The position numbers and the translations under genes are program-made. A stretch of 64,000 bases of DNA from an uncultured bacterium (GTDB taxonomy: Bacteria > Bacteroidota > Bacteroidia > Chitinophagales > Chitinophagaceae), in the NCBI GenBank assembly GCA_903920455.1, contig CAIXLY010000003.1, positions 102,304 to 166,303 on the forward strand. Direction: 5' to 3'. The notes beneath the pieces were generated by a model. That model did not search any database. It saw only the letters and a list, made by a program, of their open reading frames with translations, and was not told the DNA's origin. Position 1 is the stretch's first letter; each line of letters opens with the position of its first letter. Below, piece after piece: positions 1-64,000 of this stretch.

Positions 1-1215
1 AAATTCTCATCCGACTACATCGTCTCGGGATTCAATAACTCGGTATTGGTAAACCGCTACCAGCCTTATGGCGGAGGCTATGGCCCAATCTACATGTCAA
101 ATACCAGTGCACTTAGTGGCATACTAAGAATGGGGATATCCGACCTGATGGAAGACAAGAAATTCATTGGCGGATTCAGGCTTGCAAACAATTTGCGGGA
201 CAATGACTACATGGCATCATTCCAGAATCTCAGAAAACGTTTTGACTGGGGCCTTACCTACTACAGAAGCAATCAGGAAAACTTTCCTGTATTTGATCCT
301 TATGATATCAAATCTCAGCTGAACAATAAAATGATATCTAGTCTCTACCAATTCAACATCAGCTATCCTTTTGATGAGGTAAGAAGTCTAAGGGCTAGCG
401 TGGGATACAGAAGAGACCGTGTAGTCATTAAATCAGATGCAAATTATCCTCCAACTGTTACGATGAATGATACCTTGCTCAACAATGCCCTTGTTAGGCT
501 TGAATATGTGCATGACAACACTATAAATAAGGCACTAAATATTTTAAACGGATTTAGGTATAAGGTCTATACCGATGTAAACTCCAGGGTGGTGAGCTCG
601 GATCAATCAGGCAAGTTCATGATCAACCTGGGTACCGATGTTCGCTATTACTATCCTATATACAGAAACTTCATCTGGGCAGGACGAGCAGCGGCAGACA
701 TCTCATTCGGATCACAAAAGTTGATCTACTATCTAGGCGGAACAGACGGGTGGTTGAATCCTAAGTTCAACAATGGAGTAAGACCTGCACCCGATCAAGA
801 ATATGCCTACCAAACCTTGGCACTGAACATGAGAGGTCATAAACAAAATGTAGCCAACGGAAATAACAACATGGTTATCAATAGTGAATTCAGGCTGCCA
901 ATATTTACAACACTCTTCAACAGGCCAATCAACAATGCATTCATTAGAAATCTACAAATAATTCAATTCCTAGATCTTGGAACTGCATGGAATGGCAAAT
1001 ACAATAAGATGGCCAGACCTTCAATTTTATATGGAACTCCTCCTATTCAGGTTAATGTCAAAGCTGGTGGCATAGGTCCATTTGTTGGAGGCTATGGTTT
1101 TGGTGCAAGAACAACCGTCTTGGGATACTTCCTCCGCGTTGATGCAGGATGGCCAATGGGTGGGTTCTTTGAAGGAAAACCTATCTGGTACTTTTCATTG
1201 GGACTTGACTTCTAA
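1..1215 (+). CDS. C-terminal part of a large TolB-like/surface-antigen outer-membrane protein (5' truncated by window)
   Basis: The reading frame is open from base 1, so the gene begins upstream of the window; 404 codons are visible before the TAA. The visible part is rich in aromatic residues with alternating polar/apolar strands and ends in an aromatic C-terminus (YFSLGLDF), as in outer-membrane beta-barrels. Bacteroidota have long proteins with an N-terminal TolB/PD40 beta-propeller and a C-terminal barrel of this kind. The glycine-rich stretch GPFVGGYGFGAR near the end resembles their last strands. The propeller itself is not visible, so the family is an inference. A different Omp85-like barrel is possible. 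Confidence 0.55.
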   Translation, partial: KFSSDYIVSGFNNSVLVNRYQPYGGGYGPIYMSNTSALSGILRMGISDLMEDKKFIGGFRLANNLRDNDYMASFQNLRKRFDWGLTYYRSNQENFPVFDPYDIKSQLNNKMISSLYQFNISYPFDEVRSLRASVGYRRDRVVIKSDANYPPTVTMNDTLLNNALVRLEYVHDNTINKALNILNGFRYKVYTDVNSRVVSSDQSGKFMINLGTDVRYYYPIYRNFIWAGRAAADISFGSQKLIYYLGGTDGWLNPKFNNGVRPAPDQEYAYQTLALNMRGHKQNVANGNNNMVINSEFRLPIFTTLFNRPINNAFIRNLQIIQFLDLGTAWNGKYNKMARPSILYGTPPIQVNVKAGGIGPFVGGYGFGARTTVLGYFLRVDAGWPMGGFFEGKPIWYFSLGLDF

Positions 1216-1342
1216 CCCATTGTAATTTTTTGTAGCGTAGTTGTTGATTTAAGCAGCTACGCTTCAGAAAAACAGCAAGATTTTCGGCTTTATTCACTTC
1301 CACTTTATTTTTACTCGACAGCGTCCTTCTCTATTTTTATAG

Positions 1343-3388
1343 ATGGATGAATGGTCAGATGGAATATGGAGGAGAATTCCGTTCGCCAGAATTTTCATCT
1401 TCTTCATTACGGGCATTGTCGTCGAAAGATTTCTAGTACTTCCCTCCTACCATTATATGGCATTTGGAGGATTCCTCTTACTCCTGCTTTTTATTGCACA
1501 ACAGCTTCCCCTTAGGCATCAATGGAAACTATCGGAAGCAAGAGGCTTCTCCATCCTGCTATTAATACTTGTCTTTGGAGGTCTCAACAGCTCATTAAAG
1601 TCTTGGGGGAATAATTCTACGGCAAACGAATTATCAACACAGAATTTAATCCGGATAGAAGGCGAACCTAAGCTATCGAGCAAAACGACAAGATATGTAA
1701 CAACTGTATACAGCTGGCAAGGGAACAGGTTCTCTAAAACTGGGAATTGCTACCTGTATGTCGATCTTAAGAATTCAAATAAACTTGAACAGGTTCAGCT
1801 GCTATTGACCATGGAGAAGCCAAAGGCATTGAAAAGCACCTCCAACCCTGGTGCATTTGACTTCAGCAAATATGCACAACAGCAGCAAGTTACTCATAGC
1901 GTGTACCTGCATGATGAAGAACAATGGGTAACCGTTGGCGCACAAGAAAAAAGAAAGAAATCATTAATAGAGAGGGCAAGAGGAAAAATTCTATTCATCC
2001 TTCGAAACACCATCAGAGATAAAATAAATATCGGACTTGCTGAAGCCATGCTGATTGGATTTAGAGAGGATCTTGACAGCGTATTGCTGAACGCTTATGT
2101 AGATACCGGAGTGGTTCATGTGATTGCAATTTCAGGATTGCACCTTGGATTAATATTTATGTTGATTGACCTTGGCATAAGAACACTCTTTGGTAAAAAA
2201 AGAGCACGCTATGCAGGTATTTTCATTACCATTCCCCTGTTGTGGGGATTTGCCATTTTAACAGGCTCTTCATCCTCTGTTAACCGGAGTGCGCTCATGT
2301 TTAGCGTTCTGATTATCGGTAAGGCAATTAGCAAAAGAAACAATAGTTTAAATGCCTTGTTCGCCTCTGCCTTTATATTGCTTTACTACAACCCTAGAGT
2401 TATCAGTGACATTGGATTTCAGTTAAGCTATGCTGCGGTAGGTTCAATTCTGTTATTCGAAAAAGGAATCAATCAGCTGGTATATCTAAAAAACAAGATG
2501 GCACGATACGGCTGGAATATGATCAGTATATCCATTGCTGCACAGCTGCTAACAACGCCTCTGGTAATTTTTCATTTTCATCGATTCCCAATACTTTTTC
2601 TATTTACCAATCTTGTTGCCATCCCCCTCTCGAGCCTTATTCTTGTCTTAGAAATACTGCTATGCATCTTATACTTGATGAACCTCAAGACTGAGTTGAT
2701 CATTACTAGTATTGAATTGCTGATGGATTGGATGAATGGATACATCAGATCAGTGAGCAGAATACCATTCGCCATGATGGATGATATTTATCTTAGCAAC
2801 CTTAATATCTTACTAGGCTTTCTGCTCTTTATGTTTGCCGCATGGACATTACTTCATCCATCAAAAAAACTATACAACAGCAGCATATTGCTAGTATTCC
2901 TGTTGTGCGCGTTACGATTGTATGAGCAAAGAATGCTTCAGCTTGAAAAAAAAGTAATTGTGCTCAACCTTAAGCAAGCGACTGCCATTGTCATTCAACA
3001 TGGGCAGCATGGAGTGATTGCGATATCGGAAAGCCAAAATGAAGTTCAAGGACCCTTAAAGAAGCTATTAAAAGAAACTGGACAAGCAACTGGAATCAAG
3101 CACTGGCAAATAAGGTCATTGCCAAATCTGCCACTTATTATTCACATTTCATCAAGTATCACAGACATCAAAAGTCAAGGTGAAGACAATAATATTGTCC
3201 TGATTGCTGGAAATCCTAGCCTCACACTTGAAGAAATGAAGATAAACAAGAGAAATTGCGAAAAGATAATCACCGACGGAAGCAATAAACTGTGGAAAAT
3301 TCAGCAATGGGAAAAAGAAGCCTATGGCCTACATTTGCCACTTCATTCAACTGCTGAAAAAGGACCTGCTACCTTCCTCATCAAATAA
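1343..3388 (+). CDS. comEC: ComEC/Rec2-family membrane protein
   Basis: 681 residues, with an N-terminal pair of membrane segments, a DUF4131-type soluble region (about residues 80-200, containing NPGAFDFSKY) and the polytopic Competence domain from about 230 to 510. The hallmark HVIAISGLHLGLIF lies near residues 257-270. In naturally competent bacteria ComEC forms the inner-membrane channel that takes up single-stranded DNA. The C-terminal 150 residues show no HxHxDH metallo-beta-lactamase motif, so the C-terminal nuclease-like domain of longer ComEC proteins is absent or degenerate. The ATG at 1343 directly precedes the first hydrophobic segment. It is followed 29 bases later by purH. Family call is firm; an active competence system cannot be judged from this window. 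Confidence 0.88.
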   Translation: MDEWSDGIWRRIPFARIFIFFITGIVVERFLVLPSYHYMAFGGFLLLLLFIAQQLPLRHQWKLSEARGFSILLLILVFGGLNSSLKSWGNNSTANELSTQNLIRIEGEPKLSSKTTRYVTTVYSWQGNRFSKTGNCYLYVDLKNSNKLEQVQLLLTMEKPKALKSTSNPGAFDFSKYAQQQQVTHSVYLHDEEQWVTVGAQEKRKKSLIERARGKILFILRNTIRDKINIGLAEAMLIGFREDLDSVLLNAYVDTGVVHVIAISGLHLGLIFMLIDLGIRTLFGKKRARYAGIFITIPLLWGFAILTGSSSSVNRSALMFSVLIIGKAISKRNNSLNALFASAFILLYYNPRVISDIGFQLSYAAVGSILLFEKGINQLVYLKNKMARYGWNMISISIAAQLLTTPLVIFHFHRFPILFLFTNLVAIPLSSLILVLEILLCILYLMNLKTELIITSIELLMDWMNGYIRSVSRIPFAMMDDIYLSNLNILLGFLLFMFAAWTLLHPSKKLYNSSILLVFLLCALRLYEQRMLQLEKKVIVLNLKQATAIVIQHGQHGVIAISESQNEVQGPLKKLLKETGQATGIKHWQIRSLPNLPLIIHISSSITDIKSQGEDNNIVLIAGNPSLTLEEMKINKRNCEKIITDGSNKLWKIQQWEKEAYGLHLPLHSTAEKGPATFLIK

Positions 3389-3417
3389 GTCTCTTTTCAG
3401 CCCTAAATATCCCACAG

Positions 3418-4938
3418 ATGCAAAAGAAGATTAAATCTGCGCTGCTTTCGGTTTTTTATAAAGATGGACTTGAGCCCTTGGTTAGAACACTCAATGAACA
3501 TGGTGTTACCATGTATTCAACCGGTGGAACCCAGCAGTTTATTGAACAGCTTGGCATTGAATGCATACCCGTAGAGTCAGTAACAGACTACCCTTCAATT
3601 TTGGGCGGCAGGGTAAAAACTCTCCATCCAAAAGTTTTTGGTGGCATCCTTGCAAGAAGGGCTGTTGATCAAGACCTGAAAGAGATGAAGGAATATCAGA
3701 TTCCTGAGATAGACTTGGTTGTAGTTGACCTGTATCCTTTTGAAGAAACATTGGCCAACACAACCGAAGAAAAGCTCATCATTGAAAAGATTGATATTGG
3801 TGGCCCATCGATGATACGTGCGGCAGGAAAGAATTTCAGCGACCTCTTGGTGATTGCATCAAAATCAGATTATGCTTCAGCCATTGAGATGCTTTCTGCA
3901 CAACAATGTTCTACCACACTGGAACAAAGAAAATCATACGCTGCAAAAGCCTTTCAAATTGTAGCGCATTACGATGTGGTCATTTCGAACTACTTCAATC
4001 CTGAAAACGATACACAGTTTCTTTATTCACAAGGGAATCCCCAAATCATGCGCTACGGAGAAAACCCGCATCAAAAAGGCGTGTTCTTCGGAAAATTATC
4101 CGAGCTATTTAATCAGCTTCATGGAAAAGAACTATCGTACAATAACCTTGTTGATGTGGAAGCTGCAGTACAATTGATCGCAGAATTTAAAGGGGAAACT
4201 GAAAGTACATTTGCCATCATCAAACATACAAACGTGTGTGGTATTTCAACACGCAAGACTACAGAAGAGGCCTGGAAGTATGCACTTCAAGGTGATCCTG
4301 AAAGTGCATTTGGAGGAGTGTTGGTATGCAATACTGCAATAAACAAAGCCACTGCTGAACAAATTAATGAAATCTTTTTTGAGGTGCTCATCGCTCCTGC
4401 ATTCGACAGTGATGCCTTTGAAATTCTGAAAACAAAAAAGAACAGAATTCTGCTTGAACAGATCAAGGACCATGCATCAGACAAACAATTCAAATCATTG
4501 CTCAATGGTGTATTGGTTCAGGGAGTTGATAAAGACAATATAGAAAAATGGGACGAGTCAGGTGCAAGACCATGTACAGAGGCGGAGAAGCTTGATCTAA
4601 CATTCGCCAACAAAATATGCAAGCACCTTAAATCTAATGCCATTGCACTTGCAAAAAATAGGCAAATAATTGGCAAGGGATGTGGTCAAACATCCAGGAT
4701 TGATTCTTTGCGTCAGGCTATTGAAAAAGCCGGTCAATTTAACTTTGATTTAAAAGGTGCTGTTCTTGCGAGCGATGCATTCTTCCCGTTTGACGACTGC
4801 GTGAAGATGAGCCATGCGGCTGGCATTGAAGCATTTATTCAACCAGGAGGATCTATACGCGATAAGGACTCTATCGAATACTGTAAACAGAATGGACTAG
4901 CGATGGTTATTACAGGGATGAGACATTTTAGACACTAA
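3418..4938 (+). CDS. purH: Bifunctional AICAR formyltransferase / IMP cyclohydrolase
   Basis: 506 residues, the usual PurH length. It catalyses the last two steps of purine biosynthesis: formyl transfer from 10-formyl-THF to AICAR, then cyclisation to IMP. The N-terminal MGS-like cyclohydrolase domain shows STGGT (34-38) and GGRVKTLHPK (about 63-72). The transformylase domain shows MRYGENPHQ (about 211), the catalytic-region IKHTNVCG (about 268), ESAFGGVL (about 294), SDAFFPF (about 453) and QPGGSIRD (about 475). The C-terminus MRHFRH is the normal family end. It is probably co-transcribed with comEC and the DMT gene that follows. Confidence 0.97.
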   Translation: MQKKIKSALLSVFYKDGLEPLVRTLNEHGVTMYSTGGTQQFIEQLGIECIPVESVTDYPSILGGRVKTLHPKVFGGILARRAVDQDLKEMKEYQIPEIDLVVVDLYPFEETLANTTEEKLIIEKIDIGGPSMIRAAGKNFSDLLVIASKSDYASAIEMLSAQQCSTTLEQRKSYAAKAFQIVAHYDVVISNYFNPENDTQFLYSQGNPQIMRYGENPHQKGVFFGKLSELFNQLHGKELSYNNLVDVEAAVQLIAEFKGETESTFAIIKHTNVCGISTRKTTEEAWKYALQGDPESAFGGVLVCNTAINKATAEQINEIFFEVLIAPAFDSDAFEILKTKKNRILLEQIKDHASDKQFKSLLNGVLVQGVDKDNIEKWDESGARPCTEAEKLDLTFANKICKHLKSNAIALAKNRQIIGKGCGQTSRIDSLRQAIEKAGQFNFDLKGAVLASDAFFPFDDCVKMSHAAGIEAFIQPGGSIRDKDSIEYCKQNGLAMVITGMRHFRH

Positions 4939-4975
4939 CAGGTATTGAAAATAAAGCGTAGACTTCAACACATTA

Positions 4976-5872
4976 ATGAATAATCCTTCTGAAAAAAATA
5001 GTGCGCTCTTTGCGGTAGGTGTGGTTTCCATTCTCTGGGGAACTACCTGGATGGCTTCAAAAATTGCGGTAAGGTCAATGCCCGCATTGCAGGTTTCTGG
5101 GATGAGACATTTGATCGGAGGCAGCCTCTATGTGGGCTATTTCTTTTTTAAAAAATTTCCATTCCCAACCAAAGAACAATTCATTAGAATTTTTTGGGTA
5201 TCCCTAATCATGTTTGTACTCTGTAATGGATTCAGCGTGATGTCTGTTCAATACATACCCAGTGGATTGGCTGCAGTGGTTGGCGCGATGTCGCCACTAT
5301 GGGTTGCGTTGTTGGGATTGCTAATTTTTCGAGATACGAAGCTATCACGTATTACTACAGCGGGATTATTACTTGGCTTTGGTGGCGTACTCATCACCTT
5401 CTACGATTACATCGAAGAACTTGCAAATACCAACTTCATCCTTGGTGTGATCTATGGCCTGATTGCCAGCATCACCTGGGCCCTAGGCACCTTACTCACA
5501 GTGAAAGATTCAAAGAAACTTGATCCTTATTATTCTATGGGATGGCAGATGTTCCTGAGCGGCATCATGCTTTCACTGTTTTCTTTTGCAACAAATCAGC
5601 ATGTGCCAATTAGCAGCATTGGAACAGAGGGCTGGCTTTCACTCACCTACCTTATTGTTGTGGGTTCTGTAATCGCTTTTATGGCATTCATTTATGCGCT
5701 GAAAAGACTTCCTGCAACGCAAGTCTCTATTCATTCATACATCAATCCGCTTGTTGCGATTATTATTGGAGACCTTATGATGCACGAGGGACTAACCGCC
5801 TACCTTGTGATTGGCACAATAGTTACCTTACTGGGTGTTTATTTGGTAAACAGAGGATTTAAGAAAGTATAG
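4976..5872 (+). CDS. EamA/DMT-superfamily transporter
   Basis: 298 residues with about ten hydrophobic segments arranged as two EamA repeats. WGTTWMASK in the first helix and the PLWVALLGLLIF segment are typical of the drug/metabolite transporter superfamily, and the second repeat ends IGTIVTLLGVYLVN. The family exports amino acids, nucleobases or other metabolites across the inner membrane; the substrate cannot be read from sequence. Its stop overlaps the 3' end of the convergent lutB-like gene by 14 bases. A related DMT protein lies at 11141-12013. Confidence 0.9.
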   Translation: MNNPSEKNSALFAVGVVSILWGTTWMASKIAVRSMPALQVSGMRHLIGGSLYVGYFFFKKFPFPTKEQFIRIFWVSLIMFVLCNGFSVMSVQYIPSGLAAVVGAMSPLWVALLGLLIFRDTKLSRITTAGLLLGFGGVLITFYDYIEELANTNFILGVIYGLIASITWALGTLLTVKDSKKLDPYYSMGWQMFLSGIMLSLFSFATNQHVPISSIGTEGWLSLTYLIVVGSVIAFMAFIYALKRLPATQVSIHSYINPLVAIIIGDLMMHEGLTAYLVIGTIVTLLGVYLVNRGFKKV

Positions 5873-7256
5873 CCTTGCTCTCTAATGCTTGCTTCTCGAT
5901 CCACATTTGATTAAATGTTTTTTCTGGGAATGCAAGATCAGCCCTGTGGCGGGTCCACCCCTTGAAAACCTTATTGATCATCCAATTTTTTATTTTGCTA
6001 TTTCCAGCATTCATGAGCTTTCTGTGAAGCATACCTTGTTGCCAGGCCGCCCAAGCAATTTTTTCCATCATGTTCCCCTCTCCGGCTCTAACCGCCTCTC
6101 TTCGATTATACAACAGCAATTCATGAAGATTGATTTTTACAGCGCAAACTTCAGTGCAGTTCCCGCATAGCGAAGAGGCGTGGCTAAGGTGCTTCCATTC
6201 GCCCAGGTCTTTGAGGTTGGGAGTAATCACACTTCCAATTGGTCCACTATACGTTGTTCCATAACTATGTCCGCCAATATTTTTATACACTGGGCAAGCA
6301 TTCAAACAGGCCCCACATCGAATGCAGTACAAGCTCTCTCTTGAAACAGGATCCTGAAGAATCTGTGTTCTTCCGTTATCCAGCAAGATGACATACATCT
6401 CATCAGGACCATCATGTTCATTAGGTTGACGAGGACCGCTGATGATTGAATTGTATACTGTAACCTGCTGGCCTGTTCCATACGTAGCAAGAAGAGGCCA
6501 GAAAAGCGCAAGATCCTGGAGATTGGGCAATACTTTTTCTATGCCCGTAATAACAATATGGGTCTTAGGCCATGCAGAACTCAATCTCGCATTTCCTTCA
6601 TTCTCTGTAATTGCTATGCTTCCTGTTTCTGGAATAATAAAATTTGCACCGGTGATGCCCACTTCAGCCTGCGTGTATTTTTCTCTGAGTTTTTCGCGGG
6701 CAACAAGTGTAAGTTCTTGAGGACTTAAATCCAACGGAGTTCCAAGGTGCTCATGAAATACCCTTGCACAGTCTTCCTTGCTTTTATGCATGGCTGGAGT
6801 TACGATATGGTATGGCGGCTCATCATCCAACTGCTGAATGTACTCGCCCAAATCTGATTCAATACTTTCAATGTTGTGGTTGGCAAGAAATTCATTCAGG
6901 TGAATTTCTTCAGTTACCATGCTTTTGCTTTTCACCAGTGTTTTGCAGTGCTTTTCCCTACAAATCTTAAGTACCGCTTCACATGCCTGCTCTACAGTCT
7001 CCGCCCATATCACTTTACCACCACGCTTTAAAAAATTAACTTCAAATTTTTCCAAGTTGATGTCTAGCGACTCTAATGCTTTCCATTTAAGATTCTTTGC
7101 TTTTTCACGGGCAAAATGAACATCACCAAATTGACTCTTTCCAATAGGTACAACTGCATTGTATTTGCCAATGTTGTGATTGATTGTATTTCTATGCTTA
7201 AGGTCTGCAGCTTTTAGAGTGCTCTTATCCTTGAAGATTGAAGCGATGGTTGACAT
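5859..7256 (-). CDS. lutB: LutB-type lactate utilisation iron-sulfur protein (LUD domain)
   Basis: 465 residues. An LUD domain (about residues 65-300, with GITGANFIIPETGSIAI) is followed by two ferredoxin-like cysteine clusters, CIRCGACLNACP near 312 and CGNCTEVC near 362, and a C-terminal helical tail. In Bacillus LutABC, LutB is the iron-sulfur subunit that oxidises L-lactate to pyruvate. Neither lutA nor lutC is adjacent here, so the partners must lie elsewhere. It starts 5 bases after the upstream DUF3109 gene, so the two are likely one transcript. The 3' end overlaps the convergent transporter gene. The family assignment is solid; lactate as substrate is by analogy. Confidence 0.9.
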   Translation of the reverse strand: MSTIASIFKDKSTLKAADLKHRNTINHNIGKYNAVVPIGKSQFGDVHFAREKAKNLKWKALESLDINLEKFEVNFLKRGGKVIWAETVEQACEAVLKICREKHCKTLVKSKSMVTEEIHLNEFLANHNIESIESDLGEYIQQLDDEPPYHIVTPAMHKSKEDCARVFHEHLGTPLDLSPQELTLVAREKLREKYTQAEVGITGANFIIPETGSIAITENEGNARLSSAWPKTHIVITGIEKVLPNLQDLALFWPLLATYGTGQQVTVYNSIISGPRQPNEHDGPDEMYVILLDNGRTQILQDPVSRESLYCIRCGACLNACPVYKNIGGHSYGTTYSGPIGSVITPNLKDLGEWKHLSHASSLCGNCTEVCAVKINLHELLLYNRREAVRAGEGNMMEKIAWAAWQQGMLHRKLMNAGNSKIKNWMINKVFKGWTRHRADLAFPEKTFNQMWIEKQALESKAILS

Positions 7257-7261
7257 GAATA

Positions 7262-7864
7262 CTATTTTTTGTCTTCTTTTTTATCGGGCTGAAAATATTC
7301 CTTGGCCACCTGCTCAAGCGCTTCATAAAATCCTTCACCATAAGCTCGGGTAATTGGCTCTTTAAGAAATTTGTATACAGGAACTTTTAATTCCTTCCCA
7401 AGGCTGCAAGCAGGACTACACATATCTTCTCTTGGTTCATAGTTTAACATATCATGATCTGAAAACCTGCTCTTGCTCTTTTTTATTGGATAGAGATGAC
7501 AGGAAATTGGTTTCTTCCAAGTAATAAGTCCACGGTTGTATGCCTCTTCAAATGAGCACTTGATAATACCAGCAGCATCGCGGAAACCATAGCTACAAAT
7601 TTTTCCATCGACCGTAGGCGTCACCCAGCCAAATTCTCTATCGTATCTGTATAGTCCATTTTGCTCCACTTCTTTTATCCCCTCTTTGGTCATCAACGGC
7701 TTTACAATTTCATAGGCATTTTTCACTTCGTCGAGTTCCTGATCGGAGATGGGCGCACCAGCGTCCCCATCCTCACAACATCCGCCCTTACACTTGCTAA
7801 GGTTACAGACAAATTGAGCCTCAACGATGTCATCACTCACCAGAACATTATCAATTACAATCAC
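7262..7864 (-). CDS. DUF3109 family cysteine-rich protein
   Basis: The start is placed at the GTG at 7864 (protein begins MIVIDNVLVSDD), not at the upstream TTG at 7882. The longer version adds MYKVFH and overlaps a TAnnTTTG promoter box (7880-7887). The 200-residue product has FVCNLSKCKGGCCEDGDAG near the N-terminus and CSPACSLG in the C-terminal half, a cysteine pattern suggesting metal or Fe-S binding. The function of DUF3109 is unknown. Co-transcription with lutB (5-base gap) hints at a link to iron-sulfur or lactate metabolism, but this is inference. Confidence 0.85.
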   Translation of the reverse strand: MIVIDNVLVSDDIVEAQFVCNLSKCKGGCCEDGDAGAPISDQELDEVKNAYEIVKPLMTKEGIKEVEQNGLYRYDREFGWVTPTVDGKICSYGFRDAAGIIKCSFEEAYNRGLITWKKPISCHLYPIKKSKSRFSDHDMLNYEPREDMCSPACSLGKELKVPVYKFLKEPITRAYGEGFYEALEQVAKEYFQPDKKEDKK

Positions 7865-7879
7865 GTGAAATACTTTGTA

Positions 7880-7887
7880 CAAAAATA
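7880..7887 (-). promoter_or_regulatory. Promoter -7 box for DUF3109-lutB
   Basis: On the minus strand the sequence is TATTTTTG, an exact match to the Bacteroidota TAnnTTTG -7 element. It ends 15 bases before the GTG start at 7864. No clear TTG was found at the -33 position. Confidence 0.5.
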
Positions 7888-8318
7888 GGGGTTAATTGGA
7901 TCTAAACAGGAGTCTGCTTATTCACAAAAGCCATCTACTTCACTTCAATGTGGGCTGACCATAACATAAAAGAACAAGCACAGTCGTCCCTCACAAATTT
8001 GCCCAATCAATAATGATTTAGCCGGAGCGGCCAGGTTACTAGGCCAGGATTTGACATACATGACTCATTTGAAGCAGTAATTAAATAAACCAAACAACAA
8101 CATCAAAGTGCCAACAAGTAAACTATCCAAGGGCCAATTTATCTTATCCATGCACAAAGTCAGCACCGGAGATCGACAATCCTCTACCTTCATTAAATAT
8201 TAATTGGTTGTTTTAGACCTGTATAATTTTCAAGCAATTTCCTGAGCTAGTCCGGCTAATTTTTGATTAACTTTATCCAGCTAGACCGGATGAAAGTCCG
8301 AACAAAACACCCAACCCT
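7888..8318. other. Long intergenic region between DUF3109 and dxs
   Basis: About 430 bases with no credible coding frame and no tRNA. It carries two similar 11-mers, AGCTAGTCCGG (8245-8255) and AGCTAGACCGG (8279-8289); the second is followed by a short palindromic GACCGGATGAAAGTCCG. These could be operator half-sites or a leader structure for dxs, but no known riboswitch class was recognised. Confidence 0.4.
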
Positions 8319-8351
8319 TTGTTTCTGTATCTAGCATTAAATTATTTCGCC

Positions 8352-10277
8352 ATGCAAATAGAACCAGGGGCATTGCTAAAGAACATCAACTCACCAACTG
8401 ACCTTAAGAAGCTCAGTAAGGACGATCTGCATAAAGTGAGCGAAGAACTTCGTCAGTACATCATTGATGTGGTTAGTGTTCATGGAGGCCATTTTGCTGC
8501 TAGTCTAGGCGTGGTTGAATTATCCGTTGCCCTACATTATGTTTACAATACCCCTTACGACCAATTGGTCTGGGACGTAGGCCATCAGGCTTATGGACAC
8601 AAGATTCTTACTGGAAGAAGAGACAATTTCCACACCAACAGAAAATACAACGGCCTTAGTGGCTTCCCAAAGAGAAGTGAAAGCGAGTATGATACATTTG
8701 GTGTTGGGCACTCATCAACCTCCATTTCAGCCGCACTTGGAATGGCCATCGCTTCAAAGTACAAAGGAGAGCTTGATAGAAAGTCTGTAGCCATCATTGG
8801 AGATGGTGCAATGACTGCAGGCATGGCTTTTGAGGCCATGAACCATGCAGGTGTTGCCGAATCTGACATGCTGGTGATACTCAACGATAATTGCATGAGC
8901 ATTGACCCCAATGTTGGAGCACTTAAAGAATACCTGACTGATATCTCTACCTCACACACGTATAATAAAATCAAGGATGATATCTGGAATACCTTGGGAA
9001 AGCTTCCCGTCGGAGGTAATTTTTCAAGGGAAATTGCAAGTAAACTAGAACACAGCATCAAGGGATTCATCAACAAAAGGAGCAATTTGTTTGAGTCGAT
9101 GAAACTGAGATACTTCGGACCAATCGATGGTCATAACATCACTAAACTGGTAGACACGTTAAAAGACCTAAGAGATATTCCAGGTCCGAAGCTCCTGCAT
9201 ATCATCACTACAAAAGGAAAAGGTTATGCCCTGGCAGAAAAAGACCAAACCACCTGGCATGCACCCGGACTTTTTGATAAAGTGACAGGAGAAATCTACA
9301 AAAAAACATACGATACACCTCAAGCCCCAAAATATCAGGATGTTTTTGGCAAGACCATCATAGAGCTGGCCAAACAAAACGATAAAATATTTGGCATCAC
9401 CCCAGCAATGCCATCTGGATCATCACTAAAATTCATGATGGAGGAAATGCCAGATCGTGCAATTGATGTAGGCATCTGCGAACAGCATGCCGTTACACTA
9501 AGCGCAGGAATGGCTACGCAGGGATTAAAAGTATTTTGCAATATTTACTCTTCATTCATGCAAAGGTCTTACGACCAAGTGGTACATGATGTAGCCATTC
9601 AAAAACTACCTGTAGTGTTTTGTCTGGATAGGGCTGGTCTCGTAGGAGACGACGGACCAACACACCATGGCGTATATGATATTGCCTACATGAGGTGTAT
9701 CCCCAACATGGTTGTTTCAGCCCCTATGAATGAGGCGGAGTTGAGAGACCTTATGTATACTGCACAACTTGACTCAACAGATCTTCCTTTTGTAATCCGC
9801 TATCCGCGTGGACAAGGAGTAATGCCTGAGTGGAAAACAGAGATGAAGGAAATTGTTATCGGTAAAGGAAGAAGATTAAAAGAAGGAAAAGATATTGTAA
9901 TTCTTTCCTTCGGACATCCCGGAAATTTCGCAGCAGCAGCAATAAGAGAACTAAAGGCTGATGGAATAACTCCAGGACACTACGACCTTAGATTTGTAAA
10001 ACCTATCGATGAAGAAATGCTTCATGAAGTTTTTGGCAAGTACAATAAAATAATAACTGTTGAAGACGGAACCGTTGTTGGTGGAGCAGGATCAGCTGTA
10101 CTTGAATTTATGGCAACTCATGGATACCATGCTGAGGTTCGTATCCTTGGAATACCCGATCGCCTTGTTGAGCATGGATCACAGAAAGAGCTATACAGAG
10201 AATGTAATTATGATGCAGAAGCCATCGTGGAAGTAGCTCGGGAAATGATGAAGGAACAGGTAATGGTGATTAAGTAA
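8352..10277 (+). CDS. dxs: 1-deoxy-D-xylulose-5-phosphate synthase
   Basis: 641 residues from the ATG at 8352. A longer frame from a TTG at 8319 adds eleven hydrophobic residues foreign to the family and is not used. Dxs condenses pyruvate and glyceraldehyde-3-phosphate with thiamine diphosphate, the first step of the MEP isoprenoid pathway. Visible motifs are VWDVGHQAYGHKILTGRR, GHSSTSISAALG, the ThDP-binding GDGAMTAGMAFEAMNHAG, and in the Pyr domain ICEQHAVTLSAGMA and DRAGLVGDDGPTHHG. Its stop overlaps the convergent scpA gene by 8 bases. Confidence 0.97.
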   Translation: MQIEPGALLKNINSPTDLKKLSKDDLHKVSEELRQYIIDVVSVHGGHFAASLGVVELSVALHYVYNTPYDQLVWDVGHQAYGHKILTGRRDNFHTNRKYNGLSGFPKRSESEYDTFGVGHSSTSISAALGMAIASKYKGELDRKSVAIIGDGAMTAGMAFEAMNHAGVAESDMLVILNDNCMSIDPNVGALKEYLTDISTSHTYNKIKDDIWNTLGKLPVGGNFSREIASKLEHSIKGFINKRSNLFESMKLRYFGPIDGHNITKLVDTLKDLRDIPGPKLLHIITTKGKGYALAEKDQTTWHAPGLFDKVTGEIYKKTYDTPQAPKYQDVFGKTIIELAKQNDKIFGITPAMPSGSSLKFMMEEMPDRAIDVGICEQHAVTLSAGMATQGLKVFCNIYSSFMQRSYDQVVHDVAIQKLPVVFCLDRAGLVGDDGPTHHGVYDIAYMRCIPNMVVSAPMNEAELRDLMYTAQLDSTDLPFVIRYPRGQGVMPEWKTEMKEIVIGKGRRLKEGKDIVILSFGHPGNFAAAAIRELKADGITPGHYDLRFVKPIDEEMLHEVFGKYNKIITVEDGTVVGGAGSAVLEFMATHGYHAEVRILGIPDRLVEHGSQKELYRECNYDAEAIVEVAREMMKEQVMVIK

Positions 10278-11049
10278 AATTTACCATAGGCAAGTCATCC
10301 TGCCTATCATCATTATATTCTATGATGAAATTATTTCTGCCCTCACCAATGATGATGGCCAGGTAGCTCTGCTGTACAAGTTCAAGCACAGTGAGGAATA
10401 GAAATATGGCGTGAAGCCTATCCTGGCATACATCAAACACTTTCTCAAAAGACATGGTCTTCTCTTCTGCACTGATCTTTAAGACGTATTCGCGACTTTC
10501 TTCCATCGTATAATTATAACGATAGACAACGTGTTGAGGTTTGTTTTGGCGGTCATGAACCCGCTGCATCACTTTTTCAAACACCTTCATCAGCTTGAAC
10601 AGTGAAATCGACTGTATCTCTGAGCCCTCTGAAGCTTCTTCTCCAACTGCCTGCAAGTCCTTGTTCAGGTTGCCGCGCTTTACGCTGAACATGCGCTGCT
10701 GTTCAAGGTCAGCCAGTTGCAATGAAGCTTCTTTGAACTTTTTATACTCAAGTATCTTATCAATCAACTCCTTTCTAGGATCAATCTCATTTCCTTGCTC
10801 ATCCAATTCCTTTCTAGGCAATAACATCTTTGCCTTGATTCTGATCAAGGTTGAAATGAACAGAATGAATTCACTGCTTAACTCAATATTGTCTTCTTCT
10901 GATTGTCTGATAAAGGCCAAGTAATCATCAATAATCTTCTTGATTGGAATATTGTATATATCCAACTCATCACGTTCGATGAAGAAAAGCAGAAGGTCAA
11001 AAGGACCTTCAAACTGGGGAAGACTAATCTGATAAGATGCTGTATTCAA
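10270..11049 (-). CDS. scpA: Segregation and condensation protein A
   Basis: ScpA is the kleisin bridging the SMC dimer in the bacterial condensin complex. The N-terminus ISLPQFEGPFDLLLFFIERD and the helical middle with ELSSEFILFISTLIRIKAKM are diagnostic. No ATG exists near the N-terminus. The TTG at 11079 lies inside a TATATTTG promoter box, so the TTG at 11049 (giving MNTASYQISLPQFEG, 259 residues) is preferred. Another non-ATG start nearby remains possible. The partner scpB is not in this window. It overlaps dxs tail-to-tail by 8 bases. Confidence 0.9.
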   Translation of the reverse strand: MNTASYQISLPQFEGPFDLLLFFIERDELDIYNIPIKKIIDDYLAFIRQSEEDNIELSSEFILFISTLIRIKAKMLLPRKELDEQGNEIDPRKELIDKILEYKKFKEASLQLADLEQQRMFSVKRGNLNKDLQAVGEEASEGSEIQSISLFKLMKVFEKVMQRVHDRQNKPQHVVYRYNYTMEESREYVLKISAEEKTMSFEKVFDVCQDRLHAIFLFLTVLELVQQSYLAIIIGEGRNNFIIEYNDDRQDDLPMVNFT

Positions 11050-11076
11050 TGGAATTACTTTCGTTGCTGTAAGCGG

Positions 11077-11084
11077 CAAATATA
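11077..11084 (-). promoter_or_regulatory. Promoter for scpA
   Basis: TATATTTG on the minus strand matches TAnnTTTG. A TTG at 11101-11103 lies upstream with a 16-base spacer, fitting the -33 element. The box contains the alternative TTG start at 11079, which argues for translation starting further downstream. Confidence 0.6.
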
Positions 11085-11140
11085 TGGAATTGGATCAAAA
11101 CAATCAGGCATTGAATTAGAATTTGACGACCTTCGGGGGG

Positions 11141-12013
11141 ATGAAAAATCAAAATCTGATCAAGTGGCTGCTCTTTTTGCTGCTTTGTGTAACCTGGGGT
11201 AGCTCTTTCATCCTTATGAAAGCAGGATTGACCTCTCTTAGCCCATATCAGGTAGCTTCCATCAGAATTCTTTCCGCAGGAATTCTCCTAACCCCGCTAC
11301 TTCGAAAAGCATATAAGGAAGTGCCAAGGCACATGATCAGGCCAATCATCCTATCTGGTTTTCTGGGCACTTTTTTTCCTGCCTACTTTTTTTGTCTAGC
11401 TCAGACCAAAATTGATAGTTCCTTGGCGGGGATCTTGAATGCCCTGACTCCAATTTTTGCGGTTGGCATTGGCACTGCCTTCTTCAAACTTCGGATAGGC
11501 TGGATAAAATGGCTGGGGATGTTCTTTGGCTTTGCTGGAATGACCATCCTTTTACTTGGAGGCACCCAAATCATAAATACTACCTATCTTGGATATACTT
11601 CCTTTGTACTCCTGGCCTCCATCTGTTATGGACTTAATGTCAACGTAGTGAATCACTATTTGAAAGAAATCGGTCCACTCAATATTGCAGTAATTGCATT
11701 TACAGCACTGGTCGTTCCAACCTCGATCATTCTTGCCTTAACAGGATATTTTACCGATCCCCACTTGATGAATGGAAGCTGGACAAGATCGACTTCTGCC
11801 AGCATACTTGTTGGTTTACTCGGAACTGGAGTGGCATCTATTGCATTTTATGCACTCGTCAAAAAAGCGGGTCCAGTATTTGCCTCTATGGTTACCTATG
11901 GAATTCCGCTCGTGGCCATCGGCTGGGGTATTGTTGCCGGCGAGTCAATCACAGCTATCCAAATTGCAGGAATGGTGGTGATTCTGTTTGGTGTGAGGCT
12001 GGCGAATAAATAA
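11141..12013 (+). CDS. EamA/DMT-superfamily transporter (second copy)
   Basis: 290 residues from the ATG at 11141, which follows a GGGGGG run. A TTG six codons upstream only adds MTTFGG. There are ten hydrophobic segments in two EamA repeats, with CVTWGSSFILMKAGL in helix 1 and a second repeat ending MVVILFGVRLANK. It is related in fold to the protein at 4976-5872 but diverged in sequence. It is divergent from scpA and convergent with frr. The substrate is unknown. Confidence 0.9.
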   Translation: MKNQNLIKWLLFLLLCVTWGSSFILMKAGLTSLSPYQVASIRILSAGILLTPLLRKAYKEVPRHMIRPIILSGFLGTFFPAYFFCLAQTKIDSSLAGILNALTPIFAVGIGTAFFKLRIGWIKWLGMFFGFAGMTILLLGGTQIINTTYLGYTSFVLLASICYGLNVNVVNHYLKEIGPLNIAVIAFTALVVPTSIILALTGYFTDPHLMNGSWTRSTSASILVGLLGTGVASIAFYALVKKAGPVFASMVTYGIPLVAIGWGIVAGESITAIQIAGMVVILFGVRLANK

Positions 12014-12030
12014 AAGTAGCCCCTCCACGC

Positions 12031-12594
12031 CTAGACACTCATCAATTCCTTCTCCTTGGAAGCAAGGTGCTTATCTACCAAGGCAATATATTTATTCGTG
12101 ATGTCTTGAATTTCTTTTTCAGCATCTGTAGCCAAGTCTTCGCTCATGCCATTTTTCTGTAACTTCTTGACATGCTCAATAGCATCCCTTCTAATATTGC
12201 GAATTGCAACCTTTGAATTCTCCCCTTCTCCTTGCACTCGCTTAACAATTTCTTTTCTTCTCTCTTCAGTAAGTGGTGGAAGAAAAATACGAATGATGGT
12301 GCCATCGTTCTGAGGCGTTACACCAAGGTTAGCGGCTATGATAGATCGCTCGATAGGCTGCAGCATATTTTTTTCCCAAGGTTGGATCGTGAGTGTTCTT
12401 GCATCTGCCACTGAAATATTTGCAACCTGGGCAATCCCCGTTGGAGAGCCATAATAATCAACAACCACCCCATCAAACATTTGAGGATTTGCTCTTCCAG
12501 CCCTGATCTTGACAAGCTCCGCTTCAAGATGTGATATCGCCTTTTGCATTGAGGTTGTTACACTGCCGATGTGCAATTCAAGTTCTTCAGACAT
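12031..12594 (-). CDS. frr: Ribosome recycling factor
   Basis: 187 residues, the standard RRF length. RRF acts with EF-G to split post-termination ribosomes. Motifs include KIRAGRANPQMFDGV, the YYGSPTGIAQVANI stretch and TIQPWEKNML in domain I, and a C-terminal helix with conserved RRDAIEHVKKLQK. The gene is alone on this strand; the usual neighbour pyrH is not in the window. Confidence 0.97.
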   Translation of the reverse strand: MSEELELHIGSVTTSMQKAISHLEAELVKIRAGRANPQMFDGVVVDYYGSPTGIAQVANISVADARTLTIQPWEKNMLQPIERSIIAANLGVTPQNDGTIIRIFLPPLTEERRKEIVKRVQGEGENSKVAIRNIRRDAIEHVKKLQKNGMSEDLATDAEKEIQDITNKYIALVDKHLASKEKELMSV

Positions 12595-12612
12595 AATTGA
12601 TTATTTCGTCTG

Positions 12613-12620
12613 CAAATCTA
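12613..12620 (-). promoter_or_regulatory. Promoter -7 box for frr
   Basis: TAGATTTG on the minus strand matches TAnnTTTG and ends 18 bases before the frr ATG. Confidence 0.5.
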
Positions 12621-12686
12621 ACGAATGCCGTGAAAATCTAAGAAAAAAATGAAATGAAAGAGAAGACTTTCTGGTTGAAGGATAAA

Positions 12687-13793
12687 TTACTGCTCTATTT
12701 TCGACAAAATCCTATTGCGGATATTGCCGCCCTCCATACTTTGGGAATCTAAAGCATACTTGTTTGCGCCAGCTGAAAATGTCAGAAAAAGAATGGCTAT
12801 AAACCCAATCACGAAAAGAAAAAAAAAGATGATGTTAATGCCCAATGGCTGTGCAATAATTGCCAATGCCAACAACAGCATTGAGGCAGCACTTAAAATT
12901 GCAGTTACTTGCATGTGAGACAATCCTCTCTTCAGCAAAATATGGTGGATGTGATTGATGTCTGGCTCAAATGGAGATTTCCCTGTAAAAACTCTCATGA
13001 CCGAAACACGAAAGGTATCAAAAAGTGGAATAAAAAGAACCGCCAAGCCCACTGCGGGTGCAACAGAAAAACTCATGATCGCGTTAGAGGAAGTTTCAAT
13101 GCTAATGAATCTAATAACCAGCACAGCATTAATCAAACCAATCAATAATGATCCTGTATCTCCTAAAAAAATCCTTGCAGGCGAGAAATTATACAAGAGA
13201 AAGGCAAGAATACCTGCAGCCGAAGAGAAAGCAAGAATCGCATGGGCAACATCATGCTCGATAGCAAATACAACTCCAAAAAACAAAGTGGCTATCAACC
13301 CCAACATGCCTGCCAACCCATCTACACCATCAATAAGGTTATAGGCATTGATAACGACCATGATGGTGAGGTATGTAAACACTTGGCTCGCTAGAGGAGA
13401 GAGACCATGTACGCCCAAAAATCCATGAAATGAATCCAATTGATAATGCCCCTGATAGGTGAGGATAAATGCCGCCAATAACTGTCCTGCAAATTTTTTC
13501 AAAGGAGATAACCCCAAAATATCATCCTTCATTCCCAGAAAAAAAATGATTAACGAAGCTGCTGCAAAATATTGAATGGCTGGTGAACTGGAGAAATCAG
13601 CCATGGTCAAGACTGAAAAACTGATGGCAAAATAAATACCAATTCCCCCAAGCGATGGGATTGGAACAAAGTGTACTTTTCTAATTCCGGGATGATCAAA
13701 AATCTGCTTTAAGTCGGCAACCTTAATTACCAATGGGATAGAAAAGAAAGCAACAATAAATGATAAAAATGAGGCAAAAAGAATTGAATCCAT
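12687..13793 (-). CDS. MraY/WecA-family undecaprenyl-phosphate glycosyl-1-phosphate transferase
   Basis: 368 residues with about ten to eleven membrane segments. The family transfers a sugar-1-phosphate, often GlcNAc-1-P, from UDP-sugar to polyprenyl phosphate, starting O-antigen, teichoic or other surface glycan assembly. Diagnostic motifs are the early cytoplasmic GIRKVHFVPIPSLGGIGIY, NAYNLIDGVDGLAG, FLGDTGSLLIG (Mg-binding aspartates) and the WecA/TagO-type HIHHILLKRG loop. That loop favours WecA/TagO over the peptidoglycan enzyme MraY. It stands alone, with no glycan cluster beside it. Confidence 0.9.
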   Translation of the reverse strand: MDSILFASFLSFIVAFFSIPLVIKVADLKQIFDHPGIRKVHFVPIPSLGGIGIYFAISFSVLTMADFSSSPAIQYFAAASLIIFFLGMKDDILGLSPLKKFAGQLLAAFILTYQGHYQLDSFHGFLGVHGLSPLASQVFTYLTIMVVINAYNLIDGVDGLAGMLGLIATLFFGVVFAIEHDVAHAILAFSSAAGILAFLLYNFSPARIFLGDTGSLLIGLINAVLVIRFISIETSSNAIMSFSVAPAVGLAVLFIPLFDTFRVSVMRVFTGKSPFEPDINHIHHILLKRGLSHMQVTAILSAASMLLLALAIIAQPLGINIIFFFLFVIGFIAILFLTFSAGANKYALDSQSMEGGNIRNRILSKIEQ

Positions 13794-13968
13794 TATTTAA
13801 ATAATTGACATGAAAGTTGTAATACTTCGTAATCAAGTGATTCATAGTCAATTGGATTCGGATAGGACAGTATAAAGGTCTGCTAAAAAACTGAGACCGC
13901 ATGATCTTTTGAAGTATTCCAAAATAAATTTTAGTGAAACATGCGAAAGATTAAATTCTCAAATGCAT

Positions 13969-13976
13969 TAGTTTTG
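13969..13976 (+). promoter_or_regulatory. Promoter -7 box for the transketolase subunit gene
   Basis: TAGTTTTG matches TAnnTTTG and ends 15 bases before the ATG at 13992. No -33 TTG is evident. Its position inside the longer frame supports the downstream start. Confidence 0.4.
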
Positions 13977-13991
13977 TCCGAAATAATAACA

Positions 13992-14825
13992 ATGGCAACT
14001 CTGAAGGAAACGGCAACACAGGTTAGAAGGGATATTGTACGCATGGTTCATGGCGTTCAAAGTGGACATCCTGGTGGCTCTTTGGGCTGTACCGATTTTC
14101 TAACTGCGTTGTATTTCAAGGTCATGAAACATGACCCAGCATTCAATATGGATGCAGTCAATGAAGATTTATTTTTTCTATCAAACGGCCATATTTCTCC
14201 ACTATTCTACTCCTGCCTAGCCCGCTCAGGATATTTTCCAATCAGTGAACTGGCAAGCTTTAGAAAATTAAATTCAAGGCTACAGGGGCACCCTGCAACC
14301 CATGAGCATTTACCGGGTGTTAGGATTGCCTCAGGATCACTAGGTCAGGGATTAAGTGTTGCCATTGGCGCTGCACTTGCAAAAAAACTCAATAAGGACA
14401 ATAGGCTGGTTTACTCACTTCATGGAGATGGAGAACTGCAGGAAGGACAAATTTGGGAAGCACTCATGTTTGCTGCCCATCACAAAGTGGACAATCTCAT
14501 TGCAACAGTAGACTGGAACGGACAACAGATTGATGGCCCAACTGAAAAGGTAATTTCTCTGGGAGATATAAAACAAAAGTTTGATTCTTTTGGATGGACA
14601 ACACTGGATATGCAAGGCAATGATATGGATGATATCATAAAAGTATTAGAAGAAGCGAAAGCATTGACAGGAAAGGGTAAACCCATTGCTATTATGATGC
14701 GTACCCTGATGGGCAAGGGCGTTGACTTTATGGAAAATGACCATGGCTGGCATGGCATTGCCCCAAATGATGATCAGCTTGCAAAGGCATTGCTACAACT
14801 CCCTGAAACATTGGGCGACTATTAA
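13992..14825 (+). CDS. Transketolase, N-terminal (ThDP-binding) subunit
   Basis: 277 residues from the ATG at 13992 (MATLKETATQ). The upstream ATG at 13941 would place the promoter box inside the gene. The protein covers only the thiamine-diphosphate-binding half of transketolase: GHPGGSLGCTDFL, GSLGQGLSVAIGAALA and GDGELQEGQIWEALMFAA are all present, and it ends normally with ENDHGWHGIAPNDDQL. Transketolase moves two-carbon units in the pentose phosphate pathway. In many split-type organisms the C-terminal subunit gene follows directly; here the next gene is a convergent permease 2 bases away, so the partner must be elsewhere. It is not a frameshifted full-length gene, since no C-terminal half is found in any frame. 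Confidence 0.9.
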   Translation: MATLKETATQVRRDIVRMVHGVQSGHPGGSLGCTDFLTALYFKVMKHDPAFNMDAVNEDLFFLSNGHISPLFYSCLARSGYFPISELASFRKLNSRLQGHPATHEHLPGVRIASGSLGQGLSVAIGAALAKKLNKDNRLVYSLHGDGELQEGQIWEALMFAAHHKVDNLIATVDWNGQQIDGPTEKVISLGDIKQKFDSFGWTTLDMQGNDMDDIIKVLEEAKALTGKGKPIAIMMRTLMGKGVDFMENDHGWHGIAPNDDQLAKALLQLPETLGDY

Positions 14826-14827
14826 AC

Positions 14828-16060
14828 TCAACTTCTTAAAGAAACTGAAGAACTTGCTGCACGTCTTGCTGGAATCCATGACGCTAGCAATCCAATCATC
14901 ATAACGGTTGTAGTGACGATGATAAAATCACTAAACACCAGTTTTACAGGATAGTAATCAATCAAAAAAGTTGCCCCCTCAAGTGGAATCAGCTTGTATG
15001 TTGTTTGAAGATAATAGAACAACATGGCAATGGCTAAGCCCCCTGCAGTTCCAATGAAAGCGAGCATAACACCCTCTGCCAAAAAAATCTTTTGAATCAT
15101 TGTATTGTCTGCCCCCATCGCCTTCATCACTTGAATATCTTTTTCCTTTTCCAGCACGAGCATACTCAATGCCCCTATCATTGTAAAGGCCGCTACAATC
15201 AGAATGAGCGAAAAAATACCATAGATTGCTAACTTTTCCATGCGAATAGTGGTGTACAACATGCTATTCTGCTGATACCGATTCTCAACTTTGTAACCAA
15301 CCCCGAGTACCTGACGAATTTTATCTGCGACATCAGTTTCACTTGCCCCTGGAATAAGCTTCACCTCTGCTGATCCAAACTCATCGGCACTGTACCCCAA
15401 AAAAGATTTTAAAAAAGCAAGGTTAGTGATTACATATTTATTGTCGAATTCACTTTGAATTGCAAAGCTACCTGAGGGATTGGCCAGGGATAATCCAAGT
15501 GCTTCCATGGGGTTGGAGAATTCCTGAACAGACTTTCTTGGCAAGTAAACCGACACGGGATAAATGGACCTGTCGGAAAGTAATCCGAGCGATTGCTCAA
15601 CACCTACACCCATCACCAATGCAGGCTGTTCCGCATCACCTGTATTAAACTCCCCCCGATACATAGATGAAGGTACTCCCGAAACATGGGCATAATTGCT
15701 ATCCACACCCTTGATATGCACCACGGCCTGCAGCATATCATTTTGTATTAAGGCCTTTGATTCTGCCGTCAGAGAAACAAAAGAAACTCCCGAAATTGCT
15801 CGGAGTTGATCAAGCTGTTTTTGATTAAGAACAATCACCTTTCCTTGTACAGCACCAATTCTAATATCTGCATAGAAAGATGCATAGAGTGACTTAACAA
15901 GAGATTCAAATCCATTAAATGCACTGAGTATAATGATGAGTGAGGCCGAACCAAACATGATGGCAGTAACACTAACCCATGAGATAATATTTATAGCATT
16001 GGTTGATTTTTTTGCGCTGAAATAACGCCAGGAAAATGTAAGTATCCTACTTAGGTTCAT
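14828..16060 (-). CDS. ABC transporter permease, LolC/LolE-FtsX type
   Basis: 410 residues. One N-terminal membrane helix (about 20-45) is followed by a MacB-like periplasmic core (about 50-260) and an FtsX domain with three C-terminal helices, including IFSLILIVAAFTMIGALSML and the cytoplasmic KEKDIQVMKAMGA motif. This four-helix layout is that of lipoprotein-releasing LolC/E permeases. The start overlaps the rbfA stop by 4 bases (translational coupling). No ATPase gene is adjacent, so the LolD-like partner is encoded elsewhere. Function as lipoprotein export is by family. Confidence 0.88.
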   Translation of the reverse strand: MNLSRILTFSWRYFSAKKSTNAINIISWVSVTAIMFGSASLIIILSAFNGFESLVKSLYASFYADIRIGAVQGKVIVLNQKQLDQLRAISGVSFVSLTAESKALIQNDMLQAVVHIKGVDSNYAHVSGVPSSMYRGEFNTGDAEQPALVMGVGVEQSLGLLSDRSIYPVSVYLPRKSVQEFSNPMEALGLSLANPSGSFAIQSEFDNKYVITNLAFLKSFLGYSADEFGSAEVKLIPGASETDVADKIRQVLGVGYKVENRYQQNSMLYTTIRMEKLAIYGIFSLILIVAAFTMIGALSMLVLEKEKDIQVMKAMGADNTMIQKIFLAEGVMLAFIGTAGGLAIAMLFYYLQTTYKLIPLEGATFLIDYYPVKLVFSDFIIVTTTVMMIGLLASWIPARRAASSSVSLRS

Positions 16061-16419
16061 TTATTGCGTTCATCATTTATCTGCTTGAAAAGCTTTTCCA
16101 TTTTGAACACATGATCCAATGTGTCATCTTTAAAAAATCTCAATTCAGGCATTCTTCGCAGCTGTTGCTTAACCCTTAAGCCAAGCTCCTTTTTAATTTC
16201 ACCCTTCCGGTCTTCAAACCTGTTCAGCAGCGCTTCCTGATCCTTGACTTGAAAAAGACTGAGATACACCCTCGCTTCAAGTAAATCAGGCGTAATCTTA
16301 ACCCCTGATATAGAGACCATTCCTCCATTGATCATGTTCAGTCCCATTCGCAGAAAAATATCGTTCAATTCTTCTTGTATAACCCCTGCAACTTGCTTTT
16401 GTCTTTTGCTTTCCTCCAT
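16057..16419 (-). CDS. rbfA: 30S ribosome-binding factor A
   Basis: 120 residues, the typical RbfA KH-fold length. It aids late 30S maturation and cold adaptation. Diagnostic stretches are RQKQVAGVIQEELNDIFLR at the N-terminus and VKQQLRRMPELRFFKDDTLD near the C-terminus. It is the first gene of a two-gene unit with the LolE-like permease (4-base overlap). Confidence 0.95.
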   Translation of the reverse strand: MEESKRQKQVAGVIQEELNDIFLRMGLNMINGGMVSISGVKITPDLLEARVYLSLFQVKDQEALLNRFEDRKGEIKKELGLRVKQQLRRMPELRFFKDDTLDHVFKMEKLFKQINDERNK

Positions 16420-16428
16420 AACGTACGC

Positions 16429-16456
16429 TTGATGCCTGTAAAATTAGTTACTTTTG
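16429..16456 (+). promoter_or_regulatory. Promoter for the MsbA-type exporter gene
   Basis: TTG at 16429-16431, a 17-base spacer, then TACTTTTG at 16449-16456, matching the Bacteroidota -33/-7 pattern. The ATG lies 34 bases downstream of the box. Confidence 0.6.
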
Positions 16457-16490
16457 ACCCTAATCGGTAAAAAAACGTAATCCCCCCTTA

Positions 16491-18314
16491 ATGAGAAGCC
16501 TTAGCGTCATATTTTCATACATCAAAAAGTATCCAAAACTTGTGTTTGGATACTTTTCATTAAATATTCTATCCGCACTCTTTTCAGTTGTGTCCCTGGC
16601 GATGTTGGCACCATTCCTTACGCTCATTTTCGGGCTACAACAGGCCGGCGCAATCCAACCATCAAGGTTTCGCTTGGGTCACTTGACCGACCTGCTTTAC
16701 TCCCAGCTGTCTCCACTCACCTCAGATGACAAAGGAAAAATCACAGCCTTAGCCATCATATGCATCATAGTAGTTACTGCTATTGTACTAAAGAACGTAT
16801 TTCTTTATTGCTCACTCTATCTGCTAACTCCAATCAGGAACAGCATCATCAACGACATGAGAACCGACATGTTCCAAAAAATTCTAGAACTCCCCGTTGG
16901 TTTTTTTAATGAGCAGAGAAAGGGAGATATCATGAGTCGCCTTACCAATGATCTACAAGATGTAGAATTCTCCACCATAAGCTTCCTTGAAAGTTTTTTC
17001 AGAGAGCCCATCTTAATTACTTTCTACCTCTTTGCCATGATCAGCTTAAGCCCTGAGCTTTCTCTTTTTCTTTTGTTGTTCCTGCCAATCGCGGGTCTTG
17101 TAATTGGAAGAATAGGAAGGTCATTGAAAAAAGTATCAACCGGAGTTCAGGAAAAACTTGGTGAGATCCTGAGTACCATTGAGGAAACGTTAGGTGGCAT
17201 CAGGGTCGTGAAGGCCTTCAATGCAGAACAACAACAGCTGGGAAGATTCGTCAAAGAAAATACAGAACTGTTTACAATAAAAAATCGTGCCATCAGAAGA
17301 CGCGACCTGGCTTCACCAGTTTCAGAAACACTAGGAATTGTGGCAGTTTGCGCTGTATTATACTATGGAGGAAGCTTGGTATTGAATCATAATTTTTCAT
17401 TGAGCGGTCCTGACTTCCTCACCTTTATTGCCATTTTCACCCAGGTCATTAACCCACTAAAAGCCTTTAGCACAGCATCTTACAACATTCAACGGGGTGC
17501 TGCCAGCATTGAAAGAATTCGACGTTTAATTACAGAGGAACAGACGATACAAGAAGATCCAAATCCAATTCATATCCATTCTTTCAATGATGAAATTGAA
17601 TTAAGAAATGTGGTCTTCGCTTATCCCGACAAAACAATACTCAACAAGATTAACCTCACCATTAAAAAAGGCCAAACGGTTGCGTTGGTCGGCTCTTCGG
17701 GTGCAGGAAAATCAACATTGGCAGACCTCATTCCAAGGTTTCATGATGCCAGTTCAGGTGAGGTACTTATAGACGGGATTGATATAAAAAAATACGCAAT
17801 CAAAGATCTCAGAAACCTAATGGGAATTGTAACCCAAGATCCTATCTTGTTTAATGAATCTGTCAAAGCCAATATAGCATTGGGCAATTTGTCGGCGTCT
17901 CCCGAGAGTATCATTGATGCTGCAAAGATTGCAAATGCACACAATTTTATCTTAAATAAAGAGGATGGATATGATACGCAGGTGGGTGACCGTGGGTCTA
18001 AACTAAGTGGCGGAGAAAGACAACGCATAACCATTGCTCGGGCTGTCTTAAAAAATCCTCCCATCCTCATTCTTGATGAGGCGACTTCATCACTGGATAC
18101 GGAAAGTGAGAAATGGGTTCAAGATGCCATCAATAATTTGATGAAGGACCGAACCAGCATTGTTATTGCACACAGACTTTCAACCGTAAGGCATGCAGAT
18201 GAAATCATCGTATTGCATGAAGGTAAAATTGCAGAGAGAGGCAAGCACGAGGACCTCATTCAACAAAACGGGATATACAATAAGTTAGTGACTATGCAGG
18301 AAGTTCGGGGATAA
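16491..18314 (+). CDS. msbA: MsbA-type ABC exporter (fused membrane and ATPase domains)
   Basis: 607 residues. The N-terminal type-I exporter membrane domain has six helices (about 15-320). The nucleotide-binding domain has Walker A GSSGAGKSTL near 401-410, the signature LSGGERQR near 505, Walker B ILILDEATS near 525 and the H-loop IAHRLSTVRHAD near 560. The architecture matches MsbA, which flips lipid A-core across the inner membrane in Gram-negatives. A multidrug exporter of the same family cannot be excluded. It is convergent with the dksA-like gene, 6 bases apart. Confidence 0.88.
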   Translation: MRSLSVIFSYIKKYPKLVFGYFSLNILSALFSVVSLAMLAPFLTLIFGLQQAGAIQPSRFRLGHLTDLLYSQLSPLTSDDKGKITALAIICIIVVTAIVLKNVFLYCSLYLLTPIRNSIINDMRTDMFQKILELPVGFFNEQRKGDIMSRLTNDLQDVEFSTISFLESFFREPILITFYLFAMISLSPELSLFLLLFLPIAGLVIGRIGRSLKKVSTGVQEKLGEILSTIEETLGGIRVVKAFNAEQQQLGRFVKENTELFTIKNRAIRRRDLASPVSETLGIVAVCAVLYYGGSLVLNHNFSLSGPDFLTFIAIFTQVINPLKAFSTASYNIQRGAASIERIRRLITEEQTIQEDPNPIHIHSFNDEIELRNVVFAYPDKTILNKINLTIKKGQTVALVGSSGAGKSTLADLIPRFHDASSGEVLIDGIDIKKYAIKDLRNLMGIVTQDPILFNESVKANIALGNLSASPESIIDAAKIANAHNFILNKEDGYDTQVGDRGSKLSGGERQRITIARAVLKNPPILILDEATSSLDTESEKWVQDAINNLMKDRTSIVIAHRLSTVRHADEIIVLHEGKIAERGKHEDLIQQNGIYNKLVTMQEVRG

Positions 18315-18320
18315 CCTAAA

Positions 18321-19496
18321 CTATGCGCCGCCGTTACCTGGTCTGTTCATGGTCGTTTTAGCTTCCATGCTCAAGGTTGCGTGTGGAACAGCTCGCAAAC
18401 GGGCCTTGTCAATCAGTTTTCCCGTTACCCTACAAATACCATAGGTCTTGTTCTCAATCCTCATCATGGCCTTCTCTAGCTTCTCAATGAAATCGATTTG
18501 TCTGCTTGCCATTTGGCTAAGCTGCTCACGTTCCATACTAAGGCTGCCATCTTCCATGGTCATGTATCGGCTATCAGAATCTTCTCCGCTCATGGCATCC
18601 TTCCTGGTAATAAGACCATTCAAGTAAGCAAGTTCTTGCTTGGCAGCATTGAGTTTATTTTGAATAAGTTCCTTGAATTCCAACAATTCAGGATCACTGT
18701 ACCGCTGAGTTGGACCAGTATTTTCAACTGCTGCCCTAGGATCTAGAACAGACTTTGTGAATTCCGGCTCATATTTCCTGGTTGTCTTTGCAATGATTTT
18801 AGGCATCGCAACAGGCTTTATATCTTTTTTGACCTCTTTTGCACGGAGCGCCTTGCGAATTTCAGTTGGACTGGCAGGCGGTTTACTTGTTTGAGCAAAC
18901 CTGATTTCAGGAGCTATCAGTGGTATTTTTTTACCCGCCTTATTGGTGCTTGTCTTCGGGGGGACCCCTTTCGAAGGTGCACCCTTCGATGGAACGCCTT
19001 TTGAAGGGACGGCCTTAACAGGAGCAGATTTTGCAACAGGAGTCTTTGCCTTAGGTTGCGGCTTTGCTGGTGCAGTAGGTTTTACTGATTTCTTAGGAGC
19101 AACTTTTGGGGTGGGTACAGTTTTTGTAGGCGCTTTTTTTGTTGGAGCAACTTTTGGAGCTACAACAGCCTTTTTTACAGGCGCCGCCTTCTTAGCAGGT
19201 GCTGCTTTTTTTACCGGAACTGGCTTTTTAGCTGCAACTGCCTTCTTAGCAGGTGCTGCCTTTTTTGCCGGAACTGATTTTTTAGATACTACCGCTTTCT
19301 TTACTGGTGCAGCCTTCTTAACCGGAACCACTTTTTTCACTGGAGCTGCTTTTTTTGCCAAAGGTTTTGGTTTTGAGTTTTTATTTACTGGTGATTTTGC
19401 TTTTGCCGCTTTTTTTACAGGAGCCGCTTTTTTTGCAGGCGCTGCTTTTTTTACTGGCTTAGAAGCTTTTTTGGGTGCTGTTTTTTTTGTTGCCAT
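18321..19496 (-). CDS. DksA/TraR-family regulator with a long histone-H1-like Lys/Ala/Pro N-terminal tail
   Basis: 391 residues. Residues 1 to about 190 are low-complexity, with about 18 KK doublets spaced by AAP, AVV, AAPV and similar units, then a short PSKG repeat; this resembles histone H1 tails. From about residue 266 a full-length (126-residue) DksA-like unit follows: a coiled coil (FKELIQNKLNAAKQELAYL through FIEKLEKAMMRIEN) and a terminal GICRVTGKLIDKARLRAVPH. Only one cysteine remains where canonical DksA has a CxxC...CxxC zinc finger. DksA binds the RNA polymerase secondary channel; the tail probably binds DNA or RNA. It starts 5 bases after ileS ends, so the two are probably co-transcribed. 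Confidence 0.85.
   Translation of the reverse strand: MATKKTAPKKASKPVKKAAPAKKAAPVKKAAKAKSPVNKNSKPKPLAKKAAPVKKVVPVKKAAPVKKAVVSKKSVPAKKAAPAKKAVAAKKPVPVKKAAPAKKAAPVKKAVVAPKVAPTKKAPTKTVPTPKVAPKKSVKPTAPAKPQPKAKTPVAKSAPVKAVPSKGVPSKGAPSKGVPPKTSTNKAGKKIPLIAPEIRFAQTSKPPASPTEIRKALRAKEVKKDIKPVAMPKIIAKTTRKYEPEFTKSVLDPRAAVENTGPTQRYSDPELLEFKELIQNKLNAAKQELAYLNGLITRKDAMSGEDSDSRYMTMEDGSLSMEREQLSQMASRQIDFIEKLEKAMMRIENKTYGICRVTGKLIDKARLRAVPHATLSMEAKTTMNRPGNGGA
18960..19490 (-). repeat. Coding tandem repeat encoding the Lys/Ala/Pro tail
   Basis: Degenerate 12-18 base units encoding KKAAP/KKAVV-type motifs run through the 5' half of the dksA-like gene. They are kept in frame and vary at third positions, so they are protein-level repeats rather than a CRISPR or a recent expansion. 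Such repeats often vary in length between strains. Confidence 0.7.
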
Positions 19497-19501
19497 AATC
19501 C

Positions 19502-22500
19502 TTACTCTTTTGTTATAAGATTGATCTTCAGTGTTTTACCATTAATCTCGGTATCAATCCCCTCAGATAATCCATGTTTCAGCAAGATGTGGTCAGCTAG
19601 AATTTCGGCGCAAATATATGGATTAAATTGTGTAAAAGCGGGGTCTAGCTCCGAATCAGACTGAATTTCAACAATTATCCTGTCTGTCAGTTCAAGGTTT
19701 AGGTCTTTTCGTATCTTCTGAATCCTGTTTACCAGCTCCCTGGCATTCCCCTCCATTTCGAGTTCAGGGGTCAAGGAGACGTCTAGTGCCACGGTAAGCA
19801 CCCCACGAGAAGCTACCATCCATCCCTGAACATCCTCACTTTGAACCTCTACTTCGTCTCTCAATATCTCAGCCAACTCCCCATCGATTAAGATCTCAAA
19901 CCGCCCCTTGGCCTCCAAGCTTCTTATCTGCTCCTGGGTCATTTCTGAGATCGCCGCGGCAGCAGCCTTCATTTTAGCACCAAGCTTTTTGCCAAGAACC
20001 ACAAAGTTGGCCTTGACCTTTTTTCTGATAAAATCATTGTCTGCAGGCAGATATTGCATCTCCTTAACATTTACCTCAGCCAAGATGAGGTCTTCTATCC
20101 ATTTTAATTGTGCCTCCATAGCAGGCCCAGTAATTGGAATGAGTATCTTTTGCAACGGTTGCCTAACCCTGATATTGACTTTTTTTCGAATGGAGAGCAC
20201 CAAAGAACAAAGTTCACGGGCTATAGACATCCGCTCCTCCAATTCAAGATCAATCCAGCCTTCTTGAGCCACTGGGAAATCAGTGTGATGCACAGACTCT
20301 GCTACTTCCTTACCAGCAACTGAATTAAGATTCCTGAAAATAGCATCGGTGAAAAACGGCGATATTGGTGCTGCGAGTTTCATCACAGTAACAAGGCAAG
20401 TATATAATGTTTGGTAAGCACTGATCTTATCGGTTTCATATTCACCTTTCCAGAACCGTCTTCTTGAAAGTCTTACATACCAGTTGCTGAGCAGCTCATC
20501 AACAAAATTATCAATAGCCCTACCAGCCATGGTTGGCTCGTAATCGTCCAGGTGCTTGCTCACTTCTTTGACAAGGCTTTGTAAACTTGATAAGATCCAG
20601 CGATCTATTTCAGGCCTTTCACTGAATGGAATATCAGCCTCTTTGTATGTGAATCCATCAACATTGGCGTACAACACAAAAAACTGGTAGCTGTTATAGA
20701 GCGTTCCGAAAAACTTGCGTTGGACTTCTTTTATTCCCTCAAGGTCAAATTTGAGGTTATCCCAAGGTGATGCGTTGGTGATGAGATACCACCTGGTGGC
20801 ATCAGCGCCGTAGGTATCAATGGTGCTAAAAGGATCCACAACATTACCCAGACGCTTGCTCATCTTGTTGCCATTCTTGTCTAACACCAATCCGTTTGAG
20901 ACTACTGTTTTGTATGCTACCTGATCAAAAAGCAACACGCCTAGCGCATGGAGTGTGTAAAACCAACCTCTTGTTTGGTCTACTCCCTCAGCTATAAAAT
21001 CTGCAGGAAATGCATTCCCTAAATCAATCATTTCCTTGTTCTCAAATGGATAATGCCACTGTGCATATGGCATAGCACCACTGTCAAACCACACATCTAC
21101 CAGATCTGGAACACGATGCATTGGCTTTCCTGAATCACTAACCAATACCACTTCGTCAACATAAGGCTTATGAAGATCCGCCAATCCTTTTTCAATGATG
21201 TCTTTATTCACTCCATTGCCTAACGCTGCGGCGGCTTTTTTTATTTCCTTATTGAGCTCATCAATAGATCCAATACAAAGCATTTCAGACCCGTCTTCTG
21301 TTTTCCAAATCGGCAGCGGTGTGCCCCAGAACCTACTTCTACTGAGGTTCCAGTCTACCATATTTTCCAACCAGTTTCCAAATCTTCCTTCGCCAGTAGA
21401 CTTTGGCTTCCATTGAATTTCCTTATTCAACTCAACCATTCTATCTTTTAATGCTGTGGTTTTGATGAACCAAGCATCAAGGGGATAGTAAAGAATTGGC
21501 TTATCCGTTCTCCAACAATGAGGATAACTGTGCTCGTATTTTTCTACTTTAAACGCCTTTCCATCCTTCTTCAACTGAATAGAGATGTCTACATTGACAT
21601 CAACATACTGTTCTTCATTCTTGTAATTCTTTACAAAACGATTGCTGAATTCACCAAGCCCATCAACAAATTTTCCCTCACGATCCACCAATGTCAGGAT
21701 GCCCAAACCGAATTTTTTTCCAACCTTATAATCATCCGCACCAAATGCAGGAGCAGTATGCACAATGCCTGTACCATCTTCTGTTGTAACAAAATCTCCA
21801 ACTACCACTTTGAAGGGATCTGCATCAGGAGTAGCTTCGCGAATCTGCAAAATGCCATTTGCTGCAAATGGCATGAGTTGGTCATAGTACAAACCTTCCA
21901 GCTCACTTCCCTTCAGTACACCCAACAAACGCCATGGAATCAGTTTATCCCCTGGGTTAAATTCTTCTAGAGCAATTTTGTTTGCCTCTTCTTTGAAATA
22001 CTTAGCCACCAATGCGGTTGCAAGAATTACGTGAATTGGATCTCCCGTATACGGATTGAAGCTCTCTATTACAGCATATTCAATGGAGGGGCCAACCGTA
22101 AGGCCTAGATTAGATGGCAATGTCCATGGTGTCGTTGTCCATGCCATAAAGCAAACAGGATGAGGTAATGCGACCAGTTCCCTGATTGCTGCAAAGCCCT
22201 TATGGGTAGTGTTTTTATCCGTATTGAGCTGGAATAATACAACAGCGGAGGTGTCTTTAACATCTTTGTAAGTACCTGGCTGATTGAGTTCATGAGAGCT
22301 CAATCCCGTTCCTGCTGCGGGTGAATAGGGTTGAATGCTAACACTCTGATAAAGCAGTCCTTTATCGTATAGTCTTTTTAAGCACCACCAAAGTGACTCG
22401 ATGTATTCGTTTTCAAAGGTGACATAAGGTTTTTTTAAATCTACCCAATAACCCATCTTTTGGGTAATCTCATCCCACTTGTCTTTATAACGCAACACAG

Positions 22501-22873
22501 CCTCACGGCATTTTTGATTGTACTCAGCAACTGATATTTTTTTGCCGATATCTTCTTTTGTGATGCCCAACTCCTTCTCAACCCCAAGCTCCACGGGAAG
22601 TCCATGGGTATCCCACCCTCCCTTACGCTTGACCTGAAAACCCTTCATGGTCTTATACCTGCATACAAGGTCCTTTAGTGTTCTAGAGATCACATGATGA
22701 ATCCCTGGCATTCCATTGGCACTTGGGGGGCCTTCAAAAAACACAAAAGGCGTTGCACCCTCTCTGTTTTGAATACTTCCCTCAAATGCACCCTCTGCTT
22801 CCCAAGTGGAAAGTATTTCACTTTCAAATGCCGGTAGGTTCAGTTGTTGATATTCTCTGTAAGTAGCCTTCAT
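19502..22873 (-). CDS. ileS: Isoleucine--tRNA ligase (long, eukaryote-like type)
   Basis: 1123 residues. IleRS charges tRNA-Ile and edits valine. The class-I HIGH-type motif is GIHH (57-60), following FEGPPSANGMP, and KMSKR lies near 668. RKGGWDTHGLPVELGVEKEL follows the HIGH region, and an editing (CP1) insertion and anticodon-binding domain follow. The length and motif context match the long IleRS class of Bacteroidota and eukaryotes, some of whose members resist mupirocin, rather than the roughly 940-residue E. coli type with a C-terminal zinc finger; none is seen here. It is the promoter-proximal gene of an ileS-dksA-like unit. Confidence 0.96.
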   Translation of the reverse strand: MKATYREYQQLNLPAFESEILSTWEAEGAFEGSIQNREGATPFVFFEGPPSANGMPGIHHVISRTLKDLVCRYKTMKGFQVKRKGGWDTHGLPVELGVEKELGITKEDIGKKISVAEYNQKCREAVLRYKDKWDEITQKMGYWVDLKKPYVTFENEYIESLWWCLKRLYDKGLLYQSVSIQPYSPAAGTGLSSHELNQPGTYKDVKDTSAVVLFQLNTDKNTTHKGFAAIRELVALPHPVCFMAWTTTPWTLPSNLGLTVGPSIEYAVIESFNPYTGDPIHVILATALVAKYFKEEANKIALEEFNPGDKLIPWRLLGVLKGSELEGLYYDQLMPFAANGILQIREATPDADPFKVVVGDFVTTEDGTGIVHTAPAFGADDYKVGKKFGLGILTLVDREGKFVDGLGEFSNRFVKNYKNEEQYVDVNVDISIQLKKDGKAFKVEKYEHSYPHCWRTDKPILYYPLDAWFIKTTALKDRMVELNKEIQWKPKSTGEGRFGNWLENMVDWNLSRSRFWGTPLPIWKTEDGSEMLCIGSIDELNKEIKKAAAALGNGVNKDIIEKGLADLHKPYVDEVVLVSDSGKPMHRVPDLVDVWFDSGAMPYAQWHYPFENKEMIDLGNAFPADFIAEGVDQTRGWFYTLHALGVLLFDQVAYKTVVSNGLVLDKNGNKMSKRLGNVVDPFSTIDTYGADATRWYLITNASPWDNLKFDLEGIKEVQRKFFGTLYNSYQFFVLYANVDGFTYKEADIPFSERPEIDRWILSSLQSLVKEVSKHLDDYEPTMAGRAIDNFVDELLSNWYVRLSRRRFWKGEYETDKISAYQTLYTCLVTVMKLAAPISPFFTDAIFRNLNSVAGKEVAESVHHTDFPVAQEGWIDLELEERMSIARELCSLVLSIRKKVNIRVRQPLQKILIPITGPAMEAQLKWIEDLILAEVNVKEMQYLPADNDFIRKKVKANFVVLGKKLGAKMKAAAAAISEMTQEQIRSLEAKGRFEILIDGELAEILRDEVEVQSEDVQGWMVASRGVLTVALDVSLTPELEMEGNARELVNRIQKIRKDLNLELTDRIIVEIQSDSELDPAFTQFNPYICAEILADHILLKHGLSEGIDTEINGKTLKINLITKE

Positions 22874-22890
22874 ACTGTTTTCAAAGGCTG

Positions 22891-22898
22891 CAAAGATA
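22891..22898 (-). promoter_or_regulatory. Promoter -7 box for ileS
   Basis: TATCTTTG on the minus strand matches TAnnTTTG, 17 bases before the ileS ATG. The 9-base repeat tract at 22903-22931 occupies the region where the -33 element would lie. Confidence 0.5.
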
Positions 22899-22902
22899 GA
22901 AG

Positions 22903-23040
22903 AAAGTTGAGAGAGTTGAGAAAGTTGAGTTGTGTAGCCGCATAGATGATTAGGCGTTATATTGTTGGGGCAATAAATCGCAGTTCGTCGCCTAGAGCCT
23001 CTTGTCTCAACTTTCTCAACCCTCTAAACTCTCTCAACTC
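22903..23040. repeat. Inverted repeat built of short GTTGAGA-type units between hmuY and ileS
   Basis: The left arm (22903-22931) is about three near-copies of a 9-mer, AGTTGAGAG/AGTTGAGAA. The right arm (23006-23040) is its inverse with one degenerate unit. GTTGAGAAAGTTGAG (22915-22929) pairs perfectly with 23006-23020, and AGTTGAGAGAG (22905-22915) pairs with 23029-23039. About 75 non-repetitive bases separate the arms. It could form a large hairpin at the end of the hmuY transcript, or be a small dispersed repeat. Confidence 0.6.
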
Positions 23041-23052
23041 CCTAAACCTGCA

Positions 23053-23733
23053 TTAAAGTACTGTATCGTCTACCAACTTCTTTGAGCCATCATCCTGGTA
23101 GGTATACCTAAACTTATAATAGCGCTGTTTGCTTATTTTATCATTGTCAGATGCTGCAGGATCTGGCGTAACGCCGCCTTTGTAGTAATTAAGAATTTCA
23201 ACGATTGCATATTTGCCACTGGCCGTTCTGATGACCAAAACCCTTCCAGGAATTGGAGTAATCAAGTTTTGCTGACCGTTATAGGTGTACCAGCCCTTAT
23301 TGCTTCCTGTGGTAATTGCCATCGTTGGGGAGTTATCAATTTTAAAAACAGAATCAGCAGGAACTGCAGTGAGGTCAGTGAAAATACCAGTGTATACAAA
23401 AGCCCCACCAGCGCCTGGGCCACTGGTTCCACCATTGGTGATAATGGTTGTTCCCCTGAAACCAAGATCCCATTTCAAAGTGTTTGAATCCGCTGAAGCA
23501 ATGATCGCATTATCTTCCAAACTATAGAAGGTGAACTTCCCAGCACCAGCAGGTTGACCATTTGATAAAACTGGTTGACCATCAACATACACAATCGTAT
23601 CTGCAGAAAGGTCATTCACTGTTACCTGATAAAGGGTGGATTCGTCCACTGGCGCATCATTTTTTTTACAAGATTGCAATAAAAAAAATGAGGCCAAAAC
23701 AACTCCGAAAATACGTACACTTTTCATGTTCAT
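23053..23733 (-). CDS. HmuY-family lipoprotein
   Basis: 226 residues with a lipoprotein signal peptide ending LLQSC (Cys22; a second possible start is Met3 at 23727). HmuY of Porphyromonas is a surface haemophore that passes haem to the TonB receptor HmuR. Here the mature part has the family-like beta-rich pattern (DLGFRGTTIITNGG, GRVLVIRTASGKYAIVEI, YYKFRYTYQDDG). It lies 16 bases downstream of a TonB-dependent receptor gene, in the same operon. Haem as the ligand is inferred from family and context; HmuY relatives can bind other ligands. Confidence 0.8.
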   Translation of the reverse strand: MNMKSVRIFGVVLASFFLLQSCKKNDAPVDESTLYQVTVNDLSADTIVYVDGQPVLSNGQPAGAGKFTFYSLEDNAIIASADSNTLKWDLGFRGTTIITNGGTSGPGAGGAFVYTGIFTDLTAVPADSVFKIDNSPTMAITTGSNKGWYTYNGQQNLITPIPGRVLVIRTASGKYAIVEILNYYKGGVTPDPAASDNDKISKQRYYKFRYTYQDDGSKKLVDDTVL

Positions 23734-23749
23734 TTTATTTATGATTGGT

Positions 23750-25828
23750 TTAAAAATTGACTTGTATATCTATGTACCCCGCCCTGCCTGGGTTTCCTGG
23801 CAGAAACTGAATATCCTTGTAGTTCAACACATTGTCTATCCCACCCATAACCCTACATTTTTTATTAACCGAAAAACCTGCACTTGCATTAAGCTGAACA
23901 TAACCCTTGGCATATTCGTCACTCCTGTTAATCAATCCGTTTCCATCCAAATCAGTTGTACCCCATTTGCTGCGATATATTAAACGCGTTGTGGCAAATA
24001 TGCCCGATGCATGTTCATAGCTAAGCTTAAGGTTTGCATTGTGTCTTGACCGATTAGGCAATCCCCCGTACTCAGCAATGGTCATGCGATAAACTTGTCC
24101 ACTTTGAATATCCCGCTGAAAGACGCTGCCCTTCTTGATGTTAGCCAACGCATCCTTGTCTGCTGTATATAAAAACTGATAGCCTGCCTTTGCTGTAATT
24201 GTTGCAGTGATTTTTTTTTCTAGGTCGACCTCAACACCTTGGGTAAGCGCGCGATTGACATTGAAATAACTGAATATTTGTCCCCCATTTTTTTTATAAG
24301 CAATTACATCCGTCAAGATCATGTTGGTGAGGTCGTTTCTAAACAGGTTGAGAGAACCCTTAACGCCTGAGGCGATCCTAAACTTAACGCCAGCGTTGAA
24401 GCCCCCAGAAACCTCTGGGTTTAATTTGGCAACCTTCCCTAGGAGAGATGTTGTTTCTTGAATTAACTGAGCATCCTGCATTCTTTTTAATTCCTGTAAA
24501 GCCACTTGAGCCCCAAACACAGAATAAGAGCCAGCAGCGAGGTTGGTAAAGTTTAAATAGAGCTGACGAAAATCAGGAGCCTTGAACCCCCTACCATAAG
24601 AAAGGTTGAATGAAACATTGTCGCTCAGGCGATATTGCAATGCAGCCTTTGGACTCCAAACAGATGAATATGCCTTGTTCGCATCAAAACGAAAACCACC
24701 AATGATGATCAATTTCTTATTGAGTTTTTCTTCGTGTTGAAGAAAAAAGTAAGCGATCGAATTCTTACGTTTGGTAGACAATGAATCATAGCGATTTGAA
24801 CTGACTGATTCATTGATAATGCCAGCACCTGCATTAAAGGAAGATTGTTCTCTAATCTGCCAATCGGTCTGGTTTTCAATCCTTCTGAAATCCTGCTTAA
24901 ACCTATCGTCATAGCCTCCTTCTGTTTCTTTCACCTTTAGTTCTTGTAGCGCAGTATAGCCAGTTAGATAACCCCTGAGGGTGGTTTCCAGCTTAGGCGA
25001 CAACCGATGCTGAAGATGTGGCGTGATGTTGTATTCATTTGTTCTCTCAAAGCCATTCGAAATAACAATGGCCGAGCCATTCTGAACTGCAATTGCATTT
25101 TTAATATCGGTATTGTTATGACGATATCCTACTCCCATTTTCCATTTTTCATTCAGCATGTGATTTACATTCACATGTTGTGTAGACCGCCAATAGGGCT
25201 CTACAGTTTGCTGTATTGAATTCGGCTTTAGGCTGTACCCTTCAGATCTGTTGTAATTAAATCCTCCTTGTACATCTGTTTTATTCAAGTGCCGAGAAAA
25301 ATTAAAAGACCCATCAACAGTATTGTACTTGGCGTAACGGAGATTGGCATCGGTTTTATGTTGCCCCGCCCTATCTGTTATAATATTCACTACTCCCCCC
25401 ATGGCTTCAGACCCATATAAACTTGAAGAAGGCCCTTTGATGATTTCTATTTTTACAATGTTGCGTATGGTTAATCTCGACAAGTCAAATACACCTCCAG
25501 TTCTTCCAATCAAAGGCTCGCCATCGAGCAATATCAGGGTATACTCAGACGATAATCCCTGAACCTGTATTCCCTTTCCAAAATTATCAACCACCATGAT
25601 TCCTGTCTGCTCTGAAAGGATATCATGCAACCTCAAAGAACCGCTCTGGTAAAGCGTTTTAGCGGATATTATCGAAGCGGGGATGGCAACATTTCCCAAC
25701 AACCTTGGAGACCGGGTGGCCGTCACCACCACTTCATCGATTGACTTCAAGGCCATAGAATCTACCCGCTCTTGAGCGACAGACAAGCTGTACAAGTTGA
25801 TAAACAAAAGGGTAATCCCTAGCCTCAT
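23750..25828 (-). CDS. TonB-dependent outer-membrane receptor (haem/iron type)
   Basis: 692 residues. After a signal peptide comes a TonB-box-like segment with SIDEVVVTATRSPR, then the plug (about 35-160) with IQVQGLSSEYTLILLDGEPL and IEIIKGPSSSLYGSEAMGG. The 22-strand barrel follows, ending with the aromatic YIDIQVNF. It lacks the N-terminal carboxypeptidase-like domain of SusC proteins. With HmuY downstream and an AraC regulator upstream, import of haem or another iron compound is the likely job. The 203-base gap upstream holds no exact TAnnTTTG box, which may reflect a regulator-dependent promoter. Confidence 0.9.
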   Translation of the reverse strand: MRLGITLLFINLYSLSVAQERVDSMALKSIDEVVVTATRSPRLLGNVAIPASIISAKTLYQSGSLRLHDILSEQTGIMVVDNFGKGIQVQGLSSEYTLILLDGEPLIGRTGGVFDLSRLTIRNIVKIEIIKGPSSSLYGSEAMGGVVNIITDRAGQHKTDANLRYAKYNTVDGSFNFSRHLNKTDVQGGFNYNRSEGYSLKPNSIQQTVEPYWRSTQHVNVNHMLNEKWKMGVGYRHNNTDIKNAIAVQNGSAIVISNGFERTNEYNITPHLQHRLSPKLETTLRGYLTGYTALQELKVKETEGGYDDRFKQDFRRIENQTDWQIREQSSFNAGAGIINESVSSNRYDSLSTKRKNSIAYFFLQHEEKLNKKLIIIGGFRFDANKAYSSVWSPKAALQYRLSDNVSFNLSYGRGFKAPDFRQLYLNFTNLAAGSYSVFGAQVALQELKRMQDAQLIQETTSLLGKVAKLNPEVSGGFNAGVKFRIASGVKGSLNLFRNDLTNMILTDVIAYKKNGGQIFSYFNVNRALTQGVEVDLEKKITATITAKAGYQFLYTADKDALANIKKGSVFQRDIQSGQVYRMTIAEYGGLPNRSRHNANLKLSYEHASGIFATTRLIYRSKWGTTDLDGNGLINRSDEYAKGYVQLNASAGFSVNKKCRVMGGIDNVLNYKDIQFLPGNPGRAGYIDIQVNF

Positions 25829-26031
25829 GGAATTGAATTAGAGGGCGAATTTCGCCAAGTTGACCATGGGGATTATCATGGAATTGTCAGATAAGTAGGT
25901 GCTTAAAACTTATGACAAAGCAGTGACAATAGAAGCAAAAAGCTATGAATTGAAGTGAAAGAGAAATTGGTGAAAAGTTGCGGTTGAATATGATATCCTA
26001 CTCAAAAAAAGTAATCGTCGAACTAAAAAAA

Positions 26032-26970
26032 TCAAGACTTATTCAACAACTCACAAGGTTTTAGCCCAGTATGTTTTTTGAATGCAGTTGAAAAGTGCGA
26101 GATGGAAGAGTAACCCAGTTGAGCAGACACCTCTGAAACAGAAAGTCCTTGTTCATAAAGCAGGTATCGGGCATGTTCCATTCGCTGATCCTGATAAAAA
26201 TCGAAAATTGTTGTGCCAAACATTACCCTGAATCCTTTTTTCAGGTAACATTCATTGATAGCAACCTTTCTGCTGAGCTCTTTGATGGTGATGGGATCGC
26301 CGATATGCGACAACAAAATTTCTCTTGACTTGATAATCTTTTCTCGCTCATCCTGATGTTCCAAAAACTTGCATGCTGGCACTTCGTCTTCCTTGAGAGA
26401 ATTAATCGATTCCAGCGTATACAAGAGCAGAATCTGGGTTTGTGCATTGATAAAAATGTTTTCAACCGCATCTGCATATCGATGATTGAGGATGGAGTCT
26501 AATGCATGCCTAATTCTTCCGGAGATGGAGATCGACTTACTAAAAGTATGATGGTATTTGAAGTTTAGTATTGCATCAGTTTCCGCATTTGTGCCTTCAG
26601 ATTTGATCAGATTGGTTAAATGCATCGGTTCAAATCTAAATTGAATAATATCTACTGTGCCAGTCTGCTCAACACACAATGCATTGCGGTTCAGCTTGCA
26701 CTCCTCACAATTGGCTTGTGGAAGATTGCAATAAGCCTGACCACCAATACAAAAACTCAATTCAAGGTACTTGCTGTCCTCACTTTCGTCGTAATGGTAA
26801 ATCAGCGTTCCGCTATCCTCTACCCTTAACTTTTCATCCCTCCCGTATCTTTTGATGGCATAATTCCAGGAACCGGGGATTTTCTTTTCATTGGAAAAAA
26901 GCACAGGAAAATCTTCAAAATGTGACCATTCTGACATTATTCGCTGGGGTATGGCAACAAGATTAGGCAT
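26032..26970 (-). CDS. AraC-family transcriptional regulator with a cysteine cluster
   Basis: 312 residues. The C-terminal AraC helix-turn-helix pair (about 215-312) contains ITIKELSRKVAINECYLKKG and VSEVSAQLGYSSISHFSTAF. The N-terminal sensor domain has cysteines at 74, 81, 88, 91 and 99, a dense cluster that could bind iron, an Fe-S cluster or haem. Its position upstream of the TonB receptor-HmuY unit fits a PchR-like activator of iron uptake. The ATG at 26970 is only 7 bases from a promoter box; the Met at 26937 (MSEWSHFEDF) is an alternative start. Confidence 0.85.
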   Translation of the reverse strand: MPNLVAIPQRIMSEWSHFEDFPVLFSNEKKIPGSWNYAIKRYGRDEKLRVEDSGTLIYHYDESEDSKYLELSFCIGGQAYCNLPQANCEECKLNRNALCVEQTGTVDIIQFRFEPMHLTNLIKSEGTNAETDAILNFKYHHTFSKSISISGRIRHALDSILNHRYADAVENIFINAQTQILLLYTLESINSLKEDEVPACKFLEHQDEREKIIKSREILLSHIGDPITIKELSRKVAINECYLKKGFRVMFGTTIFDFYQDQRMEHARYLLYEQGLSVSEVSAQLGYSSISHFSTAFKKHTGLKPCELLNKS

Positions 26971-26977
26971 CTGTGTG

Positions 26978-26985
26978 CAAATATA
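26978..26985 (-). promoter_or_regulatory. Promoter -7 box for the AraC regulator
   Basis: TATATTTG on the minus strand matches TAnnTTTG and ends 7 bases before the annotated ATG. Either the transcript has almost no leader or translation begins at the internal Met at 26937. Confidence 0.5.
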
Positions 26986-27107
26986 AACTTAGTTGGGCGT
27001 AAAAGGGCTGAAACTAAAGCTAAAACGGGCAACTATTATGTGGAAATCATCTTAAAAAAGAATAGCCTCATTTAGCCTAAAAATGGGGAAAGCCCCCCTA
27101 TTTTCAG

Positions 27108-27115
27108 TAAATTTG
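27108..27115 (+). promoter_or_regulatory. Promoter -7 box for gyrB
   Basis: TAAATTTG matches TAnnTTTG, 44 bases before the ATG. A small GGGG-AAAG-CCCC hairpin sits just upstream at 27085-27096. No -33 TTG was found. Confidence 0.45.
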
Positions 27116-27135
27116 TTAGCCAGAGCCCTAATTAA

Positions 27136-29139
<2,004 letters not shown>

Positions 29140-29169
29140 TTTTCATTATACACACTTAAAACAAACATC

Positions 29170-29376
29170 ATGTCAAACGAAAACATGCTCACAGCTTACA
29201 ACGTCAAGACCAAAGAAAAAAATGTTCCAATCCATGACGCAGTAGTTAGCAAAACTGCAAAAGGTGGATACATTGCAAAAGGTAATGATGGAAAAGGCAA
29301 CAAACTTACCGCATTGCTTGGTGAAGCAAAGGCGCTTGCAGCAATCAAAGCTGGTACTGCAAAACAAGACTGGTAG
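29170..29376 (+). CDS. Small hypothetical protein downstream of gyrB
   Basis: 68 residues, lysine- and alanine-rich, with no signal peptide or membrane segment. I do not recognise the family. It includes VVSKTAKGGYIAKGNDGKGN followed by a predicted helix. It is likely real: ATG start after an A-rich leader, 30 bases behind gyrB, and a strong hairpin terminator 24 bases after its stop. Antisense frames here are shadows. The role is unknown. Confidence 0.65.
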   Translation: MSNENMLTAYNVKTKEKNVPIHDAVVSKTAKGGYIAKGNDGKGNKLTALLGEAKALAAIKAGTAKQDW

Positions 29377-29400
29377 TAGTTACGCTTACTATAAAAATTT

Positions 29401-29431
29401 AGACAGGCCAAATGGCCTGTCTTTTTATTTT
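29401..29431 (+). terminator. Rho-independent terminator after gyrB-small ORF
   Basis: AGACAGGCC (29401-29409), loop AAAT, GGCCTGTCT (29414-29422), then TTTTATTTT. This is a perfect 9-bp stem with a U tract. On the minus strand an AAATTTTTAT follows the hairpin, so it may also end the convergent nadC-SUI1 transcript. Confidence 0.85.
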
Positions 29432-29760
29432 AAGCGATACTTGTTTTTTTGAAGCCAGGCCCTCACCTTCTCTCTATGGTCGCCCTGTAGGATAATCTCG
29501 CCATCCTTTGCCGATCCCCCGGTTCCACAATGGTTTTTCAATTGCTTCCCCAACTCTCCCATATCTTCTGCAGTTCCTACAAATCCGGTGACCAAAGTAA
29601 CTGTTTTCCCAGCCCGGTGCTTAGTCTCCAAAGTTACCCGCAACAACTGTTCACTTGCAGGCAATGTTTTTTCTGCTGGAGCATCTTCTGCAAATGGATT
29701 GTAGAGAGGATCCGTGCTGTATACGAAAGGTGATTTGTTTTCTTTTTTCTTGCTCATCAA
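29425..29760 (-). CDS. SUI1/YciH-family translation initiation factor-like protein
   Basis: 111 residues. The C-terminal two thirds form a SUI1 (eIF1-like) domain: KHRAGKTVTLVTGFVG, LGKQLKNHCGTGGSAKDGEI and the terminal GDHREKVRAWLQKNKYR. Bacterial YciH is thought to influence fidelity of translation initiation. The lysine-rich N-terminus (MMSKKKENKSP) is unstructured. It starts 4 bases after nadC, in one transcription unit. Confidence 0.88.
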   Translation of the reverse strand: MMSKKKENKSPFVYSTDPLYNPFAEDAPAEKTLPASEQLLRVTLETKHRAGKTVTLVTGFVGTAEDMGELGKQLKNHCGTGGSAKDGEIILQGDHREKVRAWLQKNKYRLK

Positions 29761-29764
29761 AAAA

Positions 29765-30622
29765 TTATTTCACGGCTTTTAAACTCAAATCGAGACTCAC
29801 TGCGTGATGAATCAATGCACCGATACTGACATAATTAACTCCAGTAGAAGCAAACGATTCAATATTATTGAGATTAATTCCGCCACTGGCCTCGGTTTCA
29901 AATTGATTCCCAATGATATTGAGGGCCCGAGAAATCAAATCAGGAGTAAAATTATCAAGCATGATTCGAAAAACCTTGCCGACCCCAACCCTACATACCT
30001 CTGAAACATCTTCTAACGATCTTGCTTCTACTTCGATAGGGATGTCTAACCCATGAATTTCCCGATATTGATCAGCCATAACAATTGCTTTTTCAATACC
30101 CCCCGCAAAATCAATATGGTTGTCCTTCAACATGATCATATCATACAAGCCAAACCTGTGGTTCACTGCACCCCCAATACGAACAGCCTCTTTTTCCAAT
30201 AACCTGAAATTTGGCGTAGTCTTCCTGGTATCCAGAATTCGTGTATCATAGCCCTTAATCTTCTCAACATAAGAGGCAGTTAGCGTAGCAATACCGCTCA
30301 TCCTTTGCATACAATTCAATAGCAGCCTTTCCCCCTTGAGTAAGGCATGAACAAGGCCTTCGGCTTCAAAGGCTTGCTCTCCAACACGCATGCGGTCACC
30401 ATCTTTTTTAAATGGCAGAAATTTGATTGCCGGATCGAGGGTGCACAAAATAGACTCCGCAACCTCCATACCAGCAAGCAGGCCATCTTCCTTGATGTTG
30501 AGAACCACCTTTCCCCTTGCACCTACAGGTATTACGGACAGGGTAGAATGGTCGCCGGTCCCAATATCTTCTTGCAAAGCCGCATTTATTAAGTTTTTGT
30601 ATTTATTGCCAACCTCATTCAT
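29765..30622 (-). CDS. nadC: Nicotinate-nucleotide pyrophosphorylase (carboxylating)
   Basis: 285 residues from the ATG at 30622 (MNEVGNKYKNLINAALQEDI). The frame extends open to 30862, but that extension overlaps gpmI head-on and is not family-like. NadC converts quinolinate and PRPP to nicotinate mononucleotide in de novo NAD synthesis. Motifs include DIGTGDHSTL, LNCMQRMSGIATLT, DTRKTTPNFRLLEKEAV and MLKDNHIDFAGG, and the barrel end EASGGINLNNI. It is divergent from gpmI with 37 bases between them. Confidence 0.96.
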   Translation of the reverse strand: MNEVGNKYKNLINAALQEDIGTGDHSTLSVIPVGARGKVVLNIKEDGLLAGMEVAESILCTLDPAIKFLPFKKDGDRMRVGEQAFEAEGLVHALLKGERLLLNCMQRMSGIATLTASYVEKIKGYDTRILDTRKTTPNFRLLEKEAVRIGGAVNHRFGLYDMIMLKDNHIDFAGGIEKAIVMADQYREIHGLDIPIEVEARSLEDVSEVCRVGVGKVFRIMLDNFTPDLISRALNIIGNQFETEASGGINLNNIESFASTGVNYVSIGALIHHAVSLDLSLKAVK

Positions 30623-30647
30623 GAAATGAAGATAAAATGAAATGAAG

Positions 30648-30655
30648 TAATTTTG
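30648..30655 (+). promoter_or_regulatory. Promoter -7 box for gpmI
   Basis: TAATTTTG matches TAnnTTTG and ends only 4 bases before the gpmI ATG, so transcription would begin at or next to the start codon. No -33 TTG is evident. Confidence 0.45.
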
Positions 30656-30659
30656 CAGT

Positions 30660-32186
30660 ATGGAAAATAAAAAATGTATTCTTCTGATTATGGATGGATG
30701 GGGTCTTGGCTCAGTTCCTTCCAGCGATGTAATCCAACACGCACATGTACCCTTTGTTGCCTCACTATATGACAAATACCCGCATACTACGCTTGTGACA
30801 TGTGGAGAGCCAGTTGGCCTACCTGATGGGCAGATGGGAAATAGCGAAGTCGGACACCTCAATCTAGGTGCCGGAAGAATCGTTTACCAGGAACTGCAAA
30901 GAATTAACGTAGCCATCCGCACAGGTGAACTTCAGAAAAACGAAACATTACTGGCTGCTTTGCATCATGCGAAGAAGAACAATAAAAAACTACACTTGAT
31001 TGGTTTAATCAGTGATGGTGGTGTGCATTCCCATATCAATCATGTCAAAGCAATTACCGACCTCTGCAAAGCAGAAGCTTTAGAAAACGTATTTATCCAT
31101 GCCTTCACCGATGGCAGGGACACAGACCCTAAAAGCGGACTTGCATTTATCACCGAGTTAGAGGAACACCTGAAAACATCAACAGGAAAAATTGCTAGCA
31201 TCACTGGAAGATACTATGCCATGGACCGCGATAAACGTTGGGAAAGGGTAAAGCTAGCATATGATGGCATGGTAAAAGGAGAAGGGCAGCATGCGCATTC
31301 AGCCGTTGAGGCCATTAAGGGGTCTTACGAAAATAATATCACAGATGAATTTATCAAACCGGTGATTTTGGTTGATAAAAATGAACAGCCACTAGCCACA
31401 ATAACAGATGGCGACGTGGTGGTTTGTTTTAACTTCCGTACCGACCGTTGTAGAGAGATCACTGAGGTACTTACACAAAAAGACTTCTCTGAATTTGGCA
31501 TGCAGAAACTGGACTTGCACTACACAACAATGACAGAGTATGACAATACGTTCAAAAACGTACATGTCATTTTTAGAAATGATAACCTGACCAATACTTT
31601 AGGAGAAGTACTTGAAAAGCAGAAAAGAACACAGATCAGGATTGCTGAAACTGAAAAATATCCCCATGTTACTTTTTTCTTTAGTGGAGGGCGAGAAGTG
31701 CCTTTTGAGGGAGAGAAAAGAATTATTGCGGCTTCACCAAAAGTAGCCACCTATGATCTTCAACCCGAAATGAGTGCATTTGAACTTACAGAAAAGATAG
31801 TTCCAGAAATCAACAACAAGACTGCAGATTTTATTTGTCTTAATTATGCCAACGCAGATATGGTTGGCCATACCGGAGTATGGAGCGCTGCCGTGAAAGC
31901 AGTTGAAACCGTAGATTCCTGTGTCAAGCAAGTGGTAGAAGCTGCATTGAACAACGACTATACTGTATTTCTTACTGCCGACCATGGGAATGCAGATTAT
32001 ATGAAAAACGAAGATGGATCGCCCAATACTGCACATACGCTCAACCCTGTTCCACTTTTTGTAATAGACAAGCATTGGAAAGGAAGTGTAAAACCAGGAA
32101 AATTAGGCGACATAGCCCCAACCATTTTGCATATGATGAATATTCCTATTCCAGTTGAAATGACAGGAGAGGTATTAATATCATGA
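30660..32186 (+). CDS. gpmI: 2,3-bisphosphoglycerate-independent phosphoglycerate mutase
   Basis: 508 residues. It interconverts 3- and 2-phosphoglycerate with two Mn ions and a phosphoserine intermediate. Visible are the metal-binding LLIMDGWGLG at the N-terminus, the catalytic Ser62 in MGNSEVGHLNLGAG, TDGRDTDPKSG, RYYAMDRDKRWER and the C-terminal TADHGNADYM. The stop overlaps the start of the following TonB receptor gene by 4 bases (ATGA), suggesting translational coupling. Confidence 0.97.
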   Translation: MENKKCILLIMDGWGLGSVPSSDVIQHAHVPFVASLYDKYPHTTLVTCGEPVGLPDGQMGNSEVGHLNLGAGRIVYQELQRINVAIRTGELQKNETLLAALHHAKKNNKKLHLIGLISDGGVHSHINHVKAITDLCKAEALENVFIHAFTDGRDTDPKSGLAFITELEEHLKTSTGKIASITGRYYAMDRDKRWERVKLAYDGMVKGEGQHAHSAVEAIKGSYENNITDEFIKPVILVDKNEQPLATITDGDVVVCFNFRTDRCREITEVLTQKDFSEFGMQKLDLHYTTMTEYDNTFKNVHVIFRNDNLTNTLGEVLEKQKRTQIRIAETEKYPHVTFFFSGGREVPFEGEKRIIAASPKVATYDLQPEMSAFELTEKIVPEINNKTADFICLNYANADMVGHTGVWSAAVKAVETVDSCVKQVVEAALNNDYTVFLTADHGNADYMKNEDGSPNTAHTLNPVPLFVIDKHWKGSVKPGKLGDIAPTILHMMNIPIPVEMTGEVLIS

Positions 32187-34495
32187 TGATAAAATTTCAT
32201 ACTAATTTTTTCAAATGGGCTATGATGATCTTGGCCCATTTGTTTATTGTGCAATCGCATGCACAATCCGCTCCTGATACTACAAAGATTACAGCGTTGA
32301 CCGAGGTGGTTGTATCCGGCACCAAGTTTGTTGAGAAGAAAAAAAATATAGTCCAAAAAATAGACAATATTAACGCTTCATATATCAAGCGGGTAAACGC
32401 ACAAAATACCGGTGACCTCTTGATGAGTACTGGAAATATTTTTGTCCAAAAAAGTCAGCAGGGAGGAAGCAGTCCGGTGATTAGAGGATTTGAGGCAAGC
32501 AGAATTTTATTGATTGTAGATGGAATTAGAATGAACAATGCCATCTATCGTGCGGGTCATTTGCAAAACCTCATAACGGTCGATCAACACACACTTGAAA
32601 ATATAGAAGTCCTGCAAGGACCTGCCTCCACGCTATATGGAAGCGATGCACTTGGAGGTGCAGTGCACATGATTACGAAAAGGCCAACCTTATCTGATAA
32701 TGCTAAAAAGACACAGATCAAGGCAAATGGGTTGATGAGGTATTCAACTGCCAATCAGGAAAATATGGTTCATGCAGACGTGAACATCGGCGCTCATAAA
32801 ATTGCATTTCTTAGCAGCATGACCCTGAGTACATTTAGCGACCTCAGGATGGGGAAAAAAGACAACAAAGACTTCCCTGGATTTGGAACCAGGCCTTTTT
32901 ACATAAGGGCGTATGACGGGATTGTGGGAGATAGCATAATGAGAAACAACAATGAGCGTATACAAAAATATTCAGGGTATAATCAACTTGACCTGATGCA
33001 AAAAGTCTTATTTAAAACAAGTGCTAAATTAGAACAGCTCATCAATTTTCAATTATCAACTTCCTCAAACATACCACGATACGATCGCCTGCAAGATATC
33101 AGGAATGGCAGCTTAAGATACGCGCAATGGTACTACGGTCCACAAGCAAGAAAGCTCTTAGGGTATACTCTCCAACTAAAAGATCAGCCAGGTTTTTTTG
33201 GTGAGTATAAAGCCGTTCTCAGTTATCAAGCAATTGAGGAAAGCCGCATTACCAGGCAATACAAACGCTACGATGAGCTTGACCAACGAAGTGAAAAAGT
33301 TGATGTAATTGGACTCACGATAGATGCAAGAAGAAAAATGAGAAAGGACGAAATTACTTCAGGTGTGGATCTACAATTCAATCATGTTATTTCAACTGCA
33401 CACAGAACCAACTTACTCAATGGACTGATCTCACCACTTGATACCCGATATCCAGATGGAAAGAATAGGATGAGCCATGCGGGAATCTATATTCAGCATA
33501 TCAGAAAAATGAAGGATGATAAAATAGTACTTAACGATGGCATGCGGTATCAGTATGTTTTTCTAAATTCCTCGATAATCAACAATTCGTTCTTTTCATT
33601 GCCAGTGACCGACATAGTGCAGCGCAATGGAGCAATTACAGGCAATATTGGATTGGCCTATATGCCTTCAAAAAACACAAGACTTACCTTAGGTTATTCC
33701 TCAGGATTCCGGGCGCCAAATATTGATGATTTAAGTAAAATATTTGAATCCAGTACTTCCGCCAGACAAGTGGTGGTTCCTAACCCTAGCCTAAGGCCTG
33801 AGTCAACCAACAGTATTGATATTGGCATAAGCCAATCAATCGATAAATCCATTTTCATTGATCTGGGCGGATTTTACACCCTATTCAACAACGCCATTGT
33901 AAAAGCTCCTTTTAAACTCAATGGGCAGGACTCCATCATGTACTACAACACAAATGCACAGGTGCTGGCCAGTCAGAATTTAGGCAGGGCAATTATATAT
34001 GGGGCCAATGCATCCTTTACTGTGAACATTAACAATCGATGGAAATTTTCTAGTACAGCCAACTACACCATCGGAAATTTATTAACTGATCACTCAACCA
34101 CTTCTGCCGTGTATGTCCTCCAACAGGATGGAACCTACGCAATCACCCAGCAATATGTAAAGAGAAAACCCCTTGATCATATCCCTCCTTTTTTTGGAAA
34201 ATTTAGTGGCCTTTACCAAGGCAAGAAATTGTATGCTGAATGCTATATCCATGTAAATGGCTGGAAAAAACTAAATCGTTATAATGTGGATGGTGAAGAC
34301 AATGCACAATATGCCACAGCAATGGGGAGTCCAGCTTGGCAAACACTCAACTTTCGCTTTGGTATTGACCTGCGACCAAAATTACAATTGCAGCTAGCCC
34401 TTGAGAACTTACTGGACCTAAATTACCGATATGTTGCCTCTGGGCTATCGGCACCAGGGAGAAATTTTAGCATCGCAGTCAGGGGGTCTTTGTAA
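32183..34495 (+). CDS. TonB-dependent receptor, haemoglobin/haem-receptor-like
   Basis: 770 residues with a signal peptide (cleavage near QSHAQS), a TonB-box-like TEVVVSGTKF, a plug with SSPVIRGFEASRILLIVDGI and VLQGPASTLYGSDALGG, and a large barrel containing GFRAPNIDDLSKIFESS. The SPVIRGFEA and FRAPNIDDL motifs recall the haemoglobin/transferrin/lactoferrin receptor family. The ligand is inferred to be haem or an iron complex. Oddly, its ATG overlaps the stop of the glycolytic gene gpmI, so the two share an mRNA. Confidence 0.88.
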   Translation: MMIKFHTNFFKWAMMILAHLFIVQSHAQSAPDTTKITALTEVVVSGTKFVEKKKNIVQKIDNINASYIKRVNAQNTGDLLMSTGNIFVQKSQQGGSSPVIRGFEASRILLIVDGIRMNNAIYRAGHLQNLITVDQHTLENIEVLQGPASTLYGSDALGGAVHMITKRPTLSDNAKKTQIKANGLMRYSTANQENMVHADVNIGAHKIAFLSSMTLSTFSDLRMGKKDNKDFPGFGTRPFYIRAYDGIVGDSIMRNNNERIQKYSGYNQLDLMQKVLFKTSAKLEQLINFQLSTSSNIPRYDRLQDIRNGSLRYAQWYYGPQARKLLGYTLQLKDQPGFFGEYKAVLSYQAIEESRITRQYKRYDELDQRSEKVDVIGLTIDARRKMRKDEITSGVDLQFNHVISTAHRTNLLNGLISPLDTRYPDGKNRMSHAGIYIQHIRKMKDDKIVLNDGMRYQYVFLNSSIINNSFFSLPVTDIVQRNGAITGNIGLAYMPSKNTRLTLGYSSGFRAPNIDDLSKIFESSTSARQVVVPNPSLRPESTNSIDIGISQSIDKSIFIDLGGFYTLFNNAIVKAPFKLNGQDSIMYYNTNAQVLASQNLGRAIIYGANASFTVNINNRWKFSSTANYTIGNLLTDHSTTSAVYVLQQDGTYAITQQYVKRKPLDHIPPFFGKFSGLYQGKKLYAECYIHVNGWKKLNRYNVDGEDNAQYATAMGSPAWQTLNFRFGIDLRPKLQLQLALENLLDLNYRYVASGLSAPGRNFSIAVRGSL

Positions 34496-34588
34496 ATCAA
34501 TCACTTATCAATTCCACTAAAAGATTAGCCTAAAGCAGCGTCAATAAATCAAAAATTGTCTTATTTTCAGAAATCAATCAACGATTTC

Positions 34589-35173
34589 ATGACTGAGGAG
34601 ATGCTTGTCAACGCTTGTCTAAAAAACAATGCAACTGCACAGCAGGAGCTATACCAGAGGTATAGCCCAAAAATGCTGTCTGTTTGCTATCGTTATGCCA
34701 AGACAAGAGAAGATGCCGAAGACATGCTTCAAGAAGGGTTCATTAAGGTTTTCACACAAATCAAACAGTTTGAAAATAGAGGCTCACTTGAAGGATGGAT
34801 TCTAAGAATCATGGTACATACCAGCATCAACCACCTCAAGAAGCATAAAAAGTTCAACGAAAGCCTTGATCTGGCTTTTGCTGGTAACATTATTATCAGG
34901 GAAGATAATATTCCTGGTGCTATTCATGCAAAACAAATCGTTGAATGCATAAGGGCCCTCCCGATGGGATACAGAACAGTACTTAACCTTTATGCCATAG
35001 AGGGTTATTCCCACAAGGAAATTGCCACCCTCCTTGACATTGAAGAAAGTACTAGTAGATCCCAGTACACGAGAGCGAAAAATATGCTAGAGGGTATTCT
35101 AACAAAAAAGAATCTTCTCCAGCCTCAAATAAAAAAAGAAAAGAAATGGTTCTCCCCGATTCGCATTAGTTGA
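34589..35173 (+). CDS. ECF-type RNA polymerase sigma factor
   Basis: 194 residues from the ATG at 34589 (MTEEMLVNACLKNN); the open frame starts at a TTG 33 bases upstream, which is less likely. Region 2 has YAKTREDAEDMLQEGFIKVF and the -10-recognition part ENRGSLEGWILRI; region 4 has LPMGYRTVLNLYAIEGYSHK followed by EIATLLDIEESTSRSQ. The next gene, 32 bases downstream, encodes a protein with an anti-sigma-like membrane topology. The target promoters are unknown. Confidence 0.92.
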   Translation: MTEEMLVNACLKNNATAQQELYQRYSPKMLSVCYRYAKTREDAEDMLQEGFIKVFTQIKQFENRGSLEGWILRIMVHTSINHLKKHKKFNESLDLAFAGNIIIREDNIPGAIHAKQIVECIRALPMGYRTVLNLYAIEGYSHKEIATLLDIEESTSRSQYTRAKNMLEGILTKKNLLQPQIKKEKKWFSPIRIS

Positions 35174-35205
35174 TTCGGAAGAAACAGTTTACGAAAGGAA
35201 GAAAA

Positions 35206-36501
35206 ATGGAAAAATATTCACCAGAGGAGTTTGAAGATATACTTAAGGAGAAATCCGATCAGTATATGTTGTATCCCTCAGACAGGGTATGGGATAATAT
35301 ATTGGACAAATTGCATCCATTTAGAAGGGTTAAATATTTCTCGATATTACTCTTATTTATGGCAGCTGCCTCAACGGCCATCATTCTGAGCAATGAAGAA
35401 TCAAAACATGCAATAGCGGATAGTGGAAGAATTGCTCATGCATTCGTGAAAAATAATCACTTTGAAAGTTTGATTAAGAATCATAACAACGGACAAATCA
35501 AGTTAAATATTGCAGGTACAAAAAAACAAAAACAACCTGCTGCCAGGGTTGAAAAAGTGATAAGCGTTGATCAAAGGCTGGCAGAACATATTGAGTTGAG
35601 TACAAAAAAAATAACACTACCCGTTCCAGAGCAAATTTCAGTGGGTGAGAATAGCATACAACAATCTATAAATAATGTCTTGGCCGAACAGGAAAAAAAG
35701 GAAGCAAAAAAACACAATATTGCTAACACGTTGGTAAGTGTTATTGAAAAGGCAAAAAAAATAAAAAAGAATTCAAGTTGGCAATTCTATATAACTCCTA
35801 CAATAAGTTACAGAAGCCTAAGTGGCCAAGCTAGCAAATCCGTTTATCAATACAGCCAGTACTTCCTCAACACCAATGCACCTTTTGCAAGAGATGTAAA
35901 AGATGCAGTAAATCACAGTCCTGGAATCGGTCTTGAAATTGGAGCATCCATGTACTATCCAATTACAAAAAAATTAAGTTTCAAAATTGGCGGCCAAGTA
36001 AATTATAATCAATACAAAATCAAGGCGTTTAGCTCGGCGCCAGAAATTGCTACCTATGGCATGAATAACTTTATTGGAGGAAACGTGCCTATCAATGCTG
36101 TTTCAGTCTACAGAAATAACACCGGATACTCAAACTCGACACTTAGAAACGAACACTACATGATCTCAATACCGATTGGATTTGATTATAGGGTATTGGG
36201 TAATAAAAAAGTCAATCTCTCCGTTGCATCAACAATTCAGCCTACTTATGTATTCGCCAACTACTCATACCTTATCTCTACGAACCTAAGGAATTATGCA
36301 AAAGAACCAAGCCTAAACAGAAAGTTGAATATCAATGGGGCTTTCGAGGCAAGTTTGAACATACATTCGGGAGGACTAAAATGGAGCATTGCCCCCCAAT
36401 ATCGCTATCAAATGATGTCAAACTTTAAGAACAAGTATCCGATCAGAGAAAACCTGATGGACTTTGGCATCAAGTTTGGCGTAACAAAGAGTATCAACTA
36501 A
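35206..36501 (+). CDS. Membrane-anchored protein with C-terminal outer-membrane-barrel-like domain (putative anti-sigma partner)
   Basis: 431 residues from the ATG at 35206, which follows AAAGGAAGAAAA; the frame is open from a TTG at 35170 but the extension is unlikely. A short N-terminal segment (1-43) with YPSDRVWDNILDKL precedes one transmembrane helix (about 44-62, FSILLLFMAAASTAIIL). A lysine-rich periplasmic linker (about 65-190) follows, then a beta-rich domain (about 195-431) resembling porin-family barrels (ITPTISYRSLSG, GIGLEIGASMYYPI). Similar proteins follow ECF sigma genes in Chitinophagales-like genomes. An anti-sigma role is inferred from topology and position; no zinc motif is seen. 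Confidence 0.7.
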   Translation: MEKYSPEEFEDILKEKSDQYMLYPSDRVWDNILDKLHPFRRVKYFSILLLFMAAASTAIILSNEESKHAIADSGRIAHAFVKNNHFESLIKNHNNGQIKLNIAGTKKQKQPAARVEKVISVDQRLAEHIELSTKKITLPVPEQISVGENSIQQSINNVLAEQEKKEAKKHNIANTLVSVIEKAKKIKKNSSWQFYITPTISYRSLSGQASKSVYQYSQYFLNTNAPFARDVKDAVNHSPGIGLEIGASMYYPITKKLSFKIGGQVNYNQYKIKAFSSAPEIATYGMNNFIGGNVPINAVSVYRNNTGYSNSTLRNEHYMISIPIGFDYRVLGNKKVNLSVASTIQPTYVFANYSYLISTNLRNYAKEPSLNRKLNINGAFEASLNIHSGGLKWSIAPQYRYQMMSNFKNKYPIRENLMDFGIKFGVTKSIN

Positions 36502-36594
36502 TAACTGCACTACCTTCGTTTCAAATCGATTGCAGGGCCATCTATAATCCAGACCATAGGCAACAGGATACTGAGATAGCCTTATCATTCCAAC

Positions 36595-38397
36595 ATGGAC
36601 CCACTTACTTTTTCGTCAATTCAAAAAACCCTACCCAATGCAGCTGGGATCTATAAATATTATGGAGCAGACGGCAACTTGTTATATATAGGGAAAGCCA
36701 AGAATATCCGAAAAAGGGTAAGCTCTTATTTTACCAATGCTAAACTATCTCACAAAACGCACGAATTGATCAAGCAGATCAACAGCATAGAATTTACCAT
36801 CGTAGACTCTGAACATGACGCGCTTCTCCTTGAAAACTCACTCATTAAAGAGTTTAAACCAAAATACAATATTGTATTAAAGGATGATAAAACATATCCT
36901 TATATCGTAATTAAAAAAGAACCATTTCCAAGGGTGTTCTTAACAAGAAGGAAAATTGCAGATGGCGCTGAATACATTGGACCTTATACCTCTACTGCCA
37001 AGGTTCGCGACTTGCTTGAATTTATAAAACAACAAATACCACTAAGGACTTGCTCACTTAACCTGACGGAAAAAAATATCAACAACAATAAATTTAAAGT
37101 ATGCCTTGAATATCACCTTGGCAATTGCAAAGGCCCTTGTACTGGATTGCAATCAGCGAATGACTATGCAGCCGGAATAGAAGCCGTCAGACAAATACTC
37201 AGGGGAAATTTACGCAGTGTAATAACTGATTACAAACACCAACAAGAACAATATATTGAAGTGCTGGAGTTTGAAAAGGCAGAGATAGTTCAACAAAAGA
37301 TCAATGCACTAAAAAACTATAGATTTTCCTCGGTGGTAGTAAGTTCACGCATAGGCGACTTAGATGTATTTGCAACTACTGAGTACAAAGATGAGATCGC
37401 AGTAAGCTATTTGTCTGTTCGAAACGGAACAATAAACAACTCCGGAAATCATGCCTTCCGAGTGAAAATTGAGGAGAAAGCGGAGGAAATATTGCCTCAG
37501 GCAATCGTGTATTTTCAGAAGCTTTACAATAGCGATTGCAAAGAGATTGTTGTGCCCATTTCTCTAGATTTTGGATTCGAGAATTATAAAATTACAGTCC
37601 CAAAAACCGGAGAGAAAAAGAAACTGCTTGATCTTGCCAAAACAAATGCAGATTTTTTCATGGGAGAGATCAGACGAAAGAACACACTAAACAATCTGAT
37701 ACAAGATGATGATAAAACCACCTTACTTAAGGCGGTAAAAGAGGCTTTATCGCTTCCTGCCATTCCAATTCATATTGAATGCTTTGACAACTCTAACTTT
37801 CAGGGCAGCTATCCGGTTTCTGCAATGGTCTGTTTTAAAGATGGACTACCAAGTAAGCAAGACTACAGACGCTACAATGTTGAAAGTGTTACAGGAATCA
37901 ATGATTTTGCATCAATGAAAGAAGTTGTGAAAAGAAGATATAGCAGACTGATTCAAGAAAATGTAACACTTCCTCAGTTGGTCATCATCGATGGTGGCAA
38001 AGGTCAGCTAAGCGCTGCTATGGAAGCAATTCATGAACTTGGACTTACAGGTAAAATGACATTGGTTGGTCTGGCAAAAAATGTAGAAGAGATATTTTTT
38101 GTGGGCGACAAAGAGTCGCTGAAGCTTGGATACCAAAGTGATGTCCTCCGTTTTATCAGGGGAATTAGAGATGAAGTTCACCAATATGGAATAACCTTTC
38201 ATAGAAACAAAAGAAGCAAAGGAACATTCACCAACGAACTAGAACAAATTGAAGGAATAGGAAAGAAAACAATAGAGGAGCTCTTGCTTACATTTCGGTC
38301 AGTAAAGAATATCAAGAATGCATCACCAGAGGAGTTGGCAGATGTTGTAGGACAAAAGAAAGCGGGGATTATTCAAGATCACTTTAAAAAACACTAA
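36595..38397 (+). CDS. uvrC: UvrABC excinuclease subunit C
   Basis: 600 residues. UvrC makes the dual incisions in nucleotide excision repair. It has an N-terminal GIY-YIG nuclease (AGIYKYYGADGNLLYIGKA, about 16-34), a cysteine-bearing central region (CLEYHLGNCKGPC), a UVR motif region, the RNase H-like nuclease (ECFDNSNFQGSYPVSAMV) and C-terminal helix-hairpin-helix repeats (LEQIEGIGKKTIEELL). It appears monocistronic, and ends in a hairpin shared with gldN. Confidence 0.97.
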   Translation: MDPLTFSSIQKTLPNAAGIYKYYGADGNLLYIGKAKNIRKRVSSYFTNAKLSHKTHELIKQINSIEFTIVDSEHDALLLENSLIKEFKPKYNIVLKDDKTYPYIVIKKEPFPRVFLTRRKIADGAEYIGPYTSTAKVRDLLEFIKQQIPLRTCSLNLTEKNINNNKFKVCLEYHLGNCKGPCTGLQSANDYAAGIEAVRQILRGNLRSVITDYKHQQEQYIEVLEFEKAEIVQQKINALKNYRFSSVVVSSRIGDLDVFATTEYKDEIAVSYLSVRNGTINNSGNHAFRVKIEEKAEEILPQAIVYFQKLYNSDCKEIVVPISLDFGFENYKITVPKTGEKKKLLDLAKTNADFFMGEIRRKNTLNNLIQDDDKTTLLKAVKEALSLPAIPIHIECFDNSNFQGSYPVSAMVCFKDGLPSKQDYRRYNVESVTGINDFASMKEVVKRRYSRLIQENVTLPQLVIIDGGKGQLSAAMEAIHELGLTGKMTLVGLAKNVEEIFFVGDKESLKLGYQSDVLRFIRGIRDEVHQYGITFHRNKRSKGTFTNELEQIEGIGKKTIEELLLTFRSVKNIKNASPEELADVVGQKKAGIIQDHFKKH

Positions 38398-38420
38398 AGC
38401 CGGCAAAAGCCGGCTTTAGT
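38387..38420 (-). terminator. Terminator for the gldKLMN operon (hairpin also at the uvrC end)
   Basis: A perfect 12-bp stem: ACTAAAGCCGGC (38393-38404), loop AAAA, GCCGGCTTTAGT (38409-38420). In the minus direction it is followed by GTTTTTT, a proper U tract, and lies about 20 bases after the gldN stop. On the plus strand it overlaps the uvrC stop codon but lacks a U tract, so it is best assigned to gldN. Confidence 0.8.
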
Positions 38421-38440
38421 ATAAATAACTTATGGGTCTA

Positions 38441-39508
38441 TTAATACGACCAAAGATCGAGTTCGAAATTAAAGATCTTGTTTTTAATATTATCTCCTTC
38501 AAGTAATTTAAGAATATCATCCTTAATATACTGCTTGATGAATAGGTCATACGGATTTTCGATAGATGACTTAACGATGTAGCTTGAAAAATATCTGCTT
38601 TCAAACAACTCTTCCCAGCTCATTCTTGCGCCGAAATTTTTTGGATTGTACACTTCGTACAAAGCTAAGATAGGTCTGAGGTCAGGGTAGTAAATCCAAA
38701 ATATTGGAGATTCTCCCAATACAGTACCGGCATCATCAACATAGGTCTTTATTGGTGCTATACCAATTATCCGAGCAAACATACGAGATGACTCTTTGTC
38801 AAATATCCAATCCTCTTTGATCCGAAATTTCGTAATGTCATCAGGATTAAACTCTCTACACACTAGTGAGTCCCTATAAATTCCTTTAGAACCAGTTGGA
38901 TCTTTTGCCCAATCAATTACCTGAACAGAATCACATCTGCCTGATATAACCTCACCAACCCTTGCAATGGTCATTGGTGTTGTAAAGCGATCATCTACAT
39001 TTGGGTCAAACGCCGTGACATCCCCCTTTCTGATAGAACGCAAAAGAATATTGATGAAACGTTGATTTCCATTATCGTCTTCAGCCTTGAACCTAAAGGG
39101 AAGATTCATTTTTTCTTTAATATCAATCTCTCTCCACACACGCTCACGATACCAAGCATCATCTTCGCGAATATGCTCGTAAGGCAGTGGGACTCTGCTT
39201 TTAACAAGACTCCTTTCGATGGCTGCATCCGGACGAAGCGAAACCCTTGTAGAATCAAAAGCAAAGGGATCCTTCGGAGGTGCTACTGGAGCAGGTTTAA
39301 TTGTATCTGCCGAAACTTTTTGAGTAGTTGCATCCAGCACTTGGGCGTCGGCTGTATTATTAGCAGCGGCTGTAGTCTTTTTAGGCGCTGCCTTTTTCTT
39401 TTTTGTCTGCGCCTGGATATCTCCACTGGAGACCATAGCGAATACAAAAGCAACAAAAATTGAACTGGTCAGGTAGCGTTTCATAATATTTCTTTTATTC
39501 AAGTTCAT
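38441..39508 (-). CDS. gldN: Type IX secretion / gliding motility protein GldN
   Basis: 355 residues from the ATG at 39508, or 347 from Met9 at 39484 (MKRYLTSSIFVAF), which better begins a signal peptide (cleavage near IQAQ). A lysine/alanine-rich linker follows, then the GldN/PorN domain with YEHIREDDAWYRERVWREID and KNLPF-like KEKMNLPFRFK. GldN binds the GldK ring at the outer membrane periphery of the T9SS. It is the last gene of gldKLMN and abuts gldM. Confidence 0.95.
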   Translation of the reverse strand: MNLNKRNIMKRYLTSSIFVAFVFAMVSSGDIQAQTKKKKAAPKKTTAAANNTADAQVLDATTQKVSADTIKPAPVAPPKDPFAFDSTRVSLRPDAAIERSLVKSRVPLPYEHIREDDAWYRERVWREIDIKEKMNLPFRFKAEDDNGNQRFINILLRSIRKGDVTAFDPNVDDRFTTPMTIARVGEVISGRCDSVQVIDWAKDPTGSKGIYRDSLVCREFNPDDITKFRIKEDWIFDKESSRMFARIIGIAPIKTYVDDAGTVLGESPIFWIYYPDLRPILALYEVYNPKNFGARMSWEELFESRYFSSYIVKSSIENPYDLFIKQYIKDDILKLLEGDNIKNKIFNFELDLWSY

Positions 39509-41056
39509 TTATTTCAAATTGTATGAGAGGCCGGATGGCAATACCCTCACTCTTCCATCTGGACCTTTCACCATGATGTCAGTTATTGCAACCAGTGCAC
39601 CAGGCTTAAGACGATTAATTAACGAAGCTGCAGCGCCATCCCAACGAGCTCCTTTATTTTCAACAGGGGCATAATCTGGTATATCGGCACTGATTGCACC
39701 AATTTTATAACTCACTACTTCAAATGGAGCATCGAATTCAGAATCCTCAAGCTTAGCAATGATTCCACCCATTGCTTTGAAAGATGCAGATGGAACTGGA
39801 CCAGGCTTAAGGTTACCCACCAATGCAGTTGGGTTCGGCAACTGCTTCACCCTAAACGACACCTTACCTGAGGCCTTCCCCTCGACAAGTACAGTTACAG
39901 TATGTTCTCCATAATTACCTGCAGAAGGTTTTACAATATATTTATTACCGCTTACCTTGGTGATAGATCCTCCACTGAACTGGGCAGAAACCTTTTCACT
40001 TCCTGCACCTGCAGTGATGGTAAGTGGGTTGTCAACGCCTATATAAAGTACGTTCATCTTATCTGGGGAAACTGCAACACCAGATGGGGCACCAACTGTA
40101 TAATCAATTTTTTTAGAGATTGTTTTTTGCTCGCCAGTATTCGGATCAATGTAGGCTACGCTTACATTCATGGTTCTTGTTCCCGTTCCACCGACGTTAA
40201 ATTTTGTTTCGGCTACCCCGTTTGCGTTAACAGGAATACCTCTTCCGTCAATACTAACAATTGGCTTCACATTTGAGTTGAATGCACCAAGTCCAGCTAC
40301 AATTGTCAACTCCTCACCTGGCATAAGATAGGAAGAACTCATCCCAACCAAAGGCTCAAACTTGTCCATAATCAACTTTACAGCACCGACCTGATTGATA
40401 CAGAAAGTAGCGGCTAAGTTCTCGGAATTTTTGATGTCGTTTTGGAATTTACTCAGGATGGTGAGTGAGGCGACTGTTGGCGTCATGTGGAAATAACTCT
40501 TGGTCCAATCTTTTAGTTCATCACCCGTGGAGGTATTGCCTGCGGAAGACTTAGGCACTTCAAGGTTTAATGGAAGTTTACCACCGATTTGCGCGGCCAT
40601 TTCAGGATCAATTGCAAGTAACTTAGACTTGAACTCTGCTAACTTATCATAAAGAATCTTGCCATTCCCTTTTTGATCAAAATACCTAGTTGAGGCATCA
40701 ATATTATCTTCCCTGAATACACCAGTCTCAGGATCCAAATCTGACTCTTGCTTTAACGCAAGCTTGAACCCCTCGAGCAAATCATAGCTCTCAGCGGCAA
40801 TGACACGTATTTGATCAGCTTTTGGCTTCCAAATTGCAGCTTTTTCTGCAGTTTTTGGATCTTTAATGAGCTCATCAAATGAGCTATAAATACCTGTAGT
40901 TGATGTATTAAGCACTGCATTTGATTCCCGAAGGCTATTGTCAACTACCTTGAAGGCATTGAGGATTTCAGCAGATACATTCAGCGCTAGAAGTGCAGTT
41001 AACACCAAGTACATGATGTTAATCATCTTCTGCCGCGGCTCTTTTGGTAGTGACAT
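39509..41056 (-). CDS. gldM: Type IX secretion / gliding motor protein GldM
   Basis: 515 residues. The N-terminus MSLPKEPRQKMINIMYLVLT is the GldM hallmark: a short cytoplasmic tail with a conserved arginine before a single transmembrane helix (about 10-32). A large periplasmic region follows (D1-D4 domains, ending with PSGLSYNLK). With GldL it forms the proton-driven rotary motor of the T9SS; the periplasmic shaft reaches GldK/GldN. The gene lies 46 bases after gldL. Confidence 0.97.
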   Translation of the reverse strand: MSLPKEPRQKMINIMYLVLTALLALNVSAEILNAFKVVDNSLRESNAVLNTSTTGIYSSFDELIKDPKTAEKAAIWKPKADQIRVIAAESYDLLEGFKLALKQESDLDPETGVFREDNIDASTRYFDQKGNGKILYDKLAEFKSKLLAIDPEMAAQIGGKLPLNLEVPKSSAGNTSTGDELKDWTKSYFHMTPTVASLTILSKFQNDIKNSENLAATFCINQVGAVKLIMDKFEPLVGMSSSYLMPGEELTIVAGLGAFNSNVKPIVSIDGRGIPVNANGVAETKFNVGGTGTRTMNVSVAYIDPNTGEQKTISKKIDYTVGAPSGVAVSPDKMNVLYIGVDNPLTITAGAGSEKVSAQFSGGSITKVSGNKYIVKPSAGNYGEHTVTVLVEGKASGKVSFRVKQLPNPTALVGNLKPGPVPSASFKAMGGIIAKLEDSEFDAPFEVVSYKIGAISADIPDYAPVENKGARWDGAAASLINRLKPGALVAITDIMVKGPDGRVRVLPSGLSYNLK

Positions 41057-41102
41057 ATATTAAAGTGAGTTTATAAATTTAAATCCATAATAACTATGAC
41101 AA

Positions 41103-41855
41103 CTATCCACGCCCTTGCATTGCAGCAAGCATATTTCCATATACACTATTTAGGCTGCCGAGATTCTTAGCAAGCAGAGCAATTTGCTCTTGGGTCTTTT
41201 TAGCATCATCCAAACTGCCTGACATGGCCTGGCTTGCTTTGCTCAAGCTTTCGTAGAAAGAATTGATTGCTTTGATATGACTTCCAGAATCCTGAAGTTC
41301 TAGCTCATACATTTTATTCAATGACCCGAGGTTCTTAGTCAGCCCTTGGATCTGCTCATGAAATGCCTTGGAACCTTCCGCAGCTTGGCTAAATTGATTT
41401 ACAGATGAAGCAGCATGAACATAGGCATCTTTCAACGTGCCGATGGCAGCAGTGGCTTCTTTGGTTTTCGAAGCGTATTCATTGCTTGCAGCGCTAGCGT
41501 CAGCAATAGAGGAAATACCTTTAACAGTTGTATTGAATTTGCTGAAATTTTCATTCAATTGTTTCAAGTTATTGGGATCAAGCTCTTTCTCTATCAATTG
41601 TTTGAGTGCATCAGTGGCTGGTGAAGCGGCACCAAGAACTGCACCTTCATGCTCAACAGCACCTTTCTTTAACTCTAAATAGGCATATAGTAAGAAAATA
41701 GCAGCCTCAGTAAGCAACCCTAAAGTCAACATAAAATCAGCAAAACTTTTATGAAGAATCTTAGCCCAAGCGCCAAAGATTACTACGGCGGCACCTATAC
41801 TTACGATGATGTTTACGATTTTCTCAAGAGCACTGACATTTGATGAACCTGCCAT
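41103..41855 (-). CDS. gldL: Type IX secretion / gliding motor protein GldL
   Basis: 250 residues. Two N-terminal transmembrane helices (about 12-30 and 38-60) are followed by a long helical cytoplasmic part. The second helix carries a buried glutamate (Glu50, in LGLLTEAAIF), corresponding to the proton-coupling glutamate described in Flavobacterium GldL. The first helix ends GAWAKILHKSFADFMLTLG. GldL pentamers surround a GldM dimer. The gene is 44 bases from gldK and 46 from gldM. Confidence 0.97.
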   Translation of the reverse strand: MAGSSNVSALEKIVNIIVSIGAAVVIFGAWAKILHKSFADFMLTLGLLTEAAIFLLYAYLELKKGAVEHEGAVLGAASPATDALKQLIEKELDPNNLKQLNENFSKFNTTVKGISSIADASAASNEYASKTKEATAAIGTLKDAYVHAASSVNQFSQAAEGSKAFHEQIQGLTKNLGSLNKMYELELQDSGSHIKAINSFYESLSKASQAMSGSLDDAKKTQEQIALLAKNLGSLNSVYGNMLAAMQGRG

Positions 41856-41899
41856 AGTGAGGGGGTTTTGTTTTTTGAAATATTTAATAAACCGAATGA

Positions 41900-43180
41900 T
41901 TATTTTTTACCAGAAGGAGCAAGATCAACTACACAACGAAAACCGAGGTATGATTTTGTTGTATCCTGATACTCATAGTTCCTAGTACTGTTCTGAAGAA
42001 AAAATCCTACATCCTTCCAGCTTCCTCCGCGCACCACCTTTCTTTTCATTCTTGGCGGATCGCTATCTTTTGCATTAAGGCGGATATCAGGGTTCATGTC
42101 GTGCTGAAAGTTATATGCCCCTTCATAATATAATGAGGACGTCCATTCTGCAACATTCCCCGCCATGTTGTATAATCCAAAATCATTGGGCCAATAAGCA
42201 TCTGCCCTTACAGTATAGAATCCACCATCTTCAGGATAATTACCCCTTCCTGGCTTAAAATTAGCAAGCAAACAACCCTTCTTGTTTCGAAGGTATGGTC
42301 CGCCCCATGGGAAAGGAACTTGAGAACGACCTCCGCGAGCAGCGTACTCCCACTCAGCCTCAGTTGGAAGCCTAAAGTCAGACTCTGTCATTCTTTTCTT
42401 GGATTCCAAAAAGGTATTCAAATAATGTGTTCTCCACTCGCAGAAGGCAGTCGCCTGCATCCAACTGATTCCCACAACTGGATAATTTCCATATGCAGGA
42501 TGAGAGTAATATTTCTTTGCCATTGGCTCGTTGTAGGAATAAGAAAAATCTCTTACCCACACCAATGTGTCAGGATAAATCGGAGTATCTTTTTTTATGA
42601 TGAAAATTGACCTTGGCTTGCTTGCATTTTCTCTCTTTGCACCTTCCCTGTAGTCGAATATTTCAGAATGATAAATAATTTTTTTAGAATCAAGTTCTCG
42701 TCTTCCATTGACCCTATTGTCTGGGGAGATGATCATTGCTCCCAATTGTTCTTGTATTTTTGGATCATCCCATTTAATGGTGCTGGCCTTTGCCCAATCA
42801 ATTGGCCCTGATCCATCAGGTGCTTGCTTTTTGTAGTTCAGAATTGTGGCAGCAATTGAATCCCTTACCCAGTTTGCAAACTGACGATACTCGTTGTTTG
42901 TAATTTCTGTAGCATCCATCCAAAAACCATTGATGGATATTTGCTTATTTCTTGAAGTGAACGAATAGCTAACGTCCTCATCACTTGGACCCATATGGAA
43001 TGTGCCCGCAGGGACATACACCATTCCAGGCGGCTTAGGAATTGTATACTTCCCCCCAATGGAAACGCCATGCAATTGACCATCTCCGGCTGCTGACTTC
43101 GACTTTCCAGATTTGCCACAGCCAGACAAAGTTGCACCAATGGTCAACACGGCCAATAAATAAGAAATACTAACTTTCAT
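41900..43180 (-). CDS. gldK: Type IX secretion / gliding motility lipoprotein GldK
   Basis: 426 residues. A lipoprotein signal ends in LSGC (Cys21). The rest is a formylglycine-generating-enzyme (SUMF1) fold: PAGTFHMGPSDEDV, FWMDATEITNNEYRQFANWV, PVVGISWMQATAFCEWR, FRLPTEAEWEYAARGG and the terminal RKVVRGGSWKD with FRCVV. GldK is catalytically unrelated to sulfatase activation and forms the periplasmic T9SS ring with GldN. It is the first gene of the operon, behind a good promoter. Confidence 0.97.
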   Translation of the reverse strand: MKVSISYLLAVLTIGATLSGCGKSGKSKSAAGDGQLHGVSIGGKYTIPKPPGMVYVPAGTFHMGPSDEDVSYSFTSRNKQISINGFWMDATEITNNEYRQFANWVRDSIAATILNYKKQAPDGSGPIDWAKASTIKWDDPKIQEQLGAMIISPDNRVNGRRELDSKKIIYHSEIFDYREGAKRENASKPRSIFIIKKDTPIYPDTLVWVRDFSYSYNEPMAKKYYSHPAYGNYPVVGISWMQATAFCEWRTHYLNTFLESKKRMTESDFRLPTEAEWEYAARGGRSQVPFPWGGPYLRNKKGCLLANFKPGRGNYPEDGGFYTVRADAYWPNDFGLYNMAGNVAEWTSSLYYEGAYNFQHDMNPDIRLNAKDSDPPRMKRKVVRGGSWKDVGFFLQNSTRNYEYQDTTKSYLGFRCVVDLAPSGKK

Positions 43181-43209
43181 CTTCGTATCTAGTTTAGAGT
43201 ATGGGTAAA

Positions 43210-43236
43210 CAAATATAGATCAAATAAAGCTATCAA
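43210..43236 (-). promoter_or_regulatory. Promoter of the gldKLMN operon
   Basis: On the minus strand, TTG (43234-43236), a 16-base spacer and TATATTTG (43210-43217) match the Bacteroidota -33/-7 consensus, 29 bases before the gldK ATG. Confidence 0.65.
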
Positions 43237-43337
43237 TTTTGCAGATAACTCGTTAATAATCTAAATTTTAACAAGCTTGAAACATCATTTTCAGAGCCAT
43301 AAAACGCTTCAAATCGAGAAGTATTGTCAGTCAATAG

Positions 43338-45404
43338 CTATTTATTTGTTAATATCTGCATAAACAGTTCATTATCATTGCTTAATGGGTGCTTGCAGGT
43401 CTGTCCAATGCAGGCAAAATACCTCATTTCGTTACTAACTGGCAGCTTCCCAATTAATAACGGATATTGTTCAGATGATTTATCTGCTGCCATAAGCACC
43501 TTGTTTGGTAGATAGCGCCTCAGTAAACTCCTTGAGGCTGATTTAAAATCCTTGCCAAGAATTACAATCTCATAAGTTCCTTGTGTAAACTCTAAGAACA
43601 AATTAGACCACACGCCAAAAGAACTAGGATATTTTATGGCGGCTGCCTCAACGGAGTCAAGCATCCTTTTAGAGCGTTCTTTCCAATGATTTAAGCCAAA
43701 TAGTATACCGAGTCGGAGAAGATTCCATGCCATGGTACCATTGCTGCTTGGAATAGCCCCGTCGTAAATCTCTTTTTTCCTGACTAGGATATCTTGCTGA
43801 AATGCTGGGGTAAAATAAAAAAAGACACCTTCTTCATCACTATAAAAAGTGACGACATACTCCATGATCTCCTTTGCCTTTTCGAGATAGGCCAAGTTGC
43901 CTGTTGGCTCATACAAATGAACAAGTGCTTGAATCAAAAAAGCAAGATCATCCAAAAAAGCAGCATACTTAGAAACCCCATGCTTATGCGTATGCATCCA
44001 ATGATTAGTTTGATTGTCATGGAATGCTGCTATCAAAAATTCCATATTTCTTTCTGCAAGGCTTAACCAATCAGGCTCATTAAAAACTACTGAACAACGG
44101 GAAAGAGCAGTATTAAAAAGTGCATTCCATCCCAGCAGCAACTTATCATCGGATGAAGGTCTAATTCTTTTCGATCGTGCTTCCAACAAAGCCTCCTTAG
44201 CCTTTGCAATAAAAGCCATAGCCTCTGTGGTTGTCATCCCATGACGAACTCCCCAATCGACTAAGGATTCCTTTACCCGTAAAATATTTACATGCTCCCA
44301 ATTTCCGTGCTCGGTAACATCAAAAAAATCAGCAAGCTTATTGCTTGCTTCACCAAGCACTGCTTCAAATTCTTTTTTTGTCCAGGTATAAAACTTACCC
44401 TCCACGCCTTCGCTATCTGCATCCAATGCTGAATAAAACCCGCCTTCTGAAGAAAGCATTTCGCGTTTCATAAAGTTGATGGTTTCCACCGCAACAATTT
44501 TGAATTCTTCATCACTGGAAATTTGAAAAGCTTCTGATATGACTCCAAGTAGAAGCGCATTATCATAAGTCATCTTTTCAAAATGAGGAGCAAGCCACTC
44601 GGCATCAGTTGAATACCTACAAAACCCTCCTCCTACCTGATCATAAATTCCACCCCTAATCATTTTCTTTAAACTAAGCATGGCTTGATCTAGAGCGAGC
44701 TGATTGCCATAGTAATGATGGTAACGAAGCAGATATTGAATGCTGAAGGTCTGTGGAAATTTAGGAGCGCGACCAAATCCACCCTCGGTAAGGTCAGCCA
44801 TAGCCATGAGCTGATCAACAATTTTACTTGCTTGTTCTTCCGAATACGACGACTTGATCTCCAAGAGATTTTCATTGATTGGATGCTTGGTCATGGGATT
44901 GGCAGACTGCAAATGTTGAATTAAATGACTCGCTTGTTGTTCTATTTCCTCCCTTCTGTTAACATAGGCATCATGCACTTTTTCAAGCACCTCCATCCAA
45001 GAGAGTCTGTTATGTAGTTGCTTTGGCGGAAAATAGGTGCCGCCATAAAAAGGTCTTGCCTTGCTCGTTAAAAACATATTCAATGGCCAGCCTCCATTGC
45101 CACTTGTAGCTTGAAGAGCATCCATAAAAAAATGATCAAGATCTGGACGTTCCTCCCTATCAATTTTGATACAGACGAAATACTTGTTCATTAAGGCGGC
45201 AGTTGTGACATCCTCAAAACTCTCACGCTCCATCACATGACACCAATGACAAGCAGCGTATCCAATGCTCACCAATATAGGTTTGTCTTCGCTTGATGCT
45301 TTTTGCAAAGCCTCATCAGACCACGGATGCCAATCTACAGGATTGTGTGCATGTTGCAATAAATATGGACTTGACTCAGAAATAAGCCTGTTGGTATGTG
45401 TCAT
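43338..45404 (-). CDS. Thioredoxin-fold DUF255 / YyaL (SSP411) family protein
   Basis: 688 residues from the Met at 45404 ([20 protein letters not shown]). An upstream start at 45422 would fall in the hairpin of the preceding transcript and is not used. The N-terminal DUF255 thioredoxin-like domain holds [20 protein letters not shown] with a CxxC motif. The rest is an (alpha/alpha) barrel like glycoside epimerases ([40 protein letters not shown]). The function is not established; human SPATA20 is a homologue. It follows hemD on the same strand. Confidence 0.93.
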
Positions 45405-45410
45405 AATAAA

Positions 45411-45432
45411 TAACCCCGGCATTCCGGGGTTA
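45411..45432 (-). terminator. Hairpin between hemD and the DUF255 gene (likely hemD terminator)
   Basis: TAACCCCGG (45411-45419), loop CATT, CCGGGGTTA (45424-45432): a perfect 9-bp stem 18 bases after the hemD stop. On the minus strand it is followed by TTTATTATGA, a moderately U-rich tail. It ends 6 bases before the ATG of the DUF255 gene, so it may also sit in that gene's leader. Confidence 0.65.
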
Positions 45433-45449
45433 ATAATTCTTTAAGTTGT

Positions 45450-46250
45450 TTATTTTGATTTTGTCCTTTCACTTAGAAATTTCTCTAAAGCTGCAACCAT
45501 GGATGGAACCTGGGGCTCGGGAGCCTTGATATGCAGATTCAGTCCTGCATCTTCAACAGCCTTTGAGGTGTTTCCACCAAATGCACCAATTAAGGTGCCA
45601 TTTTGCTTGAAGGTTGGGAAATTTTCAAGTAAACTTTTTACACCACTCGGTGTGAAGAAGCAGATAACATCGAAATCATGAGAAGAGAGTCTTGATTTAA
45701 GATCGCAACTAATGGTTCTATACATATAGGGTGTTACATACTCGCAAGCATGGTCCTTTAGCCAAGCAACAATTTCATTGTCTTGTTGATTCTCAGAACA
45801 AGGATAAATAAACTTCTCATTCTCTTTGTGCTTATTAATAACATAGAACAACCCCTTGTTTGTTCCATCTATACTGAAGAACACCTTCCTCTTTCTGTAA
45901 AGAATAAATTTCTGTAAATAGAGTGCTACGGATTCGCTCGTACAAAAATACTTTGTCTCTTGAGAGACATTATGTTTCATCTCCTCGCACACCCTAAAAA
46001 AATGATCAATCGCATTTTTGCTCATGAAGATCACAGCACTGAAGGCAGCAATATCAATTTTTTGTTTCCTGAATTCTTTACTAGAAATTGGATCAAGCTG
46101 TATGAATGGCATAAAATCCATTTCAACACTATGCTTCCTAGCCAACTCAAAATAAGGAGACTTTGGCGACTCAGGTTTTGGCTGGGTGATAAGGATTTTT
46201 TTTACCCCCTTCGTTTCAGCAGCTACAATTTTCTTTCCTTGTTTGACCAT
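45450..46250 (-). CDS. hemD: Uroporphyrinogen-III synthase
   Basis: 266 residues. HemD closes hydroxymethylbilane with ring-D inversion to uroporphyrinogen III, the branch point to haem and corrinoids. The sequence is poorly conserved, as usual for HemD. It shows KKILITQPKPESPKSPYFEL at the start, AVIFMSKNAIDHFFRV, and the late FDVICFFTPSGVKSLLENF and GAFGGNTSKAVEDAGL motifs. Its neighbour upstream, a DUF4271 protein, is a recurrent partner in Bacteroidota. No other early haem genes are adjacent, but hemW lies 3 kb away. Confidence 0.88.
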   Translation of the reverse strand: MVKQGKKIVAAETKGVKKILITQPKPESPKSPYFELARKHSVEMDFMPFIQLDPISSKEFRKQKIDIAAFSAVIFMSKNAIDHFFRVCEEMKHNVSQETKYFCTSESVALYLQKFILYRKRKVFFSIDGTNKGLFYVINKHKENEKFIYPCSENQQDNEIVAWLKDHACEYVTPYMYRTISCDLKSRLSSHDFDVICFFTPSGVKSLLENFPTFKQNGTLIGAFGGNTSKAVEDAGLNLHIKAPEPQVPSMVAALEKFLSERTKSK

Positions 46251-46269
46251 ACACTGATATGATGTATAG

Positions 46270-46277
46270 CAAAATTA
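46270..46277 (-). promoter_or_regulatory. Promoter -7 box for hemD
   Basis: TAATTTTG on the minus strand matches TAnnTTTG, 19 bases before the hemD ATG. Confidence 0.45.
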
Positions 46278-46335
46278 TACAAAATTCCTTTAATGGATAT
46301 TCTGATTTTATTGAAACACTGGGGATGGCTGGGTT

Positions 46336-46372
46336 TTAAACAACTATTAAGATAAGATTAGTAGTTGTTTAA
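46336..46372. repeat. Perfect 11-bp inverted repeat upstream of hemD
   Basis: TTAAACAACTA (46336-46346) and TAGTTGTTTAA (46362-46372), with a 15-base loop, lie between the DUF4271 stop and the hemD promoter box. No U tract follows in either direction, so an operator is as likely as a terminator. Confidence 0.5.
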
Positions 46373-46415
46373 CGTCCCAAATAGATCCTATAAGCGATGC
46401 CCCTTGTATAAAACT

Positions 46416-47393
46416 CTAGAACAGGCTTAGCTGAATCAGTGTGACAAAATCCCTAGAAATCAACTTAATAATTACCGCAGTAGGCAGAATCTCCAAGGAA
46501 AATACAGCCAACAGATAACTGAATATGCTCAGTTTGGCTTGCCTTGAAAATAAATTGTATCCCTTAAGCAGCCTGAATAAAAACAAAAATGAAAGTAGCG
46601 TAAGGGTAATGTTGGCAATAGACGAGGCAGTTTCTTTTGAAGAAAATGCCATGCCAAAAGAAGAAAAAAGCAATAGAATTCCAATAATCTTATTATTCAG
46701 AAAAACAATAAACGTGTACGTTCTAAAAACCTCTTGTTGATTAACTAACCACCCTATTAAATTAAGAAATATCAACTTGACTAGATACACTAACGCAATG
46801 ATCAAAAAAATAAATGTTAGGGTTGCCCATCGACTTTGGTCGAAAGTCGAATTCTTAAGATTAATCCAAAAGAAAATAAAAAAAGCTGCAGTAAGAAAGA
46901 AAAATACATTCAAAAGGGATGAAGCGACTGGATATTGGGACATCTGATCCCTGGCTTGAAAAAATAAAAACCCTTCGTTTATGTAGCCCCTGAAAAGCTT
47001 GCCAACATAACTGGAATAAAGTGCATTAATTAAGCCCACAAAGAAAAATAAACATATAAAAGAATAAAAAAGCCACTCCTTATTATCACGGATTTTTTTA
47101 ATCACTAAAGACTTTTGAGGAGTTGCCCCAAAATTATACCAGACTCCCGTTTTGATAAATCCGCCAACATGGTCACCATAAATTGAATGCGCACTAACGA
47201 TTGAAAAGGTATTTAACTCTTCTTTTTTTAGTGAAATATGGTTTGTTATCAAGGTGTCAATCAGCGTATCCTGAGATATGGTTATTGTGTTCTCTAAATT
47301 TAATTCGGATGCAGAAGAACTATTTTCTTGAGCCAAAGAAGAATTCACGCTGAGAAAGACAATGACAAAAGATATGAGTAAGTTTTTAAACAT
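46416..47393 (-). CDS. DUF4271 domain membrane protein
   Basis: 325 residues. A signal peptide is followed by a short serine-rich periplasmic stretch (to about residue 85), then about seven transmembrane helices covering the C-terminal 220 residues (for example WLFYSFICLFFFVGLINALY and IIGILLLFSSFGMAFS). The family is confined to Bacteroidota and has no known function. It sits upstream of hemD and downstream of the BamA-like gene. Confidence 0.85.
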   Translation of the reverse strand: MFKNLLISFVIVFLSVNSSLAQENSSSASELNLENTITISQDTLIDTLITNHISLKKEELNTFSIVSAHSIYGDHVGGFIKTGVWYNFGATPQKSLVIKKIRDNKEWLFYSFICLFFFVGLINALYSSYVGKLFRGYINEGFLFFQARDQMSQYPVASSLLNVFFFLTAAFFIFFWINLKNSTFDQSRWATLTFIFLIIALVYLVKLIFLNLIGWLVNQQEVFRTYTFIVFLNNKIIGILLLFSSFGMAFSSKETASSIANITLTLLSFLFLFRLLKGYNLFSRQAKLSIFSYLLAVFSLEILPTAVIIKLISRDFVTLIQLSLF

Positions 47394-47432
47394 AATACAC
47401 CACGAAATTATTCCTTTCCTACTAGTATTAAT

Positions 47433-49235
47433 CTAAAACAAGCTTACAAATCCAAAATGAATTTTAGACTCCTTAAAATTGATGGGCAAATCGGTTTTCT
47501 TCCCAACGGCATAGGCCAGGGTAAATATCCCTGATCTTGTCTCAAAAGATAAGCCCAATCCAGCCCCTAGCAACATGCCATTTATATTTTCAGACACCCC
47601 CCTTTGCCCAATGTAGGCTCCATCAACAAACGAGAACAGATACGAATTCTGGCCTATGAGGTATCTGTACTCAAGCGTAGCAATGAGGTATTCACTGGTA
47701 AATATACTTTCCTCGTCAAAGCCCCTTAGCGTTTTTATACCGCCAAGCTGATAGACCTCATTCAAAAAAAGTTTTTTCCCATTAATCCACCCCCCTTGAA
47801 GTCCTGTTCGCAAGGTAGCTTGGCTACCAAGCCTATGAAAAAAGTCTGCTCTCCCATTCAACTTGAATTGTGACGAAGCAGATTTAACCGTGTCATATAG
47901 AGAAGCATAATTAAATAAATTACCAAGCCCATCTGATTTCATCTGCGTAATGGCATTGTTTTTCGATATTTTCCGGATTCCACCTGTCATGCGCAATACA
48001 AACTCCAAGCCTTTTGTTGGATTGAACTTAAAGTCAGTTCCACTATAGTTAATCTCTGCGCCTATGGCCGAAGTGCTAACGTCGAGATAGGCTGGTAACT
48101 TCTTCGTTTGCCGGACCCGATTTGTATCTACATTAATTAGGTTACTAGAAAACTGGTTAAAAAGAATCTTTGCCCGTTGACGTGAGTTTACTTCATAACT
48201 AAGGCCAATGGTTGTATTTAAAGTTAGAAAAGAGGAATCCTTTTTTAACAGATTAAAAGCAAATTCTATACCTGCATTGGTATTCAAGAGGTACGGCTTT
48301 TGAAAACCAATTTGAAGTCTGGGTGATTGTACTTGAAGCTGCTGCCAACTCAACATGAGATGTTCTGCTCCACCAAAGGTATTTTTCAAATCCAGCTCTG
48401 CTTCTCCAGTCAGCAGTAGCTTACCACCCAACTGTTGATTGGATGGCATAAGGCCTGCAAGCAAATTGAACCTGTTGTTTTTCTTTGGATCTAAATATAA
48501 ATTCAACGCAGACCCAGTTCCCAATAGTTGCATGTCCCAAGGCCTACTCTCTTTTAAAAAGTCCAATGAAGCAAGACGACTAGAAACTTGATCCAGCTTA
48601 CTCCTTTGATACAATTCACCACCCCCCACTCCCAGGTATCTCTGTAAGTAGGGCTTGCTTATCCTGAGTTTTCCTTCTACTCTTATGCTATCAATGCGAT
48701 AAAGCGGTCCGAGCTCAGCGGTCAATCTTGCGAAAAGCTTAGCTTCTTTAAAATAGGTGCTGTCTAATTTCACAGAAGCAAATGGATAGCCATGTTCTTC
48801 AAGCTTAATCAATACATTTTCTTTAAGATCGACCAGAGATTCAATACTCAAGGGTGTTCCAATGAGTTGAAACAACTCAGGGTCATTATATTTGCTAACC
48901 AATAGAATCGAACTGTCAATCTTAATTTCACCCCACGCATAAGCTGGTCCAAGAAAGACCCAGGCGGCTCCACTAAGATCGCCAATCATCACACTATCAA
49001 TTGAAGCAGCCAGATATCCTTTTTTTTGGAGCTTAGCCAGGAATTGCTTCTGGACAAAATCTTCGCACTCTTGCTTTCCGGAGAATTCCATTTTTCGGGC
49101 GACAATGTCTTCCGCTTCTGTACTACCTTTGTCAACACGTGTCAATTCAAGCACATACTTCTGTTGGGCACAAGCCCCATCTGGTATTGATAGCATAAAA
49201 ACCAGAATGAATGATATCAGAATTGATTTGAGCAC
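47433..49235 (-). CDS. BamA/TamA-like outer-membrane protein (POTRA plus barrel)
   Basis: 600 residues starting at a GTG at 49235. After a signal peptide (cleavage near GACAQ) come POTRA-like repeats (about 25-215; DSIRVEGKLRISKPYLQRYL) and a 16-strand-type barrel (about 225-600). The barrel includes the Omp85 signature region GGIKTLRGFDEES with an RGF motif in the loop-6 position, and ends in an aromatic FGFVSLF. It could assemble or translocate outer-membrane proteins. It is shorter than BamA (about 800 residues), closer to TamA. It is divergent from hemW with only 37 bases between them. Confidence 0.85.
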   Translation of the reverse strand: MLKSILISFILVFMLSIPDGACAQQKYVLELTRVDKGSTEAEDIVARKMEFSGKQECEDFVQKQFLAKLQKKGYLAASIDSVMIGDLSGAAWVFLGPAYAWGEIKIDSSILLVSKYNDPELFQLIGTPLSIESLVDLKENVLIKLEEHGYPFASVKLDSTYFKEAKLFARLTAELGPLYRIDSIRVEGKLRISKPYLQRYLGVGGGELYQRSKLDQVSSRLASLDFLKESRPWDMQLLGTGSALNLYLDPKKNNRFNLLAGLMPSNQQLGGKLLLTGEAELDLKNTFGGAEHLMLSWQQLQVQSPRLQIGFQKPYLLNTNAGIEFAFNLLKKDSSFLTLNTTIGLSYEVNSRQRAKILFNQFSSNLINVDTNRVRQTKKLPAYLDVSTSAIGAEINYSGTDFKFNPTKGLEFVLRMTGGIRKISKNNAITQMKSDGLGNLFNYASLYDTVKSASSQFKLNGRADFFHRLGSQATLRTGLQGGWINGKKLFLNEVYQLGGIKTLRGFDEESIFTSEYLIATLEYRYLIGQNSYLFSFVDGAYIGQRGVSENINGMLLGAGLGLSFETRSGIFTLAYAVGKKTDLPINFKESKIHFGFVSLF

Positions 49236-49240
49236 GTGTA

Positions 49241-49248
49241 CAAAGCTA
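49241..49248 (-). promoter_or_regulatory. Promoter -7 box for the BamA-like gene
   Basis: TAGCTTTG on the minus strand matches TAnnTTTG and ends 5 bases before the GTG start codon, which suggests a leaderless transcript. Confidence 0.45.
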
Positions 49249-49272
49249 CACCCTTCCTTTAATTGATTTCAC

Positions 49273-50400
49273 ATGTCTGGCATTTACATTCATATCCCAT
49301 TTTGCAGAAAAGCTTGCCATTACTGCAATTTTCACTTTTCAACATCGTTGGCTTCCGCAAACAGCATGGTTGATTCGATTAATAAGGAGATCAGGATGCG
49401 TGCGCCAACATCACTCGAAAATATCAACACCATCTACTTTGGAGGTGGTACGCCATCCATTCTTGGCCCAGAAAAAATCAACAGTCTGCTTTCTACCATC
49501 CAATTGCATTTCAAGGTTGACCCCCTCGCAGAAATAACACTGGAAGCAAACCCAGATGACATCACTACTGAAAACGCCTTAGCATGGAAAGCAATGGGCA
49601 TCAACAGATTTAGCATTGGAGTTCAATCTTTCTCGGCTCAAAACCTCGAATGGATGAACCGCGCACACACTGTGAAGCAGTCTATCGAATGCATTGAGAT
49701 TATACGATCGGCCGGCTTTACCAATTTCAGCATTGATCTCATTTACGGCACTCCAGGGCAAGATCAGCAGTCATGGGAAGAGGATTTAAAGATGGCATTG
49801 GAGTTGAAAATTCCTCACCTCTCCTGCTATGCATTAACTGTTGAAGAAGGCACTGCACTAAATAAAATGATTAATCAAGGTAAGAAAGAAGATGTCAACC
49901 CAGATGAACAAGCCGAAAGATTCAATTCCTTAGTGAGCATGACAAAGCAAGCAGGTTATCTGCATTATGAAATTTCTAATTTCGCATTGCCAGGCATGGA
50001 AAGCAAACACAATAGTGCTTACTGGGAGGGAAAAGCATATATGGGATTTGGTCCAGCGGCTCACTCTTTACAGGGTAAAACGAGAAGTTGGAACATATCA
50101 AACAACATTGAATATACACGTTCAATACAAGCATCTAAGCTGGCATCAGAGCAAGAAGAGCTCAGTGCAACAAACCTATTGAATGAATACATCATGACAG
50201 GACTCCGTTCCTCAAAAGGAATCGATCGCGAATATATACGCCTTCAATGGGGTGAGCAACTGCTTGGGTTGATTGAAATGGAGATGGTGCAATTTTTACA
50301 AACCGGAAAATTAGTTAGCACTGATTATGGATGGAAGCTGAGTGAAGCAGGAAAATTCTTTGCTGATGGAATTGCATCATCATTGTTCATCATAGACTAA
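49273..50400 (+). CDS. hemW: Radical SAM family haem chaperone HemW
   Basis: 375 residues. The radical-SAM cluster motif is CRKACHYC (Cys11, Cys15, Cys18), in IPFCRKACHYCNFHFS, lacking the extra fourth cysteine of true coproporphyrinogen dehydrogenase HemN. That points to HemW, which inserts haem into respiratory enzymes. Other marks are TIYFGGGTPSIL, EANPDD, GINRFSIGVQSF and LIYGTPGQ. It converges on gpsA with 6 bases between the stops. Confidence 0.94.
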   Translation: MSGIYIHIPFCRKACHYCNFHFSTSLASANSMVDSINKEIRMRAPTSLENINTIYFGGGTPSILGPEKINSLLSTIQLHFKVDPLAEITLEANPDDITTENALAWKAMGINRFSIGVQSFSAQNLEWMNRAHTVKQSIECIEIIRSAGFTNFSIDLIYGTPGQDQQSWEEDLKMALELKIPHLSCYALTVEEGTALNKMINQGKKEDVNPDEQAERFNSLVSMTKQAGYLHYEISNFALPGMESKHNSAYWEGKAYMGFGPAAHSLQGKTRSWNISNNIEYTRSIQASKLASEQEELSATNLLNEYIMTGLRSSKGIDREYIRLQWGEQLLGLIEMEMVQFLQTGKLVSTDYGWKLSEAGKFFADGIASSLFIID

Positions 50401-50406
50401 GCAACG

Positions 50407-51423
50407 TCAGACCAAGGCTGATTCAATCTCTTCAAATCCTTCCGCAGCATCAAGTCCCTCCCATAAAATTCGATAGATCGACAATGCTATAGGCATAGAG
50501 GCGCCTAGAGATCCATTCATGGTATAAATAGATTTTGATGCGGGAAGACCTTCTGCGACCATCTGCATGGCCAATTTCGCAGACTCAACACTGTATCCCT
50601 TGCCAATCATATTCCCGAAAGAACGATTACGGCTAAATAAAGAATAACAAGTAACCAACAGATCTCCCAAATACACTGAGGAAGAGTAGTTGACCTTACT
50701 GTTTGCCCCACTCATAGTTGACGTTGGGTTTGAACAAATTGAATGCAGAAATGATTTCATTTCACCGGCTGCATTTGCAATAAATACACTTAGAAAATTA
50801 TCGCCATAGCCCAGCCCATGAGAAATCCCAGCCCCCATAGCATATATATTTTTTAATACAGCAGCGTATTGAACCCCCATCACATCATGGCTTATTCGGG
50901 TATTGATATAGGGCGATTTAAAAGCTGATGATATCTTTTCGACAACAGCAACATCTTTACCAGCAAAAGTTAGGTAAGAAAGTTTTTCTGCGGCTACTTC
51001 TTCTGCATGGCAAGGACCCATGATGGTGAGGTAGTTGTTTTGATCAAAGCCTATTTCGTTGTTCAAAAACTCATTTAACAACATATTCTTTTCTGGAAGC
51101 ATTCCCTTAACAGCAGAAATGAATAGCAGACCCGAATTTATTTTTTCTTTGTACGGAAGAATATAGCTCTCTGCATATGCAGATGGTACAGCCAACACAA
51201 CAGCCTCTGCATCATCATAAAGCTCTCCAGGATTGGTTGTGAGCTTCAATTTTTCAGTACTGAAATATACGGTACTCAAATATTTGGGATTATGATGCCG
51301 CTGTTGAATGTGTGATGCAATTTTTTCAGAGCGCACACACCAAATTACATCATGCCCACCTTCCGTGAGGATCTTAACCAATGCTGTTCCCCAGCTTCCG
51401 CTACCAATGACGCCAAATTTCAT
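50407..51423 (-). CDS. gpsA: Glycerol-3-phosphate dehydrogenase [NAD(P)+]
   Basis: 338 residues. GpsA reduces dihydroxyacetone phosphate to sn-glycerol-3-phosphate, the backbone of phospholipids. The Rossmann motif GSGSWG is at 7-12, with PHQ-like substrate-region FISAVKGM, the TIMGPCHAEEVA stretch, and the catalytic-lysine region AAVLKNIYAMGAGI. The C-terminal domain is complete. A promoter box lies 4 bases before the ATG. Confidence 0.96.
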   Translation of the reverse strand: MKFGVIGSGSWGTALVKILTEGGHDVIWCVRSEKIASHIQQRHHNPKYLSTVYFSTEKLKLTTNPGELYDDAEAVVLAVPSAYAESYILPYKEKINSGLLFISAVKGMLPEKNMLLNEFLNNEIGFDQNNYLTIMGPCHAEEVAAEKLSYLTFAGKDVAVVEKISSAFKSPYINTRISHDVMGVQYAAVLKNIYAMGAGISHGLGYGDNFLSVFIANAAGEMKSFLHSICSNPTSTMSGANSKVNYSSSVYLGDLLVTCYSLFSRNRSFGNMIGKGYSVESAKLAMQMVAEGLPASKSIYTMNGSLGASMPIALSIYRILWEGLDAAEGFEEIESALV

Positions 51424-51427
51424 AATT

Positions 51428-51435
51428 CAAATATA
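51428..51435 (-). promoter_or_regulatory. Promoter -7 box for gpsA
   Basis: TATATTTG on the minus strand matches TAnnTTTG, ending 4 bases before the ATG: a leaderless or near-leaderless transcript is implied. Confidence 0.5.
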
Positions 51436-51591
51436 TGGGATACACATGATAAAGTAATAGAGGGAACAAGAGATGCAAGATGAGATCAAACAAGTTCGAT
51501 GAAGTGATGCTGAGGTATAAAGACGGTTTAGCACCAACGAAATGATTAAACAAAAAATAACATCATGTCAGCTTTTAATCAAATCATCCAA

Positions 51592-52977
51592 TTACTTCTT
51601 CACTTCAAACAGCTCTTCTTTCTTTACCACATTAACCTTCATTCCGTTGCTTAATGTTTTGCTAATTGTACTATACGGACCAACAACAACTTCGTCTCCC
51701 GCTTTCAATCCATCAGTAATTTCTATATAGTTGATGTCTTGAATATTGGTCTTTACTTTTGTGCGTTTAACAGTACCGTCTTTTTGCAACACAAACACAA
51801 CTTCATCCAACTCATCAACATTTTTGATAGGCTCTTCCTCGCCGGAAACTTCCTCAGGCTTATCCGACTTCTTGTTCTTTTTTTCTTCAACACCTACAGC
51901 CAGCGTATCTGCCTGATCGCGTGTAGTAACTGCATTAATAGGAATAGCCAATACATTTACGTGGGTCTGTGTTTGAATATCAGCGTTTGCACTCATCCCT
52001 GGCCTGAATGGAAAATTTTGTGGTTTATTGCGATCAATCAAATCAGCATAAGATGAAGGAATCAACCTGATGCGTACTTCATAATTTGTTACATCAGTTG
52101 CTGAGGTGGTAACTGCGCCACTAGTACCCCGACTTGTACTAGAGATCTGGGTAACCGTTCCGATGAATTTTCTTTTGTTGTATGCATCCACTTCAACCAG
52201 GGCGGTATCTCCAATAGTTACTTTAGGAATATCATTTTCGCCAACATCCACCCTCACTTCAATAACACGCATATCAGCGATGCGCATCATTTCAGTACCT
52301 GCCATCATGGAGTTGCCCACAACGCGCTCTCCTTTTTTTACATTCAATAATGAAACCACACCATTCATTGGAGAAAATACACTGGTTCTGCCAAGATCCT
52401 TATTGGCGCGCTGTAAACTAGCCCTAGCGCTTGCCACGCCGGCCTGTCCACTTTTAATAGATTGTAAAGCTGCGTTATAATCTGCCTTTGAGGTCAAGTA
52501 TCCATTATCAGCCTGCTCAAATTCGAGTTTTGAAATTACCTTCTCCTGAAACAATTGCTTTTGTCTTTGATACTGACGCTCGGCCTGATCCATTCTTGCC
52601 TTTACTGCAGCCAGCGATGCCGTTGCATTCTCTACCTGTGCAATTTGTTGTGCAACTCCCGCTGAGGCTTGGTCGCGCTGTGTTGCATAAATATCAGCAT
52701 ATACCATTGCCAACAATTGTCCTTTTGTTACACTGTCTCCTTCCTGCACACTCAATTGTACAATCTCACCTGAAATATCCGGACTAATCTTGAGTTCAAC
52801 TTCAGGATACACTTTTCCACTTGCGGTAACAATCTCCGTGATATTCTTTTTACTGGCCTTTTCGATGGCCACCTTGGTGCTCTTGTCCTTGCCTATCACA
52901 CCTGTCTTTTTTAAAGTCAATAAGACAAGCACAACAACTGCAATGCCTGCAAGTATCCATATCCATTTTTTGTTCAT
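51592..52977 (-). CDS. Periplasmic adaptor (membrane fusion) subunit of an efflux system, MacA-like
   Basis: 461 residues with one N-terminal transmembrane helix (about 5-22), a lipoyl half-motif (ISPDISGEIVQLSVQEGDSV), a coiled-coil hairpin (about 95-200), the second lipoyl half (VFSPMNGVVSLLNVKKGERV) and beta-barrel/MP domains. The C-terminus is lysine/glutamate-rich in places (VEEKKNKKSDKPEE, an unusual acidic/basic insert). Such adaptors join an inner-membrane pump (MacB or RND) to TolC. TolC is 18 bases upstream, but no pump gene follows: gpsA is next. Confidence 0.9.
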   Translation of the reverse strand: MNKKWIWILAGIAVVVLVLLTLKKTGVIGKDKSTKVAIEKASKKNITEIVTASGKVYPEVELKISPDISGEIVQLSVQEGDSVTKGQLLAMVYADIYATQRDQASAGVAQQIAQVENATASLAAVKARMDQAERQYQRQKQLFQEKVISKLEFEQADNGYLTSKADYNAALQSIKSGQAGVASARASLQRANKDLGRTSVFSPMNGVVSLLNVKKGERVVGNSMMAGTEMMRIADMRVIEVRVDVGENDIPKVTIGDTALVEVDAYNKRKFIGTVTQISSTSRGTSGAVTTSATDVTNYEVRIRLIPSSYADLIDRNKPQNFPFRPGMSANADIQTQTHVNVLAIPINAVTTRDQADTLAVGVEEKKNKKSDKPEEVSGEEEPIKNVDELDEVVFVLQKDGTVKRTKVKTNIQDINYIEITDGLKAGDEVVVGPYSTISKTLSNGMKVNVVKKEELFEVKK

Positions 52978-52995
52978 GCTACGTTCTTTTACTGT

Positions 52996-54450
52996 TTATA
53001 ATTTAAGCCCTTGCCCTTTATAGAATTCAAGGACTTTCATCCTGAAAATATATTCGTACTGGGCAACTGCCTTATCAATCCTGGCTTTGGTGAGATTATT
53101 TTGATTGGCGAGCCACTCTATGGTTTGCATGACTCCAAGTTCATAACGTTTACTGGCCAATTCAAATGAGCGAATGGATGTCTCTAGTGCTTTCTCTCTG
53201 GCAAGGTAGGTCTGGAAAGCCCCGGAAGCACTATAATAAGCAGTGTAAATATCCTGTTTCAACTGAAGCTTGTCGCGATCAATAGATAACTGACTGCTTT
53301 TGATATCAACCCTAGCTCTCATCATATTGGCACGAGCTTGTCCACCATTAAAAATTGGCACATTCACTGTAAGTCCTACACCCTGCCCAAACTGATCCCT
53401 GAGTTGTTTTGAAAACCCATCCCAATACTCTGAGAAATTTCTTTTTTTATAAAGCACCTCGTAAGTAGGTGAATAAACAGGAACAAGTGAAGATCCCTGC
53501 TTGATATAAGATCCTGTTTCTTGTTCACCCGTAAAATTCACCCCACTTCCCTTGAGAAGAAATTGATTGAAATTGGTTGCAAGCTGTCCGAATGCAGATA
53601 TGGTCGGTTTCATTTGCGCCTCAGCCACTTTCAAGCCTTTTTCTGCAGCGAGTCTTCTCAAATCATTCACCCTAATTTGTGGCTGGGAAGTTAGCGCCAC
53701 TTGAAATACATCATCCGGGTATATCTCTAAGATGTTATCAACGGGGATTTTATCTACTGGTGGGATGACGAGCTCAAAGACCTGATCAGCGGGCAGGTTC
53801 AATACTGATTTAAGGGAAAGCTTATCAAGCTCTGCCTGAGATTTTGCTTGTACATAGGTTGCGCTGTCTCTTGCCACCGTTGCTTCCAGCTCAGCGGCAT
53901 TAAGCTCTGGAAGACTACCCGCATCAACAAGTTTTCTGGTGTTGCTTAGTTGTGCTTTTGTCTGGTCTAGTACCAGCAGACTAATACCAACCTGCTCATA
54001 ACTCAACAAGGCAAGAAGGTATTGCTGTGCGATATTTAAAGCGATATCATTCTTTGCCTTATCTACAGAAGCCCTATCGGCATCAAGAGCATATTTATTG
54101 GCAAGAACATTATTCCTAGCGCTATTAAAATTAAAGAGCAAGACGTTCGATTGCAAAGACATTTGTTGAAACATCGCTGAACGGCTGGTATATGCATTGG
54201 TTGTTCTGTCAAGGGTTCGTCCAAATGAAAAACCGTGTGTCAGGCCATAAGAAAGTGTTGGCCAGTACTGAAGAGAGGATTGTTGAAAATTGATTGAAGA
54301 TCGATCCGCTTGAATCTCTGCTTGTTTTACACTTACGTTGTTCTGCATGCCATATTCCACACAACGCCTCAGATCCCATTTGTTGTCCTGAGCATTAATA
54401 TTGAGCTGAAAAGCGAATAATAGCAGAAAAACAAATAGCCTAGAAATCAT
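52996..54450 (-). CDS. TolC-family outer-membrane efflux protein
   Basis: 484 residues with a signal peptide (cleavage near NINAQD) and two TolC-type halves of long coiled-coil helices plus barrel strands (TLSYGLTHGFSFGRTLDRTT; NVPIFNGGQARANMMRARVD). TolC proteins form trans-periplasmic exit ducts. It is the first gene of a pair with the adaptor at 51592-52977. No exact promoter box was found upstream. Confidence 0.92.
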   Translation of the reverse strand: MISRLFVFLLLFAFQLNINAQDNKWDLRRCVEYGMQNNVSVKQAEIQADRSSINFQQSSLQYWPTLSYGLTHGFSFGRTLDRTTNAYTSRSAMFQQMSLQSNVLLFNFNSARNNVLANKYALDADRASVDKAKNDIALNIAQQYLLALLSYEQVGISLLVLDQTKAQLSNTRKLVDAGSLPELNAAELEATVARDSATYVQAKSQAELDKLSLKSVLNLPADQVFELVIPPVDKIPVDNILEIYPDDVFQVALTSQPQIRVNDLRRLAAEKGLKVAEAQMKPTISAFGQLATNFNQFLLKGSGVNFTGEQETGSYIKQGSSLVPVYSPTYEVLYKKRNFSEYWDGFSKQLRDQFGQGVGLTVNVPIFNGGQARANMMRARVDIKSSQLSIDRDKLQLKQDIYTAYYSASGAFQTYLAREKALETSIRSFELASKRYELGVMQTIEWLANQNNLTKARIDKAVAQYEYIFRMKVLEFYKGQGLKL

Positions 54451-54789
54451 AGAAATAAATTATATATAATGAACTCAGGGGGTGCCCCAAATCATACCGC
54501 AAAGATTGCACTAAATGGGGGATTCACAAAATCGTTCATTTGACAACCAAAGTGTGGAAATAATTATTCGTCCTGCCTAAATGGTGATCTAGGTCATCAA
54601 TTTCTCTGCCAACCTGATAATTATCATACTGCGAATATTGGCAGGGCCTAAAATCGATCAATTAAAACAGCTCCGATAAATCAACTCAATACCCCTCCCC
54701 CAGGATGTACACTTTCCTAACCATTCCAAGGGTTTCCACATGCTGTTGAAAAGAAATCTGTACCTAGAAAATAAATCATTCTATCTTCA
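54451..54789. other. Intergenic region between the TolC gene and the riboswitch
   Basis: About 340 bases between the divergent TolC and btuB-like transcripts. No convincing coding frame, tRNA or exact TAnnTTTG box was seen. It should hold the promoters for both, including the one that reads into the riboswitch. Confidence 0.5.
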
Positions 54790-54975
54790 ACCTGCATCAC
54801 GGTTGAAAACTGCGTAATGCAGAATTCATTAAAAGGGAAGTCCGGTTTTATTCCGGCGCTATCCCCGTAGCTGTAAAAACCAACTCGCGTTCGCGAGACC
54901 ATTTCTTCCACAAGACCACTGTTCACACGGGAAGGTCAGAAATGGGGTTGAGCCAGAAGACCTGCCTGTTGCACT
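54790..54975 (+). promoter_or_regulatory. Cobalamin (B12) riboswitch
   Basis: Conserved blocks occur in the right order: AAAAGGGAAGTCCGG (54831-54845), TCCGGCGCTATCCCCG and GTAGCTGTAA, then GACCACTG, ACGGGAAGGTCAG, and the B12 box AGCCAGAAGACCTGCC (54951-54966). A stem CTGCAT/ATGCAG (54792-54797 / 54817-54822) precedes the core. It lies 104 bases upstream of a BtuB-like receptor gene. Adenosylcobalamin binding normally represses such genes; no intrinsic terminator was seen between it and the ATG, so control is probably translational. Confidence 0.92.
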
Positions 54976-55078
54976 ATTAATAATCACGAGCTTTCGGGAG
55001 AAAAGCCGGAGATGTTTAAACTGTGCATACAGCTTTTCATTTCTGTTCATATCCGAAGGTTCATAGTAAAATAAAACT

Positions 55079-57034
55079 ATGACCAAAACAATTGCACTCG
55101 CATGTTCACTCTTTGCTGCACAATTCTTGCACGGACAATCAGATTCCTCTAAAGGATTAGATGAAATTGTAGTCACAGCAAATCGCTTTCCGCAAAAACA
55201 GGTCAATACAGGAAAAGTAATGACGGTGATCACCAGAACCCAAATTGAGCAATCACCATTCAATACGCTTGGCGAATTACTTGGAAGACAAACAGGGGTT
55301 ACCATTGTTGGATCAGGCAATGCACCAGGAACAAATAACGACCTCTATATTCGAGGCTCAGGAACCGGACATGCATTAATACTGATTGATGGCAATCCGG
55401 CATATGATGTGTCAACGATTGCAGCAACATTCGATATTAATTTCGTTCCGATCGGGCAGATCGAAAGAATTGAAATTTTGAAAGGAGGTCAGTCTACTAT
55501 CTATGGATCTGATGCAGTTTCAGGAGTAATCAATATCATTACACGCAGTAATAAAAATAAAAAAATAGCCCCCTCCATTCACCTATCAAATGGTTCATTC
55601 GGCACAAACACGGTTGATGTAACAATTTCCGGAAAAACAGATTTGATGAAGTATAAGCTGCAATACTTGCGAACAAACTCTCAAGGGTTCTCATCAGCAA
55701 TGGATACCAACACAGTAAAGACATTTGACAAAGACGGATTCAGACAGGAATTTGCCCTTGCACAAGTGGGTTCAGTTACAGACAGCAAATGGGGCTGGAA
55801 GGCAGGTGCACAATGGAGTAAATACAACAATGATCTTGACCAATCTGGATTTGAAGATGCGAAAGATTATACTGTAGCAAACCAAAACCTTCAATTCACA
55901 GCAGGGCTATTGCGCAGAATAAAGTGGGGGACCATTCAAGCAAATATAAACTTGAATAACAGTACCCGAAATTACCTCGACGATTCTATTCACCTGAATG
56001 GATATGCAAAGTTCACCCAATTAGATTACACAGGACGATCAGCTTTTGCAGAAATCTTTACCACACTGAGGCTTGCAGAAGGTCTCCAGATGTTTGCAGG
56101 TGTTGACCAGCGCTGGCAAAATACAGACCAGTACTATATGTCAATCAGCGATTACGGAAAATACAGCACTGCCCTGGGCAGAGACACTGCAAACATTCGC
56201 CTGAGCAGCTTTACGACATCCATAGTATACAACAGCAAAAAAGGGTTCAACCTTGAATCTGGCATGCGGCTTAATTTGCACAGCCTGTATGGCAGTAACC
56301 TGACATACACCATAAACCCCTCTTATGTGTTGAACAACCGCATAAAGATTGCTTTCAACCTATCATCAGCCTTCAAAGCCCCAACCCTTTATCAACTGTA
56401 TGATGGTGCAATAGGTGCTAGAAACCTAAAACCAGAAACATCAGTTTCATCTGAACTCTCGCTGCAATTGCTGGGAATAAATAAAATATCAGGCAGAGCA
56501 ACATTGTTCAACAGAAACATCAAAAATGGCATTGACTATGATTACGAAAACAATAAATACTTTAACAACAACAAAGAAATATCAAGAGGTATTGAGCTTG
56601 AAACGGGATACTCAGAGAAGAAATGGAACGTTTCATTAAACTACACTTATTTGGTCGGCAATTTGTCCACTACGAAGTTTGTATATGATGAAAACGAGGG
56701 GACCTATGCAGCAAAAGGAGATACCAGCTTTTCCCACCTCTTCCGGATTCCAGCACATAGTCTAAATGGTACTTTTGGAGTTCAGGCAACGAAGAAAGTA
56801 TACCTTTCGATTGCTCAACGTTTTGCAGGCAAACGCTACGAAGGAATGTTAGATGCAGCACCAGTTAAACTAGACCCTTACCACGTAATAGATCTTTTCG
56901 CACAGTACTCAATTAATAAAACTATCAAATTATATACATCCTTGAAGAATGTTTTCAATGCAGATTATCAGGAAATACTTGGCTATACTGCTAGAGGAAG
57001 AAATTATGTCATCGGCGTTAGAATTGGGCAATAG
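55079..57034 (+). CDS. btuB: TonB-dependent corrinoid/vitamin B12 receptor, BtuB-like
   Basis: 651 residues with a signal peptide (cleavage near FLHGQS), a TonB-box-like LDEIVVTANRFPQK, a plug with GNAPGTNNDLYIRGSG and IEILKGGQSTIYGSDAVSGV, and a barrel ending in NYVIGVRIGQ. General TonB receptors look alike, but the cobalamin riboswitch directly upstream makes cobalamin or a corrinoid precursor the likely ligand. No BtuFCD genes are adjacent. Single-gene unit. Confidence 0.9.
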   Translation: MTKTIALACSLFAAQFLHGQSDSSKGLDEIVVTANRFPQKQVNTGKVMTVITRTQIEQSPFNTLGELLGRQTGVTIVGSGNAPGTNNDLYIRGSGTGHALILIDGNPAYDVSTIAATFDINFVPIGQIERIEILKGGQSTIYGSDAVSGVINIITRSNKNKKIAPSIHLSNGSFGTNTVDVTISGKTDLMKYKLQYLRTNSQGFSSAMDTNTVKTFDKDGFRQEFALAQVGSVTDSKWGWKAGAQWSKYNNDLDQSGFEDAKDYTVANQNLQFTAGLLRRIKWGTIQANINLNNSTRNYLDDSIHLNGYAKFTQLDYTGRSAFAEIFTTLRLAEGLQMFAGVDQRWQNTDQYYMSISDYGKYSTALGRDTANIRLSSFTTSIVYNSKKGFNLESGMRLNLHSLYGSNLTYTINPSYVLNNRIKIAFNLSSAFKAPTLYQLYDGAIGARNLKPETSVSSELSLQLLGINKISGRATLFNRNIKNGIDYDYENNKYFNNNKEISRGIELETGYSEKKWNVSLNYTYLVGNLSTTKFVYDENEGTYAAKGDTSFSHLFRIPAHSLNGTFGVQATKKVYLSIAQRFAGKRYEGMLDAAPVKLDPYHVIDLFAQYSINKTIKLYTSLKNVFNADYQEILGYTARGRNYVIGVRIGQ

Positions 57035-57135
57035 GATTAGGGTGTAGGTTATTCGTTATGTAAAATATATTGACTAATATTATGGAAGCTTACCTTTCCT
57101 CATTGAATCACATAACAAATAACATACACCGCTAG

Positions 57136-57708
57136 ATGACTATAGACGAGATAGTTACAGTATCCTTTACGCTTTTTGCGGTGATTGACATCATCGGATC
57201 TGTTCCCTTATTGCTGAGCTTGAAAGAGAAAATGGGCGGCATCCATGAGATGAAAGCCAGTCTTATTTCCGGCGCACTCATGATATTTTTTCTATTCGTT
57301 GGTGAAAAATTTCTTGGAGTCCTGGGTGTTGATGTGAAATCATTTGCAGTAGGTGGTTCAATCGTAATTTTTATTCTCGGACTTGAAATGGTGTTGGGCA
57401 TTGAATTTTTCAAAGGGGATGCCGACCCCAAATCTGGAACACTCGTGCCAATTGCTTTTCCTTTAATAGCAGGATCTGGAACACTTACCACCATCATCTC
57501 ACTCAGGGCTAACTACAGCGAGTGGCCAGTATTGATAGGCATCCTGATTAATGTCATCTTCGTGTATATCGTGCTCCACTCCCTGGATTTTATTGCAAAA
57601 ATTCTTGGCCCAGCGGGAATGACTGCAGTACGCAAATTTTTTGGAGTGGTATTGCTTGCCATTGCTGTCAAAATTTTTACCAGCAATGTAGGTGGGCTAA
57701 TAAAATAA
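57136..57708 (+). CDS. MarC family integral membrane protein
   Basis: 190 residues with six hydrophobic segments. The first half shows FAVIDIIGSVPLLLSLKEK, and the second half GTLVPIAFPLIAGSGTLTTI, both typical of MarC/UPF0056. MarC was once linked to multiple antibiotic resistance, but that link was withdrawn and the function is unknown. It is convergent with rmuC. Confidence 0.9.
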   Translation: MTIDEIVTVSFTLFAVIDIIGSVPLLLSLKEKMGGIHEMKASLISGALMIFFLFVGEKFLGVLGVDVKSFAVGGSIVIFILGLEMVLGIEFFKGDADPKSGTLVPIAFPLIAGSGTLTTIISLRANYSEWPVLIGILINVIFVYIVLHSLDFIAKILGPAGMTAVRKFFGVVLLAIAVKIFTSNVGGLIK

Positions 57709-57716
57709 ATCTTGCC

Positions 57717-57752
57717 AATTATTAGAACACCAGTTCGAGGTTCTTAATAATT
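57717..57752. terminator. Possible bidirectional terminator between marC and rmuC
   Basis: AATTATTAGAAC (57717-57728) pairs with GTTCTTAATAATT (57740-57752) with one bulged base, between two convergent stops. Flanks are AT-rich but lack a clean U tract. Confidence 0.4.
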
Positions 57753-57756
57753 AACA

Positions 57757-59106
57757 TTACTCTTTCTCATCATTTCCGAAGAGAGGAAACTGATTGATTT
57801 TATCAGCCAATGGATCTGAGTCAATGTTAATCCCCCGACCCTTTGCTTCCTGATCGATTTTGTTGGCTTCTTTTTCCAGCTCTTTGACGCTGATGAGCTT
57901 TGTTCTTTTCTCTTGGGGTGGATTGAGCTTGTCTGAACGCTCAAAGTTCATCATCTCTTCCAAAATTTCAACAGGAAGAGAAGACTCAGCCGCATAGCCA
58001 AGTTCTATGGCCTGCTTTGCAAAGAAGCTATCAACCTGAATTCTTCGTTTGGTCAAATGTGCAAATTTTCCAAGAATACGACATATGTTAGAGCGTTCTT
58101 CAGGAGTGAGCTCTTCTGCGAATTCATAATCCTCGATTTTTTTCAGAGAGAGCATAATGGGCTCTAGCGCATCAAGAGAAATGAGGTATACTGTAAAGTC
58201 CGCCATCGGAAACACGAAATGCTTGAGTGACTCCAATGTATTGGATGGAATGACGAAAAATATTTCACGTCGAACATCATCCTGACTGGCATACTTTTTT
58301 GCAGCCTCAGCTTGTGCCTTGATATACAAAGGGAAGTTATTGAGATCCTCACCACCCGGACTTTTAGCATCAAATACAATGTACTCTCCAGCAATCTTGA
58401 TGGTGTTATCTGGCGTACCCTTGAATGGCACCTGATCAACATACTCTATGGTATGCTTTCCACAAATGGCTTTAATGTGTTGTTGCGCTTGCAACTGATG
58501 ATCAGACCATGTAGCCTTTAACCTGTCAATACGCTCCTGTTCGCGATTTCTGATAAGCTCTTGCTCTCTTCGTCTTTCATCGGCTATACTTTCCTGAATA
58601 GCCTTCAAGGATGAAACTGCTTCTGCATGCTCTGTCTTCCTAAATTCTTCATTTTTATGAAGTCCCGCCAATTCCGTTTTTAGCTCCTGTATTTCTTTGG
58701 ATAACTGATTATACCTTTCGCTGATTTGTGACTTTTCGATCTGTACGTCATTCAATACCTGCTCTTTCTGTTTTCTGGCTTCTTGTTCACTAGCATACAA
58801 CTGCTTTACCTTTATACCGCCTTCCCTCAGGCTATCAATTTCAGTGGACTGCTGATTGATTTTGTTTTGCAGGACAGACTCAGCTATTTTCAACACCTCA
58901 ATATCCTTACGCATGTCAGATAGTTGACTCTCCTTGCTAGATGCCTGCAGCTTTAATTCACCGGTAGCTTGTTGCAACGCACCCAACTCACCTGCTGCAT
59001 CTGCAAGAAGCGACTGAACCTTACTCCAATTGAAAATACGCTCAAGGAAACCAATTCCCTTTAAGCGATTAAAAAGAGCATTCAGTGATTCAAGTTTAAT
59101 ATCCAT
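57757..59106 (-). CDS. rmuC: DNA recombination protein RmuC
   Basis: 449 residues. A long coiled coil (about 35-200) leads into the RmuC domain (about 210-400) with a nuclease-like core, VPFKGTPDNTIKIAGEYIVF followed by DAKSPGGED. RmuC limits recombination at inverted repeats and is thought to act on DNA ends. The usual N-terminal membrane anchor is not obvious here; instead the protein begins MDIKLESLNALFNRLKGIGF. The acidic/lysine-rich tail (about 410-449) is poorly conserved. Confidence 0.9.
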   Translation of the reverse strand: MDIKLESLNALFNRLKGIGFLERIFNWSKVQSLLADAAGELGALQQATGELKLQASSKESQLSDMRKDIEVLKIAESVLQNKINQQSTEIDSLREGGIKVKQLYASEQEARKQKEQVLNDVQIEKSQISERYNQLSKEIQELKTELAGLHKNEEFRKTEHAEAVSSLKAIQESIADERRREQELIRNREQERIDRLKATWSDHQLQAQQHIKAICGKHTIEYVDQVPFKGTPDNTIKIAGEYIVFDAKSPGGEDLNNFPLYIKAQAEAAKKYASQDDVRREIFFVIPSNTLESLKHFVFPMADFTVYLISLDALEPIMLSLKKIEDYEFAEELTPEERSNICRILGKFAHLTKRRIQVDSFFAKQAIELGYAAESSLPVEILEEMMNFERSDKLNPPQEKRTKLISVKELEKEANKIDQEAKGRGINIDSDPLADKINQFPLFGNDEKE

Positions 59107-59122
59107 AATTCAAGTTGTACAA

Positions 59123-59130
59123 CAAAGATA
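59123..59130 (-). promoter_or_regulatory. Promoter -7 box for rmuC
   Basis: TATCTTTG on the minus strand matches TAnnTTTG, 16 bases before the rmuC ATG. Confidence 0.5.
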
Positions 59131-59292
59131 ACCGGGCAGTTCGGATTCTATTGGAGGAGTTGGGTTATAAGGCAACTTTATTTTATCCACATCAGCCGCC
59201 TTCAAGCTTCAATCTCCTCCGGGCAAAAAGCATATTTTACGTATCTTGATTGCTTGATAGGCAAGCAACTAAAACCCCCTTAAATTTCTAAC

Positions 59293-60348
59293 ATGGGCAT
59301 CATCTTTGGGATTATATTTCACTTTATTGGAGGCATTGCATCTGGAAGTTTTTATATGCCCTTTAGTAAAGTAAAAGGATGGAAATGGGAAAGTTATTGG
59401 ATCACGGGCGGAATATTTTCTTGGCTTATCGTTCCACCATTGGCAGCTTGGTTGACCCTACCAGGTTTTAGTGAAATTATTGCATCAACCAATATATCAG
59501 TTTTGTTGTTTACCTATGCAATGGGGCTACTTTGGGGTATAGGTGGCCTCACTTACGGACTCGGTGTGAGATACCTTGGAATGTCACTCGGCAATTCTGT
59601 TGTTCTTGGATTCTGTTCCGCGTTTGGCGCCTTGATTCCCTCTTTGTATTACAACATCAATCCACAAGAAGGAAAAATAAGTTTCAATCAACTCTTAGCA
59701 ACAACAGGTGGACAGCTTGTTCTGCTGGGGGTGCTGATTTGCTTAGTAGGTATCTTCATTTCCGGCAGAGCTGGAATGATGAAAGAGAAAGAACTGACTG
59801 AAGACAAGAAAAAGGAAACTGTAAAAGAATTTAACCTGAATAAGGGCCTCTTGGTAGCCATCATCTCAGGCATACTTAGCGCCTGTTTTAATTTTGGCAT
59901 AGAGGCAGGCAAGCCGATGGCAGAAACTGCTGTTTCCATGAACCTAAACCCCCTATTTCAAAATAATGTAACCTATGTTGTGCTGCTATGGGGCGGACTT
60001 ACCACCAACCTTCTATGGTGTCTGATGCTCAATGCCAAGAATAAATCATTTGGAGATTATACAAACGCGAATACACCTTTATTTAAAAACTACCTTCTTT
60101 CTGCCCTTGCTGGAACTACTTGGTTCCTGCAATTTTTCTTCTACGGCATGGGCGAAAGCAAACTGGGAAATGGGGCAAGCTCCTGGATTCTGCATATGGC
60201 CTTCATTATTCTGGTATCCAACCTCTGGGGCATAGCCCTTAAAGAATGGAAAGGGACATCAAATAAAACCATTCGAACCATTACAATCGGGATTATAACA
60301 ATCATCGTTTCTGTTATCATCGTTGGTGTAGGAAATTCACTTAAGTAA
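59293..60348 (+). CDS. rhaT: L-rhamnose/proton symporter
   Basis: 351 residues, ten predicted transmembrane helices. The N-terminal GIASGSFYMPFSKVKGWKWE and the later FNFGIEAGKPMAE and FFYGMGESKLGNGASSWILH match the RhaT family. RhaT brings L-rhamnose across the inner membrane with a proton. It leads a four-gene rhamnose operon, 82 bases ahead of the aldolase gene. Confidence 0.93.
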   Translation: MGIIFGIIFHFIGGIASGSFYMPFSKVKGWKWESYWITGGIFSWLIVPPLAAWLTLPGFSEIIASTNISVLLFTYAMGLLWGIGGLTYGLGVRYLGMSLGNSVVLGFCSAFGALIPSLYYNINPQEGKISFNQLLATTGGQLVLLGVLICLVGIFISGRAGMMKEKELTEDKKKETVKEFNLNKGLLVAIISGILSACFNFGIEAGKPMAETAVSMNLNPLFQNNVTYVVLLWGGLTTNLLWCLMLNAKNKSFGDYTNANTPLFKNYLLSALAGTTWFLQFFFYGMGESKLGNGASSWILHMAFIILVSNLWGIALKEWKGTSNKTIRTITIGIITIIVSVIIVGVGNSLK

Positions 60349-60430
60349 CAGCTCCCGGGCTTTACCAATTCTATCAATATTGTTTTACTTTTACTCAACT
60401 TTTCAATAACCAATAATCGACAAGCTCGCA

Positions 60431-62536
60431 ATGAACTACAAACACGTTTCTTACCTCTGGAATGAATCTGAAGCAAAAAAAATCGAACATGATGAGGTAG
60501 CCCTCTTGATCTATAGATCAAATCTTTTAGGTGCCGATCTGAGATTAACTAATTATGGTGGTGGTAACACTTCATGCAAAGTGATCTCAAAAGACCCCTT
60601 GACCGGAACAGAGACAGAAGTGATGTGGATAAAAGGATCTGGTGGAGATCTTGGAACATTGAAGAAAAGTGGACTTGCCGCTTTATATGTGGATAGACTT
60701 CGAAGCCTTACCAATGTATACCGTGGCATCGCACACGAAGATGAAATGGTAGAGCTTTTTAACCATTGCATATTTGACTTAAGCTCTAAAGCGCCTTCCA
60801 TTGATACCCCACTGCATGGGTTTCTTCCGTTTAAACATATCGACCATCTCCACCCAGATGCTGCAATTGCCATTGCCGCTTCTAAAGACGGAGAAAAAAT
60901 TACAAAAGAACTTTTTAAGGGAACAATTGGTTGGGTAGGTTGGCAAAAACCTGGATTTGACTTAGGGCTTCAATTAAAAAACTGCCTAGACGAGAATCCT
61001 GGAATACGTGGAATCATGCTAGGCTCACATGGATTGTTCACCTGGGGTGATACCGCTTACGAGAGCTATATCAATACACTAGAAGTGATAGAGCAATGTG
61101 CCGAATATCTTGAATCCAATATTGCTAAAAAGTCTCCTGTCTTCGGCGGTGCCAAAATATCAGCTGAGTCACCAGAGAAAAGAAAAGAACAAGCTGCTAT
61201 CCTTGCACCTGTATTGCGCGGACTCTGTTCAACGCATACCCGCATGATTGGACATTTTACCGACGATGCGCGTGTATTGGAGTTCATCAATTCAAATGAC
61301 CTCAATCGTTTAGCTCCTCTGGGAACAAGTTGTCCTGATCATTTTCTTAGAACAAAAATTAGTCCACTTGTTTTACCACTTCAACCTCTTGAAGATCTCA
61401 ATGATGCCAACGCAGTAAAGGCGAAACTCGAAAATTCATTCTCTGCTTATCGAGAAATGTATGCCGAATATTATAACACATGCAAACATCCAAATAGTCC
61501 TGCTATCCGTAATGCCAACCCCGTTGTTCTTCTCTACCCAGGTATTGGCATGTTCACCTTTGCAAAAGACAAACAAACTGCAAGAGTTGCTTCCGAGTTC
61601 TACATCAATGCAATCAATGTGATGAAAGGTGCTGAAGCGATTTCAACATATACATCGCTGCCAAGGCAAGAAGCATTCAATATTGAGTATTGGCTACTTG
61701 AAGAAGCAAAACTTCAGCGCATGCCAAAACCAAAAGCACTAACAGGAAAAATTGCATTGGTTACCGGAAGTGCTGGTGGAATAGGAAAAGCCATTGCAAA
61801 GAAATTTGCTGAAGAAGGTGCATGTGTAATACTCAATGATAATGATGAAGGCAGGCTAGCGGCGGGCGCCATTGAATTTGAAGCCAAATTCAGCAAGGAT
61901 ACATTTACCACAGCTGTAATTGATGTTACTAAAAAAGATACCATAGATAAGGCTTTTGCTCATGCTGCGTTGTATTTTGGTGGAATAGATATTGTGGTTA
62001 ACAATGCGGGCATATCAATTTCAAAACCATTGGAAGAACATTCTGAACAGGACTGGGATCTGCTGTATGACATCCTTGTAAAAGGACAGTTCCTGATCAC
62101 ACAAGCAGGCGTCAAGACAATGAGAAAGCAAGGTGTCGGTGGAGATGTAATCAACATCGTGAGCAAGAATGCACTCGTAAGTGGACCAAACAACGCTGGA
62201 TATGGTTCTGCAAAAGCCGCACAACTTCATCTCAGCAGACTCAACGCAGCAGAGTTAGGGGGCGACAAAATAAGGGTCAATACCGTAAATCCTGATGCAG
62301 TCATAAGCGATAGCAAGATATGGGCAGGAGCTTGGGCAGAAGGTCGCGCAAAAGCATATGGCATTACTGTTGAAGAGCTGCCATCCTTCTATGCAAAACG
62401 AACATTACTCAATGAGATTATTCTTCCAGATGATATTGCCAATGCATGCTTTGCACTTACCGGGGGCTTGCTGAATAAATCAACTGGCAATGTAATCAAT
62501 GTTGATGGTGGAGTAGCTGCAGGATTTGTGAGATAA
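60431..62536 (+). CDS. Bifunctional rhamnulose-1-phosphate aldolase / short-chain dehydrogenase
   Basis: 701 residues, two fused enzymes. Residues 1 to about 420 form a class II aldolase (NYGGGNTSCKV near the N-terminus, then DTPLHGFLPFKHIDHLHPDA and GSHGLFTWG with metal-binding histidines). It cleaves rhamnulose-1-phosphate to dihydroxyacetone phosphate and L-lactaldehyde. From about 435 a short-chain dehydrogenase follows: LVTGSAGGIGKAIA, NNAGIS, and the catalytic region NIVSKNALVSGPNNAGYGSAK. It probably converts lactaldehyde to lactate. Bacillus YuxG (RhaEW) has the same fusion. Confidence 0.94.
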   Translation: MNYKHVSYLWNESEAKKIEHDEVALLIYRSNLLGADLRLTNYGGGNTSCKVISKDPLTGTETEVMWIKGSGGDLGTLKKSGLAALYVDRLRSLTNVYRGIAHEDEMVELFNHCIFDLSSKAPSIDTPLHGFLPFKHIDHLHPDAAIAIAASKDGEKITKELFKGTIGWVGWQKPGFDLGLQLKNCLDENPGIRGIMLGSHGLFTWGDTAYESYINTLEVIEQCAEYLESNIAKKSPVFGGAKISAESPEKRKEQAAILAPVLRGLCSTHTRMIGHFTDDARVLEFINSNDLNRLAPLGTSCPDHFLRTKISPLVLPLQPLEDLNDANAVKAKLENSFSAYREMYAEYYNTCKHPNSPAIRNANPVVLLYPGIGMFTFAKDKQTARVASEFYINAINVMKGAEAISTYTSLPRQEAFNIEYWLLEEAKLQRMPKPKALTGKIALVTGSAGGIGKAIAKKFAEEGACVILNDNDEGRLAAGAIEFEAKFSKDTFTTAVIDVTKKDTIDKAFAHAALYFGGIDIVVNNAGISISKPLEEHSEQDWDLLYDILVKGQFLITQAGVKTMRKQGVGGDVINIVSKNALVSGPNNAGYGSAKAAQLHLSRLNAAELGGDKIRVNTVNPDAVISDSKIWAGAWAEGRAKAYGITVEELPSFYAKRTLLNEIILPDDIANACFALTGGLLNKSTGNVINVDGGVAAGFVR

Positions 62537-62573
62537 TTTTTCCCCCTTACCCAAAAGCGATAATAAACTTCCA

Positions 62574-63848
62574 ATGCAGATTGAAACTTCCACCATAGAG
62601 AAGCATAACCAACAATTAATCAAGCAACACAATGCAGATGTTGATCACTTGGCTTCTCGTATTGATGGCGTTGAACTTTTGATTAGTAAGTTAGTCGCAT
62701 TTCAAATTGCTGTTCCTAGCTGGGCACTTGGTACAGGAGGCACTCGCTTCGGAAGATTCTCAGGGCTAGGTGAACCGGGAAGTCTGGAACAAAAAATAGC
62801 AGATGTTGGACTCCTTCATGCGCTTAACCAGTCAAGCGGTGCGATCTCATTGCATATTCCATGGGACATCCCCTCTGACTATAACAAAATAAAGCAACTG
62901 GCATCATCCCACGGACTTCGCTTTGATGCAGTGAATTCCAATACTTTCCAAGATCAACCAGGTCAAGCGCTGAGCTACAAATACGGCTCACTACAGCATG
63001 TCGACAAAGCTGTTCGTAAGCAAGCCATCGGACACAATATTGAAGTAATCAAACATGGTGAACAGCTTGGCTCAAAAGCTCTTACAGTATGGCTTTCGGA
63101 CGGATCCTGTTTTCCTGGTCAGCTCAACTTTAAAAAGGCATTCAAAAATACCTTAGAGAGTTTAGAAGAAATATATGCAGCATTACCAGATGACTGGAAA
63201 ATGTTTATTGAATACAAAGCTTTTGAACCCAATTTCTATTCCATGACAGTAGGAGATTGGGGGCAATCCTATCTCTATGCCAGTAAACTTGGCGCGAAGG
63301 CCAAAACCCTGGTTGACCTCGGGCACCATCTTCCAAATGCAAATATTGAACAGATTGTATCCATATTGATGATGGAGAATAAACTCGCCGGATTTCACTT
63401 TAACGATTCTAAATACGGGGATGATGACCTCACCGTAGGCAGTATCAACCCATATCAACTCTTTCTGATTTTCAATGAACTGGTTGCAGGAATGGATGAA
63501 CTAAAGATGGATCATGCCAATGACCTCGGATGGATGATTGATGCATCACATAATGTAAAAGATCCTTTGGAAGATCTTATACAATCCATCGAAGCGATAA
63601 TGATTGCTTATGCCCAATCCCTCTTGATTAACCGCACTCAGCTTGAGCACGCGCAAATAAACAACGATGTGACGGGTGCGCAAGAAATATTGCAACAAGC
63701 ATACCGAACAGATGTAAGGCCATTGGTTGCCGAAGCAAGGCTCAGGGCTGGTGGTGCATTAAACCCAATTCAACTTTTCAGACAAGCTGGAATCAGAAAT
63801 AAGCTGATCACACAACGCGGGTCGGCAAGCAAAGCAACCGGTTTATGA
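62574..63848 (+). CDS. rhaI: L-rhamnose isomerase (RhaI-type sugar isomerase)
   Basis: 424 residues. A TIM-barrel isomerase interconverting L-rhamnose and L-rhamnulose with divalent metals. Metal/substrate-binding stretches are FIEYKAFEPNFYSMTVGDWG, LVDLGHHLPNANIEQI and FHFNDSKYGDDDLTVGS. It resembles the Pseudomonas-type RhaI more than the E. coli RhaA. It starts 37 bases after the aldolase gene and overlaps the kinase start by 4 bases. Confidence 0.93.
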   Translation: MQIETSTIEKHNQQLIKQHNADVDHLASRIDGVELLISKLVAFQIAVPSWALGTGGTRFGRFSGLGEPGSLEQKIADVGLLHALNQSSGAISLHIPWDIPSDYNKIKQLASSHGLRFDAVNSNTFQDQPGQALSYKYGSLQHVDKAVRKQAIGHNIEVIKHGEQLGSKALTVWLSDGSCFPGQLNFKKAFKNTLESLEEIYAALPDDWKMFIEYKAFEPNFYSMTVGDWGQSYLYASKLGAKAKTLVDLGHHLPNANIEQIVSILMMENKLAGFHFNDSKYGDDDLTVGSINPYQLFLIFNELVAGMDELKMDHANDLGWMIDASHNVKDPLEDLIQSIEAIMIAYAQSLLINRTQLEHAQINNDVTGAQEILQQAYRTDVRPLVAEARLRAGGALNPIQLFRQAGIRNKLITQRGSASKATGL

Positions 63849-64000
63849 AAAATCAACCCGCCATACTGATTTTTGATATTGGTAAAACAAATAAAAAATC
63901 AATTGTATTTGATGAGGCCTACAATGTCCTGCTCGAAGAAGTTACATCATTTCAAGAACTAGAAGATGAAGATGGCTTTCCCTGTGACGACCTAAACGCA
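63845..64000 (+). CDS. rhaB: Carbohydrate kinase, FGGY family (start only; probable rhamnulokinase)
   Basis: 52 codons before the window end. The ATG overlaps the isomerase stop (ATGA). The visible N-terminus MKNQPAILIFDIGKTNKKS has the DIGKTN nucleotide-binding motif of FGGY sugar kinases. By position it is the rhamnulokinase of the pathway, making rhamnulose-1-phosphate. The rest of the gene is outside the window. Confidence 0.75.
   Translation, partial: MKNQPAILIFDIGKTNKKSIVFDEAYNVLLEEVTSFQELEDEDGFPCDDLNA

Follow-up and report, generated by a model that had tools for sequence, protein, structure and literature searches.

A cysteine-loop AraC-family regulator appears to switch on haem uptake in freshwater bacteria and haem synthesis in haem-making relatives

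What might an AraC-family regulator sense, and which genes would it control, when five cysteines crowd its sensor half and its gene lies beside those of a TonB-dependent receptor and a HmuY-family lipoprotein? The control of haem synthesis and import in Bacteroidota is poorly known, and at this locus one regulator, one operator and candidate targets can be named. We analysed the window, a 64,000-nucleotide stretch of DNA from an uncultured member of the Chitinophagaceae, together with related loci and genomes (Table 1). Sequence comparisons make it probable that the protein activates the supply of haem, its target having changed from synthesis to import; its four-cysteine site most likely holds Fe-S.

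Table 1. Features of the regulator gene, the operator and the predicted target operon in the window
Feature	Position	Strand	Support
HmuY-family lipoprotein, second gene of predicted target operon	23053..23733	-	PF14064
TonB-dependent outer-membrane receptor, first gene of predicted target operon	23750..25828	-	PF00593 and PF07715
-7 box position, here GAAATTCG, degenerate TAnnTTTG, at fixed distance from operator	25846..25853	-	
Promoter-proximal half-site, + strand TATCATGGAATTGTCA, at would-be -33 box position	25874..25889	+	
Operator TGTCA-N6-TGTCA-N23-TGACA-N6-TGATA, two inverted 16-bp half-sites, 55 bp	25874..25928	-	Sequence conservation
Promoter-distal half-site TGTCACTGCTTTGTCA	25913..25928	-	
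AraC-family regulator, 312 aa	26032..26970	-	PF12833 at residues 232-309 and homologues
AraC-type DNA-binding domain, residues 215-309	26044..26328	-	Pfam; structural matches to AraC, SoxS and AraT domains
Five-cysteine loop, codons 74-99, C74-x6-C81-x6-C88-x2-C91-x7-C99	26674..26751	-	Alignments, tree

The regulator and its cysteine loop

The reading frame of the regulator is complete and starts with ATG. Its membership of the AraC/XylS family was established by PF12833 (E 2e-19) and PF00165 (E 3e-11), both above their gathering cut-offs; residues 1-230 gave zero matches in the Pfam search, which found AraC-type domains only and no DNA-binding domain of the Rrf2 (IscR/RirA/NsrR) or MerR (SoxR) type. 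The DNA-binding domain is almost invariant throughout the regulator's family, and it is to such domains only that a sequence search of the PDB returned reliable matches. In Foldseek comparisons Rns, CsvR and ToxT came out as the nearest solved full-length structures, at whole-chain TM-scores that were low; several of these were determined with a bound small ligand. As for its surroundings, about 50 loci (window 27160-29139; loci L003-L083) share a divergent gyrB-type neighbour but vary in the genes downstream of the regulator, and in other lineages the neighbour is an lpxA-like gene. At L033:7062-9194 and in eight similar loci the genes next downstream are an unannotated one of 129 aa, cytochrome c-like genes and one for a tRNA_anti-like protein, all of them possible further targets.

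The original prediction had placed five cysteines at residues 74, 81, 88, 91 and 99, and these positions are exactly right; three more lie at 200, 241 and 306. The chance of finding five among eight cysteines within 26 residues is 0.7% given eight cysteines, and 0.03% at a cysteine frequency of 1%. Conservation among homologues, set at the time as a check, proved complete among close relatives and, beyond them, all-or-none. The window protein and its 80 close GTDB relatives, 81 sequences in total, have all eight cysteines without exception. Among 181 different relatives, drawn from the species genomes of GTDB, 158 have at least five cysteines within residues 71-108, and the others have 0-2 save for one distant paralogue with three. 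The cluster itself therefore stood; its conserved unit is made up of four residues (81, 88, 91 and 99), from which C74 is separable. In relatives that lack the cluster (L086, L145, L155, L284 and an entire sister clade), C81, C88, C91 and C99 are missing jointly, usually together with the loop, while C74 was kept in L086, L145 and L284, and C200, C241 and C306 are usually kept. This persistence rules out a single site formed by all eight cysteines. On a regulator tree built without the cysteine loop, five changes of the cluster were required, four of them forced by well-supported branches, and joint loss of the four occurred at least four times.

Because the four cysteines vanish jointly, they look, from the alignments, like one four-ligand site and not like separate thiols. 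A conserved set of three or four cysteine ligands acting as one site is one criterion for an Fe-S regulator, and C81, C88, C91 and C99 are such a set. The commonest spacing is C81-x6-C88-x2-C91-x7-C99, followed by C-x4-C-x2-C-x7-C, and the middle spacing is variable, mostly x2 and x4-x5 in some relatives. AlphaFold models residues 81-100 with low confidence (pLDDT 54-57). The earlier statement that ordinary AraC sensor domains lack such a cluster holds, among the sequences compared, for more distant AraC proteins of Bacteroidota and for the clusterless sister clade. Members of that clade (L156-L161, L234-L239, L289, L290) have a cysteine-rich linker before the DNA-binding domain, with the motif C-x-VPAC-[RS]-FL in several of them.

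The candidate operator in front of the TonB-HmuY genes

Pfam confirmed the TonB receptor and HmuY genes beside the regulator, including their order and shared strand. The HmuY protein scored 43 bits against PF14064 (cut-off 27) and is the only HmuY in the source genome. It has 0 histidines and one methionine in the mature part, so that the paired His/Met haem ligands of characterised members are absent, and no histidine or methionine is conserved in the mature protein across 24 sequences. The genes of the predicted 'haem/iron uptake' operon are as described, the haem label had been a guess from names, and the link to haem comes from the other evidence given below. A tandem pair of HmuY-family genes lies behind a TonB receptor at L024:9072-10403. 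The window also encodes a second TonB receptor (32183-34495), with no matching operator close by; its nearest models are those of haem/haemoglobin receptors (TIGR01785/TIGR01786), with scores below their cut-offs.

The gap between the regulator and the receptor (25829-26031) contains a highly conserved candidate operator of AraC type. In the window it matches the pattern with 0 mismatches, and it is the sole site at up to three mismatches in the 2.3-Mb genome, in which a reversed control pattern gave 0 sites. Nine other half-sites in the source genome, including all three other exact ones, were inspected and lie inside coding sequences, and were discarded as background. The operator pattern is common to the AraC-TonB gaps of the close clade. 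With its constant 23-bp spacer it is kept in the window and in 24 AraC-bearing loci, and it was also recovered in further genera when 150 genomes from the same family were scanned. A TonB gene lies directly downstream in 13 of 15 regions fetched from other genomes (G382, G342, G429, G318, G339, G312, G320, G314, G357, G438, G423, G410 and G364), nearly always followed by HmuY; the two remaining regions have mismatch-3 sites without a TonB gene. In other genera the operator keeps its place before TonB-HmuY irrespective of the AraC gene, which may lie kilobases off or on a different contig. Among genomes with HmuY, it was found in 14 of 40 with the cysteine-bearing AraC protein versus 0 of 21 without it (Fisher p = 0.001, uncorrected for kinship), and 26 of the 40 are without a full operator at the stringency used.

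Within a half-site the two boxes are spaced by 11 bp, which is the spacing expected if a single AraC monomer binds with its two helix-turn-helices. Alignment of 38 loci on the operator showed an A in column 76 and a T in column 80 in every one, which corresponds to a -7 box of the form TAnnTTTG, and given the phasing of this box the inner half-site covers the -33 position. Judged from sequence, this is an activator layout, and it is because of this promoter phasing that we take the regulator to be a putative activator.

hemA and the regulator's own gene

Half-sites were also found away from the import genes. Eleven genomes without HmuY contain nine exact half-sites in all, and in two of these genomes (G311 and G351) the AraC gene itself is preceded by one. 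In a set of 55 family loci that have no full operator, 11 half-sites were counted in front of the AraC gene against 0.5 expected, an enrichment of about twenty-fold. Two others of the nine exact half-sites lie in the divergent hemA-hemH gap of G374 and upstream of hemA in G433. Since the half-site at hemA was unexpected, we tested the presence of HemA (glutamyl-tRNA reductase, the first step of haem synthesis, encoded by hemA) against that of the HmuY operator, in genomes picked before the answer was known. HemA was found in 0 of 10 genomes carrying the HmuY operator, source genome included, and in 12 of 12 preselected genomes that have the cysteine-bearing AraC protein and no HmuY, among them one of the same genus as the source genome (G431). 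If the genomes were independent, the chance of this split would be about 1.5e-6 (1 in C(22,10), calculated by hand); they are related, so its true strength is less. The source lineage would seem, judged on HemA, to have lost haem synthesis. These lineages amount to a natural experiment, with the operator at the import operon where HemA is lacking and the half-site at hemA where it is present.

In each of 18 genomes hemA is preceded by a half-site, the weakest being that of G431 (8.6 bits in phased position). A perfect TAnnTTTG lies 20, 30-31 or 41-42 bp beyond the hemA half-site, compared with 20 bp for the HmuY operator; these distances are helical steps and therefore keep the site on the same face of the helix. 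In 11 loci the AraC gene adjoins hem genes, namely hemL and hemB and, in several cases, hemF and hemE as well; in 23 it adjoins HmuY, and the two groups do not overlap. Four of the 18 hemA genomes (G319, G385, G417 and G076) have the half-site without a cysteine-cluster AraC protein, two of them having a clusterless sister protein and two only distant AraC proteins. Therefore, another factor may share the site, and the DNA site predates the cysteine loop or is more widespread. Conversely, the cysteine-bearing regulator persists after loss of TonB-HmuY in L021 and G431, and is therefore not confined to that operon. At L021:7057-9949 a sigma factor and an amine oxidase take the place of TonB-HmuY, the operator is gone and the five cysteines are kept. 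Exclusive dedication of the regulator to TonB-HmuY was rejected in view of the half-sites at hemA and at its own gene. The simplest account is that it switches on hemA in haem-making bacteria and TonB-HmuY in those that must import haem.

Proposed mechanism, alternatives and known systems

We propose that the DNA-binding domain of the regulator recognises TGTCA-N6-TGTCA. In the source genome, in which no hemA was found, the two inverted sites would place the regulator just upstream of the -7 box, where, once bound, it would replace the -33 box and recruit RNA polymerase at the TonB-HmuY promoter. Haem-making relatives would use the same half-site before hemA, and often before the regulator's own gene. 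Under iron or haem shortage the cluster or metal would be lost or altered, and the regulator would then activate haem supply. We put forward more tentatively the fuller proposal that the regulator senses Fe-S status through the four-cysteine loop and governs haem supply in Chitinophagaceae, its site having moved from hemA to the import operon where synthesis was lost.

The most likely ligand of the four-cysteine loop is an Fe-S cluster, and zinc ranks second. Fe-S is suggested by the pattern of four cysteines, by the variation in their middle spacing and by predicted targets concerned with iron and haem, and a sensor dedicated to metal or Fe-S is plausible. The same regulator could act on the same targets with its four cysteines binding structural Zn(II) and with haem, one of its precursors or an iron chelate bound in the N-terminal domain as a small-molecule signal, which we regard as possible, if rather unlikely. 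Joint loss of the four cysteines suits zinc equally well, and the nearest solved structures, Rns, CsvR and ToxT, several of them ligand-bound, suit a small-molecule signal; however, the changes in middle spacing are unusual for a zinc knuckle and the predicted targets concern iron and haem, not zinc. Direct binding of haem by the cysteine cluster, which the original prediction had allowed, would fit a predicted regulon of haem supply, but it is quite unlikely: the sensor half has no invariant histidine in the alignment, and haem binding through a Cys-Pro haem-regulatory motif is disfavoured, as the cluster contains none in the regulator or the homologues listed.

Redox-active cysteines occur in other AraC-family proteins such as RclR, and the cysteines here might likewise be thiol switches that form disulphides, so that the regulator reports oxidative stress. 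This is the least probable of the alternatives, since exactly four cysteines are lost all-or-none together with the loop, and the predicted targets serve haem supply rather than detoxification. It is also unlikely that the operator belongs to another factor, the AraC gene being retained next to gyrB as a bystander. The gyrB-type neighbour is found in many loci regardless of the downstream genes, some genomes have hemA half-sites without the cysteine-bearing AraC protein, and a Fur-like protein is present, all of which would agree with a bystander. Against it, half-sites are strongly enriched before the AraC gene itself, the 11-bp box spacing suits an AraC monomer, and the operator tracks the cysteine-bearing AraC protein among HmuY genomes.

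With respect to known systems, the regulator resembles CdhR of Porphyromonas gingivalis in its predicted action on an hmu-type operon, and CdhR belongs to the LuxR family, not to AraC. CdhR has been reported as a regulator of hmuYR by a mechanism called unclear, and a study of the iron stimulon of Bacteroidota describes knowledge of iron-dependent regulators as scarce (PMC10434189). Our literature search found no Fe-S AraC regulator, no AraC regulator of hemA, and none that combines a four-cysteine unit with a predicted haem-supply regulon.

AraC regulators of iron uptake are already known. The siderophore activators PchR, YbtA and AlcR act on TonB receptor genes and respond to ferric siderophores, and we know of no such cysteine cluster in them. 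The cysteine-loop regulator is like them in being an AraC protein with iron uptake as a predicted target, as it is like IurV, which also controls iron uptake (PMC7600106), and differs from the siderophore activators in that haem synthesis is a predicted target too. Within AraC/XylS (Rns, ToxT, AraC, SoxS) it shares the C-terminal double helix-turn-helix and boxes one helical turn apart, and its nearest full-length structural matches, at low TM-scores, are Rns, CsvR and ToxT, whereas its N-terminal domain is without a Pfam model and bears a loop of four or five cysteines that is missing in the more distant AraC sequences compared. The putative cluster would make it a functional analogue of IscR, RirA, NsrR and SoxR, in which a cysteine-ligated Fe-S cluster reports iron or redox status; those proteins have Rrf2 or MerR folds and this one is an AraC protein. 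If its loop holds an Fe-S cluster, it would be the first such sensor in the AraC family as far as our literature search shows.
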